Shown here: piece by piece, positions 1-64,000 of the stretch
How the letters are laid out: each line of letters opens with the position of its first letter
How positions within the stretch are numbered: the first letter of the stretch is position 1
DNA from: Phycisphaera sp.
GTDB lineage: Bacteria > Planctomycetota > Phycisphaerae > Phycisphaerales > UBA1924
DNA length: 64,000 bases
Assembly (NCBI GenBank): GCA_025916675.1
Contig: CP098402.1
Span: forward strand, 1,669,205 to 1,733,204
Reading direction: 5' to 3'
The notes under the pieces: generated by a model
Seen by the model: only the letters and a program-made list of their open reading frames with translations
Databases searched by the model: none
Told to the model about the DNA's origin: nothing
Program-made: the position numbers and the translations under genes

Positions 1-1608
1 GGGAATATCAGTGAACTCACGCGCCGTGGCACCCACGCCCATCGCACCCGCTTGCGCTGGCTGCCGCAGGCGGTAGGGCACGAAGAACGAGCCCGCAAGA
101 TCCGCGGCCGTGCCGCGCACGTCCTTGTAGTACTGCGGGTATGGCATGACCCGAACGTCGATCGCCGGGTCGAACGTGCCCGGAATGCCGTCGACATCAT
201 CTATCTCACGCTCGGCACCGTGCCAGATCATGAGGCCCTCGTCGTCGAGCTTGCCGAAGCTCCACTCGACGATGAACTCCGACACGCGCGGGATGAAGGC
301 CGAAGACGCGAGCGCGGACTGGTCGGCCAGCCGGATCGCGCCGCGGGTCGGGTTCGTCACCGAATCGGCCAGCGGCGTGTGCAGGTCTGGGGGCGCCGGC
401 TCGTATCGCATACGGGCGATGTCGGCATCGGCCAGATTCACGGACCGGTACGAGGGTTCAACGCCCGGGTCGAGCAGGTTGGTGTTGTAATCGAGTCGCA
501 CGGGATGGCTGGGCGCCGGCATCCCATCGAGCATCCACGACTGCTGGACGCCAACCGGACCAACAACAAAGCTCGGGCCGACATAGTCCGCGCAATTGAC
601 CAATTGGAGTGGCGAAAAATAGGAGTACTGTGGCGATGTAGGCGGCCCACCAACCGCCAGACCAGCCGACGATTGCACAATGCCGCGGATCTCTTCGAGA
701 TTGGTTGTCGCCACGTCGACCAGGCCCGATTCGAAGATCGGGCTGGTATTGGGCGCGGTGATGCCCGCGATGTTCCGGATCGTCGAGGCAACCGGGAACA
801 CCAACGGGCAGCCCGTATAGCTCAGCGCGTTGACCGATCGGAAGATGCTCTCTGCGGCGGGCTGGAGGCCAACCTGCAACCGGTTATCAGGCGAGACGGA
901 CGGGTAGGGTGCTGGGAGCGAGGCCGGCGTGTCGGCCCGCCCGCCGCCGATGCTCACCAGCGTCGTGGCGTGCCGGAGCAGCGTCCACGAATTGGCAAAA
1001 CGGTTCGGATTCCCCGTTGTGCTCGCACCTAGGAAGTGGCCCTCGGCCGTCACCGGCGGGCGGTTCGGCGTCGTGACATCGGGCTGGGCATATGCGGAAT
1101 TCAGGCCATTCGGCTGCATCCGCTGGCCGATGCCGTAGTAAATGCGGGCGCTGGCGCCCTCGGCGTTGTACCCCGGCGCGAGCGGCTCGCGGGCCGACGC
1201 GGAGGGTGTATCAACAAAGAACATCAACTCGTCGACGCGGCGCGGCCGCCAGTCGCCGATGGGCTGATCGGGATACAACGGAACGTCGTTGCCCGCGTCG
1301 GCCTCCTCGTGGCGGATGATGAGGTACCCGTCGCGGGTCATCGCGCCGAAGTCCGCTCGCATCTGGCGTTCGAGCACCGCCGCGTACTGCGTGATCGCGC
1401 TCACGCTGCGGCCGCGCGACACGGTATCGCCGACTGAGGCGAAGATGCTGGCGATGCCCACGGCCACGAACGCCACGGCCCCCACCGCCACGAGCATCTC
1501 GATGAGCGTGAAGCCCCCCGCCCGGCCGATAGCCCGGCCGCTGGCTTGGGCCAGCGCGCGAGCGCGGCGGCCACGACAGTCAAGTTTGGTGTGCATGAGC
1601 TTCTTCAC
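1..1608 (-). CDS. Prepilin-type protein, PilW/GspJ-like (3' end beyond window)
   Basis: Last gene of pilus locus 1; it has no stop on the minus strand down to base 1, so at least 536 codons are present and the C-terminus is missing. The N-terminus is basic and is followed by a type IV prepilin cleavage/methylation motif (GG-FTLIEMLVA) at about residue 35 and one hydrophobic helix. That predicts processing by a prepilin peptidase and assembly in the inner membrane or pilus. I chose the GTG at 1608 because it forms a GTGA overlap with the upstream stop; an ATG lies four codons later (1596). The body is long for a pseudopilin. It may be a minor pilin or a T2SS-J-like tip component; the exact role cannot be assigned. 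Confidence 0.75.
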   Translation of the reverse strand, partial: MKKLMHTKLDCRGRRARALAQASGRAIGRAGGFTLIEMLVAVGAVAFVAVGIASIFASVGDTVSRGRSVSAITQYAAVLERQMRADFGAMTRDGYLIIRHEEADAGNDVPLYPDQPIGDWRPRRVDELMFFVDTPSASAREPLAPGYNAEGASARIYYGIGQRMQPNGLNSAYAQPDVTTPNRPPVTAEGHFLGASTTGNPNRFANSWTLLRHATTLVSIGGGRADTPASLPAPYPSVSPDNRLQVGLQPAAESIFRSVNALSYTGCPLVFPVASTIRNIAGITAPNTSPIFESGLVDVATTNLEEIRGIVQSSAGLAVGGPPTSPQYSYFSPLQLVNCADYVGPSFVVGPVGVQQSWMLDGMPAPSHPVRLDYNTNLLDPGVEPSYRSVNLADADIARMRYEPAPPDLHTPLADSVTNPTRGAIRLADQSALASSAFIPRVSEFIVEWSFGKLDDEGLMIWHGAEREIDDVDGIPGTFDPAIDVRVMPYPQYYKDVRGTAADLAGSFFVPYRLRQPAQAGAMGVGATAREFTDIP

Positions 1609-2828
1609 AGCGGCTGCCTCCCCGCGCCCGAGCCCGAGGGCGATTTGACGGCGTTGGGCTCGACGCCAAGTCGGAACACGACGGTGGTCGCCGGCGGCTG
1701 GGGCACGAACACGACCTGGCGGATCTGCGTCCAGCCGTCCTCGTCATCCCAACTCGACACGCTGCCAGACGTCCTCGGCACCCAATTCGAGATCGCGGGG
1801 CGGACACGCACCTCGGTGAAACTCGATCCCGAGTCGAGCGTCTCCTCGACGGTGTACACGTTGCCCAGATTGTCCACCAGTTGCTGCCCGACCTGGCCGG
1901 CCAGGATCAGCCGGTTCCCGAGCGCCACCGAACTGCCCGGCTCGGCACCGCTCAGCGTTGGATCGGCCTCGAGCCGCAGCACGGTGTTGCGCATCCCGTC
2001 GTACTCGGCCCCCAGCGTGAGGGGTGGCGCGTAGGTCTGGCTCCCGCTCGTATCGGCACCGGCACCGGTGGGCAGGCCACTCGAGTCGATACCAACCGGC
2101 AGGATCGGGTTGGAACCCCGCAGCATGACGCCGTAGCCCGTGTCTCCGAACGGCACGCGAATACCGGTATCAACACGCCGCACGAACACGGCGATCTCGA
2201 TGCCCGTGCGCCACTGCTCGGGCGTGCCCGGGAGCAAGCCCAGATCGGAATCGGCCAGCAACGCGTACCCGCCCGACTCGGTCGGCGGCAGGCGGCGGGC
2301 GACAAAATCCCACACGAACTGCGGCTCGTCAAGGTCCGACGCGGGCGAGGGATACAGCCGATCGCTCAGCGGGATGATCGCCGGATCGACGCCACCCACC
2401 CGGCTACCGATGATCACATTGCCGGTGTCGTCGTAGTCGTTGGCATCGATCGAGTTCGTGTCCCACGTGTACGTGCGCGACCACTGGTCGTCACGCAGCC
2501 AAACTCCAAGGCCGTAGCTGCGACCGGCGGTCGTGCCGAGCCCCGTGCCGCCAGCACCCGACGCCGGAAGACCCAGCCGCCCGAGGTCGGCCCTCGAGCT
2601 GATGTACGCCTGCGCGTCGTTGGCCACCACGATGCCCAGCGTGCGATCCGAGGCCACCCGCTGCTCGCGGATGATGCCCGGGATGATCGCGCCGAGCCCG
2701 AGCAGGCCCAGGGCCAGCACGAAGATCGACATCAGCACCTCGATCAGCGTGAAGGCCGCGAGCGCCCGTACGCGTCGGCGCTGGTACCGGCTTCGTCGTT
2801 GATACAAGTTTGCGGTCGTGCGCCCCAT
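1605..2828 (-). CDS. Prepilin-type protein, PilV-like
   Basis: 407-aa pseudopilin. After a short basic leader (MGRTTANLYQ, then Arg-rich) it has the class III signal FTLIEVLMS and a hydrophobic helix (about residues 27-48), with Glu at +5 of the mature protein. The remainder is a soluble domain of unknown fold, much longer than a typical 120-180 aa minor pilin. The ATG at 2828 begins just after the upstream stop (2831-2833), so translation is probably coupled. It sits third in a run of four prepilin-like genes behind pilC. A minor pilin or pseudopilin is the safest call; adhesive or cargo functions are open. Confidence 0.75.
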   Translation of the reverse strand: MGRTTANLYQRRSRYQRRRVRALAAFTLIEVLMSIFVLALGLLGLGAIIPGIIREQRVASDRTLGIVVANDAQAYISSRADLGRLGLPASGAGGTGLGTTAGRSYGLGVWLRDDQWSRTYTWDTNSIDANDYDDTGNVIIGSRVGGVDPAIIPLSDRLYPSPASDLDEPQFVWDFVARRLPPTESGGYALLADSDLGLLPGTPEQWRTGIEIAVFVRRVDTGIRVPFGDTGYGVMLRGSNPILPVGIDSSGLPTGAGADTSGSQTYAPPLTLGAEYDGMRNTVLRLEADPTLSGAEPGSSVALGNRLILAGQVGQQLVDNLGNVYTVEETLDSGSSFTEVRVRPAISNWVPRTSGSVSSWDDEDGWTQIRQVVFVPQPPATTVVFRLGVEPNAVKSPSGSGAGRQPL

Positions 2829-2830
2829 CC

Positions 2831-3955
2831 TCAGCTCCCCTCCGCCAGGCGTGGTGCCTCGACCGGCTGGCCGAGATAGCGCGAGACCAGGAAGATCCGC
2901 GCGTCGGACGTCTCCTGGGCCGGCAACGCGCCCGCCTGCAGGTTGCTCGCGCGCATCCACAGGCCAATACGGAGATTGATCTCCGCATCGGTAAGCGATC
3001 CAAAGATCCCGTTGTCATACTCGGGCCCGGTCACCGAGCCGGCCACCGGCTTGTAGAGCGTGTCGGTCGCACGGTTCAGGCCATCGGCACCGATGGCGTT
3101 GGCCAGCCGCTTCTCGTTGTACACCGCCAGCTGGGCCACCGGCCCGACGAGCACGGTGTCGGTCGCTTCGTCACCCAGCAACTGGCGTTTGTCGGCCAGC
3201 GACAAGGTCGAGTTGGGCAGCGACAACACACGACGCACGAAACGGCCGAGGTCTTCCTCGCGATCCACTCGATATGTGTTCCAGACGCCGCCCGTCTCGC
3301 GGAATCCAAGCGCGGGCGCAGGATCGAGATACAACGCCTTGCTCGTCGCCGAACTCAGGTACCGCCCCGTCCCGCCCTCGAAGCGGACCATGAACGACTG
3401 CCGCTTGTCACCGTTGTCGCCGGATGAATCGTCGTAAAACGCCGTCTCTGGGAAGACCCACTGGCCAAGATTGCGATCGGTGGTACTGTACGTATCCTCG
3501 TACCAACCGATGTTGTCCGGCAGTGCGCCGCCCGGAGACGACAACGCCGTGGAACGGGCGTACCCACGCACAACCCAGTTGCGGGGCAACACGAACACCT
3601 CGACGCCCGGCGCCGGCACCAGGATGTCGCGCTGGACGTCATTGCCGGCGACACGATCGACGATGGTCCCCGCGACCTGGGCGACGATGATGCGCACGCG
3701 CCCGTCGTCGCCGAGCAGGAACACCACCGCGGCATCACGCCCCGAACCAGCCCGCACCGCGGCATCACGGGCGCTCTGGAGCGCCGCCTGCACGGCGTTG
3801 CTCGACCCGCTCTGGTTGCTGCTGTAGGTCAGCGACGCGTACGCGGGGATCGCGATCGCCGCCAGGATCAGGATGATCACGATCACCAGGATCAGCTCGA
3901 CCAGCGTGAAGCCCGCGCCGCAGCGGGGCCTTGTGCCTCTCGTACGCGCCCTCAT
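2831..3955 (-). CDS. Prepilin-type protein, GspH/FimT-like
   Basis: 374 aa. The N-terminal cleavage motif is AGFTLVELILV at about residues 15-25, followed by an Ile-rich transmembrane helix and an A-x-P-A-Y segment like that at the end of many pilin N-terminal helices. The next segment (SNAVQAALQSARDAAVRAGS) resembles the alpha-helix that follows in GspH/FimT proteins. The large C-terminal region has no motif I recognise. The start ATG overlaps the upstream stop (ATGA, 3952-3955). Second of four consecutive prepilin genes. Confidence 0.75.
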   Translation of the reverse strand: MRARTRGTRPRCGAGFTLVELILVIVIILILAAIAIPAYASLTYSSNQSGSSNAVQAALQSARDAAVRAGSGRDAAVVFLLGDDGRVRIIVAQVAGTIVDRVAGNDVQRDILVPAPGVEVFVLPRNWVVRGYARSTALSSPGGALPDNIGWYEDTYSTTDRNLGQWVFPETAFYDDSSGDNGDKRQSFMVRFEGGTGRYLSSATSKALYLDPAPALGFRETGGVWNTYRVDREEDLGRFVRRVLSLPNSTLSLADKRQLLGDEATDTVLVGPVAQLAVYNEKRLANAIGADGLNRATDTLYKPVAGSVTGPEYDNGIFGSLTDAEINLRIGLWMRASNLQAGALPAQETSDARIFLVSRYLGQPVEAPRLAEGS

Positions 3956-4815
3956 CGCCCCACCTCCATGATGTTGTCCGCGCGCCCCTCGGATTCGAGC
4001 TGCGCATCGGTCTTGCCGCGGCCGAGTTCGGCTTCGAGCGTGCTGCGTTCTTCGGTCGTGAGCTGGCCAAACACCCGGTTGGGGCCGGCCGCCACGATGG
4101 CGTACTCGGCATCACGCAGCGCGATGTTCTCGGCAGGATCGCCCAGCAGATTCGGCACCCGGCGGAGGTCGGTCACATCCGACGCGCTCGCCGAGTCGAT
4201 CGGCAACCAGCGGTAATACCGGTACGCCACACCGTTGCGATCTCGCAGCTCGTAGCGTCCCTCGGTCCGATCAACCTCGACCAGGCGATCGGAATCGCCG
4301 GCGGCGTCGAACAAGGGATCCATCAGCTTCCCGCCGGCCTGCCGGAACGTGCCGTCCCGAGACGGCTCGCGGAAGCCCGACCCATCCTTGCCATCGATGT
4401 CGGCGTCGAGCACGCCAATCAGGTAATACGGCAGGCTGTACACGCTGAAGCGCATGTCCTCCATGCCCGAGACACGGCCCTGCAAGAATTCAACGTCGGA
4501 CGGAACATCGGTGCGGTACACGTTCACGCTGCTCGCACCGATGGGCACGGTCGTCGGCGTGCCCGAGGGGTACGTCAAGCCGTCGTTGACCAGCGGTGGC
4601 GCGAACCCGAAGTCGTTCTTGAACGACTCGACGGCGATGCGCATCGCGATGACGTTGGCCCGCTCGGCCCCGCTCTGGGCCGTGCGTGACATCTTGTTGA
4701 GCCCCACCAGCAGCAGGCCGATGAGGATCGCGATCACCAGGATCGAGACGGCAAGCTCGATGATCGTAAAGCCCGATCGCGAAGACGCCTGAGCTGTCCG
4801 GGTCTGTGATGCCAT
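3952..4815 (-). CDS. Prepilin-type protein, GspG/pseudopilin-like
   Basis: 287 aa. The class III signal is RSGFTIIELAVSILVIAIL (residues 14-32) with Glu at +5 of the mature form. The hydrophobic helix is followed by an amphipathic stretch typical of a major pseudopilin (ERANVIAMRIAVESFKNDFG), which resembles GspG-type proteins. It is the first of the four pilins after pilC in this locus, where a major pseudopilin is commonly encoded. AAGGAA lies about 11 nt upstream of the ATG at 4815. Its size is larger than classical GspG (about 140 aa), so I give no symbol. Confidence 0.75.
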   Translation of the reverse strand: MASQTRTAQASSRSGFTIIELAVSILVIAILIGLLLVGLNKMSRTAQSGAERANVIAMRIAVESFKNDFGFAPPLVNDGLTYPSGTPTTVPIGASSVNVYRTDVPSDVEFLQGRVSGMEDMRFSVYSLPYYLIGVLDADIDGKDGSGFREPSRDGTFRQAGGKLMDPLFDAAGDSDRLVEVDRTEGRYELRDRNGVAYRYYRWLPIDSASASDVTDLRRVPNLLGDPAENIALRDAEYAIVAAGPNRVFGQLTTEERSTLEAELGRGKTDAQLESEGRADNIMEVGR

Positions 4816-4984
4816 GGCTGGCTCGTTTCCTTCCCCTGGCCGCGATCGAACGCGGCCGAGCTATCGAATGGACCCAATCGGTTCGGCCCGATGGAGCCCC
4901 ACTCCCCCAAAACCGCCGGGGCGTGCCGACGCGAAGGCGCCCTCCCCAAGCCGCCCCGCGCCGGCACGTAGCCCCGAACAGACC

Positions 4985-6265
4985 CTACAAGCCCCCGCCG
5001 TTGAGCGATTCGATCATCGCCACCATCGGCAGGAACATCGCGATCACGATGACGCCCACCATCCCGCCGATGACCACGACCATGATCGGCTCGAGCAGGG
5101 ACAGGGCCGCCTTCACCGCAACATCGACCTCCTCGTCGTAGTTGTCGGCGACCTTCATCAGCATCACATCCAATTCACCGGTCTCTTCGCCCACGTCCAC
5201 CATGTTCACCACGATGGGCTCGCACGTCTTGCTCTCTCGCAGCGGCACGGCGAAGCTCTCGCCCTCGCGCACCGCGTCGTGCACCCGCAGCAGCGCCTTC
5301 TCGAAGACGGCGTTGCCCGACGTGTCGGCCGTGATGCGGATGGCCTCGAGGATCGGCACACCGGCGGAGATCAGCGTGCCCAATGTACGCGTGAACTTGG
5401 CCACCGTCGACTTGCGGCTCACGTTGCCGATCACCGGCGTCCACAGCACCATCCGGTCGGTCAGCGCCCGGCCCGGCTTAGCCAGGCGGACCAGCTTCCA
5501 GACGAAGGGAATCGCGATAACCGTGCCGACGAAGATCACGGCACCCGGAACGACCTGGCCCGGGTTGCGGCCGGCCATCCACATGCTCGTGTCGGTCAGC
5601 CAGATGGTCAGCCAGGGCAGCTCGACGCCGAAGTCCTCGAAGATCTTCTGGAACTGCGGGATGATGACCACCATGATCATCACGAGGATGACGATGGCCA
5701 CGAACACGACCACCAGCGGATAGACCAACGCACCGCGGATCTGCCGCTTGAGCCGCTGGCCCTTCTCCATGAACTCGGCAAGACGCTGGAGGATGATGTC
5801 CAGCACGCCGCCGACCTCGCCGGCGGCGATCATCTTGACGAACAGTCGATCGAACGCCTTGGGATGCTGGGCCATCGCCTCGGACAGGCTCGAGCCGCCC
5901 TGCACCTCATCGGTCAGGTCGATGAGCACGTTCTTGAGCGGGCCGGGCTTGGCCTGGCCTTCCAGAATCTGGAGGCTCCGAAGCAGCGGGAGGCCGGCGT
6001 CCTGCAGGGTCGACAACTGACGCGTGAACTGCGTGAGTTGCTTCTTCTTGACCTTGCCGAAAAGCACGATCCCGCCACCGCGCTTCTTCTTGACCGCCGG
6101 CCCCTCCGCCGCATCGGTCTTCTTGACCTTCTGCTCGCGCACCGCGGTGGGGTACAAGCTCTGGCTCTTCAGCCGACCGATCGCTTCCTCGTCGGTCGAG
6201 GCCTCAAGGGTGCCCTTGCGCATCTTTCCCTGGGCGTCGCGAGCCTCATACGTAAACGTGGCCAT
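4985..6265 (-). CDS. pilC: Type IV pilus / type II secretion platform protein (PilC/GspF)
   Basis: 426-aa inner-membrane platform protein that couples the cytoplasmic ATPases to pilin polymerisation. The N-terminus (MATFTYEARDAQGKMRKGTLEA) is the usual GspF/PilC opening. Two repeated T2SSF domains follow, each with Q-F-T/F-T-R-x-L..L..AG-P-L and G-x-S-L/F motifs and hydrophobic helices near residues 165-200, 215-240 and 395-420. A Lys-rich linker (KKTDAAEG...KKKRGGG) separates the N-terminus from the first domain. Start chosen at 6265, where AGGAG lies 9 nt upstream; an in-frame ATG nine codons earlier lacks this. It follows pilB1 by 74 bp and precedes the pseudopilins. Confidence 0.93.
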   Translation of the reverse strand: MATFTYEARDAQGKMRKGTLEASTDEEAIGRLKSQSLYPTAVREQKVKKTDAAEGPAVKKKRGGGIVLFGKVKKKQLTQFTRQLSTLQDAGLPLLRSLQILEGQAKPGPLKNVLIDLTDEVQGGSSLSEAMAQHPKAFDRLFVKMIAAGEVGGVLDIILQRLAEFMEKGQRLKRQIRGALVYPLVVVFVAIVILVMIMVVIIPQFQKIFEDFGVELPWLTIWLTDTSMWMAGRNPGQVVPGAVIFVGTVIAIPFVWKLVRLAKPGRALTDRMVLWTPVIGNVSRKSTVAKFTRTLGTLISAGVPILEAIRITADTSGNAVFEKALLRVHDAVREGESFAVPLRESKTCEPIVVNMVDVGEETGELDVMLMKVADNYDEEVDVAVKAALSLLEPIMVVVIGGMVGVIVIAMFLPMVAMIESLNGGGL

Positions 6266-6339
6266 GCCTTCGGACTCCTGCTCCGCGATCAATCATGCCG
6301 CGGCAAATTCGTGCTACAAACCGGCTCGCGCCCCTCGAC

Positions 6340-8070
6340 TTACTCTTCCACCAGTGTCTCACGGACCACCTCGTCGATGGAGGTCTGGCCCTCGTAGATC
6401 GCCAGCAGCCCGCTCTCACGGAGCGAACGCATCCCCCGGCTGCGAGCATGCTCGCGGACCAGGCTCAGGCTCTCTTCCCGCATGACCATGTCGCGGATCG
6501 TGTCGTCCATCGTCATGATCTCGAACAGCGCCATTCGGCCCTTGTATCCGCCGTACTCGGCATCGCTGCGCGGGCGGTAGAACGTCTTGCCCGCAACATC
6601 CGAAGTCCTGAGCCCGAGTTCCATAAGCTCTTCCTCGCCGGGCTCGTACGCCTCGCGGGCCGACGGCGCGATCTTGCGCACCAGGCGCTGGGCCACGATG
6701 CCCTCGATGGTTGCCGTCAGCAGGAAGGGCTCGAGCCCGAGGTCGACCAGGCGCACGATCGAGCTCGGAGCGTCGTTGGTGTGCAGCGTGCTCAGCACCA
6801 AGTGGCCCGTCAGCGACGCCTGCACCGCGATCTGCGCGGTCTCGAGGTCGCGGATCTCGCCCACCAGGATCACGTCAGGATCCTGACGCAGGAAGCTGCG
6901 CAGCGCCTTGGCAAAGGTCAGGCCCACGTCGTCGTTCACCTGCACCTGGCAGAGCCCGTCGATATCGTATTCCACGGGATCCTCGCTCGTGAGGATCTTG
7001 GTTTCGATGCGGTTCAGCTCGGCCAGAGCCGCGTACAGCGTGGTGGTCTTACCCGAGCCGGTGGGCCCGGTCACCATTACAATGCCGTTGGGCTTCTCGA
7101 TGAGAGCGCGGAACCGGACTAAGTCATCCTCGCGGAAGCCGATGCGTTCGAGGTTCAACTCAACATTCGAGCGGTCGAGAATACGCATCACCACGCTCTC
7201 GCCGTGCATGGTCGGCAGCACGGCGATACGCAGGTCGACGGGCTTGCCGCCGACCTGGAGCTCGATGCGACCGTCCTGAGGAAGACGACGCTCGGCAATG
7301 TCCAGGTTGGCCATGACCTTGATGCGGCTGGTAATAGCCGGCCCGAGGTGCTTGGGTGGCGGCACCATCTCGTACAGCACGCCATCGATGCGGTATCGCA
7401 TCTTGAACTCGTGCTCAAACGGCTCGAAGTGGACGTCGCTGGCCTTGTCCTTGATGGCCTGCAGCAGCACCAGGTTGAGCAGCTTGACCACCTGGTTGTC
7501 GCTCGCCGCCGAGGCGATCGCGTCCAGGTCGATCGAGTCCGAGCTGTGACCGGCCAGGGCGTCGAACTTGCTGTCCTTGGCCAGATTGCTGACCACGTCG
7601 ACCACCGACTCGCTCTTGGCGTAGTGCTTGGCCAGCCGGGCATCGATCTGGTCGGGGTCGGTCACCACCGCCTCGACCGTCAACCCCAGCAGCAACCGCA
7701 GGTCATCGACCGCGCGGAAGTTGTTCGCGCTCTTCATCGCGATGGTCAGCCGCTTCGCGGTCTGGTTGAATTCAATCGGTACAATCCCGTACGCCCGGGC
7801 GCTCTCGGCCGGGACGGCCTCGATCGCCGCGTCCGAGATTTCCTTGCCCTCCAGATCGACAAAGGCCATGCCGGCCTGCCCGGCCAGAGCGGCTTGCACG
7901 TCGGCCTCGGTGCAGTACTCGAGCTCGACCAGGACTTCGCCAATCTTCTTCTTGCGGGTCCGCTGGATCGTCAGAGCCTCGTGGACCTGTTCGCGGGACA
8001 CCTTGCCCATCTTCGTGAGCACGCGGCCGATCTTGCGACCCTTCAGCTCTTCTGGATTCGTTGTGGCCAT
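6340..8070 (-). CDS. pilB: Pilus assembly / secretion ATPase (PilB/GspE), copy 1
   Basis: 576-aa hexameric AAA-type assembly ATPase. The N-terminal MshEN (T2SSE_N) region at residues 12-65 is a duplicated G-x-x-L...A-L..Q pattern. Walker A (GPTGSGKT) is at 335-342, and the Walker B/His box region carries ILVGEIRDLETAQIA and LVLSTLHTNDAPSSIVRL. The Zn-binding Cys tetrad found in many GspE proteins is absent; at that place it reads SDAEYGGYKGRMALFE. AAGGA lies about 9 nt before the ATG at 8070; 22 in-frame codons upstream were rejected because they lack an SD. pilT lies upstream and pilC downstream. One of two such ATPases in the locus (see 9478-11199). Confidence 0.93.
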   Translation of the reverse strand: MATTNPEELKGRKIGRVLTKMGKVSREQVHEALTIQRTRKKKIGEVLVELEYCTEADVQAALAGQAGMAFVDLEGKEISDAAIEAVPAESARAYGIVPIEFNQTAKRLTIAMKSANNFRAVDDLRLLLGLTVEAVVTDPDQIDARLAKHYAKSESVVDVVSNLAKDSKFDALAGHSSDSIDLDAIASAASDNQVVKLLNLVLLQAIKDKASDVHFEPFEHEFKMRYRIDGVLYEMVPPPKHLGPAITSRIKVMANLDIAERRLPQDGRIELQVGGKPVDLRIAVLPTMHGESVVMRILDRSNVELNLERIGFREDDLVRFRALIEKPNGIVMVTGPTGSGKTTTLYAALAELNRIETKILTSEDPVEYDIDGLCQVQVNDDVGLTFAKALRSFLRQDPDVILVGEIRDLETAQIAVQASLTGHLVLSTLHTNDAPSSIVRLVDLGLEPFLLTATIEGIVAQRLVRKIAPSAREAYEPGEEELMELGLRTSDVAGKTFYRPRSDAEYGGYKGRMALFEIMTMDDTIRDMVMREESLSLVREHARSRGMRSLRESGLLAIYEGQTSIDEVVRETLVEE

Positions 8071-8198
8071 GCCAATGTGTCCTTGGGAGCCCCGACAACC
8101 CTCACGAACGGGCATACCTATATCTTCGCCCATCACGCCAAGATGATGCCAGGAAGTTTACTGATTCTCGGGACAAAACAATATTAGACAGATAGATA

Positions 8199-8230
8199 AT
8201 TGGCCATTTCAATCGCTTGAAAGGGCCAAT
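8199..8230. terminator. Hairpin between pilT and pilB1
   Basis: A 14-bp inverted repeat with one mismatch (arms 8199-8212 and 8217-8230, loop tcgc). It lies in an AT-rich 197-bp gap after the pilT stop and upstream of pilB1. On the minus strand it is followed by a T/A-rich tract but no clean T-run, so it may be a terminator, an mRNA processing/stabilising element or an operator. A weak minus-strand promoter (TTGAAA, 18 nt, TCTAAT) overlaps its distal side. Confidence 0.45.
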
Positions 8231-8267
8231 ATCCAAACAATTACTTACTATCGATTGGCAAGAGCAA

Positions 8268-9422
8268 TCAATCCACGTCATCCTCATCGAGCTCGGGACG
8301 ACCGATCGTCTTGCCGGCCTGATGGACTCGATCACGAAGCGCACCAGGATCCTTGCCCTTATCAACCATCTCCTCGGCGCTGATGATGCCCTTGGTGTAC
8401 AGGCTCCACAGGTGGTCATCGAGGAGCTGCATGCCGAACTTGGCACCGGTCTGGATCGAGGAATCGATGCGGAAGGTCTTGCCCTCGCGGATCAGGTTGG
8501 CGATCGCGGGAGTCACCAGCAGGAACTCGTAGGCCGCGATCCGGCCCGGCTTATCGACCCTCTTCAGCAGGGCCTGGCTGAGCACCGCGATGAGGGCAGT
8601 CGAGAGCTGCACGCGGATCTGGTTTTGCTGGCTGACGGGGAAGGCGTCGACCACGCGGTCGATCGTCTTGGCGGCACCGGTGGTGTGCAAGGTGCCGAAC
8701 ACCAAGTGACCGGTTTCGGCGGCCCGGATGGCCGCCTCGATGGTCTCAAGGTCACGCATCTCGCCCACCAGGATCACGTCCGGGTCGGAGCGGAGCACGC
8801 GGCGGAGGGCCTCGGCGAAGCTGGGCACGTCGTTGCCCACCTCACGCTGGTTGACCACGCTCTTCTTGTGGTAGTGGAAGTACTCGATGGGGTCTTCCAT
8901 CGTCACGATGTGGCGGTCGTAGTAGGTGTTGATGTAGTCCAGCACCGTCGCGAGGCTGGTGGTCTTGCCCGAGCCGGTGGGCCCGGTCACCAGGAACAGG
9001 CCACGGGGGCGGCGGCTGAGGTCGCGGACCGCCTCGGGCAGGCCGATCTGCTCGAATGTCAGCAGCTCGTTCGGGATGAGGCGGAGCACCAAAGCGAGAT
9101 CGCCGCGCTGCTTGAAGATCGACACACGAAAGCGGGCCGCATCGCCGTAGCCGAAGCCGAAGTCGGTACCGCCCATCTCGTTGATTTCTTGCTGGTTCCG
9201 TTCGGGCGTAATCGACTTCATGAGCGAGACCATGTCGTCCGAGTCGAGCACCTTGGTCTCGAGATTCTTGAGGCCACCGTGCAAGCGGACGGTGGGCTTG
9301 CGGCCCACGGTCAGATGCAGGTCGCTCGCGCCCGTGCGGACCACGGTGTCGAGCAAACGGTCGATCTGGACGGTGGCCCCACCCGTCGGGGCCGAACCTG
9401 AGTCTTCGTCGTATGACGCCAT
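8268..9422 (-). CDS. pilT: Type IV pilus twitching-motility/retraction ATPase (PilT), copy 1
   Basis: 384-aa retraction ATPase. It starts with the PilT-type domain (IDRLLDTVVRTGASDLHLTVG) and has Walker A GPTGSGKT at 147-154, the Asp box (MEDPIEYFH), Walker B (VILVGEMRDLETIEAA) and the His box (HLVFGTLHTTGAAKTIDRV). The PilT signature AIRNLIRE is present in variant form (TPAIANLIREGK). SD GAGGAG lies 7 nt before the ATG at 9422. It is sandwiched between two PilB-type ATPases; its presence argues for a retractable pilus rather than a pure T2SS. Confidence 0.93.
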   Translation of the reverse strand: MASYDEDSGSAPTGGATVQIDRLLDTVVRTGASDLHLTVGRKPTVRLHGGLKNLETKVLDSDDMVSLMKSITPERNQQEINEMGGTDFGFGYGDAARFRVSIFKQRGDLALVLRLIPNELLTFEQIGLPEAVRDLSRRPRGLFLVTGPTGSGKTTSLATVLDYINTYYDRHIVTMEDPIEYFHYHKKSVVNQREVGNDVPSFAEALRRVLRSDPDVILVGEMRDLETIEAAIRAAETGHLVFGTLHTTGAAKTIDRVVDAFPVSQQNQIRVQLSTALIAVLSQALLKRVDKPGRIAAYEFLLVTPAIANLIREGKTFRIDSSIQTGAKFGMQLLDDHLWSLYTKGIISAEEMVDKGKDPGALRDRVHQAGKTIGRPELDEDDVD

Positions 9423-9477
9423 CGATGCACTCCTCGAAACAGGCGAGCCGTCCATACCGGTCCGACTCGCGATGGGT

Positions 9478-11199
9478 TCAGTCTGCGGTCTGGGTCACGC
9501 GGGCGACCTCGGCGGGGGTCGTCAGCCCCTTCAGGATCTTGCGTTTGCCATCCTCGGTCAGGGTCTTCATGCCACTCTTCAGGGCCGCGACACGCAGCTC
9601 GGCCACGGGCGCTTTTCGGAAAGCCATCTCGCGGATATCGCTGTTCATGATCATCATCTCGAAGATGGCCTTGCGGCCCTTGTAGCCGGTGGGCACGTCG
9701 GGCGCACTGCCTGGCTTATAGACCTTGCCTTCCCACTCACCCGGCTTGATGCCGCACAGATGCAGGAACTTCGGATCGGGCTCGTCATCGAGTACCTTGC
9801 TGGGCTGGTGCAGCATGCGGATGAGGCGCTGGGCCATGACCGCCTGGATCGAGCTGGCCACGAGGAAGGGCTTGATGCCCATGTCGATAAGGCGCGTGAT
9901 CGCGCTCGGGGCGTCGTTGGTGTGCAACGTGCTAAACACCAGGTGGCCCGTCAGGGCGGCCTGGATGGCGATCTCGCCCACTTCCTTATCGCGAATCTCA
10001 CCCACAAGGATGATGTTGGGCGCTTGACGCAGCATGCTCCGAAGGATCGCCGGGAACGACAGCCCAATCGACTCGCGCACCTGGCACTGGTTGATGCCCT
10101 CGAAGTTGTACTCCACTGGGTCTTCCGCCGTGATGATCTTGCGATCGGGGCGGTTGAGCACGTCGAGCGCCGAGTACAGCGTGGTCGTCTTGCCCGAACC
10201 GGTGGGCCCGGTCACCAGGAAGATGCCGTTGGGCCGGCGAATAATCTTATTGAAGACGTCCAGGTTGTCCTGCTCGAAGCCCAGGTTCACCAGGCCGATG
10301 CGCACCGCGTCTGGCCGCAGGATACGCAGCACGACGCTCTCTCCGTGGTACGTTGGGCAGGCCGACACACGAAAATCGATGTCGGTCTCGTCGACGGGCA
10401 GTTTGATGCGGCCATCCTGAGGGACGCGCTTCTCGGCGATGTTCATGCCCGCGCTCAGCTTCACGCGGCTGAGCAAGGAGTTCTGCATGCGCTTGGGCAG
10501 GTTGTCGCGCTCGATGCACACGCCGTCGATCCGGTACCGCAGCCGCACCCGGTCGTTCATTGGCTCGATATGGACATCACTGGCCCGCATCCGGACGGCC
10601 TCGCTCAGGATGCGGTTGACCAGCTTGACGATCGGCGCGTCCTCGGACGCAACATCGATGGACTTATCGACCGAGCGATCGACCGAGCGGTCGATCGAGG
10701 CGGTAACCAGCCCCTTCTCTCCGGGCTTGCCCTCTTGCGCGGGGGCCGCGGGGGCGGCCTGCCCGTTTTCTGCCCCACCGTCGAGGAAGGTTCGGATGGC
10801 GGTCTTGGAGGCCAGCAGCGGGTCGATCTCGAGGTTCAACCGGAACCGCAGCATGTCCTGGAGTTCCAGATCCATGGGATCCGAAACGATCAGCTTGAGG
10901 CGGCCGCCGTCCTTTGAGACCGGCAGCACCATGTGCTTGCGGACGATCTCCTTGGGGATCAGCTCGAGTTGGACGGTGCTCTTGGTTTCCGCCTCGTTGG
11001 GGTTGACATACGGCACGCCGTACTGGTCGGCCAGGGCCTTGGCGACCTGCTCGTCGGTGGCAAAGCCCGCCTCGACGAGCGCTTGGCCGATGCGGCGGCG
11101 TGAGCCCTTGGCGATGCCAAGGGCTTTGTCCATGTCTTCCTGGCTGACCACGCCATCGGCCACCAGGATCTCACCGAGTTTCTTACGATTTCGTGCCAT
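9478..11199 (-). CDS. pilB: Pilus assembly / secretion ATPase (PilB/GspE), copy 2
   Basis: 573-aa second assembly ATPase, first gene of locus 1. It has a tandem MshEN-like motif at residues 7-62 (LGEILVADGVVSQEDMDKAL and its repeat after RRRIG), then Walker A GPTGSGKT at 331-338, Walker B ILVGEIRDKEVGEIA and His box LVFSTLHTNDAPSAITRL. A linker near residue 175 is an odd Ser-Ile/Val-Asp-Arg repeat (SIDRSVDRSVDKSID). As in copy 1, the C-terminal zinc tetracysteine is missing. No convincing SD is visible before the ATG at 11199. The protein differs from copy 1 through its length, so it may drive a different pseudopilus (inference). Confidence 0.92.
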   Translation of the reverse strand: MARNRKKLGEILVADGVVSQEDMDKALGIAKGSRRRIGQALVEAGFATDEQVAKALADQYGVPYVNPNEAETKSTVQLELIPKEIVRKHMVLPVSKDGGRLKLIVSDPMDLELQDMLRFRLNLEIDPLLASKTAIRTFLDGGAENGQAAPAAPAQEGKPGEKGLVTASIDRSVDRSVDKSIDVASEDAPIVKLVNRILSEAVRMRASDVHIEPMNDRVRLRYRIDGVCIERDNLPKRMQNSLLSRVKLSAGMNIAEKRVPQDGRIKLPVDETDIDFRVSACPTYHGESVVLRILRPDAVRIGLVNLGFEQDNLDVFNKIIRRPNGIFLVTGPTGSGKTTTLYSALDVLNRPDRKIITAEDPVEYNFEGINQCQVRESIGLSFPAILRSMLRQAPNIILVGEIRDKEVGEIAIQAALTGHLVFSTLHTNDAPSAITRLIDMGIKPFLVASSIQAVMAQRLIRMLHQPSKVLDDEPDPKFLHLCGIKPGEWEGKVYKPGSAPDVPTGYKGRKAIFEMMIMNSDIREMAFRKAPVAELRVAALKSGMKTLTEDGKRKILKGLTTPAEVARVTQTAD

Positions 11200-11401
11200 A
11201 ACGCCGATCTGCCCCGATCTCGATCATCAAGGTGTGAAGTCTGCGATAGCCCCGCGAGAACCTCGAGCTCCCGCGGCAGTCAGTGACAGCGTACGCCCGC
11301 AAGGAGCCTCAGGGGCGGCGCGGCAAGACTTTGCGCCATCCCAACCAAAGCCGGACCTACCGTTCGCTCTCGCGCCCACACCGAGCCTCCGCTGAGCCCC
11401 C

Positions 11402-12151
11402 ATGCCGATCCATCCTTCAGGTGACACGCCGGATTCGTCTCCCGCTTCGGTGCTCATCGTCGCCGGACCCACGCACGAGCCTATCGACGCCGTCCGTTAC
11501 ATCGCGAACCGTTCATCGGGCAGTTTGGGTGTGGCCCTGGCAGACGCGGCCAGAGCGCGGGATTGTCGCACCACGATGCTGATGGGACCGGGCGGGATCG
11601 CCACCGAGAAACTGACCAATACCCGAACGGGGCCAGCGAACGCCGACCCCGAGCAAGCACCAGATTCGCCCGAACGGGTCCTGCGGTTCCGATCGTCCCA
11701 TGATCTCCAGGCCCTCTTATTAAGAGAAGCCGCCGGCTGTGACCTGCTGATCATGGCCGCCGCCGTCGCGGACTACCGCCCGGCCAGCCCCCACCCGGGT
11801 AAGTTGCCTCGGACCGGCGATGCCCTGACCATCACCCTCGAGCCGGTGCCGGACCTGCTTGCCCTGGCCACCGGCAGGCTCCGCCCCGGCGCGATCGCCG
11901 TCGGCTTCGCGCTCGAAGAGAATGCTGGCGATCACGAACGGGCGAAGGCCAAGATGGCCCGGAAGGGATGCCGGGCGATCGTCCTCAACCCGCTGGCCAC
12001 GATGGACTCGGGCGGCATCGACGCCACAATCCTCTTTGCCGATGGATCGCCGCCGGTGATCCCCGGCCCACTCAGCAAAACCGAATTTGCCAGCCGCCTT
12101 GTCGATGTGGCGCTCGGCCTGTGGGCGTCGGCCCGAGGAAACGCCCCGTGA
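11402..12151 (+). CDS. coaB: Phosphopantothenate-cysteine ligase (CoaB), stand-alone
   Basis: 249-aa enzyme of coenzyme A synthesis, joining 4'-phosphopantothenate to cysteine using a nucleotide triphosphate. The CoaB signature GPTHEPIDAVRYIANRSSG is at residues 22-40, and other family features are MAAAVADYRP, VGFALEEN and A-x-x-K..R-K-G-x-x-x-I-V-L-N. The family is usually the C-terminal half of bifunctional CoaBC (about 400 aa); here the flavin-dependent decarboxylase half (CoaC) is absent and no copy is seen elsewhere in the window. It overlaps the next gene by a GTGA. Its promoter should lie in the 202-bp divergent gap to pilB2. Confidence 0.87.
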   Translation: MPIHPSGDTPDSSPASVLIVAGPTHEPIDAVRYIANRSSGSLGVALADAARARDCRTTMLMGPGGIATEKLTNTRTGPANADPEQAPDSPERVLRFRSSHDLQALLLREAAGCDLLIMAAAVADYRPASPHPGKLPRTGDALTITLEPVPDLLALATGRLRPGAIAVGFALEENAGDHERAKAKMARKGCRAIVLNPLATMDSGGIDATILFADGSPPVIPGPLSKTEFASRLVDVALGLWASARGNAP

Positions 12152-13863
12152 GCCCCGCACCCAGAAAGCCAACCGGCAAGCCCGCCAAGAAGCCCGCGCG
12201 GTCGGACCCGTCCCAGCACGTGGAGTTCCGCCCCCGCCAGCATGTGCGTGGGACGATCTCCAAGGCCAGGACGCCCCTGGCCCGCCCCACCATCCTGGGG
12301 GAGCACGACGGCATCGTGGTGGTCGACAAGCCCGCGGGAGTCGTTACCGCCGACAAGGACCCCAACCGCGATACGGCCCACTCGCACGTCAAACGCTGGC
12401 TCAAGAACACCCGGCCCGACGCACGCGTGTGGGTGGTGCATCGCCTGGACAAGGACGCCAGCGGGCTCGTGCTCTTCGCCACCACGCCCGAGACCTACGG
12501 CTGGCTCAAGGAAGACCTCCGCGCCCACCGGGTCGAACGCGAATACACGGCGATCGTCCATGGCGTGCCATCCTGGAAGGGCGAGCACACGCTGGCCGAC
12601 CAATTGCTCGACGGACCGGAATTGCGGAAGGTCATGGTCGCCCCGCCGCACCAGACCCATGGCGGACGCAACGCCGTCACGCACGCACGCGTCGTCGCGC
12701 GGGGCAAGGGCCGCGCGATGGTGGCGCTGCGACTTGAGACCGGCCGCCGGCACCAGCTCCGCGTCCAGCTTGCGCACGCGGGGCATCCCATCCTGGGCGA
12801 TCGGCTCTATGGCCCGGAACCCGAGCCATCGGGCGGAAAGGGCGCCGGCAAGAAGAACAAGAACCAGCGGCTCTGCCTGCACGCGAGCAAGCTCACGCTG
12901 CACCATCCGGGCACGGGCCAGAAGCTGGCGTTCGAGGCCCCACCCCCGCCGCGGTTCTTTACGCTGGTGGGCGAGAAGGCCACCGATGAGAGCCGCGAAG
13001 CGGCGAAGGAACCTGCGGCCCCGACCCTGAACGCCCAACCCCAGCAGACCACCGCCCGGGGTTGGAACCACGTGGCCGCGTGGTACGACAAGCTCGTGGG
13101 CGAGGGCCACAGCGATCACCACTCGGCGGTCATCATCCCCGGGGCGCTGCGATTGCTCGACCTGCGCGATGGCGAGCAGCTCCTGGACGTCGCCTGCGGC
13201 GAGGGCGTGCTGGCACGTGCGGCGGCGCAGCTGGGGGTGCGTGTCACGGGTATCGACGCCTCACCCAAGCTCATCGAGTCGGCCACGCAGCGTGCCGGAA
13301 AGAACGAACGCTACACCACCGGCGACGCGCGCCGGCTCGAGGCGCTCGGGCTCGAACCCGAGTTTGACGCCGTGAGTTGTATCATGGCACTCATGAATAT
13401 CGACACGATCGAAGCGGTGTTCCGGGGCGCTGCGGATCTGCTTAAGCCCGGCGGCCGATTCGTGGCAGTGGTGCTCCACCCGGCCTTTCGCGCCCCCGGA
13501 CAGACCGCGTGGCAATGGGACGAGGAAGCCGACCAGCGTGAAACCGCCGGCCGCGCTCCGAAACGAACGCAACGGCAGTTCCGCCGCGTCGATGGTTATC
13601 TGACGCCCTACGCGCACCCCATCGTGATGAACCCCGGCGCTGCGGCCCGAGGCCGTAAGCCGATCACCACCGTCACCCACCATCGCCCGCTGCAGGCCTA
13701 TGCCGCCGCGCTCTCGCGGTGCGGATTCGCGATCGAAGCGATCGAAGAGTGGCCCAGCCAGCGCACGAGCGAGCCGGGACCCCGCGCCGACGAAGAGAAC
13801 CGCGCCCGCCGCGAGATCCCACTGTTTCTGGCATGGCGGGCACGGCTGGCACGGGGCACATAG
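12148..13863 (+). CDS. RluA-type pseudouridine synthase fused to SAM-dependent methyltransferase
   Basis: 571 aa with two enzymatic domains. Residues about 45-275 are an RluA/RsuA-superfamily pseudouridine synthase: VVDKPAGVV, then HRLDKDASG at 98-106 with catalytic Asp101, then RRHQLRVQLAHAGHPILGD. A linker rich in Ala/Pro/Gln (about 276-305) leads to a class I methyltransferase (about 306-571) with AdoMet motif I LLDVACGEGVLARAAAQLG near 342-360, then VTGIDAS and LKPGGRFVAVVLHP. There is no frameshift or stop between the domains. No S4 domain is visible. The GTG start at 12148 overlaps the coaB stop (GTGA). The RNA target is unknown. Confidence 0.88.
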   Translation: MSPAPRKPTGKPAKKPARSDPSQHVEFRPRQHVRGTISKARTPLARPTILGEHDGIVVVDKPAGVVTADKDPNRDTAHSHVKRWLKNTRPDARVWVVHRLDKDASGLVLFATTPETYGWLKEDLRAHRVEREYTAIVHGVPSWKGEHTLADQLLDGPELRKVMVAPPHQTHGGRNAVTHARVVARGKGRAMVALRLETGRRHQLRVQLAHAGHPILGDRLYGPEPEPSGGKGAGKKNKNQRLCLHASKLTLHHPGTGQKLAFEAPPPPRFFTLVGEKATDESREAAKEPAAPTLNAQPQQTTARGWNHVAAWYDKLVGEGHSDHHSAVIIPGALRLLDLRDGEQLLDVACGEGVLARAAAQLGVRVTGIDASPKLIESATQRAGKNERYTTGDARRLEALGLEPEFDAVSCIMALMNIDTIEAVFRGAADLLKPGGRFVAVVLHPAFRAPGQTAWQWDEEADQRETAGRAPKRTQRQFRRVDGYLTPYAHPIVMNPGAAARGRKPITTVTHHRPLQAYAAALSRCGFAIEAIEEWPSQRTSEPGPRADEENRARREIPLFLAWRARLARGT

Positions 13864-13886
13864 CCACGCCTACCACTCAAATAGTT

Positions 13887-14609
13887 TCACCCGCACCCAG
13901 CATCGAACTCGTTCTGGAACGCCAGAAAATCAAAAATGGTCAGCACGCCATCGCCATCGAAATCGGCGAGCGGGTCGCCGGCGTCGAATGCGTTCTGGAA
14001 GGCCAGAAAGTCGAAGATGGTAAGGCTACCGTCGCCGTCGATGTCGGCCCGACACGCGGCCCCAACACCAACATAGAGATCGTCGAGGCCCCAACCCATC
14101 GGGTTTACGACGGTGATGGTAACGCGTGCGATGTCCGCGTCCGTGGTGACGCCAAAGAAATCGAGGGTCTCGAAATCACCGTCGGACATGACCAATTCGA
14201 TCTCGTCCCCCGAGGCATCGAAGGCGCGCAAGACAGCACCATTCGGAAACGAGCCGAATCGGATGTTGTGGACGCCGAACGCTCGGACCCCGCCCCCTGT
14301 GACGTTCACATCGAAGAAGATGTCTTGGCCCACCCTGGTGTCGTTGTCCCACGAGTGGGGCGGTGAGACCGTCACGATCACCGTGTCCGTGATGAAATTC
14401 CCCGGCGGGAAGTCCAACCCGTAGTCGGCGTATAGCGAACCGAGTTCGCCGACTACGGTGGGCGAACCGTCCGGCAAGGTGTCGAAGTCAACCAACTGCA
14501 GATCCGACGCCGCAGCGATGAAATCGGCCAGATCGTTGAACGGCGTGGCGAGCGTCGTCGAGGCAATCGATCCGGCAAGAAAAACCGCAAGTCTCGATCG
14601 CGTGAACAT
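13887..14609 (-). CDS. Secreted protein with C-terminal dockerin-like GC tail
   Basis: 240 aa. The signal peptide is at about residues 1-22 (MFTRSRLAVFLAGSIASTTLA). It is followed by a beta-rich domain of about 155 residues that resembles single-domain exoproteins (VDFDTLPDG...GLDFPPGNF) but has no assignable function. The C-terminus has two dockerin-type Ca2+ loops, DIDGDGSLTIFDFLAFQ and DFDGDGVLTIFDFLAFQ, joined by NAFDAGDPLA, and ends DAGCG. The start at 14609 directly begins the signal peptide; a GGGGGA lies upstream. It is downstream of, and collinear with, the subtilisin bearing the same tail. Confidence 0.85.
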   Translation of the reverse strand: MFTRSRLAVFLAGSIASTTLATPFNDLADFIAAASDLQLVDFDTLPDGSPTVVGELGSLYADYGLDFPPGNFITDTVIVTVSPPHSWDNDTRVGQDIFFDVNVTGGGVRAFGVHNIRFGSFPNGAVLRAFDASGDEIELVMSDGDFETLDFFGVTTDADIARVTITVVNPMGWGLDDLYVGVGAACRADIDGDGSLTIFDFLAFQNAFDAGDPLADFDGDGVLTIFDFLAFQNEFDAGCG

Positions 14610-14628
14610 GTCTGATCCCCCACAACAA

Positions 14629-14662
14629 CTCGCCACGAGTGCCACACGACACCCGTGGCGAG
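14629..14662. terminator. Inverted repeat between GC-tailed subtilisin and GC-tailed exoprotein
   Basis: Perfect 9-bp arms (ctcgccacg at 14629-14637 and cgtggcgag at 14654-14662) with a 16-nt loop, just after the protease stop codon. On the minus strand the hairpin is followed by TTGTTGT, so a weak terminator or processing element is plausible. Confidence 0.4.
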
Positions 14663-14671
14663 CTGCTCAGG

Positions 14672-16156
14672 CTAACACCCAGCGTCAAACGCGTTCTGGA
14701 AGGCGAGGAAGTCGAACAGCGTCAGGCTGCCGTCCCCGTCCAGATCGGCGCTCGGGTCGCCCATGTCGAAGGCGTTCTGGTACGCCAGGAAGTCGAACAG
14801 CGTCAATTCGCCATCGCCATCAAAGTCAGCCGCGCAACCAGCTCCACCGGCCGCGACAACCGCCTCGAACGCGTCCACGCGGCCGTAGCCGTAGGTTGGG
14901 TCGAAGCCCGGTGTGCCTAGATCGACCGAGGTAGTCTCCAGGATATCCTGGACTTCCAAGCGGGTGAGGTCGGGGTTCACGCTCAGCATGAGCCCGACGA
15001 CACCGGCCACGTGCGGGGTGGCCATCGACGTGCCGCTCTGGAGGGCGTAGCCATCGGTCGGGCCGAAGAGGGCAAGCGTGTCCCAGGTGCTCCACACGTC
15101 CACGCCCGGGGCGGTCACGGTCATCTCGGGGCCGGTGGTCGTAAAGCTGGCGATGGTGTCGCGGTTGTCGCTGGCACCGACGGCGATGGTTGCGTCGAAC
15201 TTGGCGGGCGCAAAGATCGGGACGCCGGCGGTGTTGCCCGTGGCGGCCACGAGCACCACGTCCAGATCGGCCGCGTAGTTCACGGCGTTCTCGAGCACCG
15301 CACCAAAGTCGGGCGATCCCAGGCTCAGGCTGATGACATCGGCACCATTGTCGGCGGCCCACACAATGCCCGCGGCGATATCGGCCTCGGTGCCCGTGCC
15401 CAGGAAGCCCAGGACCTTGACCGGCAGGATCGAGCAATCCCAGCCCACGCCGGCGATGCCCGTGCCGTTGTCGGTGTCGGCGCTGGCGATGCCGGCGCAG
15501 TGGGTGCCGTGGCTGATGAAGATGTCGTCGTCCCAGCTCGCGCCTAGCGGGCTGTAGCCCGGCAGCACATTGGTCTGAAGGTCGGGATGGCTCTGGCTCA
15601 CACCGGTGTCGACGATGGCGATGACCGTGTCGGGATCACCCGTAGTGATCGTCCACGCCTCGGTCGCGTTGACGTCGGCACCGGGCGTGCCCGCGATACC
15701 GGCGATCGTCTGGCCCGTGTTGAGCAAGCCGTACTGCTGGCCGAAATCGGGATCGTCGGGTGTCACGCTCAGCACGCCGCCGATGCCCATGAGTTCGACG
15801 CGCTCGACGCCATCGGTTACGGATAGCAGAGCAATGGCCGCCTGGGCATCAACGCCCGGCATCAGCGTGGCGGTATAGAGCCGCGTCAGCGCGTGCTTCT
15901 CGGCCAGGGCCGCGTCTCGCGGAGCCTCGGCAAATGTCGGGGTCAGGGTTGCGACGCCGGGCAGAACGATGCCATCACCAACGCCCTGGGCCAAGCGGAT
16001 GGTCACGACGTCGCTGCGGAAACCACCCATCACGTCCGGGGCGTCAACCCGGCCGGTAAACGGCACGAAGCCCTCGGGCACGCCCCGGGCGTCACCAGCA
16101 AGGACGACACCCGAAAGAGCCAGCACCACGCCGCAAGCCAGTACAGTTCGCATCAT
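14672..16156 (-). CDS. Secreted subtilisin-like serine protease (S8) with dockerin-like GC tail
   Basis: 494 aa. The signal peptide is at residues 1-20, and a propeptide-like region runs to about 135. The subtilase domain has catalytic Asp183 (IVDTG), His216 (HGTHCAG), oxyanion Asn308 (ATGN) and Ser377 (SGTSMATPH), so all key residues are present. The C-terminus (441-494) has two Ca2+-binding dockerin-like loops ([16 protein letters not shown] and [16 protein letters not shown]) and ends FDAGC. Two adjacent ATGs exist; the first (16156) is 5-6 nt after GAAGGGA. It probably acts outside the cytoplasm and may process other exoproteins. The next gene downstream shares the tail. Confidence 0.93.
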   Translation of the reverse strand: MMRTVLACGVVLALSGVVLAGDARGVPEGFVPFTGRVDAPDVMGGFRSDVVTIRLAQGVGDGIVLPGVATLTPTFAEAPRDAALAEKHALTRLYTATLMPGVDAQAAIALLSVTDGVERVELMGIGGVLSVTPDDPDFGQQYGLLNTGQTIAGIAGTPGADVNATEAWTITTGDPDTVIAIVDTGVSQSHPDLQTNVLPGYSPLGASWDDDIFISHGTHCAGIASADTDNGTGIAGVGWDCSILPVKVLGFLGTGTEADIAAGIVWAADNGADVISLSLGSPDFGAVLENAVNYAADLDVVLVAATGNTAGVPIFAPAKFDATIAVGASDNRDTIASFTTTGPEMTVTAPGVDVWSTWDTLALFGPTDGYALQSGTSMATPHVAGVVGLMLSVNPDLTRLEVQDILETTSVDLGTPGFDPTYGYGRVDAFEAVVAAGGAGCAADFDGDGELTLFDFLAYQNAFDMGDPSADLDGDGSLTLFDFLAFQNAFDAGC

Positions 16157-16394
16157 TGAATTCCCTTCTCGTTGCCAGCCGGTGAAAATTCCAGCCCCAA
16201 AAAATGGATGCCACGAGCGAGCCCACCTCCCCGCGGGCCCGCCTCGCGGCATCCTCATCCTTGTACGCGCTCCCACCAGGGGCGCGTTACAGTGCCTTGC
16301 CGCCCGGAAGCCAGCCGATGCAGGACTTTCCGGACCCAACCGGCCTACGAACTGCCCCAGATTCCCGCTCCAACCACACGAGGACCGGCCCGCG

Positions 16395-17396
16395 ATGACC
16401 ACCACCACGCCCCTGCGCGACTTCATGGAACGCCACTACAAGCACTTCAACGCCGGCGTGGCCGTCCGTGCCGCCCGGGCCTACGAGGCGAATCTAGCCG
16501 CCGGCACCCCCATGTTCATGACGCTTGCCGGGGCCATGAGCACCGCCCAGATCGGCCGGTCGCTGGCCGAGATGATCCGCCAGAGCAAGGTCCATGCCAT
16601 CAGTTGCACGGGAGCCAACCTGGAAGAGGACGTGTTCAACCTGGTCGCCCACGACCATTACCACCATATCGACGACTGGCGTGCGCTATCCGAAGCCGAC
16701 GAAGTCGCGCTCGACGAGGGCGGCTTTCCACGCGTGACCGACGTGTGCATCCCCGAAGAAGCGGCGATGCAGAAGATCGAGGCCCACCTGATCAAGCGAT
16801 GGAAGGCCGCCAGCGCGAGGGGCGATCGCGCCTTGCCGCATCGATATCTCTACGACCTGCTGCTGAGTGGTGATCTCGAAGGTGGCTATCAGATCGACAC
16901 CAAGGACAGTTGGCTGCTCGCCGCGGCCGAGAAGGATTTGCCGCTGTTCGTGCCCGGCTGGGAAGACAGCACGCTGGGCAACATGTTCGTGGCCAACGCT
17001 GCGCGAGGCGGCTACTCGCTCGACACCGTGCTCGGCGGCACGAGCTACATGGCCTCGCTCATCGAGTGGTACGAGCGGACCGCTCGGGGCAAGGCCAAAG
17101 GCCCGGGCTTCTTCCAGGTGGGCGGGGGCATCGCCGGCGACTTCCCGATCTGTGTCGTTCCGACGATCAACCACGACATCTACCGTGACGAGGCCGACGC
17201 TGGCAAGCGTGTGCCGCGGTGGAGCTACTTCTGCCAGGTGTCCGATGCCACGACCAGCTACGGCGGCTACAGCGGTGCGGTGCCCAACGAGAAGATCACG
17301 TGGGGGAAGCTTGGCGCGGGTGAACCAAAATTCATGATCGAGAGCGACGCAACCATCGTGGTTCCGCTGATTTTTGGTTGGGTGCTGGGCTGGTAG
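16395..17396 (+). CDS. Deoxyhypusine synthase-like protein
   Basis: 333 aa, of the length and overall pattern of the deoxyhypusine synthase family, an NAD-dependent spermidine aminobutyl transferase: GAMSTAQIGRSLAEMI, ISCTGANLEEDVFNLVAHDHY, GNMFVANAARGG, QVGGGIAGDFPICVVPTINHD. The segment equivalent to the active-site lysine is conserved (ITWGK, Lys305), followed by ESDATIVVPLIF. Bacteria lack eIF5A, so true hypusine formation is unlikely; known bacterial relatives include homospermidine-synthase-like enzymes. Polyamine metabolism is the likely area, but the reaction is not provable here. It is divergent from the subtilisin across 238 bp in which I recognise no promoter. Confidence 0.85.
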   Translation: MTTTTPLRDFMERHYKHFNAGVAVRAARAYEANLAAGTPMFMTLAGAMSTAQIGRSLAEMIRQSKVHAISCTGANLEEDVFNLVAHDHYHHIDDWRALSEADEVALDEGGFPRVTDVCIPEEAAMQKIEAHLIKRWKAASARGDRALPHRYLYDLLLSGDLEGGYQIDTKDSWLLAAAEKDLPLFVPGWEDSTLGNMFVANAARGGYSLDTVLGGTSYMASLIEWYERTARGKAKGPGFFQVGGGIAGDFPICVVPTINHDIYRDEADAGKRVPRWSYFCQVSDATTSYGGYSGAVPNEKITWGKLGAGEPKFMIESDATIVVPLIFGWVLGW

Positions 17397-17455
17397 TCCG
17401 CACGCGGGTGGCCCACACTGGAGCTACACTACCCGCGTCCGGTAGGAGGGCCCAA

Positions 17456-18145
17456 ATGCGAATCCTGATTGTCGAAGACAACCCCAAGATGGCGCTGGCC
17501 GTACAAAAGGGGCTGACCGAGCACGGGTTCGCCGTCGACGTCTCGCACACGGGCTACGAGGGCGAGGAACTCGCCTCGAGCGACAATTACGACCTCGTCC
17601 TGCTCGACTTGATGCTGCCCGACCGTGACGGCATCGAGGTCTGCCGAAACCTGAGGCGTCGCAAGATCGCCACCCCTGTCATCATGTTGACGGCGTTATC
17701 CGCGATCGAGGAAAAGGTCGATGGGTTGGACGCCGGTGCCGACGATTACATCACCAAGCCTTTCCAGTTCGAGGAACTCCTGGCGCGCATCCGTGCCATC
17801 CTGAGAAGGGGCGAGGCCAGCGAGAGCCGCGTGCTGCGGTGTGAGGGCCTCGAACTCGATCTGTACACACGCGAGGCCACACGCGGCGATGTCCACATCG
17901 AGCTCTCGAACAAAGAGTTTGCGTTGTTAGAGTATCTCATGCGCAATCAAAACCGAGTTCTCAGCCGCATCCAGATCGGTGAGAAGGTCTGGGACATGAA
18001 CTTCGAACCTTCGAGTAACGTCATCGACGTCTACGTTTCGGCCCTCCGTCGCAAGCTCGATCGCGGCTTCAGCACCCAGCTCATCCACACCATCAAGGGT
18101 GCCGGCTACCGATTCGGAGTGATCAATGCCCAGTCGGGCGTCTGA
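17456..18145 (+). CDS. OmpR/PhoB-family response regulator
   Basis: 229 aa. The receiver domain (1-115) has acidic pocket Glu7/Asp8, phosphoacceptor Asp51 (LLDLMLPDRDG), Thr79 (MLTA) and Lys101 (TKPF). The winged-helix DNA-binding domain (130-225) has LSNKEFALLEYLMRN and the recognition segment VIDVYVSALRRKLD, ending with the family wing GAGYRFG. SD GGAGGG lies 5 nt before the ATG. The last 20 nt overlap the histidine kinase gene, a typical two-component pair. Targets are unknown; the three small membrane genes that follow the kinase are candidates (inference). Confidence 0.95.
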   Translation: MRILIVEDNPKMALAVQKGLTEHGFAVDVSHTGYEGEELASSDNYDLVLLDLMLPDRDGIEVCRNLRRRKIATPVIMLTALSAIEEKVDGLDAGADDYITKPFQFEELLARIRAILRRGEASESRVLRCEGLELDLYTREATRGDVHIELSNKEFALLEYLMRNQNRVLSRIQIGEKVWDMNFEPSSNVIDVYVSALRRKLDRGFSTQLIHTIKGAGYRFGVINAQSGV

Positions 18146-19586
18146 GCAAGCCCCGGCCGCTGCCCGTCGCACAAACGCGGTGATCAGCCGCATCCCCTTG
18201 CGACTGCGCATCACCACCTGGGTTGTCGCGATCTTTAGCGTCGTGCAGGTCACGCTGTCCCTAATCATCATCCTCTACCAACGCGATAGCATCCAAGGCC
18301 GCGACGAGCAACGCCTTGTCGAGGCCGCGCAAGACATCACCGGCGAGATCGCCTCCGCCGAACCCGGTCAGACCGCCACCGACATCGCGTTAGAGAGCCC
18401 GCAGTTGCGTTGGTTCGGCCGCGTCGCCGCGATCGACACCAATGACGACGACCGGATCAACATCGCCGGCCCGTTCGCACCCGAGACCTTCGACCAGCTC
18501 CGACAAGCGGTCCGTTCCGGGCAGTTCGGTCTGGCCGGACAGCAGTCCTCGGGCCGCGCGGACGGCTTTTTTTTTGCGGCCCAACCGCTTGGGGAAGGCA
18601 AACGCTACATCCTGGCAGTGCCGATGGAAGAGGCCAACGCTCCCCTGCGGACCATCACGATGGCGCTCGTTGTGCTCTTGCCAGCAGGCATCGTTGCTTC
18701 GGGCGTTTCGGCGTGGTATGTCGCTGGCTTGGCCGTCCGTCCCATACGACAAGTCCAGCACTTCGCAGAAGAACTCTCTGCTGAGAATGTTGGTGGATCG
18801 TTGCAGATTGCCGACAAGTCGCCGGAACTCGAATCGCTCCAAGAAGAGTTGGGCCTCGCGATGCGCCGCATCTCGGCCGGCTACGACGCCCAAGCTCGGT
18901 TTCTGGCCAATATCTCGCATGAGATCAAGACACCCATCGCCGTGGTGCGCACCGAGGGAGAGGTGCTCTTAGCAGGTACGCCCAGCGACGAGGACTGGCG
19001 CGGCTTCGCACACAACACCGTCGAGGAGATGGATCGCCTCGGCCGCATGGTTGAGAGCTTCTTATTGCTCACACGCATCCGGCAAGGCAAGAGCACGGTC
19101 CAAGCCCAGCGTCACGCCGCCAACGACGTACTCATGGAAACCGTGGGGCATTGCCACGCCATGGCCCGCCAGTACTCGGTCAGACTCGAACCCATCCTTT
19201 ACCAGGATGAAGCAGACCTGCAGGTCGAAGGCAACCTCGACCTTCTCACGACCGCCCTGGGAAACCTTGTCCGCAACGCCATCCGATTCTCTCCGCGCGA
19301 CCTGGCCATCAAGATCTCCTGCGGGGTGCGCGGCAAGCGCGTCATCTTCCGGGTGCGTGACTACGGCCCGGGCGTGCCGCCCGAGGTGCTCGAGCACCTC
19401 TTCGAACCGTTTACACAAGGCAACAGCGAGAGGCAACTCGGCCGAGGCACCGGGCTCGGCCTCCAGATCGCCCACGGCATTGCCGAGTTGCACGATGGCG
19501 AGGTCCGCGTTCGCAACCTCAACCAGGGCTGCGAGTTCTCGCTCCGGCTGAGGATACCAGACCTGAACATTTCCCAGACAAGCTAA
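18126..19586 (+). CDS. Two-component sensor histidine kinase
   Basis: 486 aa. TM1 is at about 30-52, an extracytoplasmic sensor domain spans about 53-176, and TM2 is at about 177-200. A HAMP-like region follows (RPIRQVQHFAEELSA), then the HisKA domain with His265 in FLANISHEIKTPIAVVRTE. The HATPase domain has N-box LGNLVRNAIRFSP, G1 RDYGPGVPPE, F-box LFEPF and G2 RGTGLGLQIAHGI. Its start overlaps the regulator by 20 nt, so translation is coupled. The signal is unknown; the sensor domain matches no family I recognise. Confidence 0.94.
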   Translation: MPSRASEQAPAAARRTNAVISRIPLRLRITTWVVAIFSVVQVTLSLIIILYQRDSIQGRDEQRLVEAAQDITGEIASAEPGQTATDIALESPQLRWFGRVAAIDTNDDDRINIAGPFAPETFDQLRQAVRSGQFGLAGQQSSGRADGFFFAAQPLGEGKRYILAVPMEEANAPLRTITMALVVLLPAGIVASGVSAWYVAGLAVRPIRQVQHFAEELSAENVGGSLQIADKSPELESLQEELGLAMRRISAGYDAQARFLANISHEIKTPIAVVRTEGEVLLAGTPSDEDWRGFAHNTVEEMDRLGRMVESFLLLTRIRQGKSTVQAQRHAANDVLMETVGHCHAMARQYSVRLEPILYQDEADLQVEGNLDLLTTALGNLVRNAIRFSPRDLAIKISCGVRGKRVIFRVRDYGPGVPPEVLEHLFEPFTQGNSERQLGRGTGLGLQIAHGIAELHDGEVRVRNLNQGCEFSLRLRIPDLNISQTS

Positions 19587-19587
19587 A

Positions 19588-19869
19588 ATGAAACCGCTTT
19601 CACCTGATCTTCAGGACGTTGTCAATGCTACAGCCGAATGTGCTGGCATGATCCGATGTGTCTGCATTCCGATCCTCTTGGCCGCAGCGGTCGGATCTGG
19701 TTACATCGCCGTCATCGCGCCAGGTCCTTCGAGTCCACCGCTGGTCGACATTGTGTTCATCGCCAGCGTACTTTCGTTTCTCGCAATGCTAGTGTCCGTG
19801 CTGGGTGACCAACTCAAGCACACCACGGGCCGGCACCCGGCCCACACAGATAGGAGCAGCCCAAAGTGA
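19588..19869 (+). CDS. Small hypothetical membrane protein
   Basis: 93 aa with two predicted hydrophobic segments (about 24-45, CVCIPILLAAAVGSGYIAVI, and 52-71, VDIVFIASVLSFLAMLVSVL) and a polar C-terminus. The ATG is one base after the kinase stop, so it is probably translated with the two-component operon. Its stop forms a GTGA overlap with the YqaE gene. No family recognised. Confidence 0.6.
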   Translation: MKPLSPDLQDVVNATAECAGMIRCVCIPILLAAAVGSGYIAVIAPGPSSPPLVDIVFIASVLSFLAMLVSVLGDQLKHTTGRHPAHTDRSSPK

Positions 19870-20036
19870 TCGTTGTCAAGATTATCCTGGCCATCTTCCT
19901 CCCTCCCGTCGCCGCATTCCTTCAGGTTGGCTTGGGCCTGCACTTCTGGTTGAACATCCTGCTCACTCTCATGTTCGGGCTTCCGGGCATGATCCACGCG
20001 CTGTGGCTGGTCGCGACCGACAAGGCACCCGCCTGA
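19866..20036 (+). CDS. yqaE: YqaE/Pmp3-family small membrane protein
   Basis: 56 aa, GTG start. The sequence matches the UPF0057/Pmp3 pattern: an initial hydrophobic helix with ILAIFLPPVAAFL, then VGLG-x-x-FWLNILLTL and LPGMIHALW. The family comprises two-helix proteolipids linked to salt, cold and membrane stress. The GTG sits in a GTGA overlap with the previous stop (19866-19869), and the gene is easily missed because of its size and start codon. It is co-directional with and close behind the sensor kinase, suggesting an envelope-stress output (inference). Confidence 0.88.
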   Translation: MIVVKIILAIFLPPVAAFLQVGLGLHFWLNILLTLMFGLPGMIHALWLVATDKAPA

Positions 20037-20068
20037 TCCTGACACGAGCCCAGACAAGGATTCCATTT

Positions 20069-20407
20069 GTGACTACGCAAGCCAATCCTCCCGATGCGGA
20101 ACGCCAGCCAGAGCATTCGCAAGACGAAGCCCACGCCCAGCCGCCACCCACGGCCGACCCAGACGCCCGGCGCATCGCCGAGGTCTCACCCGAGGGCATC
20201 CCGGCAGATCCGAAGACCGACCGCCGCACGATCGGCAGGATCCTCACCGGCTCATTCCTCGTCGTGGCGATCGTTTCCGTGCTGTTGGCGATCTTCGTGA
20301 ACCCGTGGATCGGGCTTATCTGTGGCGTGCTCGCCGTGCTGCTGATGCTCATCAATCCCGTTCTCTGGGCGTCCCTCTCGCGGATGAAGGAGCGCGAGAA
20401 CATCTAG
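20069..20407 (+). CDS. Hypothetical membrane protein with acidic/Pro-rich N-terminus
   Basis: 112 aa from a GTG at 20069 that has AAGGA 8 nt upstream. The first 50 residues are hydrophilic and Pro/Asp/Glu-rich. Two hydrophobic helices (about 58-78 and 79-102, FLVVAIVSVLLAIFV and GLICGVLAVLLMLI) precede a short basic tail. Last gene of the two-component/small-membrane-protein run. It ends convergently with the minus-strand gene, the two stops sharing the palindrome CTAG (20404-20407). No family recognised. Confidence 0.6.
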   Translation: MTTQANPPDAERQPEHSQDEAHAQPPPTADPDARRIAEVSPEGIPADPKTDRRTIGRILTGSFLVVAIVSVLLAIFVNPWIGLICGVLAVLLMLINPVLWASLSRMKERENI

Positions 20408-20892
20408 GCCTGTGGTTGATCGGCGGCGTTGCCGTTGTCGAGCACCGGCTTGCGCCAGCCCCAGTCGGCATCCTTCTCCAGCCGCGTCGAGCTCTGCCGG
20501 ATGCACCGCCGGCATATGACCGCCCCATCGCCCCGATCACCCGTGGGCACGGGGCTCTGCCAGCCGGGCTCGTCGCGCTGCTCCAGGCACATGGTGCAGG
20601 TCGCCCCTTCGGGCATCGAGCTCTGTTGCAGCAGCACGACCTCGGTGAACGCGATCGTCAGGGCATCGCCGCAGATCAGGCTGCCCTGGTGGCCCTCGAC
20701 CAACGGGAAGCTGCCGTCCCACGTCCGGCCCGTGTAGTCGCAGATGAAGTCGGACGGCTGCATGTCCATCGGATTGGCGCCTTGGCGGTGCATGGGCCAT
20801 TCTACGAACGCTGCCACGATTGTCGCCCATATGATCGTCCATGCCACGCGATACGGCCCCGGCCTCTTCTTCTTCCGACGCATCCACCCCAT
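20404..20892 (-). CDS. Hypothetical membrane-anchored zinc-knuckle protein
   Basis: 162 aa. A basic N-terminus (RRKKKR) and hydrophobic helix at about 16-32 are followed by a cytoplasmic-looking domain with six cysteines: Cys51, Cys74, CTMC at 99-102 and CRRC at 127-130. The two CxxC pairs could form a zinc ribbon. The assigned start overlaps the divergent nadK start by 52 bp; an ATG at residue 34 would remove both overlap and helix. No family recognised. Confidence 0.6.
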   Translation of the reverse strand: MGWMRRKKKRPGPYRVAWTIIWATIVAAFVEWPMHRQGANPMDMQPSDFICDYTGRTWDGSFPLVEGHQGSLICGDALTIAFTEVVLLQQSSMPEGATCTMCLEQRDEPGWQSPVPTGDRGDGAVICRRCIRQSSTRLEKDADWGWRKPVLDNGNAADQPQA

Positions 20893-21779
20893 CGCCAGCC
20901 CGGAACGCCCTGACTCGTGTCGCCCTGGTGGTCAACACCGGCAAGCCCGAGGCCGTCGACGCCGCCAAGGCCGTCCGCCGCGACATCGAGGCTCACGCCA
21001 CGCTGGTCGGCGAGTTCGATTGCTCCGACGGAGGTCGGTGCCTGGGTGATGACGCCGATCTGGCCATCGTGCTGGGCGGCGACGGGACGATCCTGGGCCT
21101 GGCCCGCCACGCGCTCGAGGCCGGCGTGCCCGTGCTGGGCATCAACTTCGGCAAGCTCGGGTTCCTGGCCGAATTCGACGCCGGGGCCTTCCACCGGCAT
21201 GCGACTCGATTGCTCACCGGCCACTCGACGATCCGCGAGGTGGCCGCCCTGGACGCTCGCGTGCTCCGTGATGGCACCGAGATTGGGCGTCAGGCCGCCA
21301 TCAACGACGTGGCGATCTGTAACGGCGCGCCGTTCCGCATGATCGAATTGGGCCTGCAGATCGACGGCGCGCCCACGGAGAGCGCCCCTCGCGTCGCGGG
21401 CGACGGCCTGATCATCGCCACCCCCACCGGCAGCACGGCGTACAACTCGGCCGCCGGCGGCCCGATCCTCGAACCCACGCTCGCCGCGATGGTCGTGACG
21501 CCGATCGCCGCCCACTCGCTGAGCTTCCGCCCCATCGTCGTGCCCGGGTCGAGTTGCATCGAGGTCGTCGCCCACCGCGTCAACCGCGCCGAGGGCCACG
21601 ACCCGAGCGCCGGCACCTGCGCCGTGGTCGACGGCCAGCACACGATCCCGCTGGAAATGGGTGACACCGTGCGCATCACCGTCGGCGAGCGGCCGCTGCG
21701 TCTGGTCGTCAACCCCGAGCGGAGCTACTGGCAGACGCTGATCCACAAGCTGCGCTGGGCCAGCACGCCGGGCGGGTGA
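20841..21779 (+). CDS. nadK: NAD kinase
   Basis: 312 aa; phosphorylates NAD to NADP. The GGDGT nucleotide-binding motif is at 79-83, followed by GVPVLGINFGKLGFL. The NDVAICNGAPFRMIEL segment is the family N-D motif, and GDGLIIATPTGSTAYNSAAGGP is the conserved glycine-rich loop. C-terminal features are VVPGSSCIEV and VDGQHTIPLEMGD. The first 24 residues (Ser/Ala/Pro-rich) are not conserved and overlap the divergent gene at 20404-20892, so the true start could lie slightly downstream, though no better start codon is seen before VALVVNTGK. Confidence 0.93.
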   Translation: MPRDTAPASSSSDASTPSPARNALTRVALVVNTGKPEAVDAAKAVRRDIEAHATLVGEFDCSDGGRCLGDDADLAIVLGGDGTILGLARHALEAGVPVLGINFGKLGFLAEFDAGAFHRHATRLLTGHSTIREVAALDARVLRDGTEIGRQAAINDVAICNGAPFRMIELGLQIDGAPTESAPRVAGDGLIIATPTGSTAYNSAAGGPILEPTLAAMVVTPIAAHSLSFRPIVVPGSSCIEVVAHRVNRAEGHDPSAGTCAVVDGQHTIPLEMGDTVRITVGERPLRLVVNPERSYWQTLIHKLRWASTPGG

Positions 21780-21841
21780 CATCGCTCGGGGTCATTCTTG
21801 GCGGCCCACCATGGTGGGTTGCCCCTGCACCGAGTGCCCCG

Positions 21842-22639
21842 TTAGCCCTGCACGGCATGCCCGGCCCACGCCGCCAACACACCGGCGACCAGCTCGGCGT
21901 CGGCCTTCTTGGTCAGCAGGTGGTCGGCCTTATCCAGGCTCACGAAGCTCTTGGGGTGGCGGGCCCAGCCGTAGATGGTCGCGGCGTTGTCGATGCCGAC
22001 GATCGTGTCCACCGGCGAGTGGAAGATCATCAGGGCCCGGCCCAGGCGTGACAGGTTCTCGATGTTCGCCTTGGGGTCTTGGGCGCTCAGGTCGTCAACC
22101 AGCCCCGCTTCAACGCGGAACGGCCGCCCGCCGATCGACACCTCGGCCGACCCTTCTCTGCGGATCGTGTCCAGCTGGCTCCCGAAGAGCGCGGTGACGT
22201 GCTGGGGGTCGGCCGGCGCGCCGATCGTCGCGACCGCGCGCACGCCCGCGAGGGGGTCACGCGGTTCGCCCTGAGCATCACTCCCGCCGAGCGCCAGCAC
22301 CGCCGCACCGCCCAAACTGTGCCCGATGAGCAGGCCGGGCGGGCCGCGGTTCTCTCGCAGCCACGCGCACGCGGCCCGCAGGTCGCCGAGGTTCCCCGAG
22401 AACGTCGACTCGCCGAACTCGCCGCCGCTGTCGCCCAGGCCCGTGAAGTCGATCCGCAGCACGCCGATACCACGAAACGCCAGGGCACGCCCGATGCGCG
22501 CGGCGGCGATGGAATCCTTCGAGCAGGTGAAGCAGTGGGCGAAGACGGCGTAGCCGAGGGCATCACCTTCGGGCTCATCGAGCTTGGCGGCCAGCGCGTG
22601 TCCGCTCGAGCAATCGATGGTGAGGCTGGTGGTGGGCAT
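21842..22639 (-). CDS. Alpha/beta hydrolase (the hydrolase half of hydrolase-OsmC proteins)
   Basis: 265 aa. It shows the pattern I know from the N-terminal half of bifunctional alpha/beta hydrolase-OsmC proteins: VFAHCFTCSKDSIAAARIGRAL, VLRIDFTGLGDSGGEF and the nucleophile elbow GHSLGG near residue 105. The catalytic acid and His are plausibly in the C-terminal segments HSPVDTIVG and KADHLL. The gene ends at 21842 and no OsmC domain follows in any nearby frame. SD GGAG lies 8 nt before the ATG at 22639. Substrate unknown. Convergent with nadK (62-bp gap). Confidence 0.82.
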   Translation of the reverse strand: MPTTSLTIDCSSGHALAAKLDEPEGDALGYAVFAHCFTCSKDSIAAARIGRALAFRGIGVLRIDFTGLGDSGGEFGESTFSGNLGDLRAACAWLRENRGPPGLLIGHSLGGAAVLALGGSDAQGEPRDPLAGVRAVATIGAPADPQHVTALFGSQLDTIRREGSAEVSIGGRPFRVEAGLVDDLSAQDPKANIENLSRLGRALMIFHSPVDTIVGIDNAATIYGWARHPKSFVSLDKADHLLTKKADAELVAGVLAAWAGHAVQG

Positions 22640-22757
22640 GGCGTGGCTCTCCGCGTCTTCCGGGGCTTGATTCTGACTGGGCCAGACTAGCCTCACGGCC
22701 GCCCGGTCTATTCCGCCCACGCACGAGTCGATGCCACCCAGCCCGCTGCGGGACCAA

Positions 22758-24740
22758 TCACCTTGAGATCTTCAGCCGAAGCTCCAGCCACAACACAAAG
22801 AGCGTGGCAATGAGCACTGCCGCGATGGCGACCGGCGTTGTCCAGTCGGGGCCAGACTCGGAAATCAACGCCCGCGCCAGAACGAGCACCGAGGGGACGA
22901 CCACGATGTAGACTCGCAGACCCAGGTTGCGGAGCGGATCACGCACCACGCGGACCACTTCACCGGTGTCGATTCTCAGCCGCTGCCGGGCGTCGAGGTC
23001 AAGGTAGATCACCGGTAATTCCGAGTCGGTGGACATCCGCCGCACGCGCCGCATGTCGGGGCGCAGCAGGTGGGCCAGGAACCACTGGGGCATGCGCTCC
23101 TGCTGCACCTTCCGCCGGCGGGCCTGGGCATCGGTCATCTCCACGGCTCGCAGCCCCACGCGGACGCCGTCCGCACTGACAACCTTGATGTGGTCGCCCG
23201 GGCCGACGCCAATGACATCGAACACCTCTCTGGCCATACGGCACAGGCCGATTTCCATGTCCACGGGCGTGGCAAAATCGACGCGCATGAGCACGGGTTG
23301 CGAACCCACCGCCCATTCCAACCGGCCGCCCAGCCACGTGGCCATCCGTCGTGCGAGCCTCGCGACCGGCGGCCCGCCGGCCTGACGCTCATGGCGGGCA
23401 CCGCGTGGGGCGTACTCGGGTCGCGCGCCAAGCTCTGGGGCGAAACCCACCACGTCTCCGGTGTTGACGCCGAGGCCTACGCGGATCTTCTCATCGAGCG
23501 CTAACGCATGAGCGGCCACCGGGCAACCCCGGAGCCTCGGGGGGCCGACTTCCTCGGACGGCACGGACGGATCGATCGCCCGCTCGCCCAGCAACACCGC
23601 CGGGACACGCAAACGCGCGACCGGCGAGGGTCGGCTCCCACCGTCTTCTTTCGGCGATGCGGGCACGAATAGGTAGCGACGCGGACTCCCGTCCTCGCGA
23701 AGGTCCAGGTGCACACGATCAATGACCGAGCGAGACGTGACGAACAGATCACCCTCTTCAAGGCCGATCGGATCGACCCCGGCCAGTGCGGGGTGCCGGC
23801 GTAAGCACGCGATAAACTCACGCCGAGATCCGGACCGGTCGCGCGTCCGCTCAACGACGGCGTAGTGGCCGCTCGGTGCCGGCGGGCCATTCCGAGCTCG
23901 CGCCGCCTGGATGAGTCCGAGCACGTCCGCGTCCGGACCCGAAACCGGCTTGTGCGTTGGATCGATCCCAGTACAAAGAGCATCACTCAAATAAGCAGCA
24001 AGCTCAAGATCGCCGAGATGCTCGCCGTAGGTCTCGAGCAACCCGGCGATCACCGTACACAGGTAAGGCTCGCTGGGCGGCTTGAAGGCCGGGTCGACCG
24101 ACTCGGGCGATCCGGTGAATGTATAGATCGGCTCGTTCCCCGATTGCGGGTTGCTGCCGAGGAAGAGGCAAAGGTTGTACAGCGCCCCGTCGGACAAGTC
24201 GACCACGCCGTTCTTGTGGAGCGGCCCGCGTCGGTCGCCCAGCGCGTTCGCGGGATCGATGTCGACCCCGGAAATGGAGTTTTCCCCTCGCAGCACGCAG
24301 GCAAATTGTTGCCGCGTGATGCGATACATCCGCGCGAGGGCTCGCCGTGTAATCGGGTACCCATCGGGATACACCTCTCGCATGCGTCCGCTGGTCGTCT
24401 CGAATCCACCGGTGCGCATCACTTCGGGGAGTGCCAAGAAGCAAACCCCTCCGCCTTGCCAGGTATCGGCCTGGTGCGCGAAACTAAGCGGATACGGCAA
24501 CTGGATGGGGCGGCTCTCCGTAGGCGGACTGGTGTCCACACAAGGCGGGTGCTCGTGAGAGGCGCCTGCGGGCGTACCGCCGCGCAGGTAACACATGAAC
24601 CGTTCGAGATTCATATTCGAGCCGTAGCAGGCGTACCAGACATAGTCGGCGTCGGACGCCGACGAGCCCTCATGGGGAAGGTCAAAGGCCGCCTTTGGTC
24701 CGGGCTGATCCTCAGTCATTGACGTATTCTTGCCATTCAT
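22758..24740 (-). CDS. GGCT-like domain protein with DPBB-like repeats and two C-terminal TM helices
   Basis: 660 aa. The N-terminal 30-230 region has the gamma-glutamylcyclotransferase-fold signature VWYACYGSNMNLERF (YGSN at 39-42), with LPYPLSFAHQADTWQGGGVCFL and SGRM..Y.ITRQQF. The middle has three G-D/E-x-V segments (VNTGDVVGFAPE, VGPGDHIKVVSADG, IDTGEVVRVVRD) that resemble double-psi beta-barrel or Cdc48-N-like modules. Two TM helices occupy about 605-625 and 635-655. Start 24740 overlaps the DUF2339 stop (ATGA), so it is the second gene of an operon. Catalytic activity is uncertain; the GGCT acid was not located. Confidence 0.62.
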   Translation of the reverse strand: MNGKNTSMTEDQPGPKAAFDLPHEGSSASDADYVWYACYGSNMNLERFMCYLRGGTPAGASHEHPPCVDTSPPTESRPIQLPYPLSFAHQADTWQGGGVCFLALPEVMRTGGFETTSGRMREVYPDGYPITRRALARMYRITRQQFACVLRGENSISGVDIDPANALGDRRGPLHKNGVVDLSDGALYNLCLFLGSNPQSGNEPIYTFTGSPESVDPAFKPPSEPYLCTVIAGLLETYGEHLGDLELAAYLSDALCTGIDPTHKPVSGPDADVLGLIQAARARNGPPAPSGHYAVVERTRDRSGSRREFIACLRRHPALAGVDPIGLEEGDLFVTSRSVIDRVHLDLREDGSPRRYLFVPASPKEDGGSRPSPVARLRVPAVLLGERAIDPSVPSEEVGPPRLRGCPVAAHALALDEKIRVGLGVNTGDVVGFAPELGARPEYAPRGARHERQAGGPPVARLARRMATWLGGRLEWAVGSQPVLMRVDFATPVDMEIGLCRMAREVFDVIGVGPGDHIKVVSADGVRVGLRAVEMTDAQARRRKVQQERMPQWFLAHLLRPDMRRVRRMSTDSELPVIYLDLDARQRLRIDTGEVVRVVRDPLRNLGLRVYIVVVPSVLVLARALISESGPDWTTPVAIAAVLIATLFVLWLELRLKISR

Positions 24741-27508
24741 CCCGGGCGGGACAGCTCATCGGGCGTATCGCCGGCCACGGACTTCCCCATCAGCCACGCG
24801 TACCCAACGCCCGCCCCAAGCAGGATCAGCCCCACCACCGTCGAACCGAAGATCCGCGTCAATCCCTCGAGCGAGGCCATGTCGACCGCCAGCACCTTGG
24901 CCGCCGTCAACCCCAGCAGCGCCAGGCCGGCCCACCGTACGCCAGCAACACGTATGCGCACGCCCAGCGCGATCGTGGCGACGGCGAACAGGCTCCACCA
25001 CACCGAGAGCGCCGCGTCGGGGGCGGCTTCGCCACCGATGTTGAGGTAATCCACCGCTCGCACGACCTCCGAAGAACTCGCCGCGAACGCCAGCACGCCC
25101 GCACCGGTGTACGCCGCCAGCCGCAGGGCCCGGTTGGCCTCGGGCTGATCCCACGGCACGCCCTCCACGTGCCTGGCACGCCCGACCAGCCAGCCCGTCA
25201 CGCCCAGCGCCGCGATGATGAGGCCACCTGACACCATCGCCTCGTGCAGGAGCGGCGGCGCGGCGATGTCTTCCCAATCGGTCATCGCGCGGTGGCCGAT
25301 CCACGTCGCCGCCAGCACCAGGCCGATCGCGGCGCTCAACTGCGGCAGCAGCCACGCACGCAGCGCCGACGCGAATGCCAGCCCGACCACGGCCACGAGC
25401 AACACCGACCAGCACACCAGCAGTGTCGCCATCGGCGTGCCGTCCCCGAGCAGCATCGCTGCCAGCGACACGTACGCCGCCGCCGCACCGATCATCCGGG
25501 CCACCGGCGGAGTGCCGCGCAACGCGCTCATCGCCGCCCACGTCGCGCCGACGACCAGCAACGCCCAAGACGCGTTGGTCCACGAGATCAGGACCGAGGT
25601 CGGGGGCGGACGCGATTCGAAGAAGGAGGTGGACGCCGCGGCATGCACACCCACCGTTCCAAGCACGAGGAGTACGAGCGAGGCGATCCGAACGTCCACG
25701 CGGCGAACCATGATCGAGAAGTACGCCAACGCCACCGCGAGCACCGCCCACGCCGCACCGATCGAGAGCGGATCGCTGCCCGGCCCGATGAGCGAGAGCG
25801 CGCCCGCGCCGATGGCCGTGACGGCCACCGCCTGGCGATACGGTGAACGCCGCAGCAGCGCGGCCGCCGCCACCAGCGTCGCGGTGACGATGAGCAACTG
25901 GCCCGACCACTCCGAGAAGTGCAGGCCCAGGAACGAAACCGTCGCGAGCGTGCTTTCATTGAGCTGGTAGAACGCCCACGCCAAGTCGTACGTCACCAAC
26001 CGGCCCAGCCCGAAGCCGACGAACAGCAGCCCCAGCACGCTCGCCGCGTGGAACCGCATCCGCACGCCGAAAACAATGGCCGCCAGGCCCACGAACACCC
26101 ACGCGATGACCTCGGTAGCCCCGCCCAGCCCGGTCGCGATCGTGAGCGCCAGCAACGCCGCGGCATCAATCGTGAGCGCCGTGGCCAATGCGGATCGCGC
26201 CGTCGATGATCGCGTCCACAGCCGATACCCCTCGGGCGCGCACGCCAGGGCGACAACCAGCGATGCGATCGTCATGGCCGCGGGCACGATCCACACCAAG
26301 TCCGGCGCGTGGTCGTGGACCACGTAGATCATCAGCACCACGGCCCACACCGTCGCACCGAACACCGAGTTGATCCAGCGGGCCTCGGGCCGGAGGAGCG
26401 ACCCGATATCGAACGTGATCGCCTCGCCCGGCTCGCTCCGGATGAAGCCCGCCTTCGCGTCTTCGGGCCATCGATGGCTCGGGCGCAGCCGCGAGAAGAA
26501 CCGGGCCGAAACCACAAGCTCGGCGACCGTCATCGCCCACACCAGCGACGCGAACACCACCGGCGACGCCACGCTATGGTCGCGCATGCTCACGCCCCAC
26601 AGCGTGCCGAGCAAGGCCGTGCCCCACCACGCGATGCGCCGGATCGACGCGAACCCGCTGCCCTTCCACCCCGCCAGCACCAGACCCATCGCGAGCAGCG
26701 ATAGCAAGTACGCCGGCAGCGCGACGTACGACGGCGCATCGGAGTGAACCACCAGAGGCACGACGAACGCGCCGATCAGCGACAGCCCCGCCAGTAAAAC
26801 GCGCGACGACAACGCGCCGAGCGCCACACCAGAAAGCGAGGTCAACGCCAGCAGCACGAACGCAGCGGGCATCGGCAGCAACTCGTACAACCGGGCCGCC
26901 GCGAGGATGGACCCGAACACGATCGCCAGCCCCGCCGCGCTCACGCCGGTCGAGGCGAGGTCGTTGATCTTGCGTCGCAGCACTTCTCCTGCACCAACGA
27001 GCGCGACCCCAAAGGCCGCACCCAGCACGCACCGCACCCAGCCGGGCACCTGATCGACCCAGCCCCGGTCCCAGGCCTCCTTCAGGAACAACCCCGCGGC
27101 GATAACCAGGATCAGCACACCGGCGAGCACGATGCCCTTGGCGCCGATCAACCACTCGAGTTCCGACCAACTCCGCTTTCGCCAGACCGGCGAACTCGGG
27201 GGTTCGAACTCGGGCTCGTTGGTATCTACCTCGTTGGTCTCAACAAGGGGCGGCGGCGGCGGCCGACCGGACGCCGCCGCCATCTTGCGATCCTTCAACG
27301 CTTCGAGATGGCTCGTGGGTGCCGACGGCTCGGCCACGGGGCCCACGGGCTCGGATCCCTCGGGCTGCCCAGCTGGTTGCTCGTCGGGCTCAGCCTCGGG
27401 CGCGGTGAGTCTCGCCTCGAGCGCGTCCAGCCTCTGCTGGAGCGACCGCACCTGGGCCCGGATCTCCCCAAGCTCCCGCCGCGGGTCGTTCTGTGGCTCG
27501 CCCCCCAT
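24737..27508 (-). CDS. DUF2339 family polytopic membrane protein
   Basis: 923 aa. A coiled-coil opening (ELGEIRAQVRSLQQRLDALEARL, about 12-36) and a Pro/Glu-rich linker lead to W-L-I-G-A-K near 121-127, the junction typical of DUF2339. About 25 hydrophobic helices follow. The family is a predicted membrane protein of unknown role, found widely in bacteria. It is first in an operon with the GGCT-like gene. A near-consensus promoter places its start almost at the ATG with no SD, so the mRNA may be leaderless. Confidence 0.85.
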   Translation of the reverse strand: MGGEPQNDPRRELGEIRAQVRSLQQRLDALEARLTAPEAEPDEQPAGQPEGSEPVGPVAEPSAPTSHLEALKDRKMAAASGRPPPPPLVETNEVDTNEPEFEPPSSPVWRKRSWSELEWLIGAKGIVLAGVLILVIAAGLFLKEAWDRGWVDQVPGWVRCVLGAAFGVALVGAGEVLRRKINDLASTGVSAAGLAIVFGSILAAARLYELLPMPAAFVLLALTSLSGVALGALSSRVLLAGLSLIGAFVVPLVVHSDAPSYVALPAYLLSLLAMGLVLAGWKGSGFASIRRIAWWGTALLGTLWGVSMRDHSVASPVVFASLVWAMTVAELVVSARFFSRLRPSHRWPEDAKAGFIRSEPGEAITFDIGSLLRPEARWINSVFGATVWAVVLMIYVVHDHAPDLVWIVPAAMTIASLVVALACAPEGYRLWTRSSTARSALATALTIDAAALLALTIATGLGGATEVIAWVFVGLAAIVFGVRMRFHAASVLGLLFVGFGLGRLVTYDLAWAFYQLNESTLATVSFLGLHFSEWSGQLLIVTATLVAAAALLRRSPYRQAVAVTAIGAGALSLIGPGSDPLSIGAAWAVLAVALAYFSIMVRRVDVRIASLVLLVLGTVGVHAAASTSFFESRPPPTSVLISWTNASWALLVVGATWAAMSALRGTPPVARMIGAAAAYVSLAAMLLGDGTPMATLLVCWSVLLVAVVGLAFASALRAWLLPQLSAAIGLVLAATWIGHRAMTDWEDIAAPPLLHEAMVSGGLIIAALGVTGWLVGRARHVEGVPWDQPEANRALRLAAYTGAGVLAFAASSSEVVRAVDYLNIGGEAAPDAALSVWWSLFAVATIALGVRIRVAGVRWAGLALLGLTAAKVLAVDMASLEGLTRIFGSTVVGLILLGAGVGYAWLMGKSVAGDTPDELSRPG

Positions 27509-27516
27509 CGATAGTT

Positions 27517-27545
27517 AGTATATACTTTACTTTTACGGGTGTCCA
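27517..27545 (-). promoter_or_regulatory. Predicted sigma-70 promoter of the DUF2339 operon (leaderless)
   Basis: On the minus strand, TGGACA (27545-27540) is followed 17 nt later by TATACT (27522-27517). The ATG at 27508 starts 8 nt after the -10 box, so transcription would begin at or next to the start codon. No SD precedes this ATG. The -10 box lies inside the palindrome AGTATATACT, which could also be an operator. Confidence 0.55.
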
Positions 27546-27608
27546 CCGATGGCGATTCCCGCCCTTCCTCGCCCGGCCCAAGCCGCCGGCGGGCCAAGAA
27601 TCGCCCCC

Positions 27609-29147
27609 ATGCCTACCGACCACCCCCTCACCCTCGACGGCTCGCCCCTGACCATCGCCCAAGTCGTCTCGGTTGCACGAGATGGGGGCAAGATCGCCCT
27701 TGATGCCAAGGTCACCCAACGCCTGAACGCCATGCGGGCCAAGCTCGAGGCCCTGACCACCGACGGCAACGCCTACTACGGCATTAACACCGGCTTCGGC
27801 TCGCTCGCCCGCACGCGGATCGACTCGGAAAAGCTCCGCGAGCTCCAGGCCAACCTCATCCGCAGCCACGCCGCCGGCGTCGGCGAGCCGCTGGCCGAAG
27901 ACATCGTTCGCGCCATGATGCTGCTCCTTGCCGCCTCGCTCTCGCGCGGCCACTCGGGCGTGCGGCCCGTCGTTGTCGAGACGATCATCGCGTGGCTCAA
28001 CGCCGGGGTGACACCCGTGGTGCCCAGCTTAGGATCTGTCGGCGCGTCGGGCGACCTCGCGCCGCTTGCGCACGCCGTGCTGGCGATGATGGGCGAAGCG
28101 CCGACGATGGAGGGCCGCACGCCGCAAGATGCTGGCATCGAGCCACTGACGCTGGAGGCCAAAGAAGGCCTGGCCCTCATCAACGGCACGCACCTGATGG
28201 CGGCGTGTGCCGCGCTCATTCTCGATGACTACGACCGCCTGTGGAACGCGGCGATCATCGCCAACGCCATGTCGATCGACGCGTTCCGCGCGAGCGACTC
28301 GTATCTTGATCCCAGGGTCCACGCGGCCCGGAACAACACGAGAACTGGAACCGAGGCCGCGAATCTGCAACTGCTTCTCAAGGGCAGCGAGATTCTCCCC
28401 AGCCACCGCACCGATGACCCCCGGGTGCAAGACCCCTACTCGTTCCGCTGCGCCCCCTACGTACTCGGGGCTGCCAATGACGCGGCGAATTATGTTTACG
28501 AGGCGACGATCCGCGAGCTGGGTGCTGTCACCGACAACCCGCTGTTGTTCGAGAATGGCGGCACGCTCGAGGTTGTCAGCGCCGGCAACTTCCACGGCAT
28601 GCCCATTGCCCTGCCCCTCGACACCCTGGCCATCGCTATCACGCACATCGCCGGCATCTCCGAGCGCCGCGTCTTCGCCATCCTCGCGGCGAGCGATCCC
28701 GAGACCCACCTCTTGCCCTACCTCAGCCACGGCCCGGGCCTGCACAGCGGCCTGATGATCGCCCAGTACACATCCGCGGCTCTGGTCAACGAGATCGCGG
28801 GCCTGGCCAGCCCCGCCAGCGTCATCAACCTGCCAACCAGCGCGGGCATCGAGGACTACAACAGCTTCGGGCCGCGAGCGGCTTCCAAAGCGGCACGATC
28901 CCTGGAACTCACGGAAATGGTCGTGGCCATCGAGATCATCTGCGCGGCCGAGGGCGTGGAGTTCCACCGCCCCCTCAGGTCCGGCCCCGCCGTCGAAGAG
29001 GCGATCCGAAGGGTTCGCGAGGTCGTCCCACCCTTCGCCGCCGACCGCAGCCCGGCCCCGGCCATCGAGGCGGTCACGGCTCTGATCCGAAGCAACGCCT
29101 TTGGGGATATCCAAGACTTCGCGCCCAGCCCCGCTGGCGGCGAATAA
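27609..29147 (+). CDS. hutH: Histidine ammonia-lyase
   Basis: 512 aa; deaminates histidine to urocanate. The self-forming MIO prosthetic group derives from Ala146-Ser147-Gly148 in GSVGASGDLAPLAH. Other family features are YYGINTGFG, NGTHLMAA, QDPYSFRCAPYVLGA and VTDNPLLFENG. Start 27609 gives the usual length of about 510 aa; an in-frame ATG at 27549 would add 20 residues, and neither has a good SD. hutU follows after 6 bp. hutI and hutG are not in the window. Confidence 0.95.
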   Translation: MPTDHPLTLDGSPLTIAQVVSVARDGGKIALDAKVTQRLNAMRAKLEALTTDGNAYYGINTGFGSLARTRIDSEKLRELQANLIRSHAAGVGEPLAEDIVRAMMLLLAASLSRGHSGVRPVVVETIIAWLNAGVTPVVPSLGSVGASGDLAPLAHAVLAMMGEAPTMEGRTPQDAGIEPLTLEAKEGLALINGTHLMAACAALILDDYDRLWNAAIIANAMSIDAFRASDSYLDPRVHAARNNTRTGTEAANLQLLLKGSEILPSHRTDDPRVQDPYSFRCAPYVLGAANDAANYVYEATIRELGAVTDNPLLFENGGTLEVVSAGNFHGMPIALPLDTLAIAITHIAGISERRVFAILAASDPETHLLPYLSHGPGLHSGLMIAQYTSAALVNEIAGLASPASVINLPTSAGIEDYNSFGPRAASKAARSLELTEMVVAIEIICAAEGVEFHRPLRSGPAVEEAIRRVREVVPPFAADRSPAPAIEAVTALIRSNAFGDIQDFAPSPAGGE

Positions 29148-29153
29148 TCAACG

Positions 29154-30875
<1,722 letters not shown>

Positions 30876-30887
30876 GGGACTCGTGCC

Positions 30888-31448
30888 ATGACGCTCGGTC
30901 GACTTCTTTTCGTGCTCTCATTCGTGCCCGGAGTGTTCTTGATCGCGTGTGCCGCACCCAGCCTCGGCCCGCTGCCATCCCCCGCCGCAGTAGCCGCGGT
31001 GCACGGCCCGCCGGGGGAGTGGTACGACCTCAGCGAGTTCTTCATCGAGCTCAACGGCGACTCGAACCCCGAGTTGCTGCGGCTCTATGTCGTCAAGGGC
31101 AAGATCGACGACACCGCCTACGACCTGGAACGGTTCAGAACGGAAGGCGCCTCGTGCTGGGCCTTCTCCCTCTTTGCCTTCCACGACAGCGAGCCCGTGA
31201 TGGTCTTCCACCGGGGGAACCACCTGGAGGGCTTCGGCCTGGCCCTGCGCGAACACGATGGGCGGCCGATGCTCTTCACCAAGCAGCCCCACGAGTGGAC
31301 CACTCGCTCGGCCTTCGGGTGGTGGCCCCTGTGGGGCTCCATCGAGCACGGCCACTGGAGCGCCTGGCACGGCGACTGGGACGGCGAGGCGAGCACATTC
31401 GAACCCACGGGCTATGCGCCCCAAGTCCGCTTCGATCACTCGAAGTGA
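30888..31448 (+). CDS. Putative lipoprotein of unknown function
   Basis: 186 aa. The N-terminus MTLGRLLFVLSFVPGVFLIAC has a hydrophobic core and the lipobox L-I-A-C (Cys21), predicting lipid attachment. The rest is rich in Trp, His and acidic residues (SAFGWWPLWGSIEHGHWSAWHGDWDGE) and matches no family I recognise. It lies 12 bp after hutU on the same strand and may be read through from that operon, but a role in histidine use is not evident. It ends 14 bp from the convergent AhpD-like gene. Confidence 0.62.
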   Translation: MTLGRLLFVLSFVPGVFLIACAAPSLGPLPSPAAVAAVHGPPGEWYDLSEFFIELNGDSNPELLRLYVVKGKIDDTAYDLERFRTEGASCWAFSLFAFHDSEPVMVFHRGNHLEGFGLALREHDGRPMLFTKQPHEWTTRSAFGWWPLWGSIEHGHWSAWHGDWDGEASTFEPTGYAPQVRFDHSK

Positions 31449-31462
31449 TTGCTCCTCCTGTA

Positions 31463-31942
31463 TCAGCGTCCCTCCGGCTCCTTGCCCAACCCAACCGCCA
31501 ATCGATTCCAAGCATTCATCATCGCAATCGCCAGCGTAATACCCGCAATCTCCCGCTCGTCATAATACTCGGCCAGCGTGTCGTACAACGCCTGCGGCGC
31601 CCGCTTCTCGCCAACCCGCGTCAACGCCTCGGCCCACGCCAGCACCGCCTTCTCGGCCTCGGTGAACAGGCCCGTCTCGTCCCAGCCCGCCAGCACGTCC
31701 AGCCGCTGCTGGGTCTCGCCGGCCTCACGGGCTTCCTGCGCGTGCATGTCCAGGCAGTAGGCGCACCCGTTGAGCTGGCTGACGCGCATGTCGATGAGGT
31801 GCAGCAGCGTCGGATCGACGCCGCCATCGGCGAGCCACTGGCTGACGGCGGCCAGCCGCTTGTAGCCCCCGGGGGCGGCGGAGTCGAAGCGGGCGCGGGC
31901 GGTGTGGCCAGCGGTCGCGGGGTTCTCGGTCGGTGCGCTCAT
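31463..31942 (-). CDS. AhpD-like carboxymuconolactone decarboxylase family protein
   Basis: 159 aa. The conserved AhpD/CMD core has the redox motif Cys60-x-x-Cys63-x3-His67 (NGCAYCLDMHAQEAREAGE) preceded by LIDMRVSQLNGC. The C-terminal YYDEREIAGITLAIAMMNAWNRLAVGL is typical of this group of alkylhydroperoxidase-like proteins. It likely uses the dithiol in peroxide detoxification. SD AAGGAG lies 6 nt before the ATG at 31942. The 42-bp tandem repeat starts 124 bp upstream of this start. Confidence 0.9.
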   Translation of the reverse strand: MSAPTENPATAGHTARARFDSAAPGGYKRLAAVSQWLADGGVDPTLLHLIDMRVSQLNGCAYCLDMHAQEAREAGETQQRLDVLAGWDETGLFTEAEKAVLAWAEALTRVGEKRAPQALYDTLAEYYDEREIAGITLAIAMMNAWNRLAVGLGKEPEGR

Positions 31943-32066
31943 CGTGGTCTCCTTGGCCGCCGCTGGTCCGAAGCGACGGTCCCATAGCGTACCGAGCGTG
32001 GCCGGCGGCCGCCCCGGGGCCGCCCGGGCCCTGCTGGTGGTCAGAAACGCGGACGCGGCGGCGGCC

Positions 32067-32210
32067 ATCGTGACCACGGGGGTCATCTTCGTAGACACGA
32101 ACACGGCCATCGTGCCCACGGCGGTCGCCATCGTGGACACGAACACGGCCGTCGTGGGCACGGCGGCCACCATCGTGGACTCGAACACGGCCATCGTGGG
32201 CACGATGGCC
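32067..32210. repeat. 42-bp tandem repeat (minisatellite), 3.4 copies
   Basis: Units at 32067-32108, 32109-32150 and 32151-32192, and an 18-bp partial copy at 32193-32210. Each unit runs from atcgtg (gtcgtg in the third) to gaacacggcc, with the core cgaacacggcc shared and scattered substitutions. It occupies the divergent gap between the AhpD-like gene and ruvA. The period is a multiple of three, so frames stay open on both strands, but no start with an SD or known protein is associated. Probably noncoding. Confidence 0.85.
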
Positions 32211-32291
32211 GCCGCCGCCCGGATATCCTCCGACCGAGAACCAACCCCGGCCGCCACGCGGCGGCCCTCCCGAGCGGAGCGCCCCGACACC

Positions 32292-32936
32292 ATGATCGCC
32301 ACCCTCACCGGCACCATCACCGCCCTCGAACCCGGCAAGGTCACCCTCGCCACAGCCGGCGGCGTCGCCTACGAGGTTCTCCTCCCTCCCTACCTCTCGG
32401 GCGACCTCCCATCGGGGCAAAAGAAGCTCGGCAAAGTCGGCGACCAGGCCACCCTGGCCACCGTCCACGTCCTCGAGAGCCCCAACCAGGGCGCCACCTT
32501 CATCCCGCGCCTCATGGGCTTCGCCACCGCCGCCGACAAGGAGGTCTACGAGGCCATGACCCAGATTCGCGGCCTGGGCCACCGCAAGGCGTTGCGCGCC
32601 TTGGCGGAACCACCCAGTGAAGTCGCCGCCATGATCGCCCGCGGCGACGAGGTCGGCTTGAAGCGCCTGCCCGAGATCGGGGCGAAGCTGGCCAAGACGC
32701 TCGTCGACGAACTCGGCCCCGCCTTCCGCGACAAGCTGGCCATCGAAGAGATGGAAGCCGGCGTCAGGATCGAGGCCAAGCCCACCGACCCCCAGGCCGA
32801 GGACGCCGTCCGCGCGCTCGTCGCCCTGGGCGAGCAGCCCGCCGAGGCGTCGCGCAAGGTCACCATCGCGCGGCAGAAACGCGGCGAGAAAGACATCGAA
32901 GCGTCCGAGCTCGTATCCCTCGCCCTGTCGCTCTGA
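32292..32936 (+). CDS. ruvA: Holliday junction branch migration protein RuvA
   Basis: 214 aa. RuvA tetramers bind four-way junctions and load RuvB. The N-terminal OB-fold starts MIATLTGTITALEPGKVTLATAGGVAYEV. The central tandem helix-hairpin-helix has IRGLGHRKALRAL and LPEIGAKLAKTLVDELG. The C-terminal domain III, which binds RuvB, has AEDAVRALVALGEQPAEASRKV. RuvB is not adjacent, unlike the usual ruvAB arrangement. In-frame codons upstream through the tandem repeat were rejected because the family N-terminus begins exactly at this ATG. Confidence 0.94.
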   Translation: MIATLTGTITALEPGKVTLATAGGVAYEVLLPPYLSGDLPSGQKKLGKVGDQATLATVHVLESPNQGATFIPRLMGFATAADKEVYEAMTQIRGLGHRKALRALAEPPSEVAAMIARGDEVGLKRLPEIGAKLAKTLVDELGPAFRDKLAIEEMEAGVRIEAKPTDPQAEDAVRALVALGEQPAEASRKVTIARQKRGEKDIEASELVSLALSL

Positions 32937-32949
32937 ACACCATCTTCCC

Positions 32950-33033
32950 TTCCTCCCCCCTCTGCGCCCTCCGCGATCTCTGTGTTAAAACTCTTGAACG
33001 CCGAGGTCGCGGAGGGCGCAGAGGGGGGAGGGA
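32950..33033. repeat. Long inverted repeat between ruvA and manC
   Basis: Arms of 31 nt (32950-32980 and 33003-33033) pair with two mismatches around a 22-nt loop containing ttaaaactcttgaacgcc. The arms contain the C/T- and G/A-rich core ctctgcgccctccgcg. It lies 14 bp after the ruvA stop and ends 41 bp before manC. It is either a strong transcript-end hairpin or an interspersed palindromic element. I see no second copy in this window. Confidence 0.8.
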
Positions 33034-33074
33034 TTGGGTCGGAAAGCCCAATGCCCGCCCCCTACGCTGGCCCG

Positions 33075-34220
33075 ATGGACGAACACCGCTACGCGATGGT
33101 CATGGCCGGCGGCTCGGGCACCCGCCTGTGGCCCATGAGCCGCAAGGAACGCCCCAAGCAGCTCCTGCGTTTCCTGATGGAGCCCGGACGCGACTCGCCG
33201 CGCAGCCTGATCGAGGTCTCCGCCGGCCGCCTCGACGGCCTGGTACCCCAAGAAAACCTGCTCGTCTGCACGCTCGAGCGATACTCGGATGCCGTCGCTG
33301 GGGTGCTGCCCCAACTCGGGAAGGGCCAGATCCTCGGCGAGCCCGTCGGCCGCGACACCGTGAACGCCGTCGGCCTCACCGCCGCCGTGCTAGCCAGCAA
33401 GGATCCCGAGGCCGCCTTCTGCGTCATGACCGCCGACCACGTCATCGAGCCGGTCGATCACTTCCAGAGCATCGTGCGCCAGGGATTCGAGCTCGTCGAA
33501 CAACACCCGCGCACGCTCGTGACCTTCGCCATCGAGCCCACGCACCCCGCCACCGGCTACGGCTACGTCAGGCGCGGCGAAGCCATCGACGGCACCAACG
33601 GGCTTGGGTTCCAGGTCGAAAAGTTCGTCGAGAAACCCGACGAGGGTACGGCCAAGGCGTACCTGGCCGAGGGCGTCTACGGCTGGAACAGCGGCATGTT
33701 CGTGTGGAAGGCGTCGACCTTCTTGGATTGCCTGAAGAGCTTCTTGCCCGCCTCGTACGACGGCCTCACCGAGATCGCCCGGGCCTGGGACACGCCCGAT
33801 CGCAGCGCCGTCCTGCACCGCGTCTACCCCGAGCTCGAAAAGAAGAGCGTCGACTACGCCATCATGGAGCCGGCGACCTCGCACGCGGCCAAGAACGCCA
33901 TCGGTGGCCCCATCGACGTCGCCACCCTGCGCATGGACGTCTCCTGGCTCGACGTCGGCTCGTGGGCGAGCTACGCCGGAACAGTGGCCAGTGACGACGC
34001 GAACAACCGCGTGGCGGGCATCGCCGAAGGCACCAACGCCATCGCGCACGACAGCAAGGGCAACCTCATCGTCAACAACGAGCAGGGCCACAGCATCGCG
34101 CTGCTCGGCTGCGAGGACTTAGTCGTCGTCCACACCAAGGGCGCCACCCTCATCATGCCCGCCGCCAAGGCCGAGTCTCTCAAGGACCTCCACGCCGCAC
34201 TGCCCAACCCGCTCCTTTGA
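33075..34220 (+). CDS. manC: Mannose-1-phosphate guanylyltransferase
   Basis: 381 aa. The nucleotidyltransferase makes GDP-mannose from mannose-1-phosphate and GTP. Signature: VMAGGSGTRLWPMSRKERPKQ at residues about 8-28, with VMTADHVIEP for the metal/nucleotide site, PTHPATGYGYV, and FVEKPDEGTAKAYL. It has the single-domain (short, about 350-380 aa) form with no phosphomannose isomerase half. Start taken at 33075; in-frame codons upstream run into the inverted repeat and read AEVAEGAEG, which is repeat DNA. GDP-mannose feeds polysaccharide or glycan synthesis. It overlaps ruvX by TGATG. Confidence 0.92.
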   Translation: MDEHRYAMVMAGGSGTRLWPMSRKERPKQLLRFLMEPGRDSPRSLIEVSAGRLDGLVPQENLLVCTLERYSDAVAGVLPQLGKGQILGEPVGRDTVNAVGLTAAVLASKDPEAAFCVMTADHVIEPVDHFQSIVRQGFELVEQHPRTLVTFAIEPTHPATGYGYVRRGEAIDGTNGLGFQVEKFVEKPDEGTAKAYLAEGVYGWNSGMFVWKASTFLDCLKSFLPASYDGLTEIARAWDTPDRSAVLHRVYPELEKKSVDYAIMEPATSHAAKNAIGGPIDVATLRMDVSWLDVGSWASYAGTVASDDANNRVAGIAEGTNAIAHDSKGNLIVNNEQGHSIALLGCEDLVVVHTKGATLIMPAAKAESLKDLHAALPNPLL

Positions 34221-34720
34221 TGGCCTTCACCCCACGCATCACCCGCTACATCGCCATCGACCTGGGCGATCGCCGCACGGGCCTGGCCGTCGGCGATACC
34301 CACACCCGCGTCGCCGCCCCGTGGAAGACGCTCGAGGTCCCCATCGAGCACGAGGGCGGCCAGAAGCTCATCGACGCGATCGAGCGTGCCATCGACCGCG
34401 ACTACGCCTCCAGCCCAAGCCTCGAACTGGTCGTCGGGCTTCCCCTGCACCTCGACGGCCAGGAGAGCCAACGCAGCGAGCTCGCCCGCGCCTTCGCCGA
34501 CCGCCTCGCCAAACACTTCGGCAAGCCCGTCCACCTGGCCGACGAGCGTCTGACGAGCAAGCAAGCCGATTGGGCCATGGGCGGGTCAGGGTTGACCCAC
34601 CTCCAAAAAAAGAGACGTCGCGACTCCATCGCCGCCGCCGCACTCCTCCAGGCGTTCCTCAACACCCTGCCCGCCGAAGGCAACGACGACGACGCGCATC
34701 CCAACAATGAAGACGGATAG
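34220..34720 (+). CDS. ruvX: Putative pre-16S rRNA nuclease / RuvX (YqgF)
   Basis: 166 aa, RNase H-like fold. The first strand carries IAIDLGDRRTGLAVGD, then VGLPLHLDG, LADERLTSKQAD and the C-terminal RRRDSIAAAALLQAFL with the last catalytic Asp. The family is annotated as Holliday-junction resolvase or 16S rRNA 5' maturation nuclease; the latter has genetic support in E. coli. Length fits. The ATG is in a TGATG overlap with manC, so the two are translationally coupled; a TTG one codon earlier is the alternative start. Confidence 0.88.
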   Translation: MAFTPRITRYIAIDLGDRRTGLAVGDTHTRVAAPWKTLEVPIEHEGGQKLIDAIERAIDRDYASSPSLELVVGLPLHLDGQESQRSELARAFADRLAKHFGKPVHLADERLTSKQADWAMGGSGLTHLQKKRRRDSIAAAALLQAFLNTLPAEGNDDDAHPNNEDG

Positions 34721-34738
34721 CCCCAAGGAGACCGACCC

Positions 34739-35692
34739 ATGCGCACGGACGCCATCGCGAAACTGACCATGTTCCTGCTGCTGGCCGGCGCCCCCATCGC
34801 CTGCTCGCAGCAAGCCGAACAGTCCACGCCGCCGCCCGCCGCGGCCCAATCGGTGGAGTTCGACAACGCCGAACAAGTGCTCACCGCCCTCGAAGACGCC
34901 GACGATGAGCTGCGGACCTTCTCCTCGGGCATCATGTACACGACGATTAAGGATATTGGCTATTTCCGTACCCGCCGCACGGGTGACATCGCGTTCGCCT
35001 CCGACGCCGCTAAGGACGGCACCCCCCGCCGGCGCTTCGCCGTCCACTTTGTTGATGCCTTGCGCGGCGATCGCTACAGCGACGGGCCGGACGCCCTGCA
35101 GACCATCGCGTTCGACGGCCGCTGGCTCTGGGACGTCATCCACGCCCAGATGCAGATCAACAAGCGAGAGATCGTCCCCCAGGGTGAGACTATCGACCCC
35201 TTCGAGCTCGGCGACGGACCGTTCCCGCCGCTGCCCATCGGCCAGCAGAAGGACGACATCCTCCGCCGCTACACCGTGCGGCTCGTGCCCCAGACCGAGA
35301 GCCTCGAACCCGATCCCAACCTCGACCCCGAAGACCCCTTCGACCGCAACGAGGTGGACTTCGCCAACGGCCTCGTGTCCTTCGCCAGCGGCTCGGTCCA
35401 GCTCCTGCTCATCCCCAAGCAACGCGGCGGGGAAGCCCGCTTCTCCGAGATCCGCCTCTGGTACAAACCCGATAGCTCCGGCCGCCTGCTGCCCCGGATG
35501 TCGCGCACGGTCGACGCCAATTCCAACGACGTCTCGATCGTCCAGCTCATGCACCCGCTCCAGGTCAATGGCCCCGCCCGCGAGGACCTGCTCACCATCA
35601 CCCCGCCTAAGGGCTGGACCGTCAACGAGACCCCCTTGCCGCCGCCCCCGGTCGAGCGGACAACCGGCACAGACCCCCGGGACGCCCCGTAG
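34739..35692 (+). CDS. LolA-like secreted protein (putative)
   Basis: 317 aa. A hydrophobic N-terminus MRTDAIAKLTMFLLLAGAPIAC ends at Cys22; the box P-I-A-C is a poor lipobox, so either signal peptidase I or II could act. The body has LolA/LolB-like features: a segment that tests a model signal (FSSGIMYTTIKDIGYFRTRRTGDIAF), RFAVHF, TIAFDGRWLWDVI and a late strand VQLLLIPK. The fold family of outer-membrane lipoprotein carriers fits loosely. It follows ruvX by 18 bp and precedes the TPR/HExxH gene. Function uncertain. Confidence 0.6.
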   Translation: MRTDAIAKLTMFLLLAGAPIACSQQAEQSTPPPAAAQSVEFDNAEQVLTALEDADDELRTFSSGIMYTTIKDIGYFRTRRTGDIAFASDAAKDGTPRRRFAVHFVDALRGDRYSDGPDALQTIAFDGRWLWDVIHAQMQINKREIVPQGETIDPFELGDGPFPPLPIGQQKDDILRRYTVRLVPQTESLEPDPNLDPEDPFDRNEVDFANGLVSFASGSVQLLLIPKQRGGEARFSEIRLWYKPDSSGRLLPRMSRTVDANSNDVSIVQLMHPLQVNGPAREDLLTITPPKGWTVNETPLPPPPVERTTGTDPRDAP

Positions 35693-35764
35693 AAACGAAC
35701 AATTCCCGGAGCCGACGCCCCCGAAATGGCGAAGAACCATGGATTGGAGAGCGTTGGCACCAGA

Positions 35765-38371
35765 ATGCGATTCCCGACCCACAAGCTCGTAAGCACCGCC
35801 GCCGGCCTCCTGGCCGCCGCGGGTGCCACGTTCGCGCAGGGCCCCCAGCAAGACGAGGGCATCACCCTCTCCCCGGTCGTCGAGCGCGCCATCGGGGCGA
35901 GCTACCTGACCGAGCAGGAGCGGCTCGAACTCCGCGTCTTCCACGGCCAGTGGACCGAGACCGACCTGGCCGAAACCGCCGTCGCCGCACGGGCCGCGCT
36001 GCTCGCCGGCGACCTGGCCAACCCCGCGCTCGACGATCCGGAGGCAAGCCCCCTCGACCGGGCCGAAGCCATGATCCTCCGCGGCGACATCCGCGAAGCG
36101 CTCGACCTCATCGAGGGCAACGACACGATGCGAGCGCTGCGATTGAGCGCCCAAGCCCACGAGCTCCTGGGCGACCTCGACGCCGTCCGCGCCTCCACCG
36201 ACACCGCGACCGCGCGCCTCGCGCGTCTCCAATCCAACGACGCCGAAACGCTCACCGAGGGCGTGCGTATCCTCATCATCCGAGCCCGCACCGTGGGCGT
36301 CGAACAGGGCGCGGGCGACTATGAACTCATGGTCCAGCTCTTGGCCACCGTGCGTGATGATCTCGACCGCCTCTACTGGCCCGCCCGCCTCGCCGAAGCC
36401 AAACTCCTCGACGCGCGCGACAACCGCCCCCAGGCCCGCGAGGCGCTCCTCGAAACCCTCGCGCTCAACCCCGGCAGCGCCGAGGCCTGGCGCGCCTTGG
36501 GCGAGGCCCACGTCCGCGGCTTCAACTTCGACGCCGCCGAGGCCGTTGCCATCGAGCTCGACCGCCTGACCGACCGCATGCGCCCCGGCGCAACCTCGCC
36601 CTACGCCACCCTCATCCGCGCCAAGGCCCTGCTCCGCCAGAAGGAACCCCGCCTGGCAGGCGAAACGCTGGACGAACTCCTCGACGAGCACCCCACCATG
36701 CGTGAGGCGCTCGCATTGGGGGCCGCCATCGCCGCGGTCTATCGCGCCACCGAGGCCGAGCAGGAAATCCTCGCCACCCTCGAACAACTCTCTCCGGGCA
36801 CCGCCCTGGGCCACTACGAGGCCGGCGTCCAACTCGCCGACTGGCGCCAGTACGCCCCCGCCATGGCACACCTGACCGAGGCCACCAAGCGCCAGCCCGC
36901 GTGGCCCGAGCCGTGGATCGAATTGGGCCTGCTCGCCATGCAGGCAGCCGAGGACGAAACCTCCATCGCCGCCCTCGAGCGCGCCACCCAGCTTGACCCC
37001 TTCAACGTACGCGCCAAGAACACGCTGCGCCTGGCCACCGAACTGGCAACCTACGAGCGCGTCGAGACCGACCACTTCACCATCCGCTATCGCAGTGGCC
37101 CCGACGCCATCCTCGCCAACGAGGTGGCCCCCATCATGGAGCGCATCCACGCCCGCGTCGCCGGCCCCGACAACAACGGCCTGGCCCACGAGCCCGACCG
37201 CAAGACCGTCATCGACCTCATGCCAAGCCACGCCTGGTTCGCCGTGCGCATCACCGGCATGCCCGACATCTTTACCATCGCCGCCAGCACGGGCCCGGCC
37301 ATCGCGATGGAGACCCCACGACCCAACGCCGGCAGCACCCATCGCGGCTACGACTGGCCTCGCGTGCTCCAGCACGAGTACGTCCACACGGTTGGTCTGA
37401 GTCGGACAAAGAACCGCGTGCCCCACTGGTTCACCGAAGCGCAGGCCGTGTTCCTCGAAGACGGCCCGTGGGACGAGAACCGCGCCCGCTCGCTCACCGT
37501 CGCGCTCGAGACCGACCAGCTCTTCCCGCTCGACGAACTGAGCCTCGGCTTCATCCGCCCGAGAAAGCCCGGCGACCGCAGCCTCGCCTACGCCCAGTCC
37601 GCCTGGCTCTACGAGTACATCGTCGAACGCTTCGGCTCCCAAGCCCCGCTCGAACTCATGGACGCCTACGCCGCCGGCGAAACCCAGCGCGAGGCCTTCA
37701 CCAGCGTGCTGAGCATAGACCAAGACGACCTGGAAGCCGACTTCCTCACCTGGGCCGCCGACCAGGCCCGTGGCTGGGGCCTGCTCCCCTCCGCCGGGGT
37801 GCCGACCATCGAGCAACTCGCCCAGCAGTACCAGGACGAGGGCAACACCGACGCCCCCGACCTTGGCGCACTCCTTGACACCTACCCCGATCACCCCCAG
37901 CTCATCGAGAAGCTCGCCCGCGACCGCCTCGAAGCCAGCAACGGCCGACCCACCCCCGAGATAGCCCCCCTGCTCACCCGCTGGGCCAACGCCGTCCCCG
38001 TCGCCGACGAGCCCCGCCGCATGCTCGTCCTGCTCGCCCGTGAGGACGGCATCGATCCCGCCGACGACACAACCCTGGGCTACCTTGAGCACCTCGACGC
38101 CCGGGCCCAGTACACCGGCGCCTACGCCGCCGAGCTTGCCCGCCTGTACATGGCCCGCGACGAAGCCACCAAGGCCCTTGCCAAGTCCCAACGCGCCGTC
38201 AACATCGAGCCCTTCGACGCCGCCACCCGCGAGCTGGCCGCCACCATCGCCTGGCGGGCCGGCGAGTTCACCCTCGCTCGCGACCACGTCGAGGCCCTCA
38301 CCATCATCGAGCCCGACCGCGACATCCACCAGCAACGCCTGGACGCCATGGACCAGCGGCTCAACCGCTAG
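35765..38371 (+). CDS. Large secreted TPR protein with HExxH metalloprotease-like domain
   Basis: 868 aa. The signal peptide is at residues 1-26 (ends GATFAQG). TPR-like helical repeats span about 90-430 (EAWRALGEAHVRGFNFDAAEAV, PEPWIELGLLAMQAAEDETSIAALERATQLDPFN). A peptidase MA-like domain (about 440-650) has HEYVH at 537-541 and a downstream Glu at 558 (HWFTEAQAVFLEDG) as possible zinc ligands. Further TPR-like repeats fill the C-terminus. An ATG 13 codons earlier (35726) would precede the signal peptide and was rejected. Likely a periplasmic or outer-surface protein; protease activity is inferred only from the motif. Confidence 0.78.
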   Translation: MRFPTHKLVSTAAGLLAAAGATFAQGPQQDEGITLSPVVERAIGASYLTEQERLELRVFHGQWTETDLAETAVAARAALLAGDLANPALDDPEASPLDRAEAMILRGDIREALDLIEGNDTMRALRLSAQAHELLGDLDAVRASTDTATARLARLQSNDAETLTEGVRILIIRARTVGVEQGAGDYELMVQLLATVRDDLDRLYWPARLAEAKLLDARDNRPQAREALLETLALNPGSAEAWRALGEAHVRGFNFDAAEAVAIELDRLTDRMRPGATSPYATLIRAKALLRQKEPRLAGETLDELLDEHPTMREALALGAAIAAVYRATEAEQEILATLEQLSPGTALGHYEAGVQLADWRQYAPAMAHLTEATKRQPAWPEPWIELGLLAMQAAEDETSIAALERATQLDPFNVRAKNTLRLATELATYERVETDHFTIRYRSGPDAILANEVAPIMERIHARVAGPDNNGLAHEPDRKTVIDLMPSHAWFAVRITGMPDIFTIAASTGPAIAMETPRPNAGSTHRGYDWPRVLQHEYVHTVGLSRTKNRVPHWFTEAQAVFLEDGPWDENRARSLTVALETDQLFPLDELSLGFIRPRKPGDRSLAYAQSAWLYEYIVERFGSQAPLELMDAYAAGETQREAFTSVLSIDQDDLEADFLTWAADQARGWGLLPSAGVPTIEQLAQQYQDEGNTDAPDLGALLDTYPDHPQLIEKLARDRLEASNGRPTPEIAPLLTRWANAVPVADEPRRMLVLLAREDGIDPADDTTLGYLEHLDARAQYTGAYAAELARLYMARDEATKALAKSQRAVNIEPFDAATRELAATIAWRAGEFTLARDHVEALTIIEPDRDIHQQRLDAMDQRLNR

Positions 38372-38490
38372 AGCCCCATCCGCCCATCCCCCGTTCCTAC
38401 GATTTGCTATACCACTGAAATCCGATGGCCCGGCTTCCCAAACAATCGGCCGGACTGTCCCTCCACTCGCCCGAATCGAAAGGAATCACC

Positions 38491-38808
38491 GTGCAAGACG
38501 CGAACCCCATGGTGACCGGCTTCGACCCGTCGTTTATCGCCCTGGTCGCCATTGTGGGCGGGGTGGCGTTCCTGAGCATCATGTTTTTCATGATCTTCCT
38601 GACCGCCATCCTCAAGGACCGGCAGAAGGAGATGACTACCCGCGAGATCGCCGCCTACGTGGCCGAGGGCTCGATCACCTCCGAGGACGCCGAGCGGATC
38701 CTGCGTGGTAGCCGCCCCTGGCACGAGCTCCGCGACTTCGCCCGGTCCAGCGGGTTCTGCGACTGGGCCGGTGGCAAAGACAAGGCCCGCAAGGCCGCCA
38801 GCGCCTGA
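38491..38808 (+). CDS. Small membrane protein with SHOCT-like C-terminus
   Basis: 105 aa from a GTG at 38491, with AAGGA 6 nt upstream. One hydrophobic helix at about 16-40 (FIALVAIVGGVAFLSIMFFMIFL) is followed by a helical segment EIAAYVAEGSITSEDAERIL, similar to SHOCT-type short C-terminal motifs, then a basic tail. In-frame ATG codons farther upstream lack an SD. It is 36 bp before guaB on the same strand, so they may share a transcript. Function unknown. Confidence 0.66.
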   Translation: MQDANPMVTGFDPSFIALVAIVGGVAFLSIMFFMIFLTAILKDRQKEMTTREIAAYVAEGSITSEDAERILRGSRPWHELRDFARSSGFCDWAGGKDKARKAASA

Positions 38809-40452
<1,644 letters not shown>

Positions 40453-40482
40453 CGCGCCACGCCGACAACCGAGGAGCAGACC

Positions 40483-41025
40483 ATGACGCCGACCGCCGCA
40501 ATGATCCTGGCCGCCCTAGGCGCTCTCGCGATCGGAGGTGCCCTCGGCTTCGGCTCCCAACAAGACGGTGATGGTGCCCAGCCCCCACAACCCCGCCACG
40601 AGGTCGCCCTGCCGGCCACCCACCAGGGCGAGTGGACCGGCCCCAACCGCCTGTGGATCTTCGACCCCGACAAGCCCGACCGCTCCGACGGCACCCTTGA
40701 TGTCGCCGCCAAGACCGTCCAATACACCTGGGCGCGCAACGACAAGAACTACAAGGGACTTATTGAGCTGTCCGGCCAGCCTGAGGCCCTCCGCTGCGAC
40801 TGGAAAGACGACTTCCACGCCGCCGAGGGCCTGACGCTCCATGGCTTCCAGCGCGAGGGCGTGGTCCACCTCTACGGCACCTACCCCGCCGGCGACGGCC
40901 AGCCCGACTGGGGCTGGCAGATCGAACTCGACACTCGCGACCGCGAGGCCTTCGTCATGCGCATGTTCAACGTGGTGCCGGGGAGCGGGCCGATGCCCGC
41001 AGTCGTGCTGCACGGCACGCGCTGA
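40483..41025 (+). CDS. Hypothetical secreted protein
   Basis: 180 aa. The N-terminus MTPTAAMILAALGALAIGGALGFG is hydrophobic and could be a signal peptide or anchor. A soluble domain follows with Trp-rich beta-type segments (GEWTGPNRLWIFDPDKPD, VQYTWARNDKNYKGLIEL). No family recognised. GAGGAG (40470-40475) lies 7 nt before the ATG. It is 30 bp after guaB and 50 bp before the Bax-inhibitor-like gene, all on the plus strand. Confidence 0.6.
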   Translation: MTPTAAMILAALGALAIGGALGFGSQQDGDGAQPPQPRHEVALPATHQGEWTGPNRLWIFDPDKPDRSDGTLDVAAKTVQYTWARNDKNYKGLIELSGQPEALRCDWKDDFHAAEGLTLHGFQREGVVHLYGTYPAGDGQPDWGWQIELDTRDREAFVMRMFNVVPGSGPMPAVVLHGTR

Positions 41026-41075
41026 GACCTACTATTCCCAGAGTCTCTGCCACCCCCGATTGCACGGAGCCCCCC

Positions 41076-41891
41076 ATGATCCAATCCACCGGCAACCCCG
41101 CCATCCAGAAGGTCGACCAGTACCTCAACCCCGCGGGCAGCGGCGACTGGGCCCGCGACATGGCCGCCCCCAAGGTCATGACCTACCAGGGCGCCGTCAC
41201 CAACACCGCGATCCTGCTGGGCTTGACCGTCGGCACCGCCGGCCTCCTCTGGTCGTTCGCCGCGGACGCGTGGCTTGGGCTGCTCATCGGCGGTGCCGTT
41301 GTCGGCCTCGTTCTGGCGCTCGTCATTATCTTCAAGCCCCGGCTCTCGCCCTTCCTCGCACCGGTGTATGCCATCGCCGAGGGTGCCTTCGTCGCCGGCG
41401 CTTCGTTCCTGTGGGCCAGCATCGCCGCCGATCGGCAAGCCGCCGCATCGGGGGGTGGCGGCGGGGCCATGGCCCAACTCGACACGAGCCTGATCGCGCA
41501 GGCCGCGGGCCTGACATTCGCCATCACCGCCGTGATGCTCGCGCTGTACGCCACGCGCATCATCCGCGCCACGCCCCTGGTCATGCGCATGATCATCGTG
41601 GCCACCGGCGGCGTGTTACTCTTCGCGCTAGCCAACATCCTGCTGGGAGTCTTCCTCAACAAGCCCCTGGTCAGCTGGGACGGCGGCCCGCTCAGCATCG
41701 CCATCAGCGCCGCCATCGTTGGCATCGCCGCCTTCAACCTCATCATCGACTTCAAGATCGTCGAGGACGGCGTGGCCAACAAGGCCCCAAAGTGGATGGA
41801 GTGGTACGCCGGCTTCGCCCTGCTGGTCACCATCGTCTGGCTCTACGTCAGCATCCTCCGCCTGCTCGCCATGCTCCGCGGCGGGGAATAG
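41076..41891 (+). CDS. Bax inhibitor-1/YccA family membrane protein
   Basis: 271 aa, about seven hydrophobic helices. The family pattern is visible in M-T-Y-Q-G-x-V-T-x-T at the first helix, KPRLSPFLAPVYAIAEGAFVAGASFLW in the middle, and the C-terminal AAIVGIAAFNLIIDFKIVEDGVANKAPKWMEWYAGFALLVTIVWLYVSILRLLAML, including the conserved D-F-x-x-V-E-x-G segment. Related to YccA/BI-1 proteins implicated in calcium leak and membrane protease control. A Gly-rich loop (ASGGGGGAMA) is inserted between helices. It ends before a perfect 31-bp inverted repeat. Confidence 0.9.
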   Translation: MIQSTGNPAIQKVDQYLNPAGSGDWARDMAAPKVMTYQGAVTNTAILLGLTVGTAGLLWSFAADAWLGLLIGGAVVGLVLALVIIFKPRLSPFLAPVYAIAEGAFVAGASFLWASIAADRQAAASGGGGGAMAQLDTSLIAQAAGLTFAITAVMLALYATRIIRATPLVMRMIIVATGGVLLFALANILLGVFLNKPLVSWDGGPLSIAISAAIVGIAAFNLIIDFKIVEDGVANKAPKWMEWYAGFALLVTIVWLYVSILRLLAMLRGGE

Positions 41892-41915
41892 CCAATCCAA
41901 CAACACAAGACTCCT

Positions 41916-41996
41916 TACGAGCCCACGTCGTGAGACGTGGGTTTCTTTATGCGCCCGAACCAACAAGAAACCCACGTCTCACGACGTGGGCTCGTA
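41916..41996. repeat. Perfect 31-bp inverted repeat between convergent genes
   Basis: Arms at 41916-41946 and 41966-41996 pair without mismatch around a 19-nt loop. Each arm itself contains a palindrome (cccacgtc gtga gacgtggg), and each ends in gtttct/agaaac on the inner side. It sits between the stops of the Bax-inhibitor gene (plus) and the HNH gene (minus), so it can serve as a bidirectional terminator. The nested structure also fits a REP/BIME-type element. Confidence 0.85.
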
Positions 41997-42014
41997 CGAA
42001 AGGCACCCGCCCTC

Positions 42015-42761
42015 TCATCGACCCTTGGGCAAGAACATCCCCCACGCCTCATACCGCTCACCGCCACGCCGGTCACGCCACCCGTGCAGTACGGAATCCG
42101 GCGCGGGCCGCTTGGGTGCGCGAGCGAGCGGCATACCCGCCTCGCTCGGCGTGCGATCACCCTTGGCCGCATTACAACGGATGCACGCGGCCACCAGGTT
42201 CTCCCAGCTATCGCCGCCCCCGCGCGCCCGCGGCATCACGTGGTCGAGCGACAGGTCGCCACCGCGGAAGTACCGCTTGCAATATTGGCACTGGTGCCCG
42301 TCGCGCTCGAAGATCGTCCGCCGGCTCAGCCGCACCTGCACCCGGGGGAGCCGGTCGTAGCCCAGCAGCCGGATGACCCGCGGCACCGCGATCGAGAGCC
42401 GCACCGTGCGCACCCAGTCGTGGGCCGCCGGCTCCATCTCGTGCTGCAGCGCCGACACCTCGACCCACTGCGCAAAGTCATAATTGCTGAACGTCGCCGC
42501 CGTCGCCTCACCCTCGACGTGGACGACCTCGGCCAGTTCCTTGCACAGCAGCGTGAACGCACGCCGGGCCGTGATGACCCGCAGGGCCGCGTAGTGCTTG
42601 TTCAGCAGCAGCACCGGCACGTCCAGCGAGCACGCCCGGATCGCGCGGATCTGGCTGGTATGGGACTCGGCCGACCGGCCCTTCTTCGAGCGAGCGGAAC
42701 CCCCCCGCGACGCCTGGTGCGCGTCGCCGTTCGGGCGCGAGTTGGGTCTGGAAGGGCGCAT
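42015..42761 (-). CDS. HNH endonuclease
   Basis: 248 aa. The C-terminal HNH domain starts SRRTIFERDGHQCQYC, has LSLDHVMPRARGG with the active His, then WENLVAACIRCNAAKGD; two CxxC pairs form the zinc site. The first part has SLDVPVLLLNKHYAALRVITARRAFTLLCKELAEV, a common arrangement in chromosomal HNH proteins. Start at 42761 chosen over an upstream in-frame ATG at 42863; the N-terminus is basic and poorly conserved. Not linked to a restriction or mobile system here. Confidence 0.86.
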   Translation of the reverse strand: MRPSRPNSRPNGDAHQASRGGSARSKKGRSAESHTSQIRAIRACSLDVPVLLLNKHYAALRVITARRAFTLLCKELAEVVHVEGEATAATFSNYDFAQWVEVSALQHEMEPAAHDWVRTVRLSIAVPRVIRLLGYDRLPRVQVRLSRRTIFERDGHQCQYCKRYFRGGDLSLDHVMPRARGGGDSWENLVAACIRCNAAKGDRTPSEAGMPLARAPKRPAPDSVLHGWRDRRGGERYEAWGMFLPKGR

Positions 42762-42881
42762 CCTCGACAATCCCGCCTCTGCGAATGAATTGTCGGCAAG
42801 CGGGCCCGGCTTGTCCACACGGGCAGACGCGGTATTTACACGATCCGAACACGCGGGTGGCATCCGCCCCCCACCCGTCCG

Positions 42882-44477
42882 CTAATGCCGGAAGTGCCGC
42901 ACGCCCGTCAGAAGCAGGCTCACGCCCTCGCGCTCGCATAGCTCAACCGTCTCGCCATCGCGCTTCGAGCCGCCCGGCTGCACGATCGTCTTCACGCCGG
43001 CATCAATCAAGATCTGCGGCCCATCGGCGAACGGGAAGAACCCGTCGCTGGCGGCGATGGCGCCCTTCGCTCGCTCGCCCGCTTTTTGCACGGCGAGGCG
43101 GCAGCTCGTCAGCCGGTCCATCTGCCCAGCGCCCGCTCCGTACAACGCCGCACCACCATCGACAACACCACCGACCGCCACGGCGTTACTCGTCAACGCA
43201 CGGCTCACGCACACCAGCGCCGCGCACCCCGACATGGTCTCGTCGGTCGGCCTGGGGCCCGCCGCGAGTGTCCAGGATTCTGGATCGGCCCGCACCGCGT
43301 CGATGCGCTGCGCGAGCGCCCCGCCCGGCAGCGTTCGCACCATCATGCCCGCGGCCTCGGGCTGTGGCATGTCGCCCACGGCGAGCAGACGCGTCGTCTT
43401 CCAGCGCGATCGCAGCCGCTCGAGCGCGTCGCCATCGAACGCCGGCGCGACGATGACCTCTAAGAACAACTCCTTCGCGCTCAATCGCTCGGCCGCCGCT
43501 ATGTTGATCGTGTGCGAGCACGCCACGATGCCGCCGAACGCCGCAACCGGGTCGCCGGCGAGCGCCAGGTCGACCGCGGCTTCGGCCGTCGGAGCATTGG
43601 CCGCCCCGCACGGGTTGGCGTGCTTCATCACCGTCGCGCCCACGGTGCCAGTTGTGCGGGCCAGGTCCAGGGCGAGTTCCAACGCCGCGCTCGCGTCGGC
43701 AAGGTTGTTGTAGCTCAGCGCCTTGCCGTGCAGGGGCTCGACACCCACGACCGTCGGCCCGGCGTATCCCCGGTCCCGATACACCGCCGCGGGCTGGTGC
43801 GGGTTCTCGCCATACCGCAGCTCGCCCGAGCGTTCCAGCCGCAGCGTGAGCGTCTCGGGCATTCCGCCGCCCGCACCGGTGGCCGCACCGAGATAGCCCG
43901 CGATCATCGCGTCGTACGCGCTCGTGCGTGCAAACGCCGCCGCCGCGAGCCGCGCACGAAGCGTGCCGGTTGTCCCGCCCTGGCTCTCAAGGTCCGCGAG
44001 GACCGAGGCGTACTGCCCCGGGCCCGTCACGATGGCGACCCGGTCGTGGTTCTTCGCCGCCGACCGCACCATGGCCGGCCCGCCGATATCGATCTGCTCG
44101 ATCGCCTCCGCGAGCGTCACGCCCGGCTTGGCGATCGTCTTCTCGAAGGGATACAGGTCGATGCACACCAGGTCGATCGGCACGATCCCGTGCTCGGCCA
44201 TCGCGCTGGTGTGTTCTGGCAGCTCTTCGACACCCAGGATGCCGCCATGCACGAGCGGGTGCAGCGTCTTAACGCGGCCGTCGAGCATCTCGGGAAAGCC
44301 GGTCAGCTCGCTCACGTCGCGCACGGGCAGCCCGGCCTCACGCAACATCGCGGCCGTACCACCGGTGGAGATCAGCTCAACCCCGTGCCCCGAAAGGGCA
44401 CGGGCGAACTCGGCCACGCCGGCCTTGTCGCTCACCGAGATCAGGGCACGGCGGATCGGTCGAAGAGAAGTGTCCAA
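42882..44477 (-). CDS. purH: Bifunctional AICAR formyltransferase / IMP cyclohydrolase
   Basis: 531 aa; last two steps of de novo IMP synthesis. The N-terminal cyclohydrolase/MGS-like domain (1-200) has RALISVSDKAG, STGGTA and GRVKTLHP-x-V-H-G-G-I-L. The formyltransferase domain has VMKHANPCGAA, with the catalytic Lys-His, and ends with PGGSKRDGE. Full length for the family. It is 6 bp downstream of the beta-propeller lipoprotein gene on the minus strand, so the two may be co-transcribed. Confidence 0.95.
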   Translation of the reverse strand: MDTSLRPIRRALISVSDKAGVAEFARALSGHGVELISTGGTAAMLREAGLPVRDVSELTGFPEMLDGRVKTLHPLVHGGILGVEELPEHTSAMAEHGIVPIDLVCIDLYPFEKTIAKPGVTLAEAIEQIDIGGPAMVRSAAKNHDRVAIVTGPGQYASVLADLESQGGTTGTLRARLAAAAFARTSAYDAMIAGYLGAATGAGGGMPETLTLRLERSGELRYGENPHQPAAVYRDRGYAGPTVVGVEPLHGKALSYNNLADASAALELALDLARTTGTVGATVMKHANPCGAANAPTAEAAVDLALAGDPVAAFGGIVACSHTINIAAAERLSAKELFLEVIVAPAFDGDALERLRSRWKTTRLLAVGDMPQPEAAGMMVRTLPGGALAQRIDAVRADPESWTLAAGPRPTDETMSGCAALVCVSRALTSNAVAVGGVVDGGAALYGAGAGQMDRLTSCRLAVQKAGERAKGAIAASDGFFPFADGPQILIDAGVKTIVQPGGSKRDGETVELCEREGVSLLLTGVRHFRH

Positions 44478-44483
44478 GGCGGC

Positions 44484-45680
44484 TTACGCGTCGGGGTTGA
44501 AGCGGGCAACCAGGCCGCGATCGGTGATGAGATAGATCGGCGAGTCGACCAAGTCGGCCGTCTCCACGCGCGAGACCCCACCCACCGGTACACGACCGAA
44601 CACGTCCCCCGTCGGCGCGTCGATCTGGGTGATGACCTCTGCGTCGGCGTCGAACACCACCAGCAACCCGTCACGCACCGCCACCAGCTCGCCGCCAACA
44701 TCCTCCAGCGACCACGCGATCTCGCCCGTGCCCAGGTTCACGGCCGAGAAGCCGTACTCGGGCAGGTCGATGAACACATGATCACCGAAGGTCGCCGGAG
44801 TGCCGGTGATCGGCTCGGGGGTCTGCACGCGCCACAGGTTGCGCGAGCTCGCCGGCGTGAACGCCCACAGCGATTGATCCTCGCTGGGCACGAGTAACAT
44901 GCCTGGGGCCGCCACGGGCATCGCGCTCGGGCCGTCGAACAGGGCGTTGAACCGCTGGCCATTGCCCGCACGCATGATCGGCGCGCCGCGTGAAGGGTCG
45001 AGGAACAGCACGTCCCCGCCGGTACTCACAAACGCGACGATGCCATCGACCATCACCGCGTCCATCGCGATCGGATGGTTGAGCTGGTTGCCCCATAGCT
45101 TGATCTGCTGGGTCGGCAGGTAGCTGAACACCTGGCCATCGGCACAACCAAACATGAGCTGGCCATTGTGCCGCACGGGCCCGGTCGTCACGACCAGGGG
45201 CAGGGTCTGACGAGCTCGCAGCTCTCCCGAGAGCACATCGACCACGTACAACTCCGACGACGAGTTCACGAAGATCAGGTTGCCCTGTCGCTCGATGCCC
45301 AGGAAGGGCGTGATGGGCGTATCCAGTTGGATGTGCCAGCGGGGGTCGCCGTCGATGGTATCGACGCAGTTGAGCGTTGACCCACCTTCGAGCAGGAGCA
45401 CAATGTCGTCGTAGGCCTTCACGTTTTCAACGCGCTGGCCGCGCGTCACGATCGGATACGCCCGCCATCCCCGGCTGTAACCGATCGATCGCAACTCGGC
45501 ACTGTCAAAGCTGGCTGAGGCCTCCTGGGCGTTGGTCGATATCGGGGGACCAATCCTGCCCGTGTTGGCGCACCCACCGGCAACCAACGCCAGCAGGGCT
45601 AGCCCGGACGCCGAACGGCCCAGCAACCGGCGGGCACGGCGAAACGGACGGGGGGCAGGCATATCAATGGAAGTACGCAT
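44484..45680 (-). CDS. PQQ-like beta-propeller lipoprotein (BamB-like)
   Basis: 398 aa. After a basic start the hydrophobic stretch LGRSASGLALLALVAGGC ends in a Cys that would be lipidated (A-G-G-C). The rest shows repeated blade units with G-x-L-x-x-x-D..G-x-x-x-W or similar (DGDPRWHIQLDTPI, VVDVLSGELRARQTLP, GTGEIAWSLEDV, APTGDVFGRVPVG), suggesting a seven- or eight-bladed propeller as in BamB/PQQ proteins. GGAG lies 10 nt before the ATG; a second ATG occurs six codons later (45662). Probable role in envelope assembly, inferred from fold only. Confidence 0.75.
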   Translation of the reverse strand: MRTSIDMPAPRPFRRARRLLGRSASGLALLALVAGGCANTGRIGPPISTNAQEASASFDSAELRSIGYSRGWRAYPIVTRGQRVENVKAYDDIVLLLEGGSTLNCVDTIDGDPRWHIQLDTPITPFLGIERQGNLIFVNSSSELYVVDVLSGELRARQTLPLVVTTGPVRHNGQLMFGCADGQVFSYLPTQQIKLWGNQLNHPIAMDAVMVDGIVAFVSTGGDVLFLDPSRGAPIMRAGNGQRFNALFDGPSAMPVAAPGMLLVPSEDQSLWAFTPASSRNLWRVQTPEPITGTPATFGDHVFIDLPEYGFSAVNLGTGEIAWSLEDVGGELVAVRDGLLVVFDADAEVITQIDAPTGDVFGRVPVGGVSRVETADLVDSPIYLITDRGLVARFNPDA

Positions 45681-45905
45681 CCGTGGAAGGCTCCAAGGGT
45701 GAGATTCGGCCCGTACGGTTGCTGGAAGGCGGCACCGGGCCCGTGCGCCCCCTGTTGTCTGCCGCACAGTATCCGGCCCCCGCGGCAGGGGGTCAAGGGC
45801 CCAGTGGGCCCCTTCGGCCGCTTCGGCCGCTTCGCCGCAAGTTACCCGGCTTTCGTCAGCCGGACCCCAGCGGTTTCGCAGGCCCATCGAAAGGCTCGGC
45901 ACCCC

Positions 45906-46565
45906 ATGTACACCGGTCTCATCCACAGCGTTGGCCAAATCTCGCAATCCTCGCCGAACGACGCCGGCCGACGCCTCGTTGTTGCCGCCCCGCAGGCCCT
46001 GCTCACCAACCCCGGGCCCACACCGGGCGAATCCATCAACATCGACGGCTGCTGCCTCAGCCTCGTCGACTGCCAGCCCGGCCCCGATGGCCTGGCACTC
46101 TCCTTCGACGCCACCCACCAGACCCTGGCTAACACGACCCTGGGCACCCTCGAACCGGGCACCCCCGTCCACCTCGAACGCTCCTGCACCCCCACCACCC
46201 TCCTGGGCGGCCATCTGGTGCAGGGCCACGTCGACGGCGTCGCGACCATCGCCGCAGTGGTCCAGAAGCCCCAATGGCGCATCCGCATCTCGCCGCCAGT
46301 CCACCTGATGCCCAACATCACGCCTCGCGGTTCCATCTGCGTCGCCGGCGTCTCGCTCACTATCGCCGAGCTCTCCGTCCCCGAGAACTGGTTCGAGGTC
46401 GCCCTCATCCCCGACACCCTCGCCCGCACCACATTGGGCACCCTCGAGCCCGGCGACGGCGTGAACCTCGAGTGCGACTGCATGGTCAAGGCCCTCATCC
46501 ACTGGCAAACCCACTACGCGGATCGTGCGGACACCAGCCCGATCCAGCCGAAAGCCTCCCCATGA
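45906..46565 (+). CDS. ribE: Riboflavin synthase alpha chain
   Basis: 219 aa; dismutates two lumazine molecules into riboflavin. It has two tandem lumazine-binding halves: MYTGLIHSVGQI and GESINIDGCCLSL with GGHLVQGHVDGVATI in the first, and ITPRGSICVAGVSLTIAEL with IPDTLARTTLG in the second. Length is typical. The start codon begins the family motif M-x-T-G-L-I. It overlaps ruvC by ATGA. I looked for an FMN riboswitch in the 225-bp upstream gap and saw none. Confidence 0.95.
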   Translation: MYTGLIHSVGQISQSSPNDAGRRLVVAAPQALLTNPGPTPGESINIDGCCLSLVDCQPGPDGLALSFDATHQTLANTTLGTLEPGTPVHLERSCTPTTLLGGHLVQGHVDGVATIAAVVQKPQWRIRISPPVHLMPNITPRGSICVAGVSLTIAELSVPENWFEVALIPDTLARTTLGTLEPGDGVNLECDCMVKALIHWQTHYADRADTSPIQPKASP

Positions 46566-47065
46566 GAGTCCTCGGCCTCGATCCCGGCCTCCGCCTCACC
46601 GGATACGCCTGCGTCGCCATGCGCGACGGCCGAGACGCCCTCGACGAGGCCGGCGTCCTCCGCCTGAAGCGCGGCGACGCCACCCCCAACGGCCTGGCCA
46701 TCCGCCTGGTCGAGCTCGAAGCCGACCTGCGAGACCTCATCGAGCGCCTCAGCCCCGATGCCGCCTGCGTCGAGGCCGTCTTCGCCCACAAGGCCTTCCC
46801 CGCCACCGCCATCAGCATGGGCCACGCCCGGGGTGTCATCCTGCTGACCGCCAAACGCGCCGGCCTGCCAATCCTCGAACTCGCCCCCGCCGTCGTCAAA
46901 CGCTCCATGACCGGCTACGGCCGAGCAACGAAGGACCAGATGCGCCTCGCCGTCCAGGCCCGCTACAACCTGCCCGCTCCGCCAACCCCCGCCGACGTCG
47001 CCGACGCCATCGCCATCGCCGCCGGTGGCCTCCTGCGACACGCCCAGGCCGCCCCACTACCCTGA
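46562..47065 (+). CDS. ruvC: Crossover junction endodeoxyribonuclease RuvC
   Basis: 167 aa. Resolves Holliday junctions by paired nicks. The acidic residues of the RNase H-like active site are at MRVLGLDPGLRLTGY (Asp7), ACVEAVFAHK (Glu68) and ADVADAIAIAAGGLLRH (C-terminal Asp pair). YGRATKDQM follows the substrate-binding loop. It overlaps the ribE stop (ATGA) and is 6 bp before the sigma-54-type regulator. ruvAB are not adjacent. Confidence 0.94.
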   Translation: MRVLGLDPGLRLTGYACVAMRDGRDALDEAGVLRLKRGDATPNGLAIRLVELEADLRDLIERLSPDAACVEAVFAHKAFPATAISMGHARGVILLTAKRAGLPILELAPAVVKRSMTGYGRATKDQMRLAVQARYNLPAPPTPADVADAIAIAAGGLLRHAQAAPLP

Positions 47066-47071
47066 CGCCCA

Positions 47072-48535
47072 ATGGCTACCGCCGAGAACAACCCGGAAAC
47101 CACCACCCCGGCAGCCCAGGTCCTTATCGTCGAGGACGAGCCCGACCACGCCGAAACCATGGCCGAGGCCCTCCGCAAGCCCGGCCACGTCTGCACCATC
47201 GTCGGCTCGGTCCAGCACGCCATGGACGAACTCAAGGGCGGCGCCTTCGACGTCGTTGTCACCGACCTTCGCATGCCAACCTCCGCCGGCCAGCCCGCGC
47301 ACGAAGGGGAGACCGTTTCCTCAGGCGGCGGCGATGCCGGCCTCCTCGTCCTCCGCGCCGCCCGGGCCCTCCAGCCAGACGCCGAGACCGTCATGGTCAC
47401 CGCCCACGGCGACGTCTCAACAGCCCGCAACGCCTTCAAGGAGGGCGCCTACGACTTCATCGAGAAGCCCCTCGACCTGGCCATCTTCCGCAGCCTCATC
47501 AACCGAGCCGCCGAGGCCGTCCTCCTCCGCCAGGAGTCCGGCTCGCTCGGCGACCTCGTCCAGCACGACGGCTTCGAGGGCCTCATCGCCGGCAGCGAGC
47601 CCATGCGCCGCATCATCAAGACCGTCCGCACCGTCGCCCCATCCAACATCGCCGTTCTCATCACCGGAGAGAGCGGCACCGGCAAGGAACTCATCGCCAG
47701 CGCCGTCCACGCCAACAGCCCGCGCAGCTCCAAACGCTTCGTCGCTTTCAACTGCGCGGGCCAGAGCGAGAGCCTCCTCGAAGACCAGCTCTTCGGCCAC
47801 GTCCGCGGCGCCTTCACCGGGGCCGAAAAAGACCGCGAGGGCGTCTTCGAGTACGCCCACAACGGCACCCTCTTCCTCGACGAGATCGGCGACATGCCCC
47901 TGAGCATGCAGGCCAAGCTCCTGCGCGTTCTCGAAACCGGCGAGGTCGTCCGCCTGGGCAGCAACGACCCCCGCAAGACCGACGCCCGCTTCGTCAGCGC
48001 CACCAACAAGGATCTGCGCAAGATGATCGCCGAGGGCACCTTCCGCGAGGACCTCTACTTCCGCATCAACGGTGCCTCGGTCCACGTCCCGCCCCTGCGC
48101 GAGCGCCGCGAGGACATCCCCCGCATCGCCCAGCACGCCGCCGCCCGCTTCGCCGACGAGATGAAGCAGCCCACACCCGAGATCACCGACGCCGCCCTCA
48201 TGCGCCTGACCGCCTACGACTGGCCCGGCAACGTCCGCCAGCTCCTCAACGTCATCCAGAACATGGTCGTCACCGCCATCGGCGAAGCCGCCGACGACGC
48301 GTCCCCACGCCTCGAAACCCGCCACATCCCCCCCGAAGTCCGCGCGGGCGAGGACGAGGGCGAAGCCGGCGCCGCCTCGGGCACCCTGGCCGGCACCAGC
48401 CTCGAACAGATCGAAAAGCGAGCCATCCGCGAAACTCTCCGCCTCACCGGCGGCAACCGCGAACAAGCCGCCAAGCTCCTGGGCATCGGCGAACGCACCC
48501 TCTACCGCAAGCTCCGCGAGTACGGTTTGCGCTAG
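47072..48535 (+). CDS. Sigma-54-dependent response regulator (NtrC family)
   Basis: 487 aa. The receiver domain has Glu21/Asp22 and phosphoacceptor Asp65 (VVTDLRMP), then an unusual Gly/Ser-rich insertion (about 71-88). The AAA+ domain has Walker A GESGTGKE at 199-206, the sigma-54 contact loop GAFTGA at 246-251, Walker B LFLDEIGDMP, and WPGNVRQL. The C-terminal Fis-type HTH (GGNREQAAKLLGIGERTLYRKL) is intact. No cognate kinase is adjacent. Its stop shares the palindrome CTAG with the convergent XRE-cupin gene. Confidence 0.94.
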   Translation: MATAENNPETTTPAAQVLIVEDEPDHAETMAEALRKPGHVCTIVGSVQHAMDELKGGAFDVVVTDLRMPTSAGQPAHEGETVSSGGGDAGLLVLRAARALQPDAETVMVTAHGDVSTARNAFKEGAYDFIEKPLDLAIFRSLINRAAEAVLLRQESGSLGDLVQHDGFEGLIAGSEPMRRIIKTVRTVAPSNIAVLITGESGTGKELIASAVHANSPRSSKRFVAFNCAGQSESLLEDQLFGHVRGAFTGAEKDREGVFEYAHNGTLFLDEIGDMPLSMQAKLLRVLETGEVVRLGSNDPRKTDARFVSATNKDLRKMIAEGTFREDLYFRINGASVHVPPLRERREDIPRIAQHAAARFADEMKQPTPEITDAALMRLTAYDWPGNVRQLLNVIQNMVVTAIGEAADDASPRLETRHIPPEVRAGEDEGEAGAASGTLAGTSLEQIEKRAIRETLRLTGGNREQAAKLLGIGERTLYRKLREYGLR

Positions 48536-49146
48536 CTCTTCGCGGCCTTGGCCATCTCGCGCCGCGGGATATGCGTCACATACAAAATCTTCGCCGCCTT
48601 CTTCCCCAGGTTAATCGTCGAGTGCTCCAAGTCAGCCCGATACGTCGCCGCGTCCCCCGTCTTCAACTCGATCGGCTGGTCACCCACCAGCAGCCGCACG
48701 TGCCCGTCCAGCACATACGCCGTCTCGAAACTCCCCGGCGGGTGCGGCGGGAAGCCCTCGCAATCGCTGCCCACCGGATACGTGTAGTGCAGCACCTCCA
48801 CGCCGTGCTTCACCATCTCGCGGCTCAGGATCCGCCGCTCCATCTTGTTCTCAGGATCGACCAGCACCCGCTGGTCCTTGGCACGGTCGATGGTCATCAC
48901 CGGGCGGTCTTCCAGGTCCAGTAAGTCCGAGATGCCGCAGCCCAGCCCAAGGGCGATTTGCCCCAGCAGCCGGATCGTCGGGTTCTTCCGGTCGGCCTCC
49001 ACGTCGCACAGCATGCCCTTGCTCACGCCGCTGCGGCGGGCCAGTTCGGCCTGCGTCAGGCCCTGCTGCTCCCGCTTGGCCCGGATCGACCCACCGATCT
49101 CCGACGCCGCCGGCTCGACCGGCTCTGCCTGTATTTTTTGTGCCAT
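48532..49146 (-). CDS. XRE-family regulator with C-terminal cupin domain
   Basis: 204 aa. The N-terminal helix-turn-helix (about 17-75) shows IRAKREQQGLTQAELARRSGVSKGMLCDVEADRKNPTI. The cupin_2 domain (about 105-195) has the pattern HPPGSFETAYVLDGHVRLLVGDQPIELKTGDAATY and H-S-T-I-N. This architecture is typical of small-ligand-sensing repressors. The ATG at 49146 lacks an SD and is preceded by one arm of an inverted repeat whose other arm lies across the start of the divergent 40-aa gene's transcript, suggesting auto- and cross-regulation (inference). It ends convergently with the sigma-54 regulator. Confidence 0.9.
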   Translation of the reverse strand: MAQKIQAEPVEPAASEIGGSIRAKREQQGLTQAELARRSGVSKGMLCDVEADRKNPTIRLLGQIALGLGCGISDLLDLEDRPVMTIDRAKDQRVLVDPENKMERRILSREMVKHGVEVLHYTYPVGSDCEGFPPHPPGSFETAYVLDGHVRLLVGDQPIELKTGDAATYRADLEHSTINLGKKAAKILYVTHIPRREMAKAAKS

Positions 49147-49150
49147 GGAA

Positions 49151-49210
49151 CAATTCTCTATTGCGAACGCTTGACAGACGATAGTATGATTGTTACACTA
49201 TAGAGAACTG
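49151..49210. promoter_or_regulatory. Inverted repeat, candidate operator for the XRE-cupin regulator
   Basis: Half-sites caattctctattg (49151-49163) and its near-complement ctatagagaactg (49198-49210) match at 11 of 13 positions and are 34 bp apart. The right arm begins inside the -10 box and covers the expected transcription start of the promoter for the 40-aa gene; the left arm abuts the XRE start codon. Placement fits repression of both genes. Confidence 0.5.
49171..49199 (+). promoter_or_regulatory. Strong sigma-70-type promoter
   Basis: Perfect -35 TTGACA (49171-49176), 17-bp spacer, then -10 TACACT (49194-49199, four of six to TATAAT). It points toward the 40-aa gene at 49253. This is the best -35/-10 pair I found in the window. 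Confidence 0.7.
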
Positions 49211-49252
49211 TAGATGCCCGTTTCTAGGCAATCTAGTCAAGGAGCGTTCACC

Positions 49253-49375
49253 ATGAAGAACATCATCGCAGCCCCCGCCAGCACCGCCTACAGCCTCAAC
49301 GTCGCCACCCGCTGGGCCATTAGCGGCCTCGCCATCGCCGTCGTCGTGATGGCAATGCTGGCCATCACCGCTTGA
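49253..49375 (+). CDS. 40-aa hydrophobic peptide with its own promoter and terminator
   Basis: 40 aa, starting MKNIIAAPASTAYSLN; one hydrophobic helix covers about residues 20-38. SD AAGGAG lies 8 nt before the ATG. Upstream is a TTGACA/TACACT promoter and downstream, 31 bp after the stop, a classic terminator, so this is a complete monocistronic unit. It is divergent from the XRE-cupin regulator. No family recognised; it could be a small membrane effector, stress peptide or toxin-like peptide. Confidence 0.68.
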   Translation: MKNIIAAPASTAYSLNVATRWAISGLAIAVVVMAMLAITA

Positions 49376-49406
49376 GCCCGCACGAGCCAGGCGCTAACCC
49401 TTCTCC

Positions 49407-49434
49407 AGCCCCGGCCATTCGCCGGGGCTTTTTC
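49407..49434 (+). terminator. Rho-independent terminator
   Basis: Perfect 9-bp GC stem (49407-49415 agccccggc, 49421-49429 gccggggct) with a 5-nt loop and a T-tract at 49429-49433. It ends the transcript of the 40-aa gene. Confidence 0.9.
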
Positions 49435-49845
49435 TTTGCGCGTTTTTATTCGCCCCACTGGATTGACCCGCTCGAATTCGCCGATAGCGTTCGCCCTTAG
49501 AGAATCACCCGCTGGCCATCAGGAATGGCCCGGGTAGAAAGGGGAGCGACGATGATCACGACCAACCTGAATTCCATGGTGCTCGGTCTCTCGACGCTTA
49601 TCCCCTGCGATCCGCGTCAAGACGCGTAGCACCGCGCCGGCTCGTCCGGCCCCACGCCACATCCCCCATCGCCGCCCGGGCGCGCCACAACGCGCCATGA
49701 GCGTGCTGCACTGCCGTCGCCGCGTCTGACGCCGCGTCGGCATCCACCAAATCCGATCCAGGCTCTTGCTCCGCGCATGGTGCGCGGTGCAACGGCCGCC
49801 ATACCACCGCCGGCGTACGCGCCCGCGGTTTCCAGGAGTACAGCC
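49435..49845. other. Gap of 411 bp without a confident gene
   Basis: Contains a weak promoter-like TTGACC near 49464, the 25-codon reading frame at 49552-49629 and a later GC-rich stretch with no frame I can support. The palindrome cgcgtcaagacgcg (49613-49626) at the end of the 25-codon frame is the only structure seen. It ends at the SD of the 88-aa gene. Confidence 0.6.
49552..49629 (+). CDS. Possible 25-aa peptide or leader
   Basis: Starts ATG at 49552 with AAGGGGAG 5 nt upstream and encodes MITTNLNSMVLGLSTLIPCD plus five residues. The SD is strong but the peptide is too short to assess, and no promoter of quality is seen. Could be a leader for the downstream 88-aa gene or chance. Confidence 0.3.
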   Translation: MITTNLNSMVLGLSTLIPCDPRQDA

Positions 49846-50112
49846 ATGCTGTCGTTGCAACGCGTCGCCGAGAACCCTTCGTCCGTCCTCTCCGTGCTCG
49901 GCACGGCGCTGGGCGTGTTCTCGATCACCAAGGGGCTGTGGAAGCTCGTTCGTTTCGTGGGTCTATTCAGGCTGTTCAAACGGTTCATGCTCGCCGCCAA
50001 CGCTCGGCTAGGCATCGTGGGACAGCCGGGCGTGCTCACCGAGCGCGAACGCCGGATCATCGAAGGCCGCACCAGCGCCTCCGAACGCTCCAGCGGCCCC
50101 ATGATCTTCTAG
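49846..50112 (+). CDS. Small hypothetical protein, possibly membrane-associated
   Basis: 88 aa. SD AGGAG is 7 nt before the ATG at 49846; in-frame upstream codons lack one. An amphipathic/hydrophobic stretch (VLSVLGTALGVFSITKGLWKLVRFVGLFRLFKRFMLA, about 12-48) dominates, followed by a basic region GVLTERERRIIEGR. No family recognised. It is followed by a hairpin. Confidence 0.62.
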   Translation: MLSLQRVAENPSSVLSVLGTALGVFSITKGLWKLVRFVGLFRLFKRFMLAANARLGIVGQPGVLTERERRIIEGRTSASERSSGPMIF

Positions 50113-50134
50113 AAACCATGAGCATCCCAACGAA

Positions 50135-50154
50135 GCCCGGGCGCAAGCCCGGGC
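50135..50154. terminator. Hairpin between the 88-aa gene and purL
   Basis: Perfect 8-bp stem gcccgggc (50135-50142 and 50147-50154) with a gcaa tetraloop, followed on the plus strand by tctctc. It lies 22 bp after the 88-aa gene and 12 bp from the convergent purL stop; a bidirectional terminator is likely although the T-run is short. Confidence 0.6.
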
Positions 50155-50166
50155 TCTCTCATGCGC

Positions 50167-53055
50167 TCACCAGTCCAAGGGCGCACGCCACGCGCGCGCC
50201 ATTTCCTCGACATCCAGCGACGAGCCATCGACTTGCAGCATGCCAGACTCATCCAGCACCGCAATCGCCTCGCACGACACCCCATCCAGCAACGCCGACA
50301 ACCGCTCGACCTCACCCGCGGCCACCTCAAGCAGGTACCGGCAGGGCAGTTCCTCGAACGGATCGAGCCCGCCAAGCCCGTGCACTCCAGCGCCAATCGG
50401 CGACTGGGGCTTGCTACCGGCGATCAGCATCTCGGCCAGCGCCACCAGCACGCCACCATCACTCACGTCGTGCGCGCTGCGCACCATGCCCTGCTCGATG
50501 GCCCGCGCCACGCCCGCCGCCGCCTTGGGGCCGTGCGCGAGCTTCTGCCAGTCGGCCGAGCCGTCGACCAGCACGATCGTGTTGCCCGGTTGCTTCGCAT
50601 CACTCGTCACGCATTTTTCGATATCGTGCACGATACCCAGCCCCGTGATCAGCAGCGTGGGCGGGATGCGGATGGTCGTGCCGTCGTCGGTGCGGAACTG
50701 GTTGTTGAGCGAGTCCTTGCCGCTCACAAATGGCGTGCGGTAGGCCTTGGCCCCGTCGTAGCAGCCGATCGCCGCGCGCACCAGGTGACCCAGGCTCTCG
50801 GCGTCCTTCACGCCCGGCCAGCAGAAGTTGTCGAGGATGGCGATGCGGCTGGGGTCGGCCCCCACGCACACCAGATTGCGCACGCACTCGTCGATGGCGG
50901 CGAGCGCCATGAGGTACGGATCGCCGCCGATGGCCGGATCGCCCACGCGCGTCTGCAACCCGCACCCGATCGCCACGCCGCGCCCCGTGCCGGGCACCGG
51001 CTCGATCACCGACGCATCGCCCGGCCCCCTGCTCGCGCCATCCTCGGCGGGCGGGCCAACCAGCGGCTTGAGCACCGTGTTGCCCTGCACCTCGTGGTCG
51101 TATTGCCGCACGATCCAGTGCTTGCTGGCGATCGACGGATGCGCGAGCAGCTTCAGCAGCGCGTCACCAACGTTGGGATCGCTACTGGGCTTGGCCTTGG
51201 GCTGCATTGGCGACCAGGTAGCCGGCAGGGTCTCGCGCGGGATGCCGCCGTGGACGAATTCCATCGCGAGGCGGCCGACCTCGTTGTCGCCGTAGCGCAG
51301 GATCAGTTCGGCGTCGGGCGTGCCGAAGTGGCCGAGGTTGGCCAGTTCGACGCCTTCCTCGTCGCAGATTGCTTGCAGTGCCGCGAGATTCTTCTCGGGC
51401 ACGGCCATCACCATGCGTTCCTGGGCCTCGCTGATCCAGATCTCGGTGTAGGTCAGGCCGGCGTACTTGAGGGGGGCCTGATCGAGCTGGACGTCGGCCC
51501 CGAGCTTCTCGCCCATCTCGCCGATGGCGCTGCTGAAGCCGCCCGCGCCGCAGTCGGTGATGGCGCTGAAGAGCGGGCGATTGCCCTCGTCGCGCGCGCG
51601 GAGGATGGCGTCGAGTACCTTCTTCTCCTCGATCGGGTTGCCGATCTGGACGGCGTGGCTGAACTCGTCAGCGTGGGTGTCGCTCAATTCCGCACTGGAG
51701 AAGGTCGCGCCGTGGATGCCGTCCCTCCCCGTGCGCCCACCCAGCGCGATGATGCGGTCGCCCGGCTGGGCATCGCCGTCGATCTTGTCTCGCGGGATCA
51801 GGCCGATGCTGCCGGCGAAGACCAGCGGGTTGCCGATGTATCGCGGGTCGAATTCGACCGCGCCGTTGAGCGTGGGGATGCCCATGCGGTTGCCGTAGTC
51901 GCGCACGCCGGCGACGACCTCGCGGAGCACACGCTTGGGGTGGATGCAGCCCGCAGGGACGTCGGTGGTGTCGGGCGGTGCAACACAGAAGACGTCGGTG
52001 TTGGCGATGGGCTTGGCGGCCAGGCCGGTGCCGATGATGTCGCGGATGCAGCCGCCGATGCCGGTAGCGGCACCGCCGTAGGGCTCGAGCGCGCTCGGGT
52101 GGTTGTGGGTCTCGACCTTGATGCACACGCCGTAGTCGTCGTCGAAGGCGACCACGCCCGAGTTGTCGTGGAAGATCGAGAGCGTCCAGTCGATGCCGTC
52201 GGCGATGAGTTCGTGCGTGGCGGCGGCGACGGTGTTCTTGAGGAGGTTGGCGATGGTGATCGAGCCGTCGGCGTGGATGGTGACTCCGGGCCGGTTTTCC
52301 CATCGCAGAGGGTCCGCGTGCTCACGCACGCGGCTCGGATCGGAGGGGGATTCGGCGCGGTAGTGGTAGTCGCTCTTGAGGGTCTTGTGGACGCAGTGCT
52401 CGCTCCAGGTCTGAGCAAGGGTCTCGAGCTCGATATCGGTGGGCTCGCGGCCGAGGGTCTGGTAGTGCTGCTGGATGGCGCACATCTCGCCCAGGCTCAG
52501 GAAGAGGTGCCCCTCGCGGCTCAGGCGTTCGAGGCCTGCGTCGTCGAGGCTTGCGATCTCGACGGTGATGGGCTTGAACTGGTAGGGCGTACCGTGGGGC
52601 AGGGCGTTGGGGTGGAAGGGCTGGTCGTGGAGGGCCTGGACCACGGGGTTGAAGAGCAGGCGGGCGGCCAGGGCCTTGGCGTCTTCGGCTGCCAGGCCCT
52701 CGAGGTCGTAGCGGGTGCCGGTGGAGGCCTGGACCTGGACGCCGAGCAGCTCGGCGATGGCTTCTTCGACGGACTGGGCGGCGGGGTCCATGACGCCGGG
52801 GAGGGGGTGGACTTCCAGCGTAACGCCGGTATGCCCGTTCTCGTTGGCCAGGGACTCGGTGACTGGGTTGACCAGGAGGGCCCTGGCGATGGCGTCGCGC
52901 TGCTGATCGGTGAGATCGCCCTCGAGCAGGTAAACCTTGGCGGTGCGGGCGGCCTGGAGCGTGTAGCCAAGGGCGGCGGCCTCCCGCATGAGGCGGGTGG
53001 CCTTGGGGTCTCCGGCGTCGCGCTTGGGCCTGACTTCGAGGCGGTGTATTGGCAT
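50167..53055 (-). CDS. purL: Phosphoribosylformylglycinamidine synthase II with PurS-like N-terminus
   Basis: 962 aa; ATP-dependent fourth step of purine synthesis. The synthetase core starts about residue 225 (TWSEHCVHKTLKS), with ETHNHPSALEPYGGAATGIGGCIRD, GGRTGRDGIHGATFSS, DCGAGGFSSAIGEM and HDVSDGGVL. About 220 N-terminal residues contain two PurS-like segments (MPIHRLEVRPKRDAGDPKATRLMREAAALG and TGVTLEVHPLPGVMDPAAQSVEEAI), so PurS appears fused, not a separate gene. No PurQ glutaminase domain is present. Start 53055 begins the PurS segment; 37 upstream codons are low-complexity. Confidence 0.92.
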   Translation of the reverse strand: MPIHRLEVRPKRDAGDPKATRLMREAAALGYTLQAARTAKVYLLEGDLTDQQRDAIARALLVNPVTESLANENGHTGVTLEVHPLPGVMDPAAQSVEEAIAELLGVQVQASTGTRYDLEGLAAEDAKALAARLLFNPVVQALHDQPFHPNALPHGTPYQFKPITVEIASLDDAGLERLSREGHLFLSLGEMCAIQQHYQTLGREPTDIELETLAQTWSEHCVHKTLKSDYHYRAESPSDPSRVREHADPLRWENRPGVTIHADGSITIANLLKNTVAAATHELIADGIDWTLSIFHDNSGVVAFDDDYGVCIKVETHNHPSALEPYGGAATGIGGCIRDIIGTGLAAKPIANTDVFCVAPPDTTDVPAGCIHPKRVLREVVAGVRDYGNRMGIPTLNGAVEFDPRYIGNPLVFAGSIGLIPRDKIDGDAQPGDRIIALGGRTGRDGIHGATFSSAELSDTHADEFSHAVQIGNPIEEKKVLDAILRARDEGNRPLFSAITDCGAGGFSSAIGEMGEKLGADVQLDQAPLKYAGLTYTEIWISEAQERMVMAVPEKNLAALQAICDEEGVELANLGHFGTPDAELILRYGDNEVGRLAMEFVHGGIPRETLPATWSPMQPKAKPSSDPNVGDALLKLLAHPSIASKHWIVRQYDHEVQGNTVLKPLVGPPAEDGASRGPGDASVIEPVPGTGRGVAIGCGLQTRVGDPAIGGDPYLMALAAIDECVRNLVCVGADPSRIAILDNFCWPGVKDAESLGHLVRAAIGCYDGAKAYRTPFVSGKDSLNNQFRTDDGTTIRIPPTLLITGLGIVHDIEKCVTSDAKQPGNTIVLVDGSADWQKLAHGPKAAAGVARAIEQGMVRSAHDVSDGGVLVALAEMLIAGSKPQSPIGAGVHGLGGLDPFEELPCRYLLEVAAGEVERLSALLDGVSCEAIAVLDESGMLQVDGSSLDVEEMARAWRAPLDW

Positions 53056-53363
53056 AGGGGCGATGGTATGGCTCGGGGTGCCGGATCGCCGGGAGAGGGC
53101 GGCTTCTCGTGCGACCAGTCGGGCGTTCGGCTTGGGGGGCGTGGGCGTGCGGCTGGAGTGCTTCATGGGAGCAGATTACGACGGCGGCCCGGGGCATCAA
53201 GCGGATTCGCTCGGAGCGCCGGATTGTTGCGCGCGGCAGCGGCGATACGAAGCAGATTCCTCAGGGGACACCGATGAGTCGAGCTTCATGAAGCGGCTCT
53301 TCATGCGATGGATGGGTTTCACATCGTGCGCTACAACTCGTGCTCACCACAGGAGGTTTACAC
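53056..53363. other. 308-bp divergent gap between purL and the GC-tailed gene
   Basis: No supportable gene. It holds the low-complexity codons in front of purL and the leader of the gene at 53364. No consensus promoter or riboswitch seen; a short inverted repeat (cttcatgaag) lies at 53285-53294, with a further cttcatg 9 bp on. Confidence 0.5.
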
Positions 53364-54038
53364 ATGAACATGCTCGGACGAATCGCAGGACTTACCGTGT
53401 GCGCGGCGGCCGCTTCCAGCATTGCCGACCCATTGACCGGGTTGCGCGTGCTAGAGGGTGGCGACTACTTCATCGTGGATGACGGCATGCGCGAGGGAGC
53501 ACCGGCGTTCGACTCGCAGAGCGGGGATTGGACCCGCGTGCCGGGGTATCTGATGGGCGGCGACTACATCCGCACCGATGCGGACGACAAGGACGACGAC
53601 GATATCGAGCTCGTCGCGACGGTGCGCGGACCGGCGACGATCTATGTGCTTCACACGGATCAGGCGAGTGTCCCTGGGTGGTTGCTGGCCGACTATGTGG
53701 ATACCGGAGACAACCTGGTGCTCGACGAGGGCGACGACGACTGGACGTACTCAATTTATCGGATGGACTTGATGACTTCGGGGGAGACGAGTGTCTCATT
53801 CTTTGAGAACACGACCGGCGACCTAGATGACGACCTGATGTACGGCGTGGTCGCGGTTGCGGCCGCGGCACCATGCCGGCCTGACATCGACGGCGACGGC
53901 GAGCTGACGTTGTTCGATTTTCTGGCGTTTCAGAACCTATTCGACACTCGGAGCCCCGAGGCCGACTTCGACGGGGACGGCGAGTTGACGCTCTTCGACT
54001 TCCTCGCCTTCCAGAACGCCTTCGACGCTGGCTGCTAA
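53364..54038 (+). CDS. Secreted protein with C-terminal dockerin-like GC tail (second plain form)
   Basis: 224 aa. A short signal peptide ends near residue 22 (AAAASSIAD). The middle is acidic ([13 protein letters not shown]) with a beta-type domain of unknown function (about 25-170). The end has two Ca2+ loops, [16 protein letters not shown] and [16 protein letters not shown], and terminates NAFDAGC. A near-perfect SD (AGGAGGT) is 6 nt before the ATG, suggesting high expression. No membrane helix or sortase motif. Confidence 0.85.
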
Positions 54039-54096
54039 TCCAGCTCGGCTGGCCATCGTCCATCCACCGGCTGCGTCCACGCGGTTAGGATGGGCG

Positions 54097-54555
54097 ATGG
54101 CCGAAGATTCCTTGCCGTTGGTTGAGTTGTACACGGATGGGGCGTGCTCTGGGAACCCCGGGCCCGGGGGGTGGGCGTACATCCTGAAGCATCCGGGGTC
54201 GGGCTCGGAGAAGGAAGCCAACGGCGGGGAGAAGCCCACGACCAATAACCGGATGGAGCTGATGGCGGTGATCCGGGGGCTGGAAGCGTTGGGCAGGCCG
54301 ACGCGGGTGGAGCTGTACTCGGACTCGCAGTATGTGCTCAAGGGGCTCAAGGAGTGGATGGCGGCGTGGAAGAAGCGCGGCTGGAAGACGGCCAGCAAGC
54401 AGCCGGTGAAGAACCAGGATCTGTGGATGCGGCTGGATGAGTTGATGGGCGAGCACACGCTGAGCTTCCACTGGGTGCGAGGGCACAACGACCACCCCGA
54501 GAACGAGCGGGCCGACCGGTTAGCGGTCGCGGCGAGGGACGAGGCGGGGCGATAA
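54097..54555 (+). CDS. rnhA: Ribonuclease HI
   Basis: 152 aa, family length. The D-E-D-D catalytic set is visible: [15 protein letters not shown] (Asp near 14), [16 protein letters not shown] (Glu near 54), [12 protein letters not shown] (Asp near 76) and [15 protein letters not shown] (Asp). Removes RNA from RNA-DNA hybrids. It is 58 bp after the GC-tailed gene and on the same strand as pilus locus 2. Confidence 0.96.
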
Positions 54556-54689
54556 CAGCTTGAATCGGGACATGATGGGACTTTGTGAGAGGGGAGCGCC
54601 GTTACAACCGGCGTTTCTTGCCGTGCCTAGGGGCGTGGTTGCGACAGTGGTGCGCGGATCGCGACGATGGTGAGCGTTGGAGGCCTGCG

Positions 54690-55787
54690 ATGGACGCGGG
54701 CTCCAGGGCGCCCGACGAGGGGGATTTGCGCGTGAACCTGCACGACGTACTCAAGGTGGCTCACAAGGCCAACGCTTCGGACATCCACCTCGTTTCCGGG
54801 CAGCCGCCCGTGATGCGCGTGAACCAGGTGATGACGCCAATGGACTTCCCGGTGATCTCGCAGGAGTCCGGGCGGGCGATCCTGGAAGAGATGGCCCCGC
54901 CCGAGGCCGTGACGACGTTCGACCGACAGAAGGACTCGGACTTCTCGTACGAGGTCGATGGGCTGAGCCGCTACCGCGTGAACGCCCACTTGCAGCGCGG
55001 CCAGGTCGGGCTGTGCTTGCGTGCCATCAAGACCAAGGTGCCGCCGCTGAGCGCGCTGACGCTCCCGGAAGTGATCGCCCGGCTGACCTATCTGCCTCGC
55101 GGGCTTGTGCTGGTGACCGGGGATACTGGTTCTGGCAAGTCGACAACGCTGGCGGCGATGATCCAGGCGATGAACGAGCGGTATCGCAAGCACATCATCA
55201 CGCTCGAGGATCCGGTGGAATACACCTTCGAGAGCGACCACTGCCTCATCGAGCAGCGCGAGCTCGGCCTCGACATGCCGACGTTCTCGAGCGGCCTGAA
55301 GCACGCCTTGCGTCAGGACCCAGACATCGTGCTGGTGGGCGAGATGCGTGACCTTGAGACGACGGCACTGGCTATTAGTGCGGCCGAGACGGGCCACTTG
55401 GTGCTCAGCACGTTGCACACGGTGAACGCGAGCCAGACGGTGGAGCGCATCATCGATATGTACCCGGCCGGGCAGCAGAACCAGATCCGCTCGATGCTTG
55501 CCAACACGCTGCAGGCGGTGGTGAGCCAGACGCTGTTCAGCCGGATCGATGAGCCGGGCATGGTGCCGGCGGTGGAGACGCTGCTGTGCACGCCAGCGGT
55601 TCGGAACCTGATTCGTGAGAACCGGACGTTCGAGATCCCCAACGTGATCGAGACGAACCGTGCGATCGGGATGTCGAGCCTGGATGCTTCGATCGCCGAG
55701 CTGTACTTCAACGGGATTATCTCCAAGGAAGACGCCGTCGCACAGGCGGCCTTCCCGGACAAGCTGGAACGCCAACTCGTTGCCTGA
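54690..55787 (+). CDS. pilT: Type IV pilus retraction-type ATPase (PilT), copy 2
   Basis: 365 aa. LHDVLKVAHKANASDIHLVSG is the PilT N-terminal domain; Walker A GDTGSGKS is at 144-151, Asp box LEDPVEYTF, Walker B IVLVGEMRDLETTALA, His box LVLSTLHTVNASQTVERI and the PilT signature AVRNLIRE. The ATG at 54690 has GGAGG 6 nt upstream; earlier in-frame codons do not fit the family. It differs from copy 1 in locus 1. First gene of locus 2; no PilB-type ATPase follows. Confidence 0.94.
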   Translation: MDAGSRAPDEGDLRVNLHDVLKVAHKANASDIHLVSGQPPVMRVNQVMTPMDFPVISQESGRAILEEMAPPEAVTTFDRQKDSDFSYEVDGLSRYRVNAHLQRGQVGLCLRAIKTKVPPLSALTLPEVIARLTYLPRGLVLVTGDTGSGKSTTLAAMIQAMNERYRKHIITLEDPVEYTFESDHCLIEQRELGLDMPTFSSGLKHALRQDPDIVLVGEMRDLETTALAISAAETGHLVLSTLHTVNASQTVERIIDMYPAGQQNQIRSMLANTLQAVVSQTLFSRIDEPGMVPAVETLLCTPAVRNLIRENRTFEIPNVIETNRAIGMSSLDASIAELYFNGIISKEDAVAQAAFPDKLERQLVA

Positions 55788-55850
55788 TCTGGGTCTTGCC
55801 TGATTCGTTGGGTGCTAGGGGGCATGATGCCCCGAGGGATGTGAGCCGTC

Positions 55851-57077
55851 ATGCCGAACTATCGCTACCAGGTCAAGGGCCCCGGCGGGCAGATCCAGGT
55901 CGGCGTGCTGTCGGCCGATACCGTGCAGACCGCCGCCACGGTGCTGCGCAATCAGGGATTGCACATCCTTGCGGTAAACCCGGTGGGCGGGGGTGCCCAG
56001 CGGAAAGCCATCATGGCCAAGCTGGCCGACCTGAACTCGGGCAAGCCCAACCAGAAGCACGTGCTCGAGTTCACGACGCAACTTGCGGTCATGGTTCGTG
56101 CGGGCATCAACCTGCGTGCATCTCTCGAGGGCATCGAGGACCAGACCCAGCACCGCGGCTTCCGCAAGGTCATCAACCAGCTCCGGACGGACGTGGAGAG
56201 CGGCAAGAGCTTCTCGGAAGCGCTCGCCCGGCACCCGAAGCTCTTCGGGCCGCTTTATGTGAACATGGTCCGGGCTTCGGAGATGGCCGGCTCGTTCAGC
56301 CAGATGCTCGATCGCATCGCGGGCTACATCGGCCAGCAGATCGAGACCCGAAAGATGGTCGTTGGGGCGTCGATCTACCCCGGCATTATCGGAACGATGG
56401 CCGTCGCCGTGACGGTGTTCCTGCTGACGTTCGTTCTTCCCAAGTTCAAGGCGGTGTTCGAGGGCAAGGAAGACGCGCTGCCCGCGTCGACCAAGTTCCT
56501 GATGGGCCTCAGCGAGTTCTTGCAGGTCCAGTGGCCTTATCTGGTCGCGGGCCTGTTCGGTCTGGGCGTTGCGGGCTTCCTGGCCATCAAGACCGAGCCC
56601 GGCGGCCTGCTGGTCGACCGCATGAAGCTGACGCTCCCGGTGTTCAAGAACATGTTCCGCTCGCTGTACATCAGCCGCAGCCTGCACACCAAGGGGCAGC
56701 TCATCAACGCGGGCGTGCCGATGCTGGACACGCTGGCGATCACCGGCGACATCTCTGGCAACCGCCTGTACAAGGCGATGTGGCGCAACGTGTACATGTC
56801 GGTGAAGCAGGGTAAGAAGATCAGCCTGCCGCTGAGCAAGACCACCCTGCTGCCCCGGGCCGTCGTGCAGATGATTTCTGCCGGTGAGGAATCGGGTAAG
56901 CTCGGTGAGGTGCTCGACGAGGTCTCGGTCTATTACGCGAAGCAGCTCAAGGACCAGATCAAGGCCGTGACGAGCCTGATCGAGCCGATCATGATCATTG
57001 TTATGGGCGGCATCGTCGGCTTCATCGCTATGGCCATCATCCTGCCCATCTTCCGGATGAGCCAGATCGTGAACTGA
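55851..57077 (+). CDS. pilC: Type IV pilus / type II secretion platform protein (PilC/GspF), copy 2
   Basis: 408 aa. The N-terminus MPNYRYQVKGPGGQIQVGVL is of GspF type. Two T2SSF domains (HVLEFTTQLAVMVRAGINLRASL and LHTKGQLINAGVPMLDTLAI) each have the G-K-S/K-I-S and R-A-x-x-M motifs plus three hydrophobic helices near 168-195, 225-250 and 375-400. It is 63 bp after pilT2. A second copy of a protein that usually occurs once per system. Confidence 0.93.
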   Translation: MPNYRYQVKGPGGQIQVGVLSADTVQTAATVLRNQGLHILAVNPVGGGAQRKAIMAKLADLNSGKPNQKHVLEFTTQLAVMVRAGINLRASLEGIEDQTQHRGFRKVINQLRTDVESGKSFSEALARHPKLFGPLYVNMVRASEMAGSFSQMLDRIAGYIGQQIETRKMVVGASIYPGIIGTMAVAVTVFLLTFVLPKFKAVFEGKEDALPASTKFLMGLSEFLQVQWPYLVAGLFGLGVAGFLAIKTEPGGLLVDRMKLTLPVFKNMFRSLYISRSLHTKGQLINAGVPMLDTLAITGDISGNRLYKAMWRNVYMSVKQGKKISLPLSKTTLLPRAVVQMISAGEESGKLGEVLDEVSVYYAKQLKDQIKAVTSLIEPIMIIVMGGIVGFIAMAIILPIFRMSQIVN

Positions 57078-57148
57078 TCGGGCCTTTGGAATGGAAGGTT
57101 GACCTTGGAGGGGGCCCGCGGGCCCCACCCTTGTATTGGAGGTGTCTC

Positions 57149-57841
57149 GTGGTTCGTGGCCTCAGCCAACCCGGTCGGAGTCTCCGTCGCCGTCGCGCTC
57201 GTGGCTTCACGCTCATCGAGACGGCCCTGGCCACGGTAATCATCGGTGTTGGTGTCGTCGCCATCGTCGAGGCGCACCAGGCCTTCATGCGCAGCAACCA
57301 GTGGTCGACGCACGCGGCGACGGCCACCTTCCTGGGCGGGGAGATCCGTGAGTACACGTTAGCCTTGCCCCGGCACGATCCGGTGACCGGGCTTCGCATC
57401 GTTGGTGGTGACGTCGAGGGCTGGGGCCCCGAACCCGGCGAAACGCTGGTTGAGGACTTCGACGACCTGGACGACTTCGATGGCCTGAGCTTCGCCTTCA
57501 ATGGCACGCCGGGCTTCGCTGATGATGATGACCTGCCCGGGCCGCTCGACGCGTTTGGCCTGGTCATTCCCGAAATCTTCGCCGACGGCTCGGTCATGCT
57601 CGACCCCGACGGCAACCCGGTCCCCATGCAGGGCTGGACGCAGACGGTGCGGGTGGTGAAGGTCCACCCGACCGACCCGACGCTCGAACTCACGCCCGAT
57701 TTCGTCGAGGCACCGGTTGGTGCTTCGGCGGGCATCGCCATCGATGAGTTCCCGCTGAAGGTCGAAGTGACCGTGACCTACGAGGGGCCGTTCGTAACCG
57801 CGCCGGTGGAAGTCACCCGTGTGGTGTGGATCGTGCCCTGA
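57149..57841 (+). CDS. Prepilin-type protein, PilV-like (locus 2)
   Basis: 230 aa. GTG start with GGAGGT 5 nt upstream. A basic leader (VRGLSQPGRSLRRRRARG) leads to the motif GFTLIETALATVIIGVGVVAIVEA. The soluble part is acidic, with EDFDDLDDFDGLSFAF and DDDDLPGPLDAFG. Pseudopilin-length or slightly long. The 16-bp palindrome ggggcccgcgggcccc (57112-57127) sits in the 71-bp leader after pilC2. It is directly adjacent to the 969-aa gene. Confidence 0.75.
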   Translation: MVRGLSQPGRSLRRRRARGFTLIETALATVIIGVGVVAIVEAHQAFMRSNQWSTHAATATFLGGEIREYTLALPRHDPVTGLRIVGGDVEGWGPEPGETLVEDFDDLDDFDGLSFAFNGTPGFADDDDLPGPLDAFGLVIPEIFADGSVMLDPDGNPVPMQGWTQTVRVVKVHPTDPTLELTPDFVEAPVGASAGIAIDEFPLKVEVTVTYEGPFVTAPVEVTRVVWIVP

Positions 57842-57868
57842 ATGGGATCACGCCGGAAGGAAGTAATG

Positions 57869-60778
57869 ATGAAGCCAACCCGAACGACCGCCCGCTCAGG
57901 ACGCCGACGCCTCGGCCCGCGCCGCCGTGGTGTGGTGTCGGTGTTGTCGATGATGTTCCTGATCCTGTTTGGGTCTCTGGCCGCGGCGATGGCCGTCGTG
58001 AGCCAGGGCAACCTGAGGACCGCCGCAGCGCACCTGCACGTGAGCCGAGCGATGAGTTCCGCCGAGACGGGATTGTCCATCGCCGAGGGACGCCTGGATG
58101 AGGCCGTGACCCGCTTCGTGATCGACCGCGGCCGGATCGACCAGACCCTGGGCGAGCAGATGTGGATCGGGGCCATTCCGGCCGACGTAGACACGGTTGT
58201 GCGTGCGTTGCCCAGCGGTGACGTGCCCACGGGTGTCGCGAACGGTTTGGCGATCATCCACGATGACGATCAGAACACGGTGAACATCGACGGGATCGTG
58301 GCTCCGATCTTGGGAGCGGCTCCTATCGACGTAGACCTTACCCTGTTCGCCGAGGACAACTGGCTGTACACGCCCGCGGTTGGCCTTGTACCGCAGGACC
58401 CTGACGCGGACCCGCGTGGACAGGCATACCAGATTACCTATGCCCCGCTGGCCAATGGCACGGATATCCGCATCATCGTGACGGGCTTCGACTTCGACCA
58501 CATGCGCGGCGGTGTGCCACTGACGCGGACGATCAGCAAAGACTTCCGCATGGCCAAACGTGTGGAGCACACGGTGATCTCGCCCAACAAGATTATGATC
58601 GGCAAGAACGTCATGATCGATGGCGACTTAGGCTCGACCTTTACCGACATGACCTACAACTTCGGTGACCCGATGCTGATGCGTTCGGACTTCCGCCACT
58701 TGCACCCCGATCTGGACGAGAAGCTCGATGCGCTGAACGTGAACATCTCGCGGTGGGACATCGACAACGACAACCGGATGCGCGTGGGGCACCCCGACGA
58801 GGGCCAGGGCGCGGGCCTTGATCTGGACGGGGATGGCACCGCCGACGAGAGCGCGCTGGATGTCAACAACGACGGGTACATCGATGAGTTCGATCTGTTC
58901 TTGAAGTTCTACGACACCAACGGCGATGGCCGTGTGGCGCTCTCCGACGCATTGCGTGCTGGTACGCCTGGCGAGTTTGCCACCGCGGAATTCATCGATG
59001 GCTCGGGGCGATCGGTCGACGATTCGCTCGCGCTGCTGATTGACAGCGCGAAGCCCGACCGCAACCGCAACGGCGTGCATGGATTCGTGGACATCAACGG
59101 CGATGGTGTCTGGCAGCCCGGCGATGAGCCGCTGCAAGACGTCGACCCGTACTCGGGTTTGTTCGCGGATCAGGTGTTGGGCTATCGCGATGGGTTCATC
59201 GATGGCCGCGACTTGTACCGCAAGGTCGATGGCACGCTTTCCTTCCGTGCGAACCGGAGCGACTGGGAGAGCTTCCAGGGACCGGTCGAGGAGCGGCTGC
59301 AGGGCCCGATCGATCCGGACGAGGACGCGGCGATGACCTTCGGCGCCACCGAAGACAGCCTGCCCGAGCTGACGACCGACCGGTTTACCAAGGCCAAGGA
59401 TCAGATCATCGTGGGCACAGCCAACGGTGATCCGTTCTTACTCCAGGCAGCGCAAAACCTTGGCCTGGGCACAATCGCCGAACTCTTGGTGTATGTGGAG
59501 ACCGGTACCGACCCGGACGCACCCCAGTTCCATCGTCTTGATCCCGACCTGGATGGTGATGGTCGGCCGGATAACTGGGCCACGGCGTATTTCGAGAAGT
59601 CGCCGTTTAATAGCCCGAACTTCACCGACTGGTACTACCGCCCCGTGTTTATCAACATGACGTTCAAGGACGCCGTGCTGGATCCGGGATTGAACGCGCT
59701 ATTCATCAACTGCACGTTCGTGGGCATCACGTATGTCCGGACCGAATCGAACAATGAGCATCTGAACTGGGAACTATACGGCAAGATGAGCTACGACAGC
59801 GGCTTGGGACGCCCGCAGCCCGATGCGCCACGCGTGGCGGTGCTCGACCCGACCGAGTACCCCGATGATGTGCTGCCGGCCACGGCCTTGCCCCCGGCGC
59901 AGGGGTTCTTCATCCCGCAGAACCCGTTCACGCAAGCGCTGGACAAAGCGGACTTCCTGAAGAACTCGCGCCCGGTGAACTTCGACGACCTGCTCGAACC
60001 GATCGTGATCGGCGGCCGCCGGGTGACCGACACCAAGCTGATCTCCAACAACATCCGCTTCCACGACTGCATGTTCATCGGCTCGATCGTTTCGGACACG
60101 CCCTTGCAGTACACACCCACGCGGAACAAGCTGCAATACACGGGCGCGACTCGCTTCTTGCGCGAGCACCCGGATCCCGACAAGCAATCGGACGAGCGGT
60201 ATCGCCCCGATAGTGACGATGAGGAATTGATCGACCTGTCCAGCATGATGCTGCCGGGGTATTCGGTCGACCTGGGCACGTTCAACAGCCCGCCCACGCA
60301 GGACGTGCAGCTCGGCGGCGTGATTGTGGCGGGCGTCATGGACATCCGCGGGAACGCGTCGATCGATGGCGCTCTGCTGATGACGTTCAAGCCCCAGCCG
60401 GGCGTCGCGCCGCTGGTCGATCAGTTTGGCGTGCCCGTGGGTAACCCCGCGATGTTCAACACGACGCTTGGGTACTTCGGGCCCGACGACGGTGATTCGG
60501 AATCTCTGGACCCGTCGACGCTACCCGAAGCGATGGCGGTCGATCCGGTGACCGGCGAGCTGCGCATGCAGAAGATCGTGGGCTACGACACCGACGGTGA
60601 CGGCCTGGCCGACGTGGCACACGACCAGACCCCACCTGATGGTGCCGTTCCGGTGCCGTTTTATGGGTACGGCCGTGTGTACCTGAAGTTTAACCCGGAC
60701 ATGACGCTGCCCGACGGCATCATGCTGCCCGTGCAGCTCCAGTTGCAGCGCGGCTCGTACCAGGAGGGTCGCCCGTGA
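57869..60778 (+). CDS. Large pilus-associated protein with PilX-like N-terminus and EF-hand-like Ca2+ loops
   Basis: 969 aa. A very basic leader precedes GVVSVLSMMFLILFGSLAAA, a PilX-type N-terminal helix without Glu at +5, followed by amphipathic SAETGLSIAEGRL. The soluble part has Ca2+-loop segments: DLDGDGTADESALDVNNDGYIDEFD and DTNGDGRVALSD at about 317-364, DINGDGVWQPGD near 408, DLDGDGRPD near 560 and DTDGDGLAD near 907. The second of two ATGs (57869) is best spaced from AGGA. It overlaps the next pilin gene by GTGA. A Ca-dependent pilus tip or adhesive subunit is an inference. Confidence 0.68.
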   Translation: MKPTRTTARSGRRRLGPRRRGVVSVLSMMFLILFGSLAAAMAVVSQGNLRTAAAHLHVSRAMSSAETGLSIAEGRLDEAVTRFVIDRGRIDQTLGEQMWIGAIPADVDTVVRALPSGDVPTGVANGLAIIHDDDQNTVNIDGIVAPILGAAPIDVDLTLFAEDNWLYTPAVGLVPQDPDADPRGQAYQITYAPLANGTDIRIIVTGFDFDHMRGGVPLTRTISKDFRMAKRVEHTVISPNKIMIGKNVMIDGDLGSTFTDMTYNFGDPMLMRSDFRHLHPDLDEKLDALNVNISRWDIDNDNRMRVGHPDEGQGAGLDLDGDGTADESALDVNNDGYIDEFDLFLKFYDTNGDGRVALSDALRAGTPGEFATAEFIDGSGRSVDDSLALLIDSAKPDRNRNGVHGFVDINGDGVWQPGDEPLQDVDPYSGLFADQVLGYRDGFIDGRDLYRKVDGTLSFRANRSDWESFQGPVEERLQGPIDPDEDAAMTFGATEDSLPELTTDRFTKAKDQIIVGTANGDPFLLQAAQNLGLGTIAELLVYVETGTDPDAPQFHRLDPDLDGDGRPDNWATAYFEKSPFNSPNFTDWYYRPVFINMTFKDAVLDPGLNALFINCTFVGITYVRTESNNEHLNWELYGKMSYDSGLGRPQPDAPRVAVLDPTEYPDDVLPATALPPAQGFFIPQNPFTQALDKADFLKNSRPVNFDDLLEPIVIGGRRVTDTKLISNNIRFHDCMFIGSIVSDTPLQYTPTRNKLQYTGATRFLREHPDPDKQSDERYRPDSDDEELIDLSSMMLPGYSVDLGTFNSPPTQDVQLGGVIVAGVMDIRGNASIDGALLMTFKPQPGVAPLVDQFGVPVGNPAMFNTTLGYFGPDDGDSESLDPSTLPEAMAVDPVTGELRMQKIVGYDTDGDGLADVAHDQTPPDGAVPVPFYGYGRVYLKFNPDMTLPDGIMLPVQLQLQRGSYQEGRP

Positions 60779-61416
60779 AGCATCGCACTCGTTCGCCTCG
60801 ACAATTGCATGCCGCTGCCGCTGGCGGCTTCAGCCTGATTGAGATGATGGTGGCCCTGGCGATTAGCGCCGCGCTGCTGACGGCCTCACTCGCGGCGCTC
60901 GATACCAGCTTTAAGAGCTACCAGCAGACGAGCGAAACCGCCTCGACGCACGTCGTGACGCGCATCGTGACGCATCGTGTGCTCACGATGATCCGGACGG
61001 GTCGCGAGTTTGCGCCCTATCCCATCGACGTGCTCGATCAGACGCAGAACCCGATGTTCACCAACACCATCGAGTTCCTGTCGGCCGAGGACGAGGCGAC
61101 GAACTTCCGTGAGGTGACCCGGATCTTTGCCGAGCTCGATCCCGATGCGACCGATGGCTCGCAGCGCCTGATGCTCACGCTCGACGAGTTTACCGATGGT
61201 ATCCTGACGTCGAGCGAGACGAGGCCGCTGCTGCGCGGCGTGCTGGACGCCACGTTCACGCTCGAATACGACATTGGCCCCCAGCTGCGCCGGGCGACGA
61301 TGGACCTGACCGTTGAGGCCAGCGACATCGGCGACGCCGGGCTGGACACGAACTGGGACACGCCCAGCCTGCGGCTGGTGGCGAGCGCGTCTCCGCGGCG
61401 GCTCAGGGATCGATAG
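60775..61416 (+). CDS. Prepilin-type protein, PilW/GspJ-like (locus 2)
   Basis: 213 aa. GTG start in a GTGA overlap with the 969-aa gene (60775-60778), with GGAGGG upstream. The class III motif is GGFSLIEMMVALAISAALLTASL at about 17-39, followed by DTSFKSYQQTSETASTHVV. The rest resembles minor pilin/GspJ-type proteins in length and in a late LRRATMDLTVEASD strand. Last gene of locus 2; a terminator follows 24 bp later. Confidence 0.76.
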   Translation: MKHRTRSPRQLHAAAAGGFSLIEMMVALAISAALLTASLAALDTSFKSYQQTSETASTHVVTRIVTHRVLTMIRTGREFAPYPIDVLDQTQNPMFTNTIEFLSAEDEATNFREVTRIFAELDPDATDGSQRLMLTLDEFTDGILTSSETRPLLRGVLDATFTLEYDIGPQLRRATMDLTVEASDIGDAGLDTNWDTPSLRLVASASPRRLRDR

Positions 61417-61440
61417 GGACCACGCGAGCGGCTCGAAATT

Positions 61441-61466
61441 GGCCCGGGTTCCGCCCGGGCCTTTTT
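61441..61466 (+). terminator. Rho-independent terminator after pilus locus 2
   Basis: Perfect 8-bp stem ggcccggg (61441-61448) / cccgggcc (61454-61461), loop ttccg, followed directly by five T residues (61462-61466). It separates the pilus genes from dnaX. Confidence 0.9.
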
Positions 61467-61496
61467 GTGTCATGGCAATGCTCCTACCCTGCCCGC

Positions 61497-62633
61497 ATGG
61501 CCTACACCGCCCTCGCCCGCCGCTATCGGAGTCAGGATTTTGAGACCGTCGTGGGTCAGGAGGCGGTCGCGCGCACCCTGGCCAAGGCGATCGAGCAGGG
61601 GCGTGTGGGGCACGCGTACCTGTTCTGCGGCACGCGGGGGGTGGGCAAGACCTCGATGGCCCGGATCTTTGCCAAGGCCCTGGCCGGGGGCACAGAGGAC
61701 ACCGACGCCGCCATCATGGCCGGGCAGGACAGCGACGTCATCGAGATCGACGCGGCAAGCAACCGGGGCGTTGACAACGCGCGGGAGTTGATCGCCAACG
61801 CGGGGTACATGCCGCTGCGGGGCAAGCTCAAGGTCTACATCATCGACGAGGTCCACATGCTGACCAAGGAGGCGTTCAACACCCTCCTGAAGACGATGGA
61901 AGAGCCGCCCGACCACGTCAAGTTCATCCTGTGCACGACCGAGGCGAACAAGGTTCCCCCCACCATCCAGAGCCGGTGCCAGCGGTTCGACTTCCGGATG
62001 ATCTCGGCCAACCGCATCGCCGACCACCTGCGAGAAGTCAGCGAGAAGGAGGGCGTGCAGGCGGACGATGACCTGTTGGCCGCCGTGGCACGTCTGGGCG
62101 CGGGATCAATGCGCGATGCGCTCAGCCTCCTCGATCGGCTGATGGCGGCTGGGGACAAGAAACTCACCCTGGCACGGCTGGAAGAGTTGCTGGGCTTGCC
62201 CGATCGTGAATTGATTGGCAAGGTGATCGATGCGATCGCGTCGAGTGATACTCGGCAGGCTCTGGAGGCCGGGGACGAGTTGCTCGGTCTGGGCATCGGA
62301 CCCGAACTGGCGCTCGAGACGCTGGCGAATCGGCTCCGGGATCTGATGATTCTCGGTGTGTGTGGCCCGGAAACAACGCTTGTTGAGTTGTCCGATGCCG
62401 CCAGGCAGAGCGAGACCCAACGGGCGGGCAACTTCGATGCCCCAGCGCTCTCGCACATGATCGCGCTCTGCGAGACCGCCCAGCGGGTGTGCCGGGAGAG
62501 CCCGGCACCACGAGCGATGTTCGATGCGGCGCTGGTGCGGCTGGCGATGGCCGAACGATTCGCCGACCTGACGGCCCTTGCCTCGGGCGGTGGTGCAAGC
62601 CGGGTCCCGGAGATGTCGCGGGGAAAAGCCTGA
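61497..62633 (+). CDS. dnaX: DNA polymerase III subunit gamma (short DnaX form; frame-0 end)
   Basis: 378 aa in frame 0. Clamp-loader ATPase: YRSQDFETVVGQEAV, Walker A GTRGVGKTS near 44, IIDEVHMLT (DExH), sensor 1 LCTTEANKVP, SRCQRFDF, then the DnaX central and collar regions (DLMILGVCG). The four zinc cysteines of the usual DnaX metal site are absent from the stretch after Walker A. The stop comes two codons after a slippery heptamer, and the natural continuation is in the -1 frame (see 62627-62863). Start 61497 fits the family N-terminus MAYTALARRYR. Confidence 0.93.
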   Translation: MAYTALARRYRSQDFETVVGQEAVARTLAKAIEQGRVGHAYLFCGTRGVGKTSMARIFAKALAGGTEDTDAAIMAGQDSDVIEIDAASNRGVDNARELIANAGYMPLRGKLKVYIIDEVHMLTKEAFNTLLKTMEEPPDHVKFILCTTEANKVPPTIQSRCQRFDFRMISANRIADHLREVSEKEGVQADDDLLAAVARLGAGSMRDALSLLDRLMAAGDKKLTLARLEELLGLPDRELIGKVIDAIASSDTRQALEAGDELLGLGIGPELALETLANRLRDLMILGVCGPETTLVELSDAARQSETQRAGNFDAPALSHMIALCETAQRVCRESPAPRAMFDAALVRLAMAERFADLTALASGGGASRVPEMSRGKA

Positions 62634-62667
62634 GGCCGGCGGCCGCTCCACCAAGCCCCCCGCTGGC
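62621..62667 (+). promoter_or_regulatory. Predicted programmed -1 ribosomal frameshift signal in dnaX
   Basis: Slippery heptamer G GGA AAA (62621-62627) in frame 0, of canonical X XXY YYZ form. An SD-like GGAG (62609-62612) lies 8 nt upstream. A stem of 8 bp (62635-62642 gccggcgg with 62660-62667 ccgctggc, one G-U) begins 7 nt downstream, the usual position for a stimulatory hairpin. Frame-0 TGA is at 62631-62633. Confidence 0.75.
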
Positions 62668-62863
62668 ACCCCAACCAACACCGCCCGCAACTCGATCTGC
62701 CCCTGCCTCTACCCCTATTGAGGTCGAGCCCAAGCCGCAGCCACGCCCGCAACCCGATCCCGAATCGGTGCCCACGGGCCCGGCCTTGCATGACCATGCC
62801 CTTGTTCGCAAGGCCCGGGAGCTGTTTGCGCCCGAGGAATCGCGGGGTCCGGACGGGGTCTAA
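62627..62863 (+). CDS. dnaX: -1 frame tail giving the long (tau-like) DnaX form
   Basis: Reading frame -1 relative to dnaX; open from before the heptamer to TAA at 62861-62863, adding 78 residues after the slippage site (total about 455 aa). The tail is Pro/Ala-rich (PAAAPPSPPLAPQPTPPATR) and ends with HDHALVRKARELFAPEE, which resembles the C-terminal conserved H-P-L-V-x-x-A-x-E-L-F motif of bacterial DnaX proteins. It is too short to hold the E. coli tau domain V. Could also be read as a simple frameshift mutation; the signal at 62621 argues otherwise. Confidence 0.7.
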   Translation, partial: SLRPAAAPPSPPLAPQPTPPATRSAPASTPIEVEPKPQPRPQPDPESVPTGPALHDHALVRKARELFAPEESRGPDGV

Positions 62864-62918
62864 CCTCTGCAACATCGGTGTTTCGTTCACGTCTCGCTTG
62901 TACCCGCGGAGCCCTCCC

Positions 62919-63278
62919 ATGACCCAGAAAAAATCCGGCCTGATCAAGAACATCGTCCTCCTGCTGGTTGTCGTCGCGTGCGGCCTCGGCGCGTGGTACT
63001 TCATCAGCCAGAAGGGCAGCGGCGCGATGAACGAGGCCGACATCCAGGAGTGGTTCGACCACGGCGAGATGGCGTCGGAGGGACTCGATCTCGAGGGCGT
63101 CAAGACCAAGCTGAACCACGATTCTCCCCAGGACATGGGCGAAGGGCGGTACCGGTTCGACATGTCGCACGTGAGCTCGAAGAACACGCTGGTGGTCGAG
63201 GTTGTCGTCCGCGGCGGTCGGGCGGTCTCGCACAATATCGTGGAGCCAGCCCGCGCGTACGCCGACGGTAGCCCGTAA
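62919..63278 (+). CDS. Hypothetical membrane-anchored protein
   Basis: 119 aa. The N-terminus MTQKKSGLIKNIVLLLVVVACGLGAWYFI has a basic start and one hydrophobic helix (about 10-28). The outer part is small and soluble (NEADIQEWFDHGEMASEGLDLEGVKTKLNHDSP..., ending RAYADGSP). SD GGAG lies 7 nt before the ATG. No family recognised. It lies between dnaX and ybaB, interrupting the common dnaX-ybaB-recR order. Confidence 0.65.
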   Translation: MTQKKSGLIKNIVLLLVVVACGLGAWYFISQKGSGAMNEADIQEWFDHGEMASEGLDLEGVKTKLNHDSPQDMGEGRYRFDMSHVSSKNTLVVEVVVRGGRAVSHNIVEPARAYADGSP

Positions 63279-63302
63279 GGCGGTTGTCACGGGAGGCCAC
63301 GG

Positions 63303-63692
63303 ATGTTTGATCAGATGCGCGCGCTCGGCGCCATCACGAGCCTGATGAAGGATCGCCAGAAGCTGACCGACGCCGCCGCGCGCGTGAAGGATCGGTTGGA
63401 TTCGGCGCGCGTGCAGGGCACGGCCGGCGAGGGCGCGATCGTCGTGACGATGAGCGGCGCGATGAAGGTCGTGAGCGTCCACATCGAGCCGGCGATGGCC
63501 TCGGCGTTCTCTGCCGATGAGGCGAGCCGGCTACTGGCCCAGGACCTGATCGCGCAGGCGACCAACGACGCGATGGCCAAGGCCCAGGCCGTCGCACGAG
63601 AGACGATCGCCGAAGAAGCCAAAGAGCTCGGGCTTCCCGAGGAGCTGAGCTCGCAGCTCGGCGGGCCGTTCTCGTCGGCCCTGGGGCTGTGA
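63303..63692 (+). CDS. ybaB: Nucleoid-associated protein YbaB/EbfC family
   Basis: 129 aa. Helix 1 (DQMRALGAITSLMKDRQKL) is followed by the strand region TAGEGAIVVTMSGAMKVVSVHIEPAM and a long helix AQDLIAQATNDAMAKAQAVARETIAEEAKELG, as in YbaB. The DNA-binding dimer commonly lies next to dnaX and recR; here dnaX is close upstream. The stop forms a GTGA overlap with the next gene. Slightly longer than the usual 105-110 aa owing to a C-terminal LGLPEELSSQLGG tail. Confidence 0.88.
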   Translation: MFDQMRALGAITSLMKDRQKLTDAAARVKDRLDSARVQGTAGEGAIVVTMSGAMKVVSVHIEPAMASAFSADEASRLLAQDLIAQATNDAMAKAQAVARETIAEEAKELGLPEELSSQLGGPFSSALGL

Positions 63693-64000
63693 GCGTTTCG
63701 CTCGTTCCACTGCGGGCCCCGCTGCGGATTGAAGTATGTGGTTCGCGGCCCGCGCTCGATCCACGCGTTGAACTCGAATGGGCGAAGGCCTGCGCGGGCA
63801 ACCCGCGCTTGTTCGACGGGGAGATCCTGGCGGTCGACTCGATCGACGCTTCGGCTGGGGTGATTCACGCCTCGCCCGATCGCTTCGCCCATGTCGTGTG
63901 CCCGAGGCCGGAACGTCCGACCGAGATCCTGAGCGTGACGGGCGTGATCGAGTCGACGCGTGACGGCGAGCCTTGCGTGCTGCTCGCCCGACGCGGCACC
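63689..64000 (+). CDS. Probable Nudix-family hydrolase, N-terminal part (3' end beyond window)
   Basis: GTG start in a GTGA overlap with ybaB; 104 codons to the window end without a stop. Visible sequence includes WAKACAGNPRLFDGEILAVDSID and, at the end, SVTGVIESTRDGEPCVLLARRG. That LSVTGV..DG..LLARRG pattern resembles the strand preceding a Nudix box; the box itself would lie beyond base 64000. recR is therefore not the next gene after ybaB. The call rests on this weak pattern. Confidence 0.5.
   Translation, partial: MSVSLVPLRAPLRIEVCGSRPALDPRVELEWAKACAGNPRLFDGEILAVDSIDASAGVIHASPDRFAHVVCPRPERPTEILSVTGVIESTRDGEPCVLLARRGT

Follow-up and report, generated by a model that had tools for sequence, protein, structure and literature searches.

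A gene of Phycisphaera sp. encodes an RluA-type pseudouridine synthase (PUS) and a class I SAM methyltransferase (MT) in a single polypeptide, placing two RNA-modification-type chemistries on one chain. The fusion is carried across most of its bacterial family, where it occurs in nature both with an intact PUS half and in versions whose PUS half has decayed. With about even confidence, we read the protein as an RNA methyltransferase that uses its RluA-fold domain as an RNA-recognition module. No report of an RluA plus class I MT fusion was found in the open-access literature (subscription papers and preprints lay outside this scope); each part is already known, whereas this architecture and its repeatedly decayed half appear to be new.

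The fused gene and its two domains

The window, the 64,000-nucleotide stretch of DNA analysed here, contains a frame that is open throughout its 571 codons plus stop (Table 1), and both of its Pfam domains score over their cut-offs, in agreement with the sequence-only reading that had joined an RluA-type PUS and a class I MT in one open frame. HRLDKDASG and LLDVACGEGVLA are both found in the protein. The coaB-like frame upstream runs 4 bases into the fusion gene, its stop overlapping the GTG start. A relative (G004) supports this start, because a stop there leaves its stop-to-stop frame open from only 2 residues ahead of the aligned first residue. The coaB-like gene is a probable operon partner of the fusion gene.

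Table 1. Coordinates of the fused gene, its parts and the gene 5' of it, as positions in the window.
Feature	Position	Strand	Remarks
Fused gene, RluA-type PUS + class I SAM MT	12148..13863	+	571 aa, GTG start, stop included
Basic N-terminal tail, low confidence, residues ~1-46	12148..12285	+	Sequence; pLDDT block means 41-48 for residues 1-40
RluA-type pseudouridine synthase domain, residues ~47-283	12286..12996	+	Pfam; 2i82 fold; H98-R99-L100-D101, Y133, Q203, R205 present
HRLDKDASG codons, residues 98-106	12439..12465	+	Asp101 catalytic by homology
Linker, residues ~284-305	12997..13062	+	Low model confidence; segments 288-290 and 292-303 with pLDDT < 50
Class I SAM methyltransferase domain, residues 306-571	13063..13860	+	Pfam; 3e8s fold; motif I LDVACGEG at 346-353
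coaB-like gene (DFP domain), 5' of fusion gene	11402..12151	+	PF04127, E 8.7e-41

The linker had been put at 30 residues, which is a fair estimate: from the end of the RluA-HMM match to the MT match (with an MT query that begins at residue 301, chosen by hand) it measures 21 residues in the window protein, with a median of 29 and a range of 3-128 residues over 130 fusions. The AlphaFold model (mean pLDDT 84.7, pTM 0.62) has two well-predicted domains and a weak linker; structure prediction, proposed earlier as a check of domain packing, thus recovers the two domains but does not fix how they pack against each other.

The PUS half matches PseudoU_synth_2 (PF00849) at residues 56-210 with E 1.5e-27 and 97.1 bits against a gathering score of 26.8, contains R99 and D101 of the HRLD motif together with R205 of motif III, and in the predicted structure superimposes on 2i82 with Z 25.8 and rmsd 2.9 over 206 aligned residues. 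Every tested catalytic residue is present in the window's genus, and the RluA half there probably makes pseudouridine. It misses the NCBIfam cut-off of TIGR00005 (169.5 versus 192.7 bits), as do two further RluA-type genes that the genome carries (159.6 and 191.0 bits), and the protein falls below the NCBIfam equivalog cut-offs of RluD (119.6/351 bits), RluC (83.6/378), RluA (77.7/286) and TruC (89.6/328). An S4 domain is absent among its Pfam matches at E up to 1. A single-protein query of viral contigs, which reaches close relatives only, found no relative of the RluA half.

The MT half scores over the Pfam cut-offs of both Methyltransf_11 (residues 346-439, E 3.1e-17, 63.4 versus 21.2 bits) and Methyltransf_25 (62.3 versus 27 bits), and its predicted structure matches 3e8s with Z 26.4 and rmsd 2.2 over 216 aligned residues; the Pfam scores, motif I and the class I fold together identify it as a class I SAM-dependent MT. 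Among the best 25 of 63 NCBIfam families no MT model reached its cut-off (UbiG, BioC, PrmA and RlmD included), UbiG giving 50.3 bits against 102.95. An alignment of 13 sequences shows a distinctive C-terminal signature of the MT family, consisting of HPxFRxP, RPLxxY and EIPLFL.

The surroundings contain several other genes. The coaB-like gene carries the DFP domain only and is separate from coaC, for which either of two Flavoprotein-domain genes at other places in the genome (C1:58142 and C1:3097700) is a candidate. Two type II/IV secretion ATPase genes (8268-11199; PilT/PilB-like, T2SSE) are divergent from coaB, and many relatives, both those that have the fusion and those that lack it, keep pilB next to coaB. 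Among 130 wide loci, stand-alone and truncated loci included, coaB is present in 86 and pilB in 82. On the other side, two genes on the minus strand (13887-16426) end in similar repeats that are dockerin-like by eye and have no Pfam match, and one of the two carries a subtilase domain. A deoxyhypusine-synthase-family gene (PF01916) follows at 16395-17393, in a bacterium.

Distribution and origin of the fusion

At E up to 1e-25 the MT half is found in 128 of 163 genomes of the window's family and in 139 of 400 genomes of the order, 11 of the latter lying outside the family; at E up to 1e-20 it is found in 36 of 392 genomes drawn from the phylum. We gathered one MT frame per genome from 158 genomes (126 of the 128 in the family, 10 of the 11 in the order outside it, and 22 of 26 further ones in the phylum), leaving out two matches in the family that appear truncated (G064 and G103) and five outside it (G283, G553, G631, G640 and G673). 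The RluA HMM matches 131 of these 158 frames; the HMM and the 19 paralogues used here both derive from 8 genomes and were selected by a motif pattern in which the Asp position could be D, E, N or S. Apart from two loci at contig ends (G122 and G142), which are left out of the fusion counts, there are 130 fused frames, of which 124 belong to the family and 6 to other planctomycete families, and 26 stand-alone ones, one of which (G268) begins at a contig end and is of uncertain status.

All of the family loci read are therefore either fused (124/126) or cut by contig ends (2/126), so that this is not a joint frame confined to one genome with separate genes as its orthologues, an outcome that would have spoken against the earlier reading. 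A chance joint frame, an assembly artefact or a one-genome event is ruled out by 130 fused frames from 130 genomes, the window's genome itself being a single contig. Among the fusions listed in the comparison with the window protein, the PUS half is 27-82% identical to that of the window protein.

A scan of 84,980 species gave 11 fusions among 80 loci taken from at least 215 relatives, and all 11 are in records titled Phycisphaerales, Planctomycetaceae or Planctomycetota. The close stand-alone MT relatives among the matches listed are in records titled planctomycete, Prosthecobacter, Chloroflexi, Nitrospinota and CPR, and are mostly MAGs; those titled as CPR bacteria are L267, L268, L271, L284 and L293.

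In a FastTree of the 158 MT rows a single branch with local SH-like support of 99 parts all stand-alone rows from all fused ones, and one fusion event therefore suffices. The fused PUS halves likewise form one group in the PUS tree, with a weak support of 54, and this group adjoins separate RluA genes of G041 and G045 (support 76). In G041 the separate RluA gene immediately precedes that of the MT, and the pair plausibly represents the pre-fusion state; in the other 25 of the 26 stand-alone loci no RluA frame was found around the MT (flanks of ~1.5-6 kb, some limited by contig ends). The six fusions in other planctomycete families (L227 and L233 to L237) are nested inside the fusion clade, a placement that points to lateral transfer or to mis-binned contigs.

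The two halves occur as a unit, both present or both missing. Of the 35 genomes of the family in which no MT match was found, nineteen were tested, each at least 90% complete; 18 keep coaB, with pilB beside it in all 18, and neither an RluA nor an MT frame was found near coaB/pilB in these 18 (flanks up to 1.5 kb). With a PUS profile, the six intact fusions that were searched score 287-321 bits, whereas no match in the 19 fusion-less genomes exceeds 165 bits, which is what ordinary paralogues reach. Three of four degenerate fused halves score lower than ordinary paralogues, at 52-79 bits, and the profile could therefore miss a degenerate stand-alone PUS in those genomes.

Decay of the pseudouridine synthase signature

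We scored a PUS half as degenerate if R99, D101 or R205 differs in a MAFFT alignment, with G019, G134 and G135 counted as intact but borderline. All three residues are kept in 85 of the 130 fusions, among them 7 of 7 from the window's genus, and in 19 of 19 aligned paralogues, these having been chosen by motif pattern. The remaining 45 fusions are degenerate: R99 is changed in all of them, D101 in 11 (nine Glu, one Lys and one Pro) and R205 in 13, and K61, G106 and Q203 are kept in 45/45. On the MT trees the degenerate state takes 6-7 changes, at least 2-3 of them forced by well-supported branches, and loss of the catalytic Asp takes 7. The median RluA-HMM score falls from 178 bits in intact to 80 bits in degenerate fusions. 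In the MT half, motif I is matched in 128 of the 130 fusions; the HPxFR pattern is missing from three degenerate fusions, and 11 fusions (5 intact and 6 degenerate) do not match the C-terminal pattern E[IF]PxF.

Degenerate PUS halves are still under purifying selection. Between close pairs (24 of 25 computed, one PUS dS being saturated and some genomes occurring in two pairs) the PUS half has a dN/dS of 0.018-0.150 where it is degenerate (11 computable pairs) and of 0.025-0.139 where it is intact (12 pairs); for the MT half the values are 0.029-0.237. Outside the window's genus the PUS half is 27-40% identical versus 45-65% for the MT of fused rows, and because the PUS half diverges more than the MT over long distances, PUS change may come in bursts between lineages. 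The model of one degenerate member that keeps the Asp (L258) has the RluA fold (2i82, Z 21.1, rmsd 2.5, 190 aligned). This member is one of the 34 of 45 degenerate PUS halves in which the Asp is kept and which could have activity with altered specificity.

Proposed function and comparison with known systems

The RluA half is read as a targeting module because it has been kept by selection after the loss of catalytic residues while fused to an enzyme with a kept cofactor motif, and the MT is probably an RNA methyltransferase because RluA enzymes bind structured RNA (the title of 2i82 refers to protein-induced RNA structure). We propose that the RluA half would dock on structured RNA, with rRNA or a ribosome-assembly intermediate as the likeliest partner, and that the tethered class I MT would methylate that RNA close by. 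In the window's genus an RluA half with all tested catalytic residues would probably also form pseudouridine, and both activities are likely to be present there; in other branches, where catalytic residues are lost, it would act as a binding platform. We thus infer that RNA is the substrate, that the RluA half binds it and that the MT activity is the conserved one; the ribosomal target is a guess from the family. It is a tentative and rather less secure suggestion that this is a lineage-wide family in which a PUS has repeatedly turned into a non-catalytic RNA guide for a fused MT, writing a methyl mark that has been tied to no enzyme yet.

The closest rival to an RluA-guided RNA methyltransferase is an enzyme with two sites, each half modifying its own nucleotide in the same RNA region and one site being lost where the PUS half is degenerate. 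Mixed methyl/pseudouridine clusters do exist, as the adjacent m1G745 and pseudouridine-746 marks in bacterial 23S rRNA show (PMC6235398), the signature residues are intact in 85 of the 130 fusions, and the pattern of decay fits one activity being lost and the other retained. We nevertheless regard this as unlikely, since the degenerate PUS halves are under purifying selection and must therefore still do something.

A small-molecule or lipid substrate for the MT, with the fusion doing no more than coupling expression or stability, is more doubtful. The MT is of a generic class I type, the nearest solved structures among the matches listed are uncharacterised or mixed and include many small-molecule MTs (UbiG, ToxA and RebM), and most of the MT models among the best 25 of 63 NCBIfam families, all under their cut-offs, are for small molecules. 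The scanned neighbours of stand-alone MTs share neither an RNA theme nor any common theme among the ten examined, of which seven have a Pfam match (E up to 1e-4) and three do not; they include an oxidoreductase, superoxide dismutase, VanZ, folate/homocysteine enzymes, a flagellar rod protein, AAA and RDD. Against a small-molecule substrate, the two halves are present or absent together, most stand-alone relatives have basic tails, and some occur in records titled as CPR bacteria, which are not known to have most of the small-molecule and lipid pathways of such MTs. The N-terminal tails of stand-alone relatives have a median net charge of +0.15 per residue (38 of 42 rows usable) versus 0.0 for distant MTs (36 of 45 rows; Mann-Whitney p 2e-8, with rows of fewer than 12 tail residues dropped and the rows being related, some near-duplicate). 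Four of the 42 stand-alone MTs are almost tail-less (2-10 residues), two of them, L267 and L271, from CPR records. The fused window protein likewise starts with a basic tail, and these tails hint at a nucleic-acid substrate. Because most of the family shares the fusion, and because its halves occur together or not at all, mere coupling of expression, the second of two readings offered earlier, is less likely.

The first of those readings, in which the PUS half forms a pseudouridine and the MT half methylates the same residue, is improbable and is the weakest of the three: both active sites appear intact in the window's genus (7/7 genomes), but the MT persists in the 45 of 130 fusions with a degenerate PUS signature and as 26 stand-alone frames, 25 of them in loci whose flanks, as far as read, hold no RluA frame, and no SPOUT family is among the 15 Pfam families that match the window protein at E up to 1. 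The pseudouridine N-methylases RlmH, Nep1 and TrmY are SPOUT enzymes. A serial route to methyl-pseudouridine would require an active PUS half.

If the fusion is an RluA-guided RNA methyltransferase, the family may allow a methyl mark in planctomycete RNA to be assigned. With both intact and decayed versions available in nature, one can ask directly which of two properties preserves a modification enzyme, its chemistry or its grip on RNA.

Several known systems resemble parts of the fusion. The best-scoring solved sequences for the MT half are uncharacterised class I MTs of Pseudomonas putida (3e8s) and Mesorhizobium loti (3bkw), which are also among its best structural matches listed (Z 26.4 and 23.0); they are 23% and 29% identical to it, their entry titles give no substrate, and with chains of 220 and 219 residues they are too short to hold an RluA domain as well. 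Fungal RIB2/PUS8 is an RluA-type domain fused to a deaminase, and RlmKL consists of two fused MTs; they are precedents for RluA domains and rRNA MTs as parts of fusions, but the partners differ and neither is RluA plus class I MT. A PUA-MT fusion, described in PMC3714255, has a different architecture from RluA plus MT. E. coli RluA, RluC and RluD share the fold and signature of the PUS half (Z 25.8, 24.9 and 24.1 for 2i82, 1v9k and 1prz), but the window protein adds an MT domain, misses their equivalog cut-offs and is without an S4 match. Human RPUSD3 is an RluA-family protein that has lost the catalytic Asp and has no detected activity on rRNA or tRNA, according to the available part of PMC12716993, which mentions no MT domain; it differs in this from the fusions, and the window protein keeps the Asp, but it parallels the 11 Asp-less fusions and likewise raises the question of chemistry or grip.
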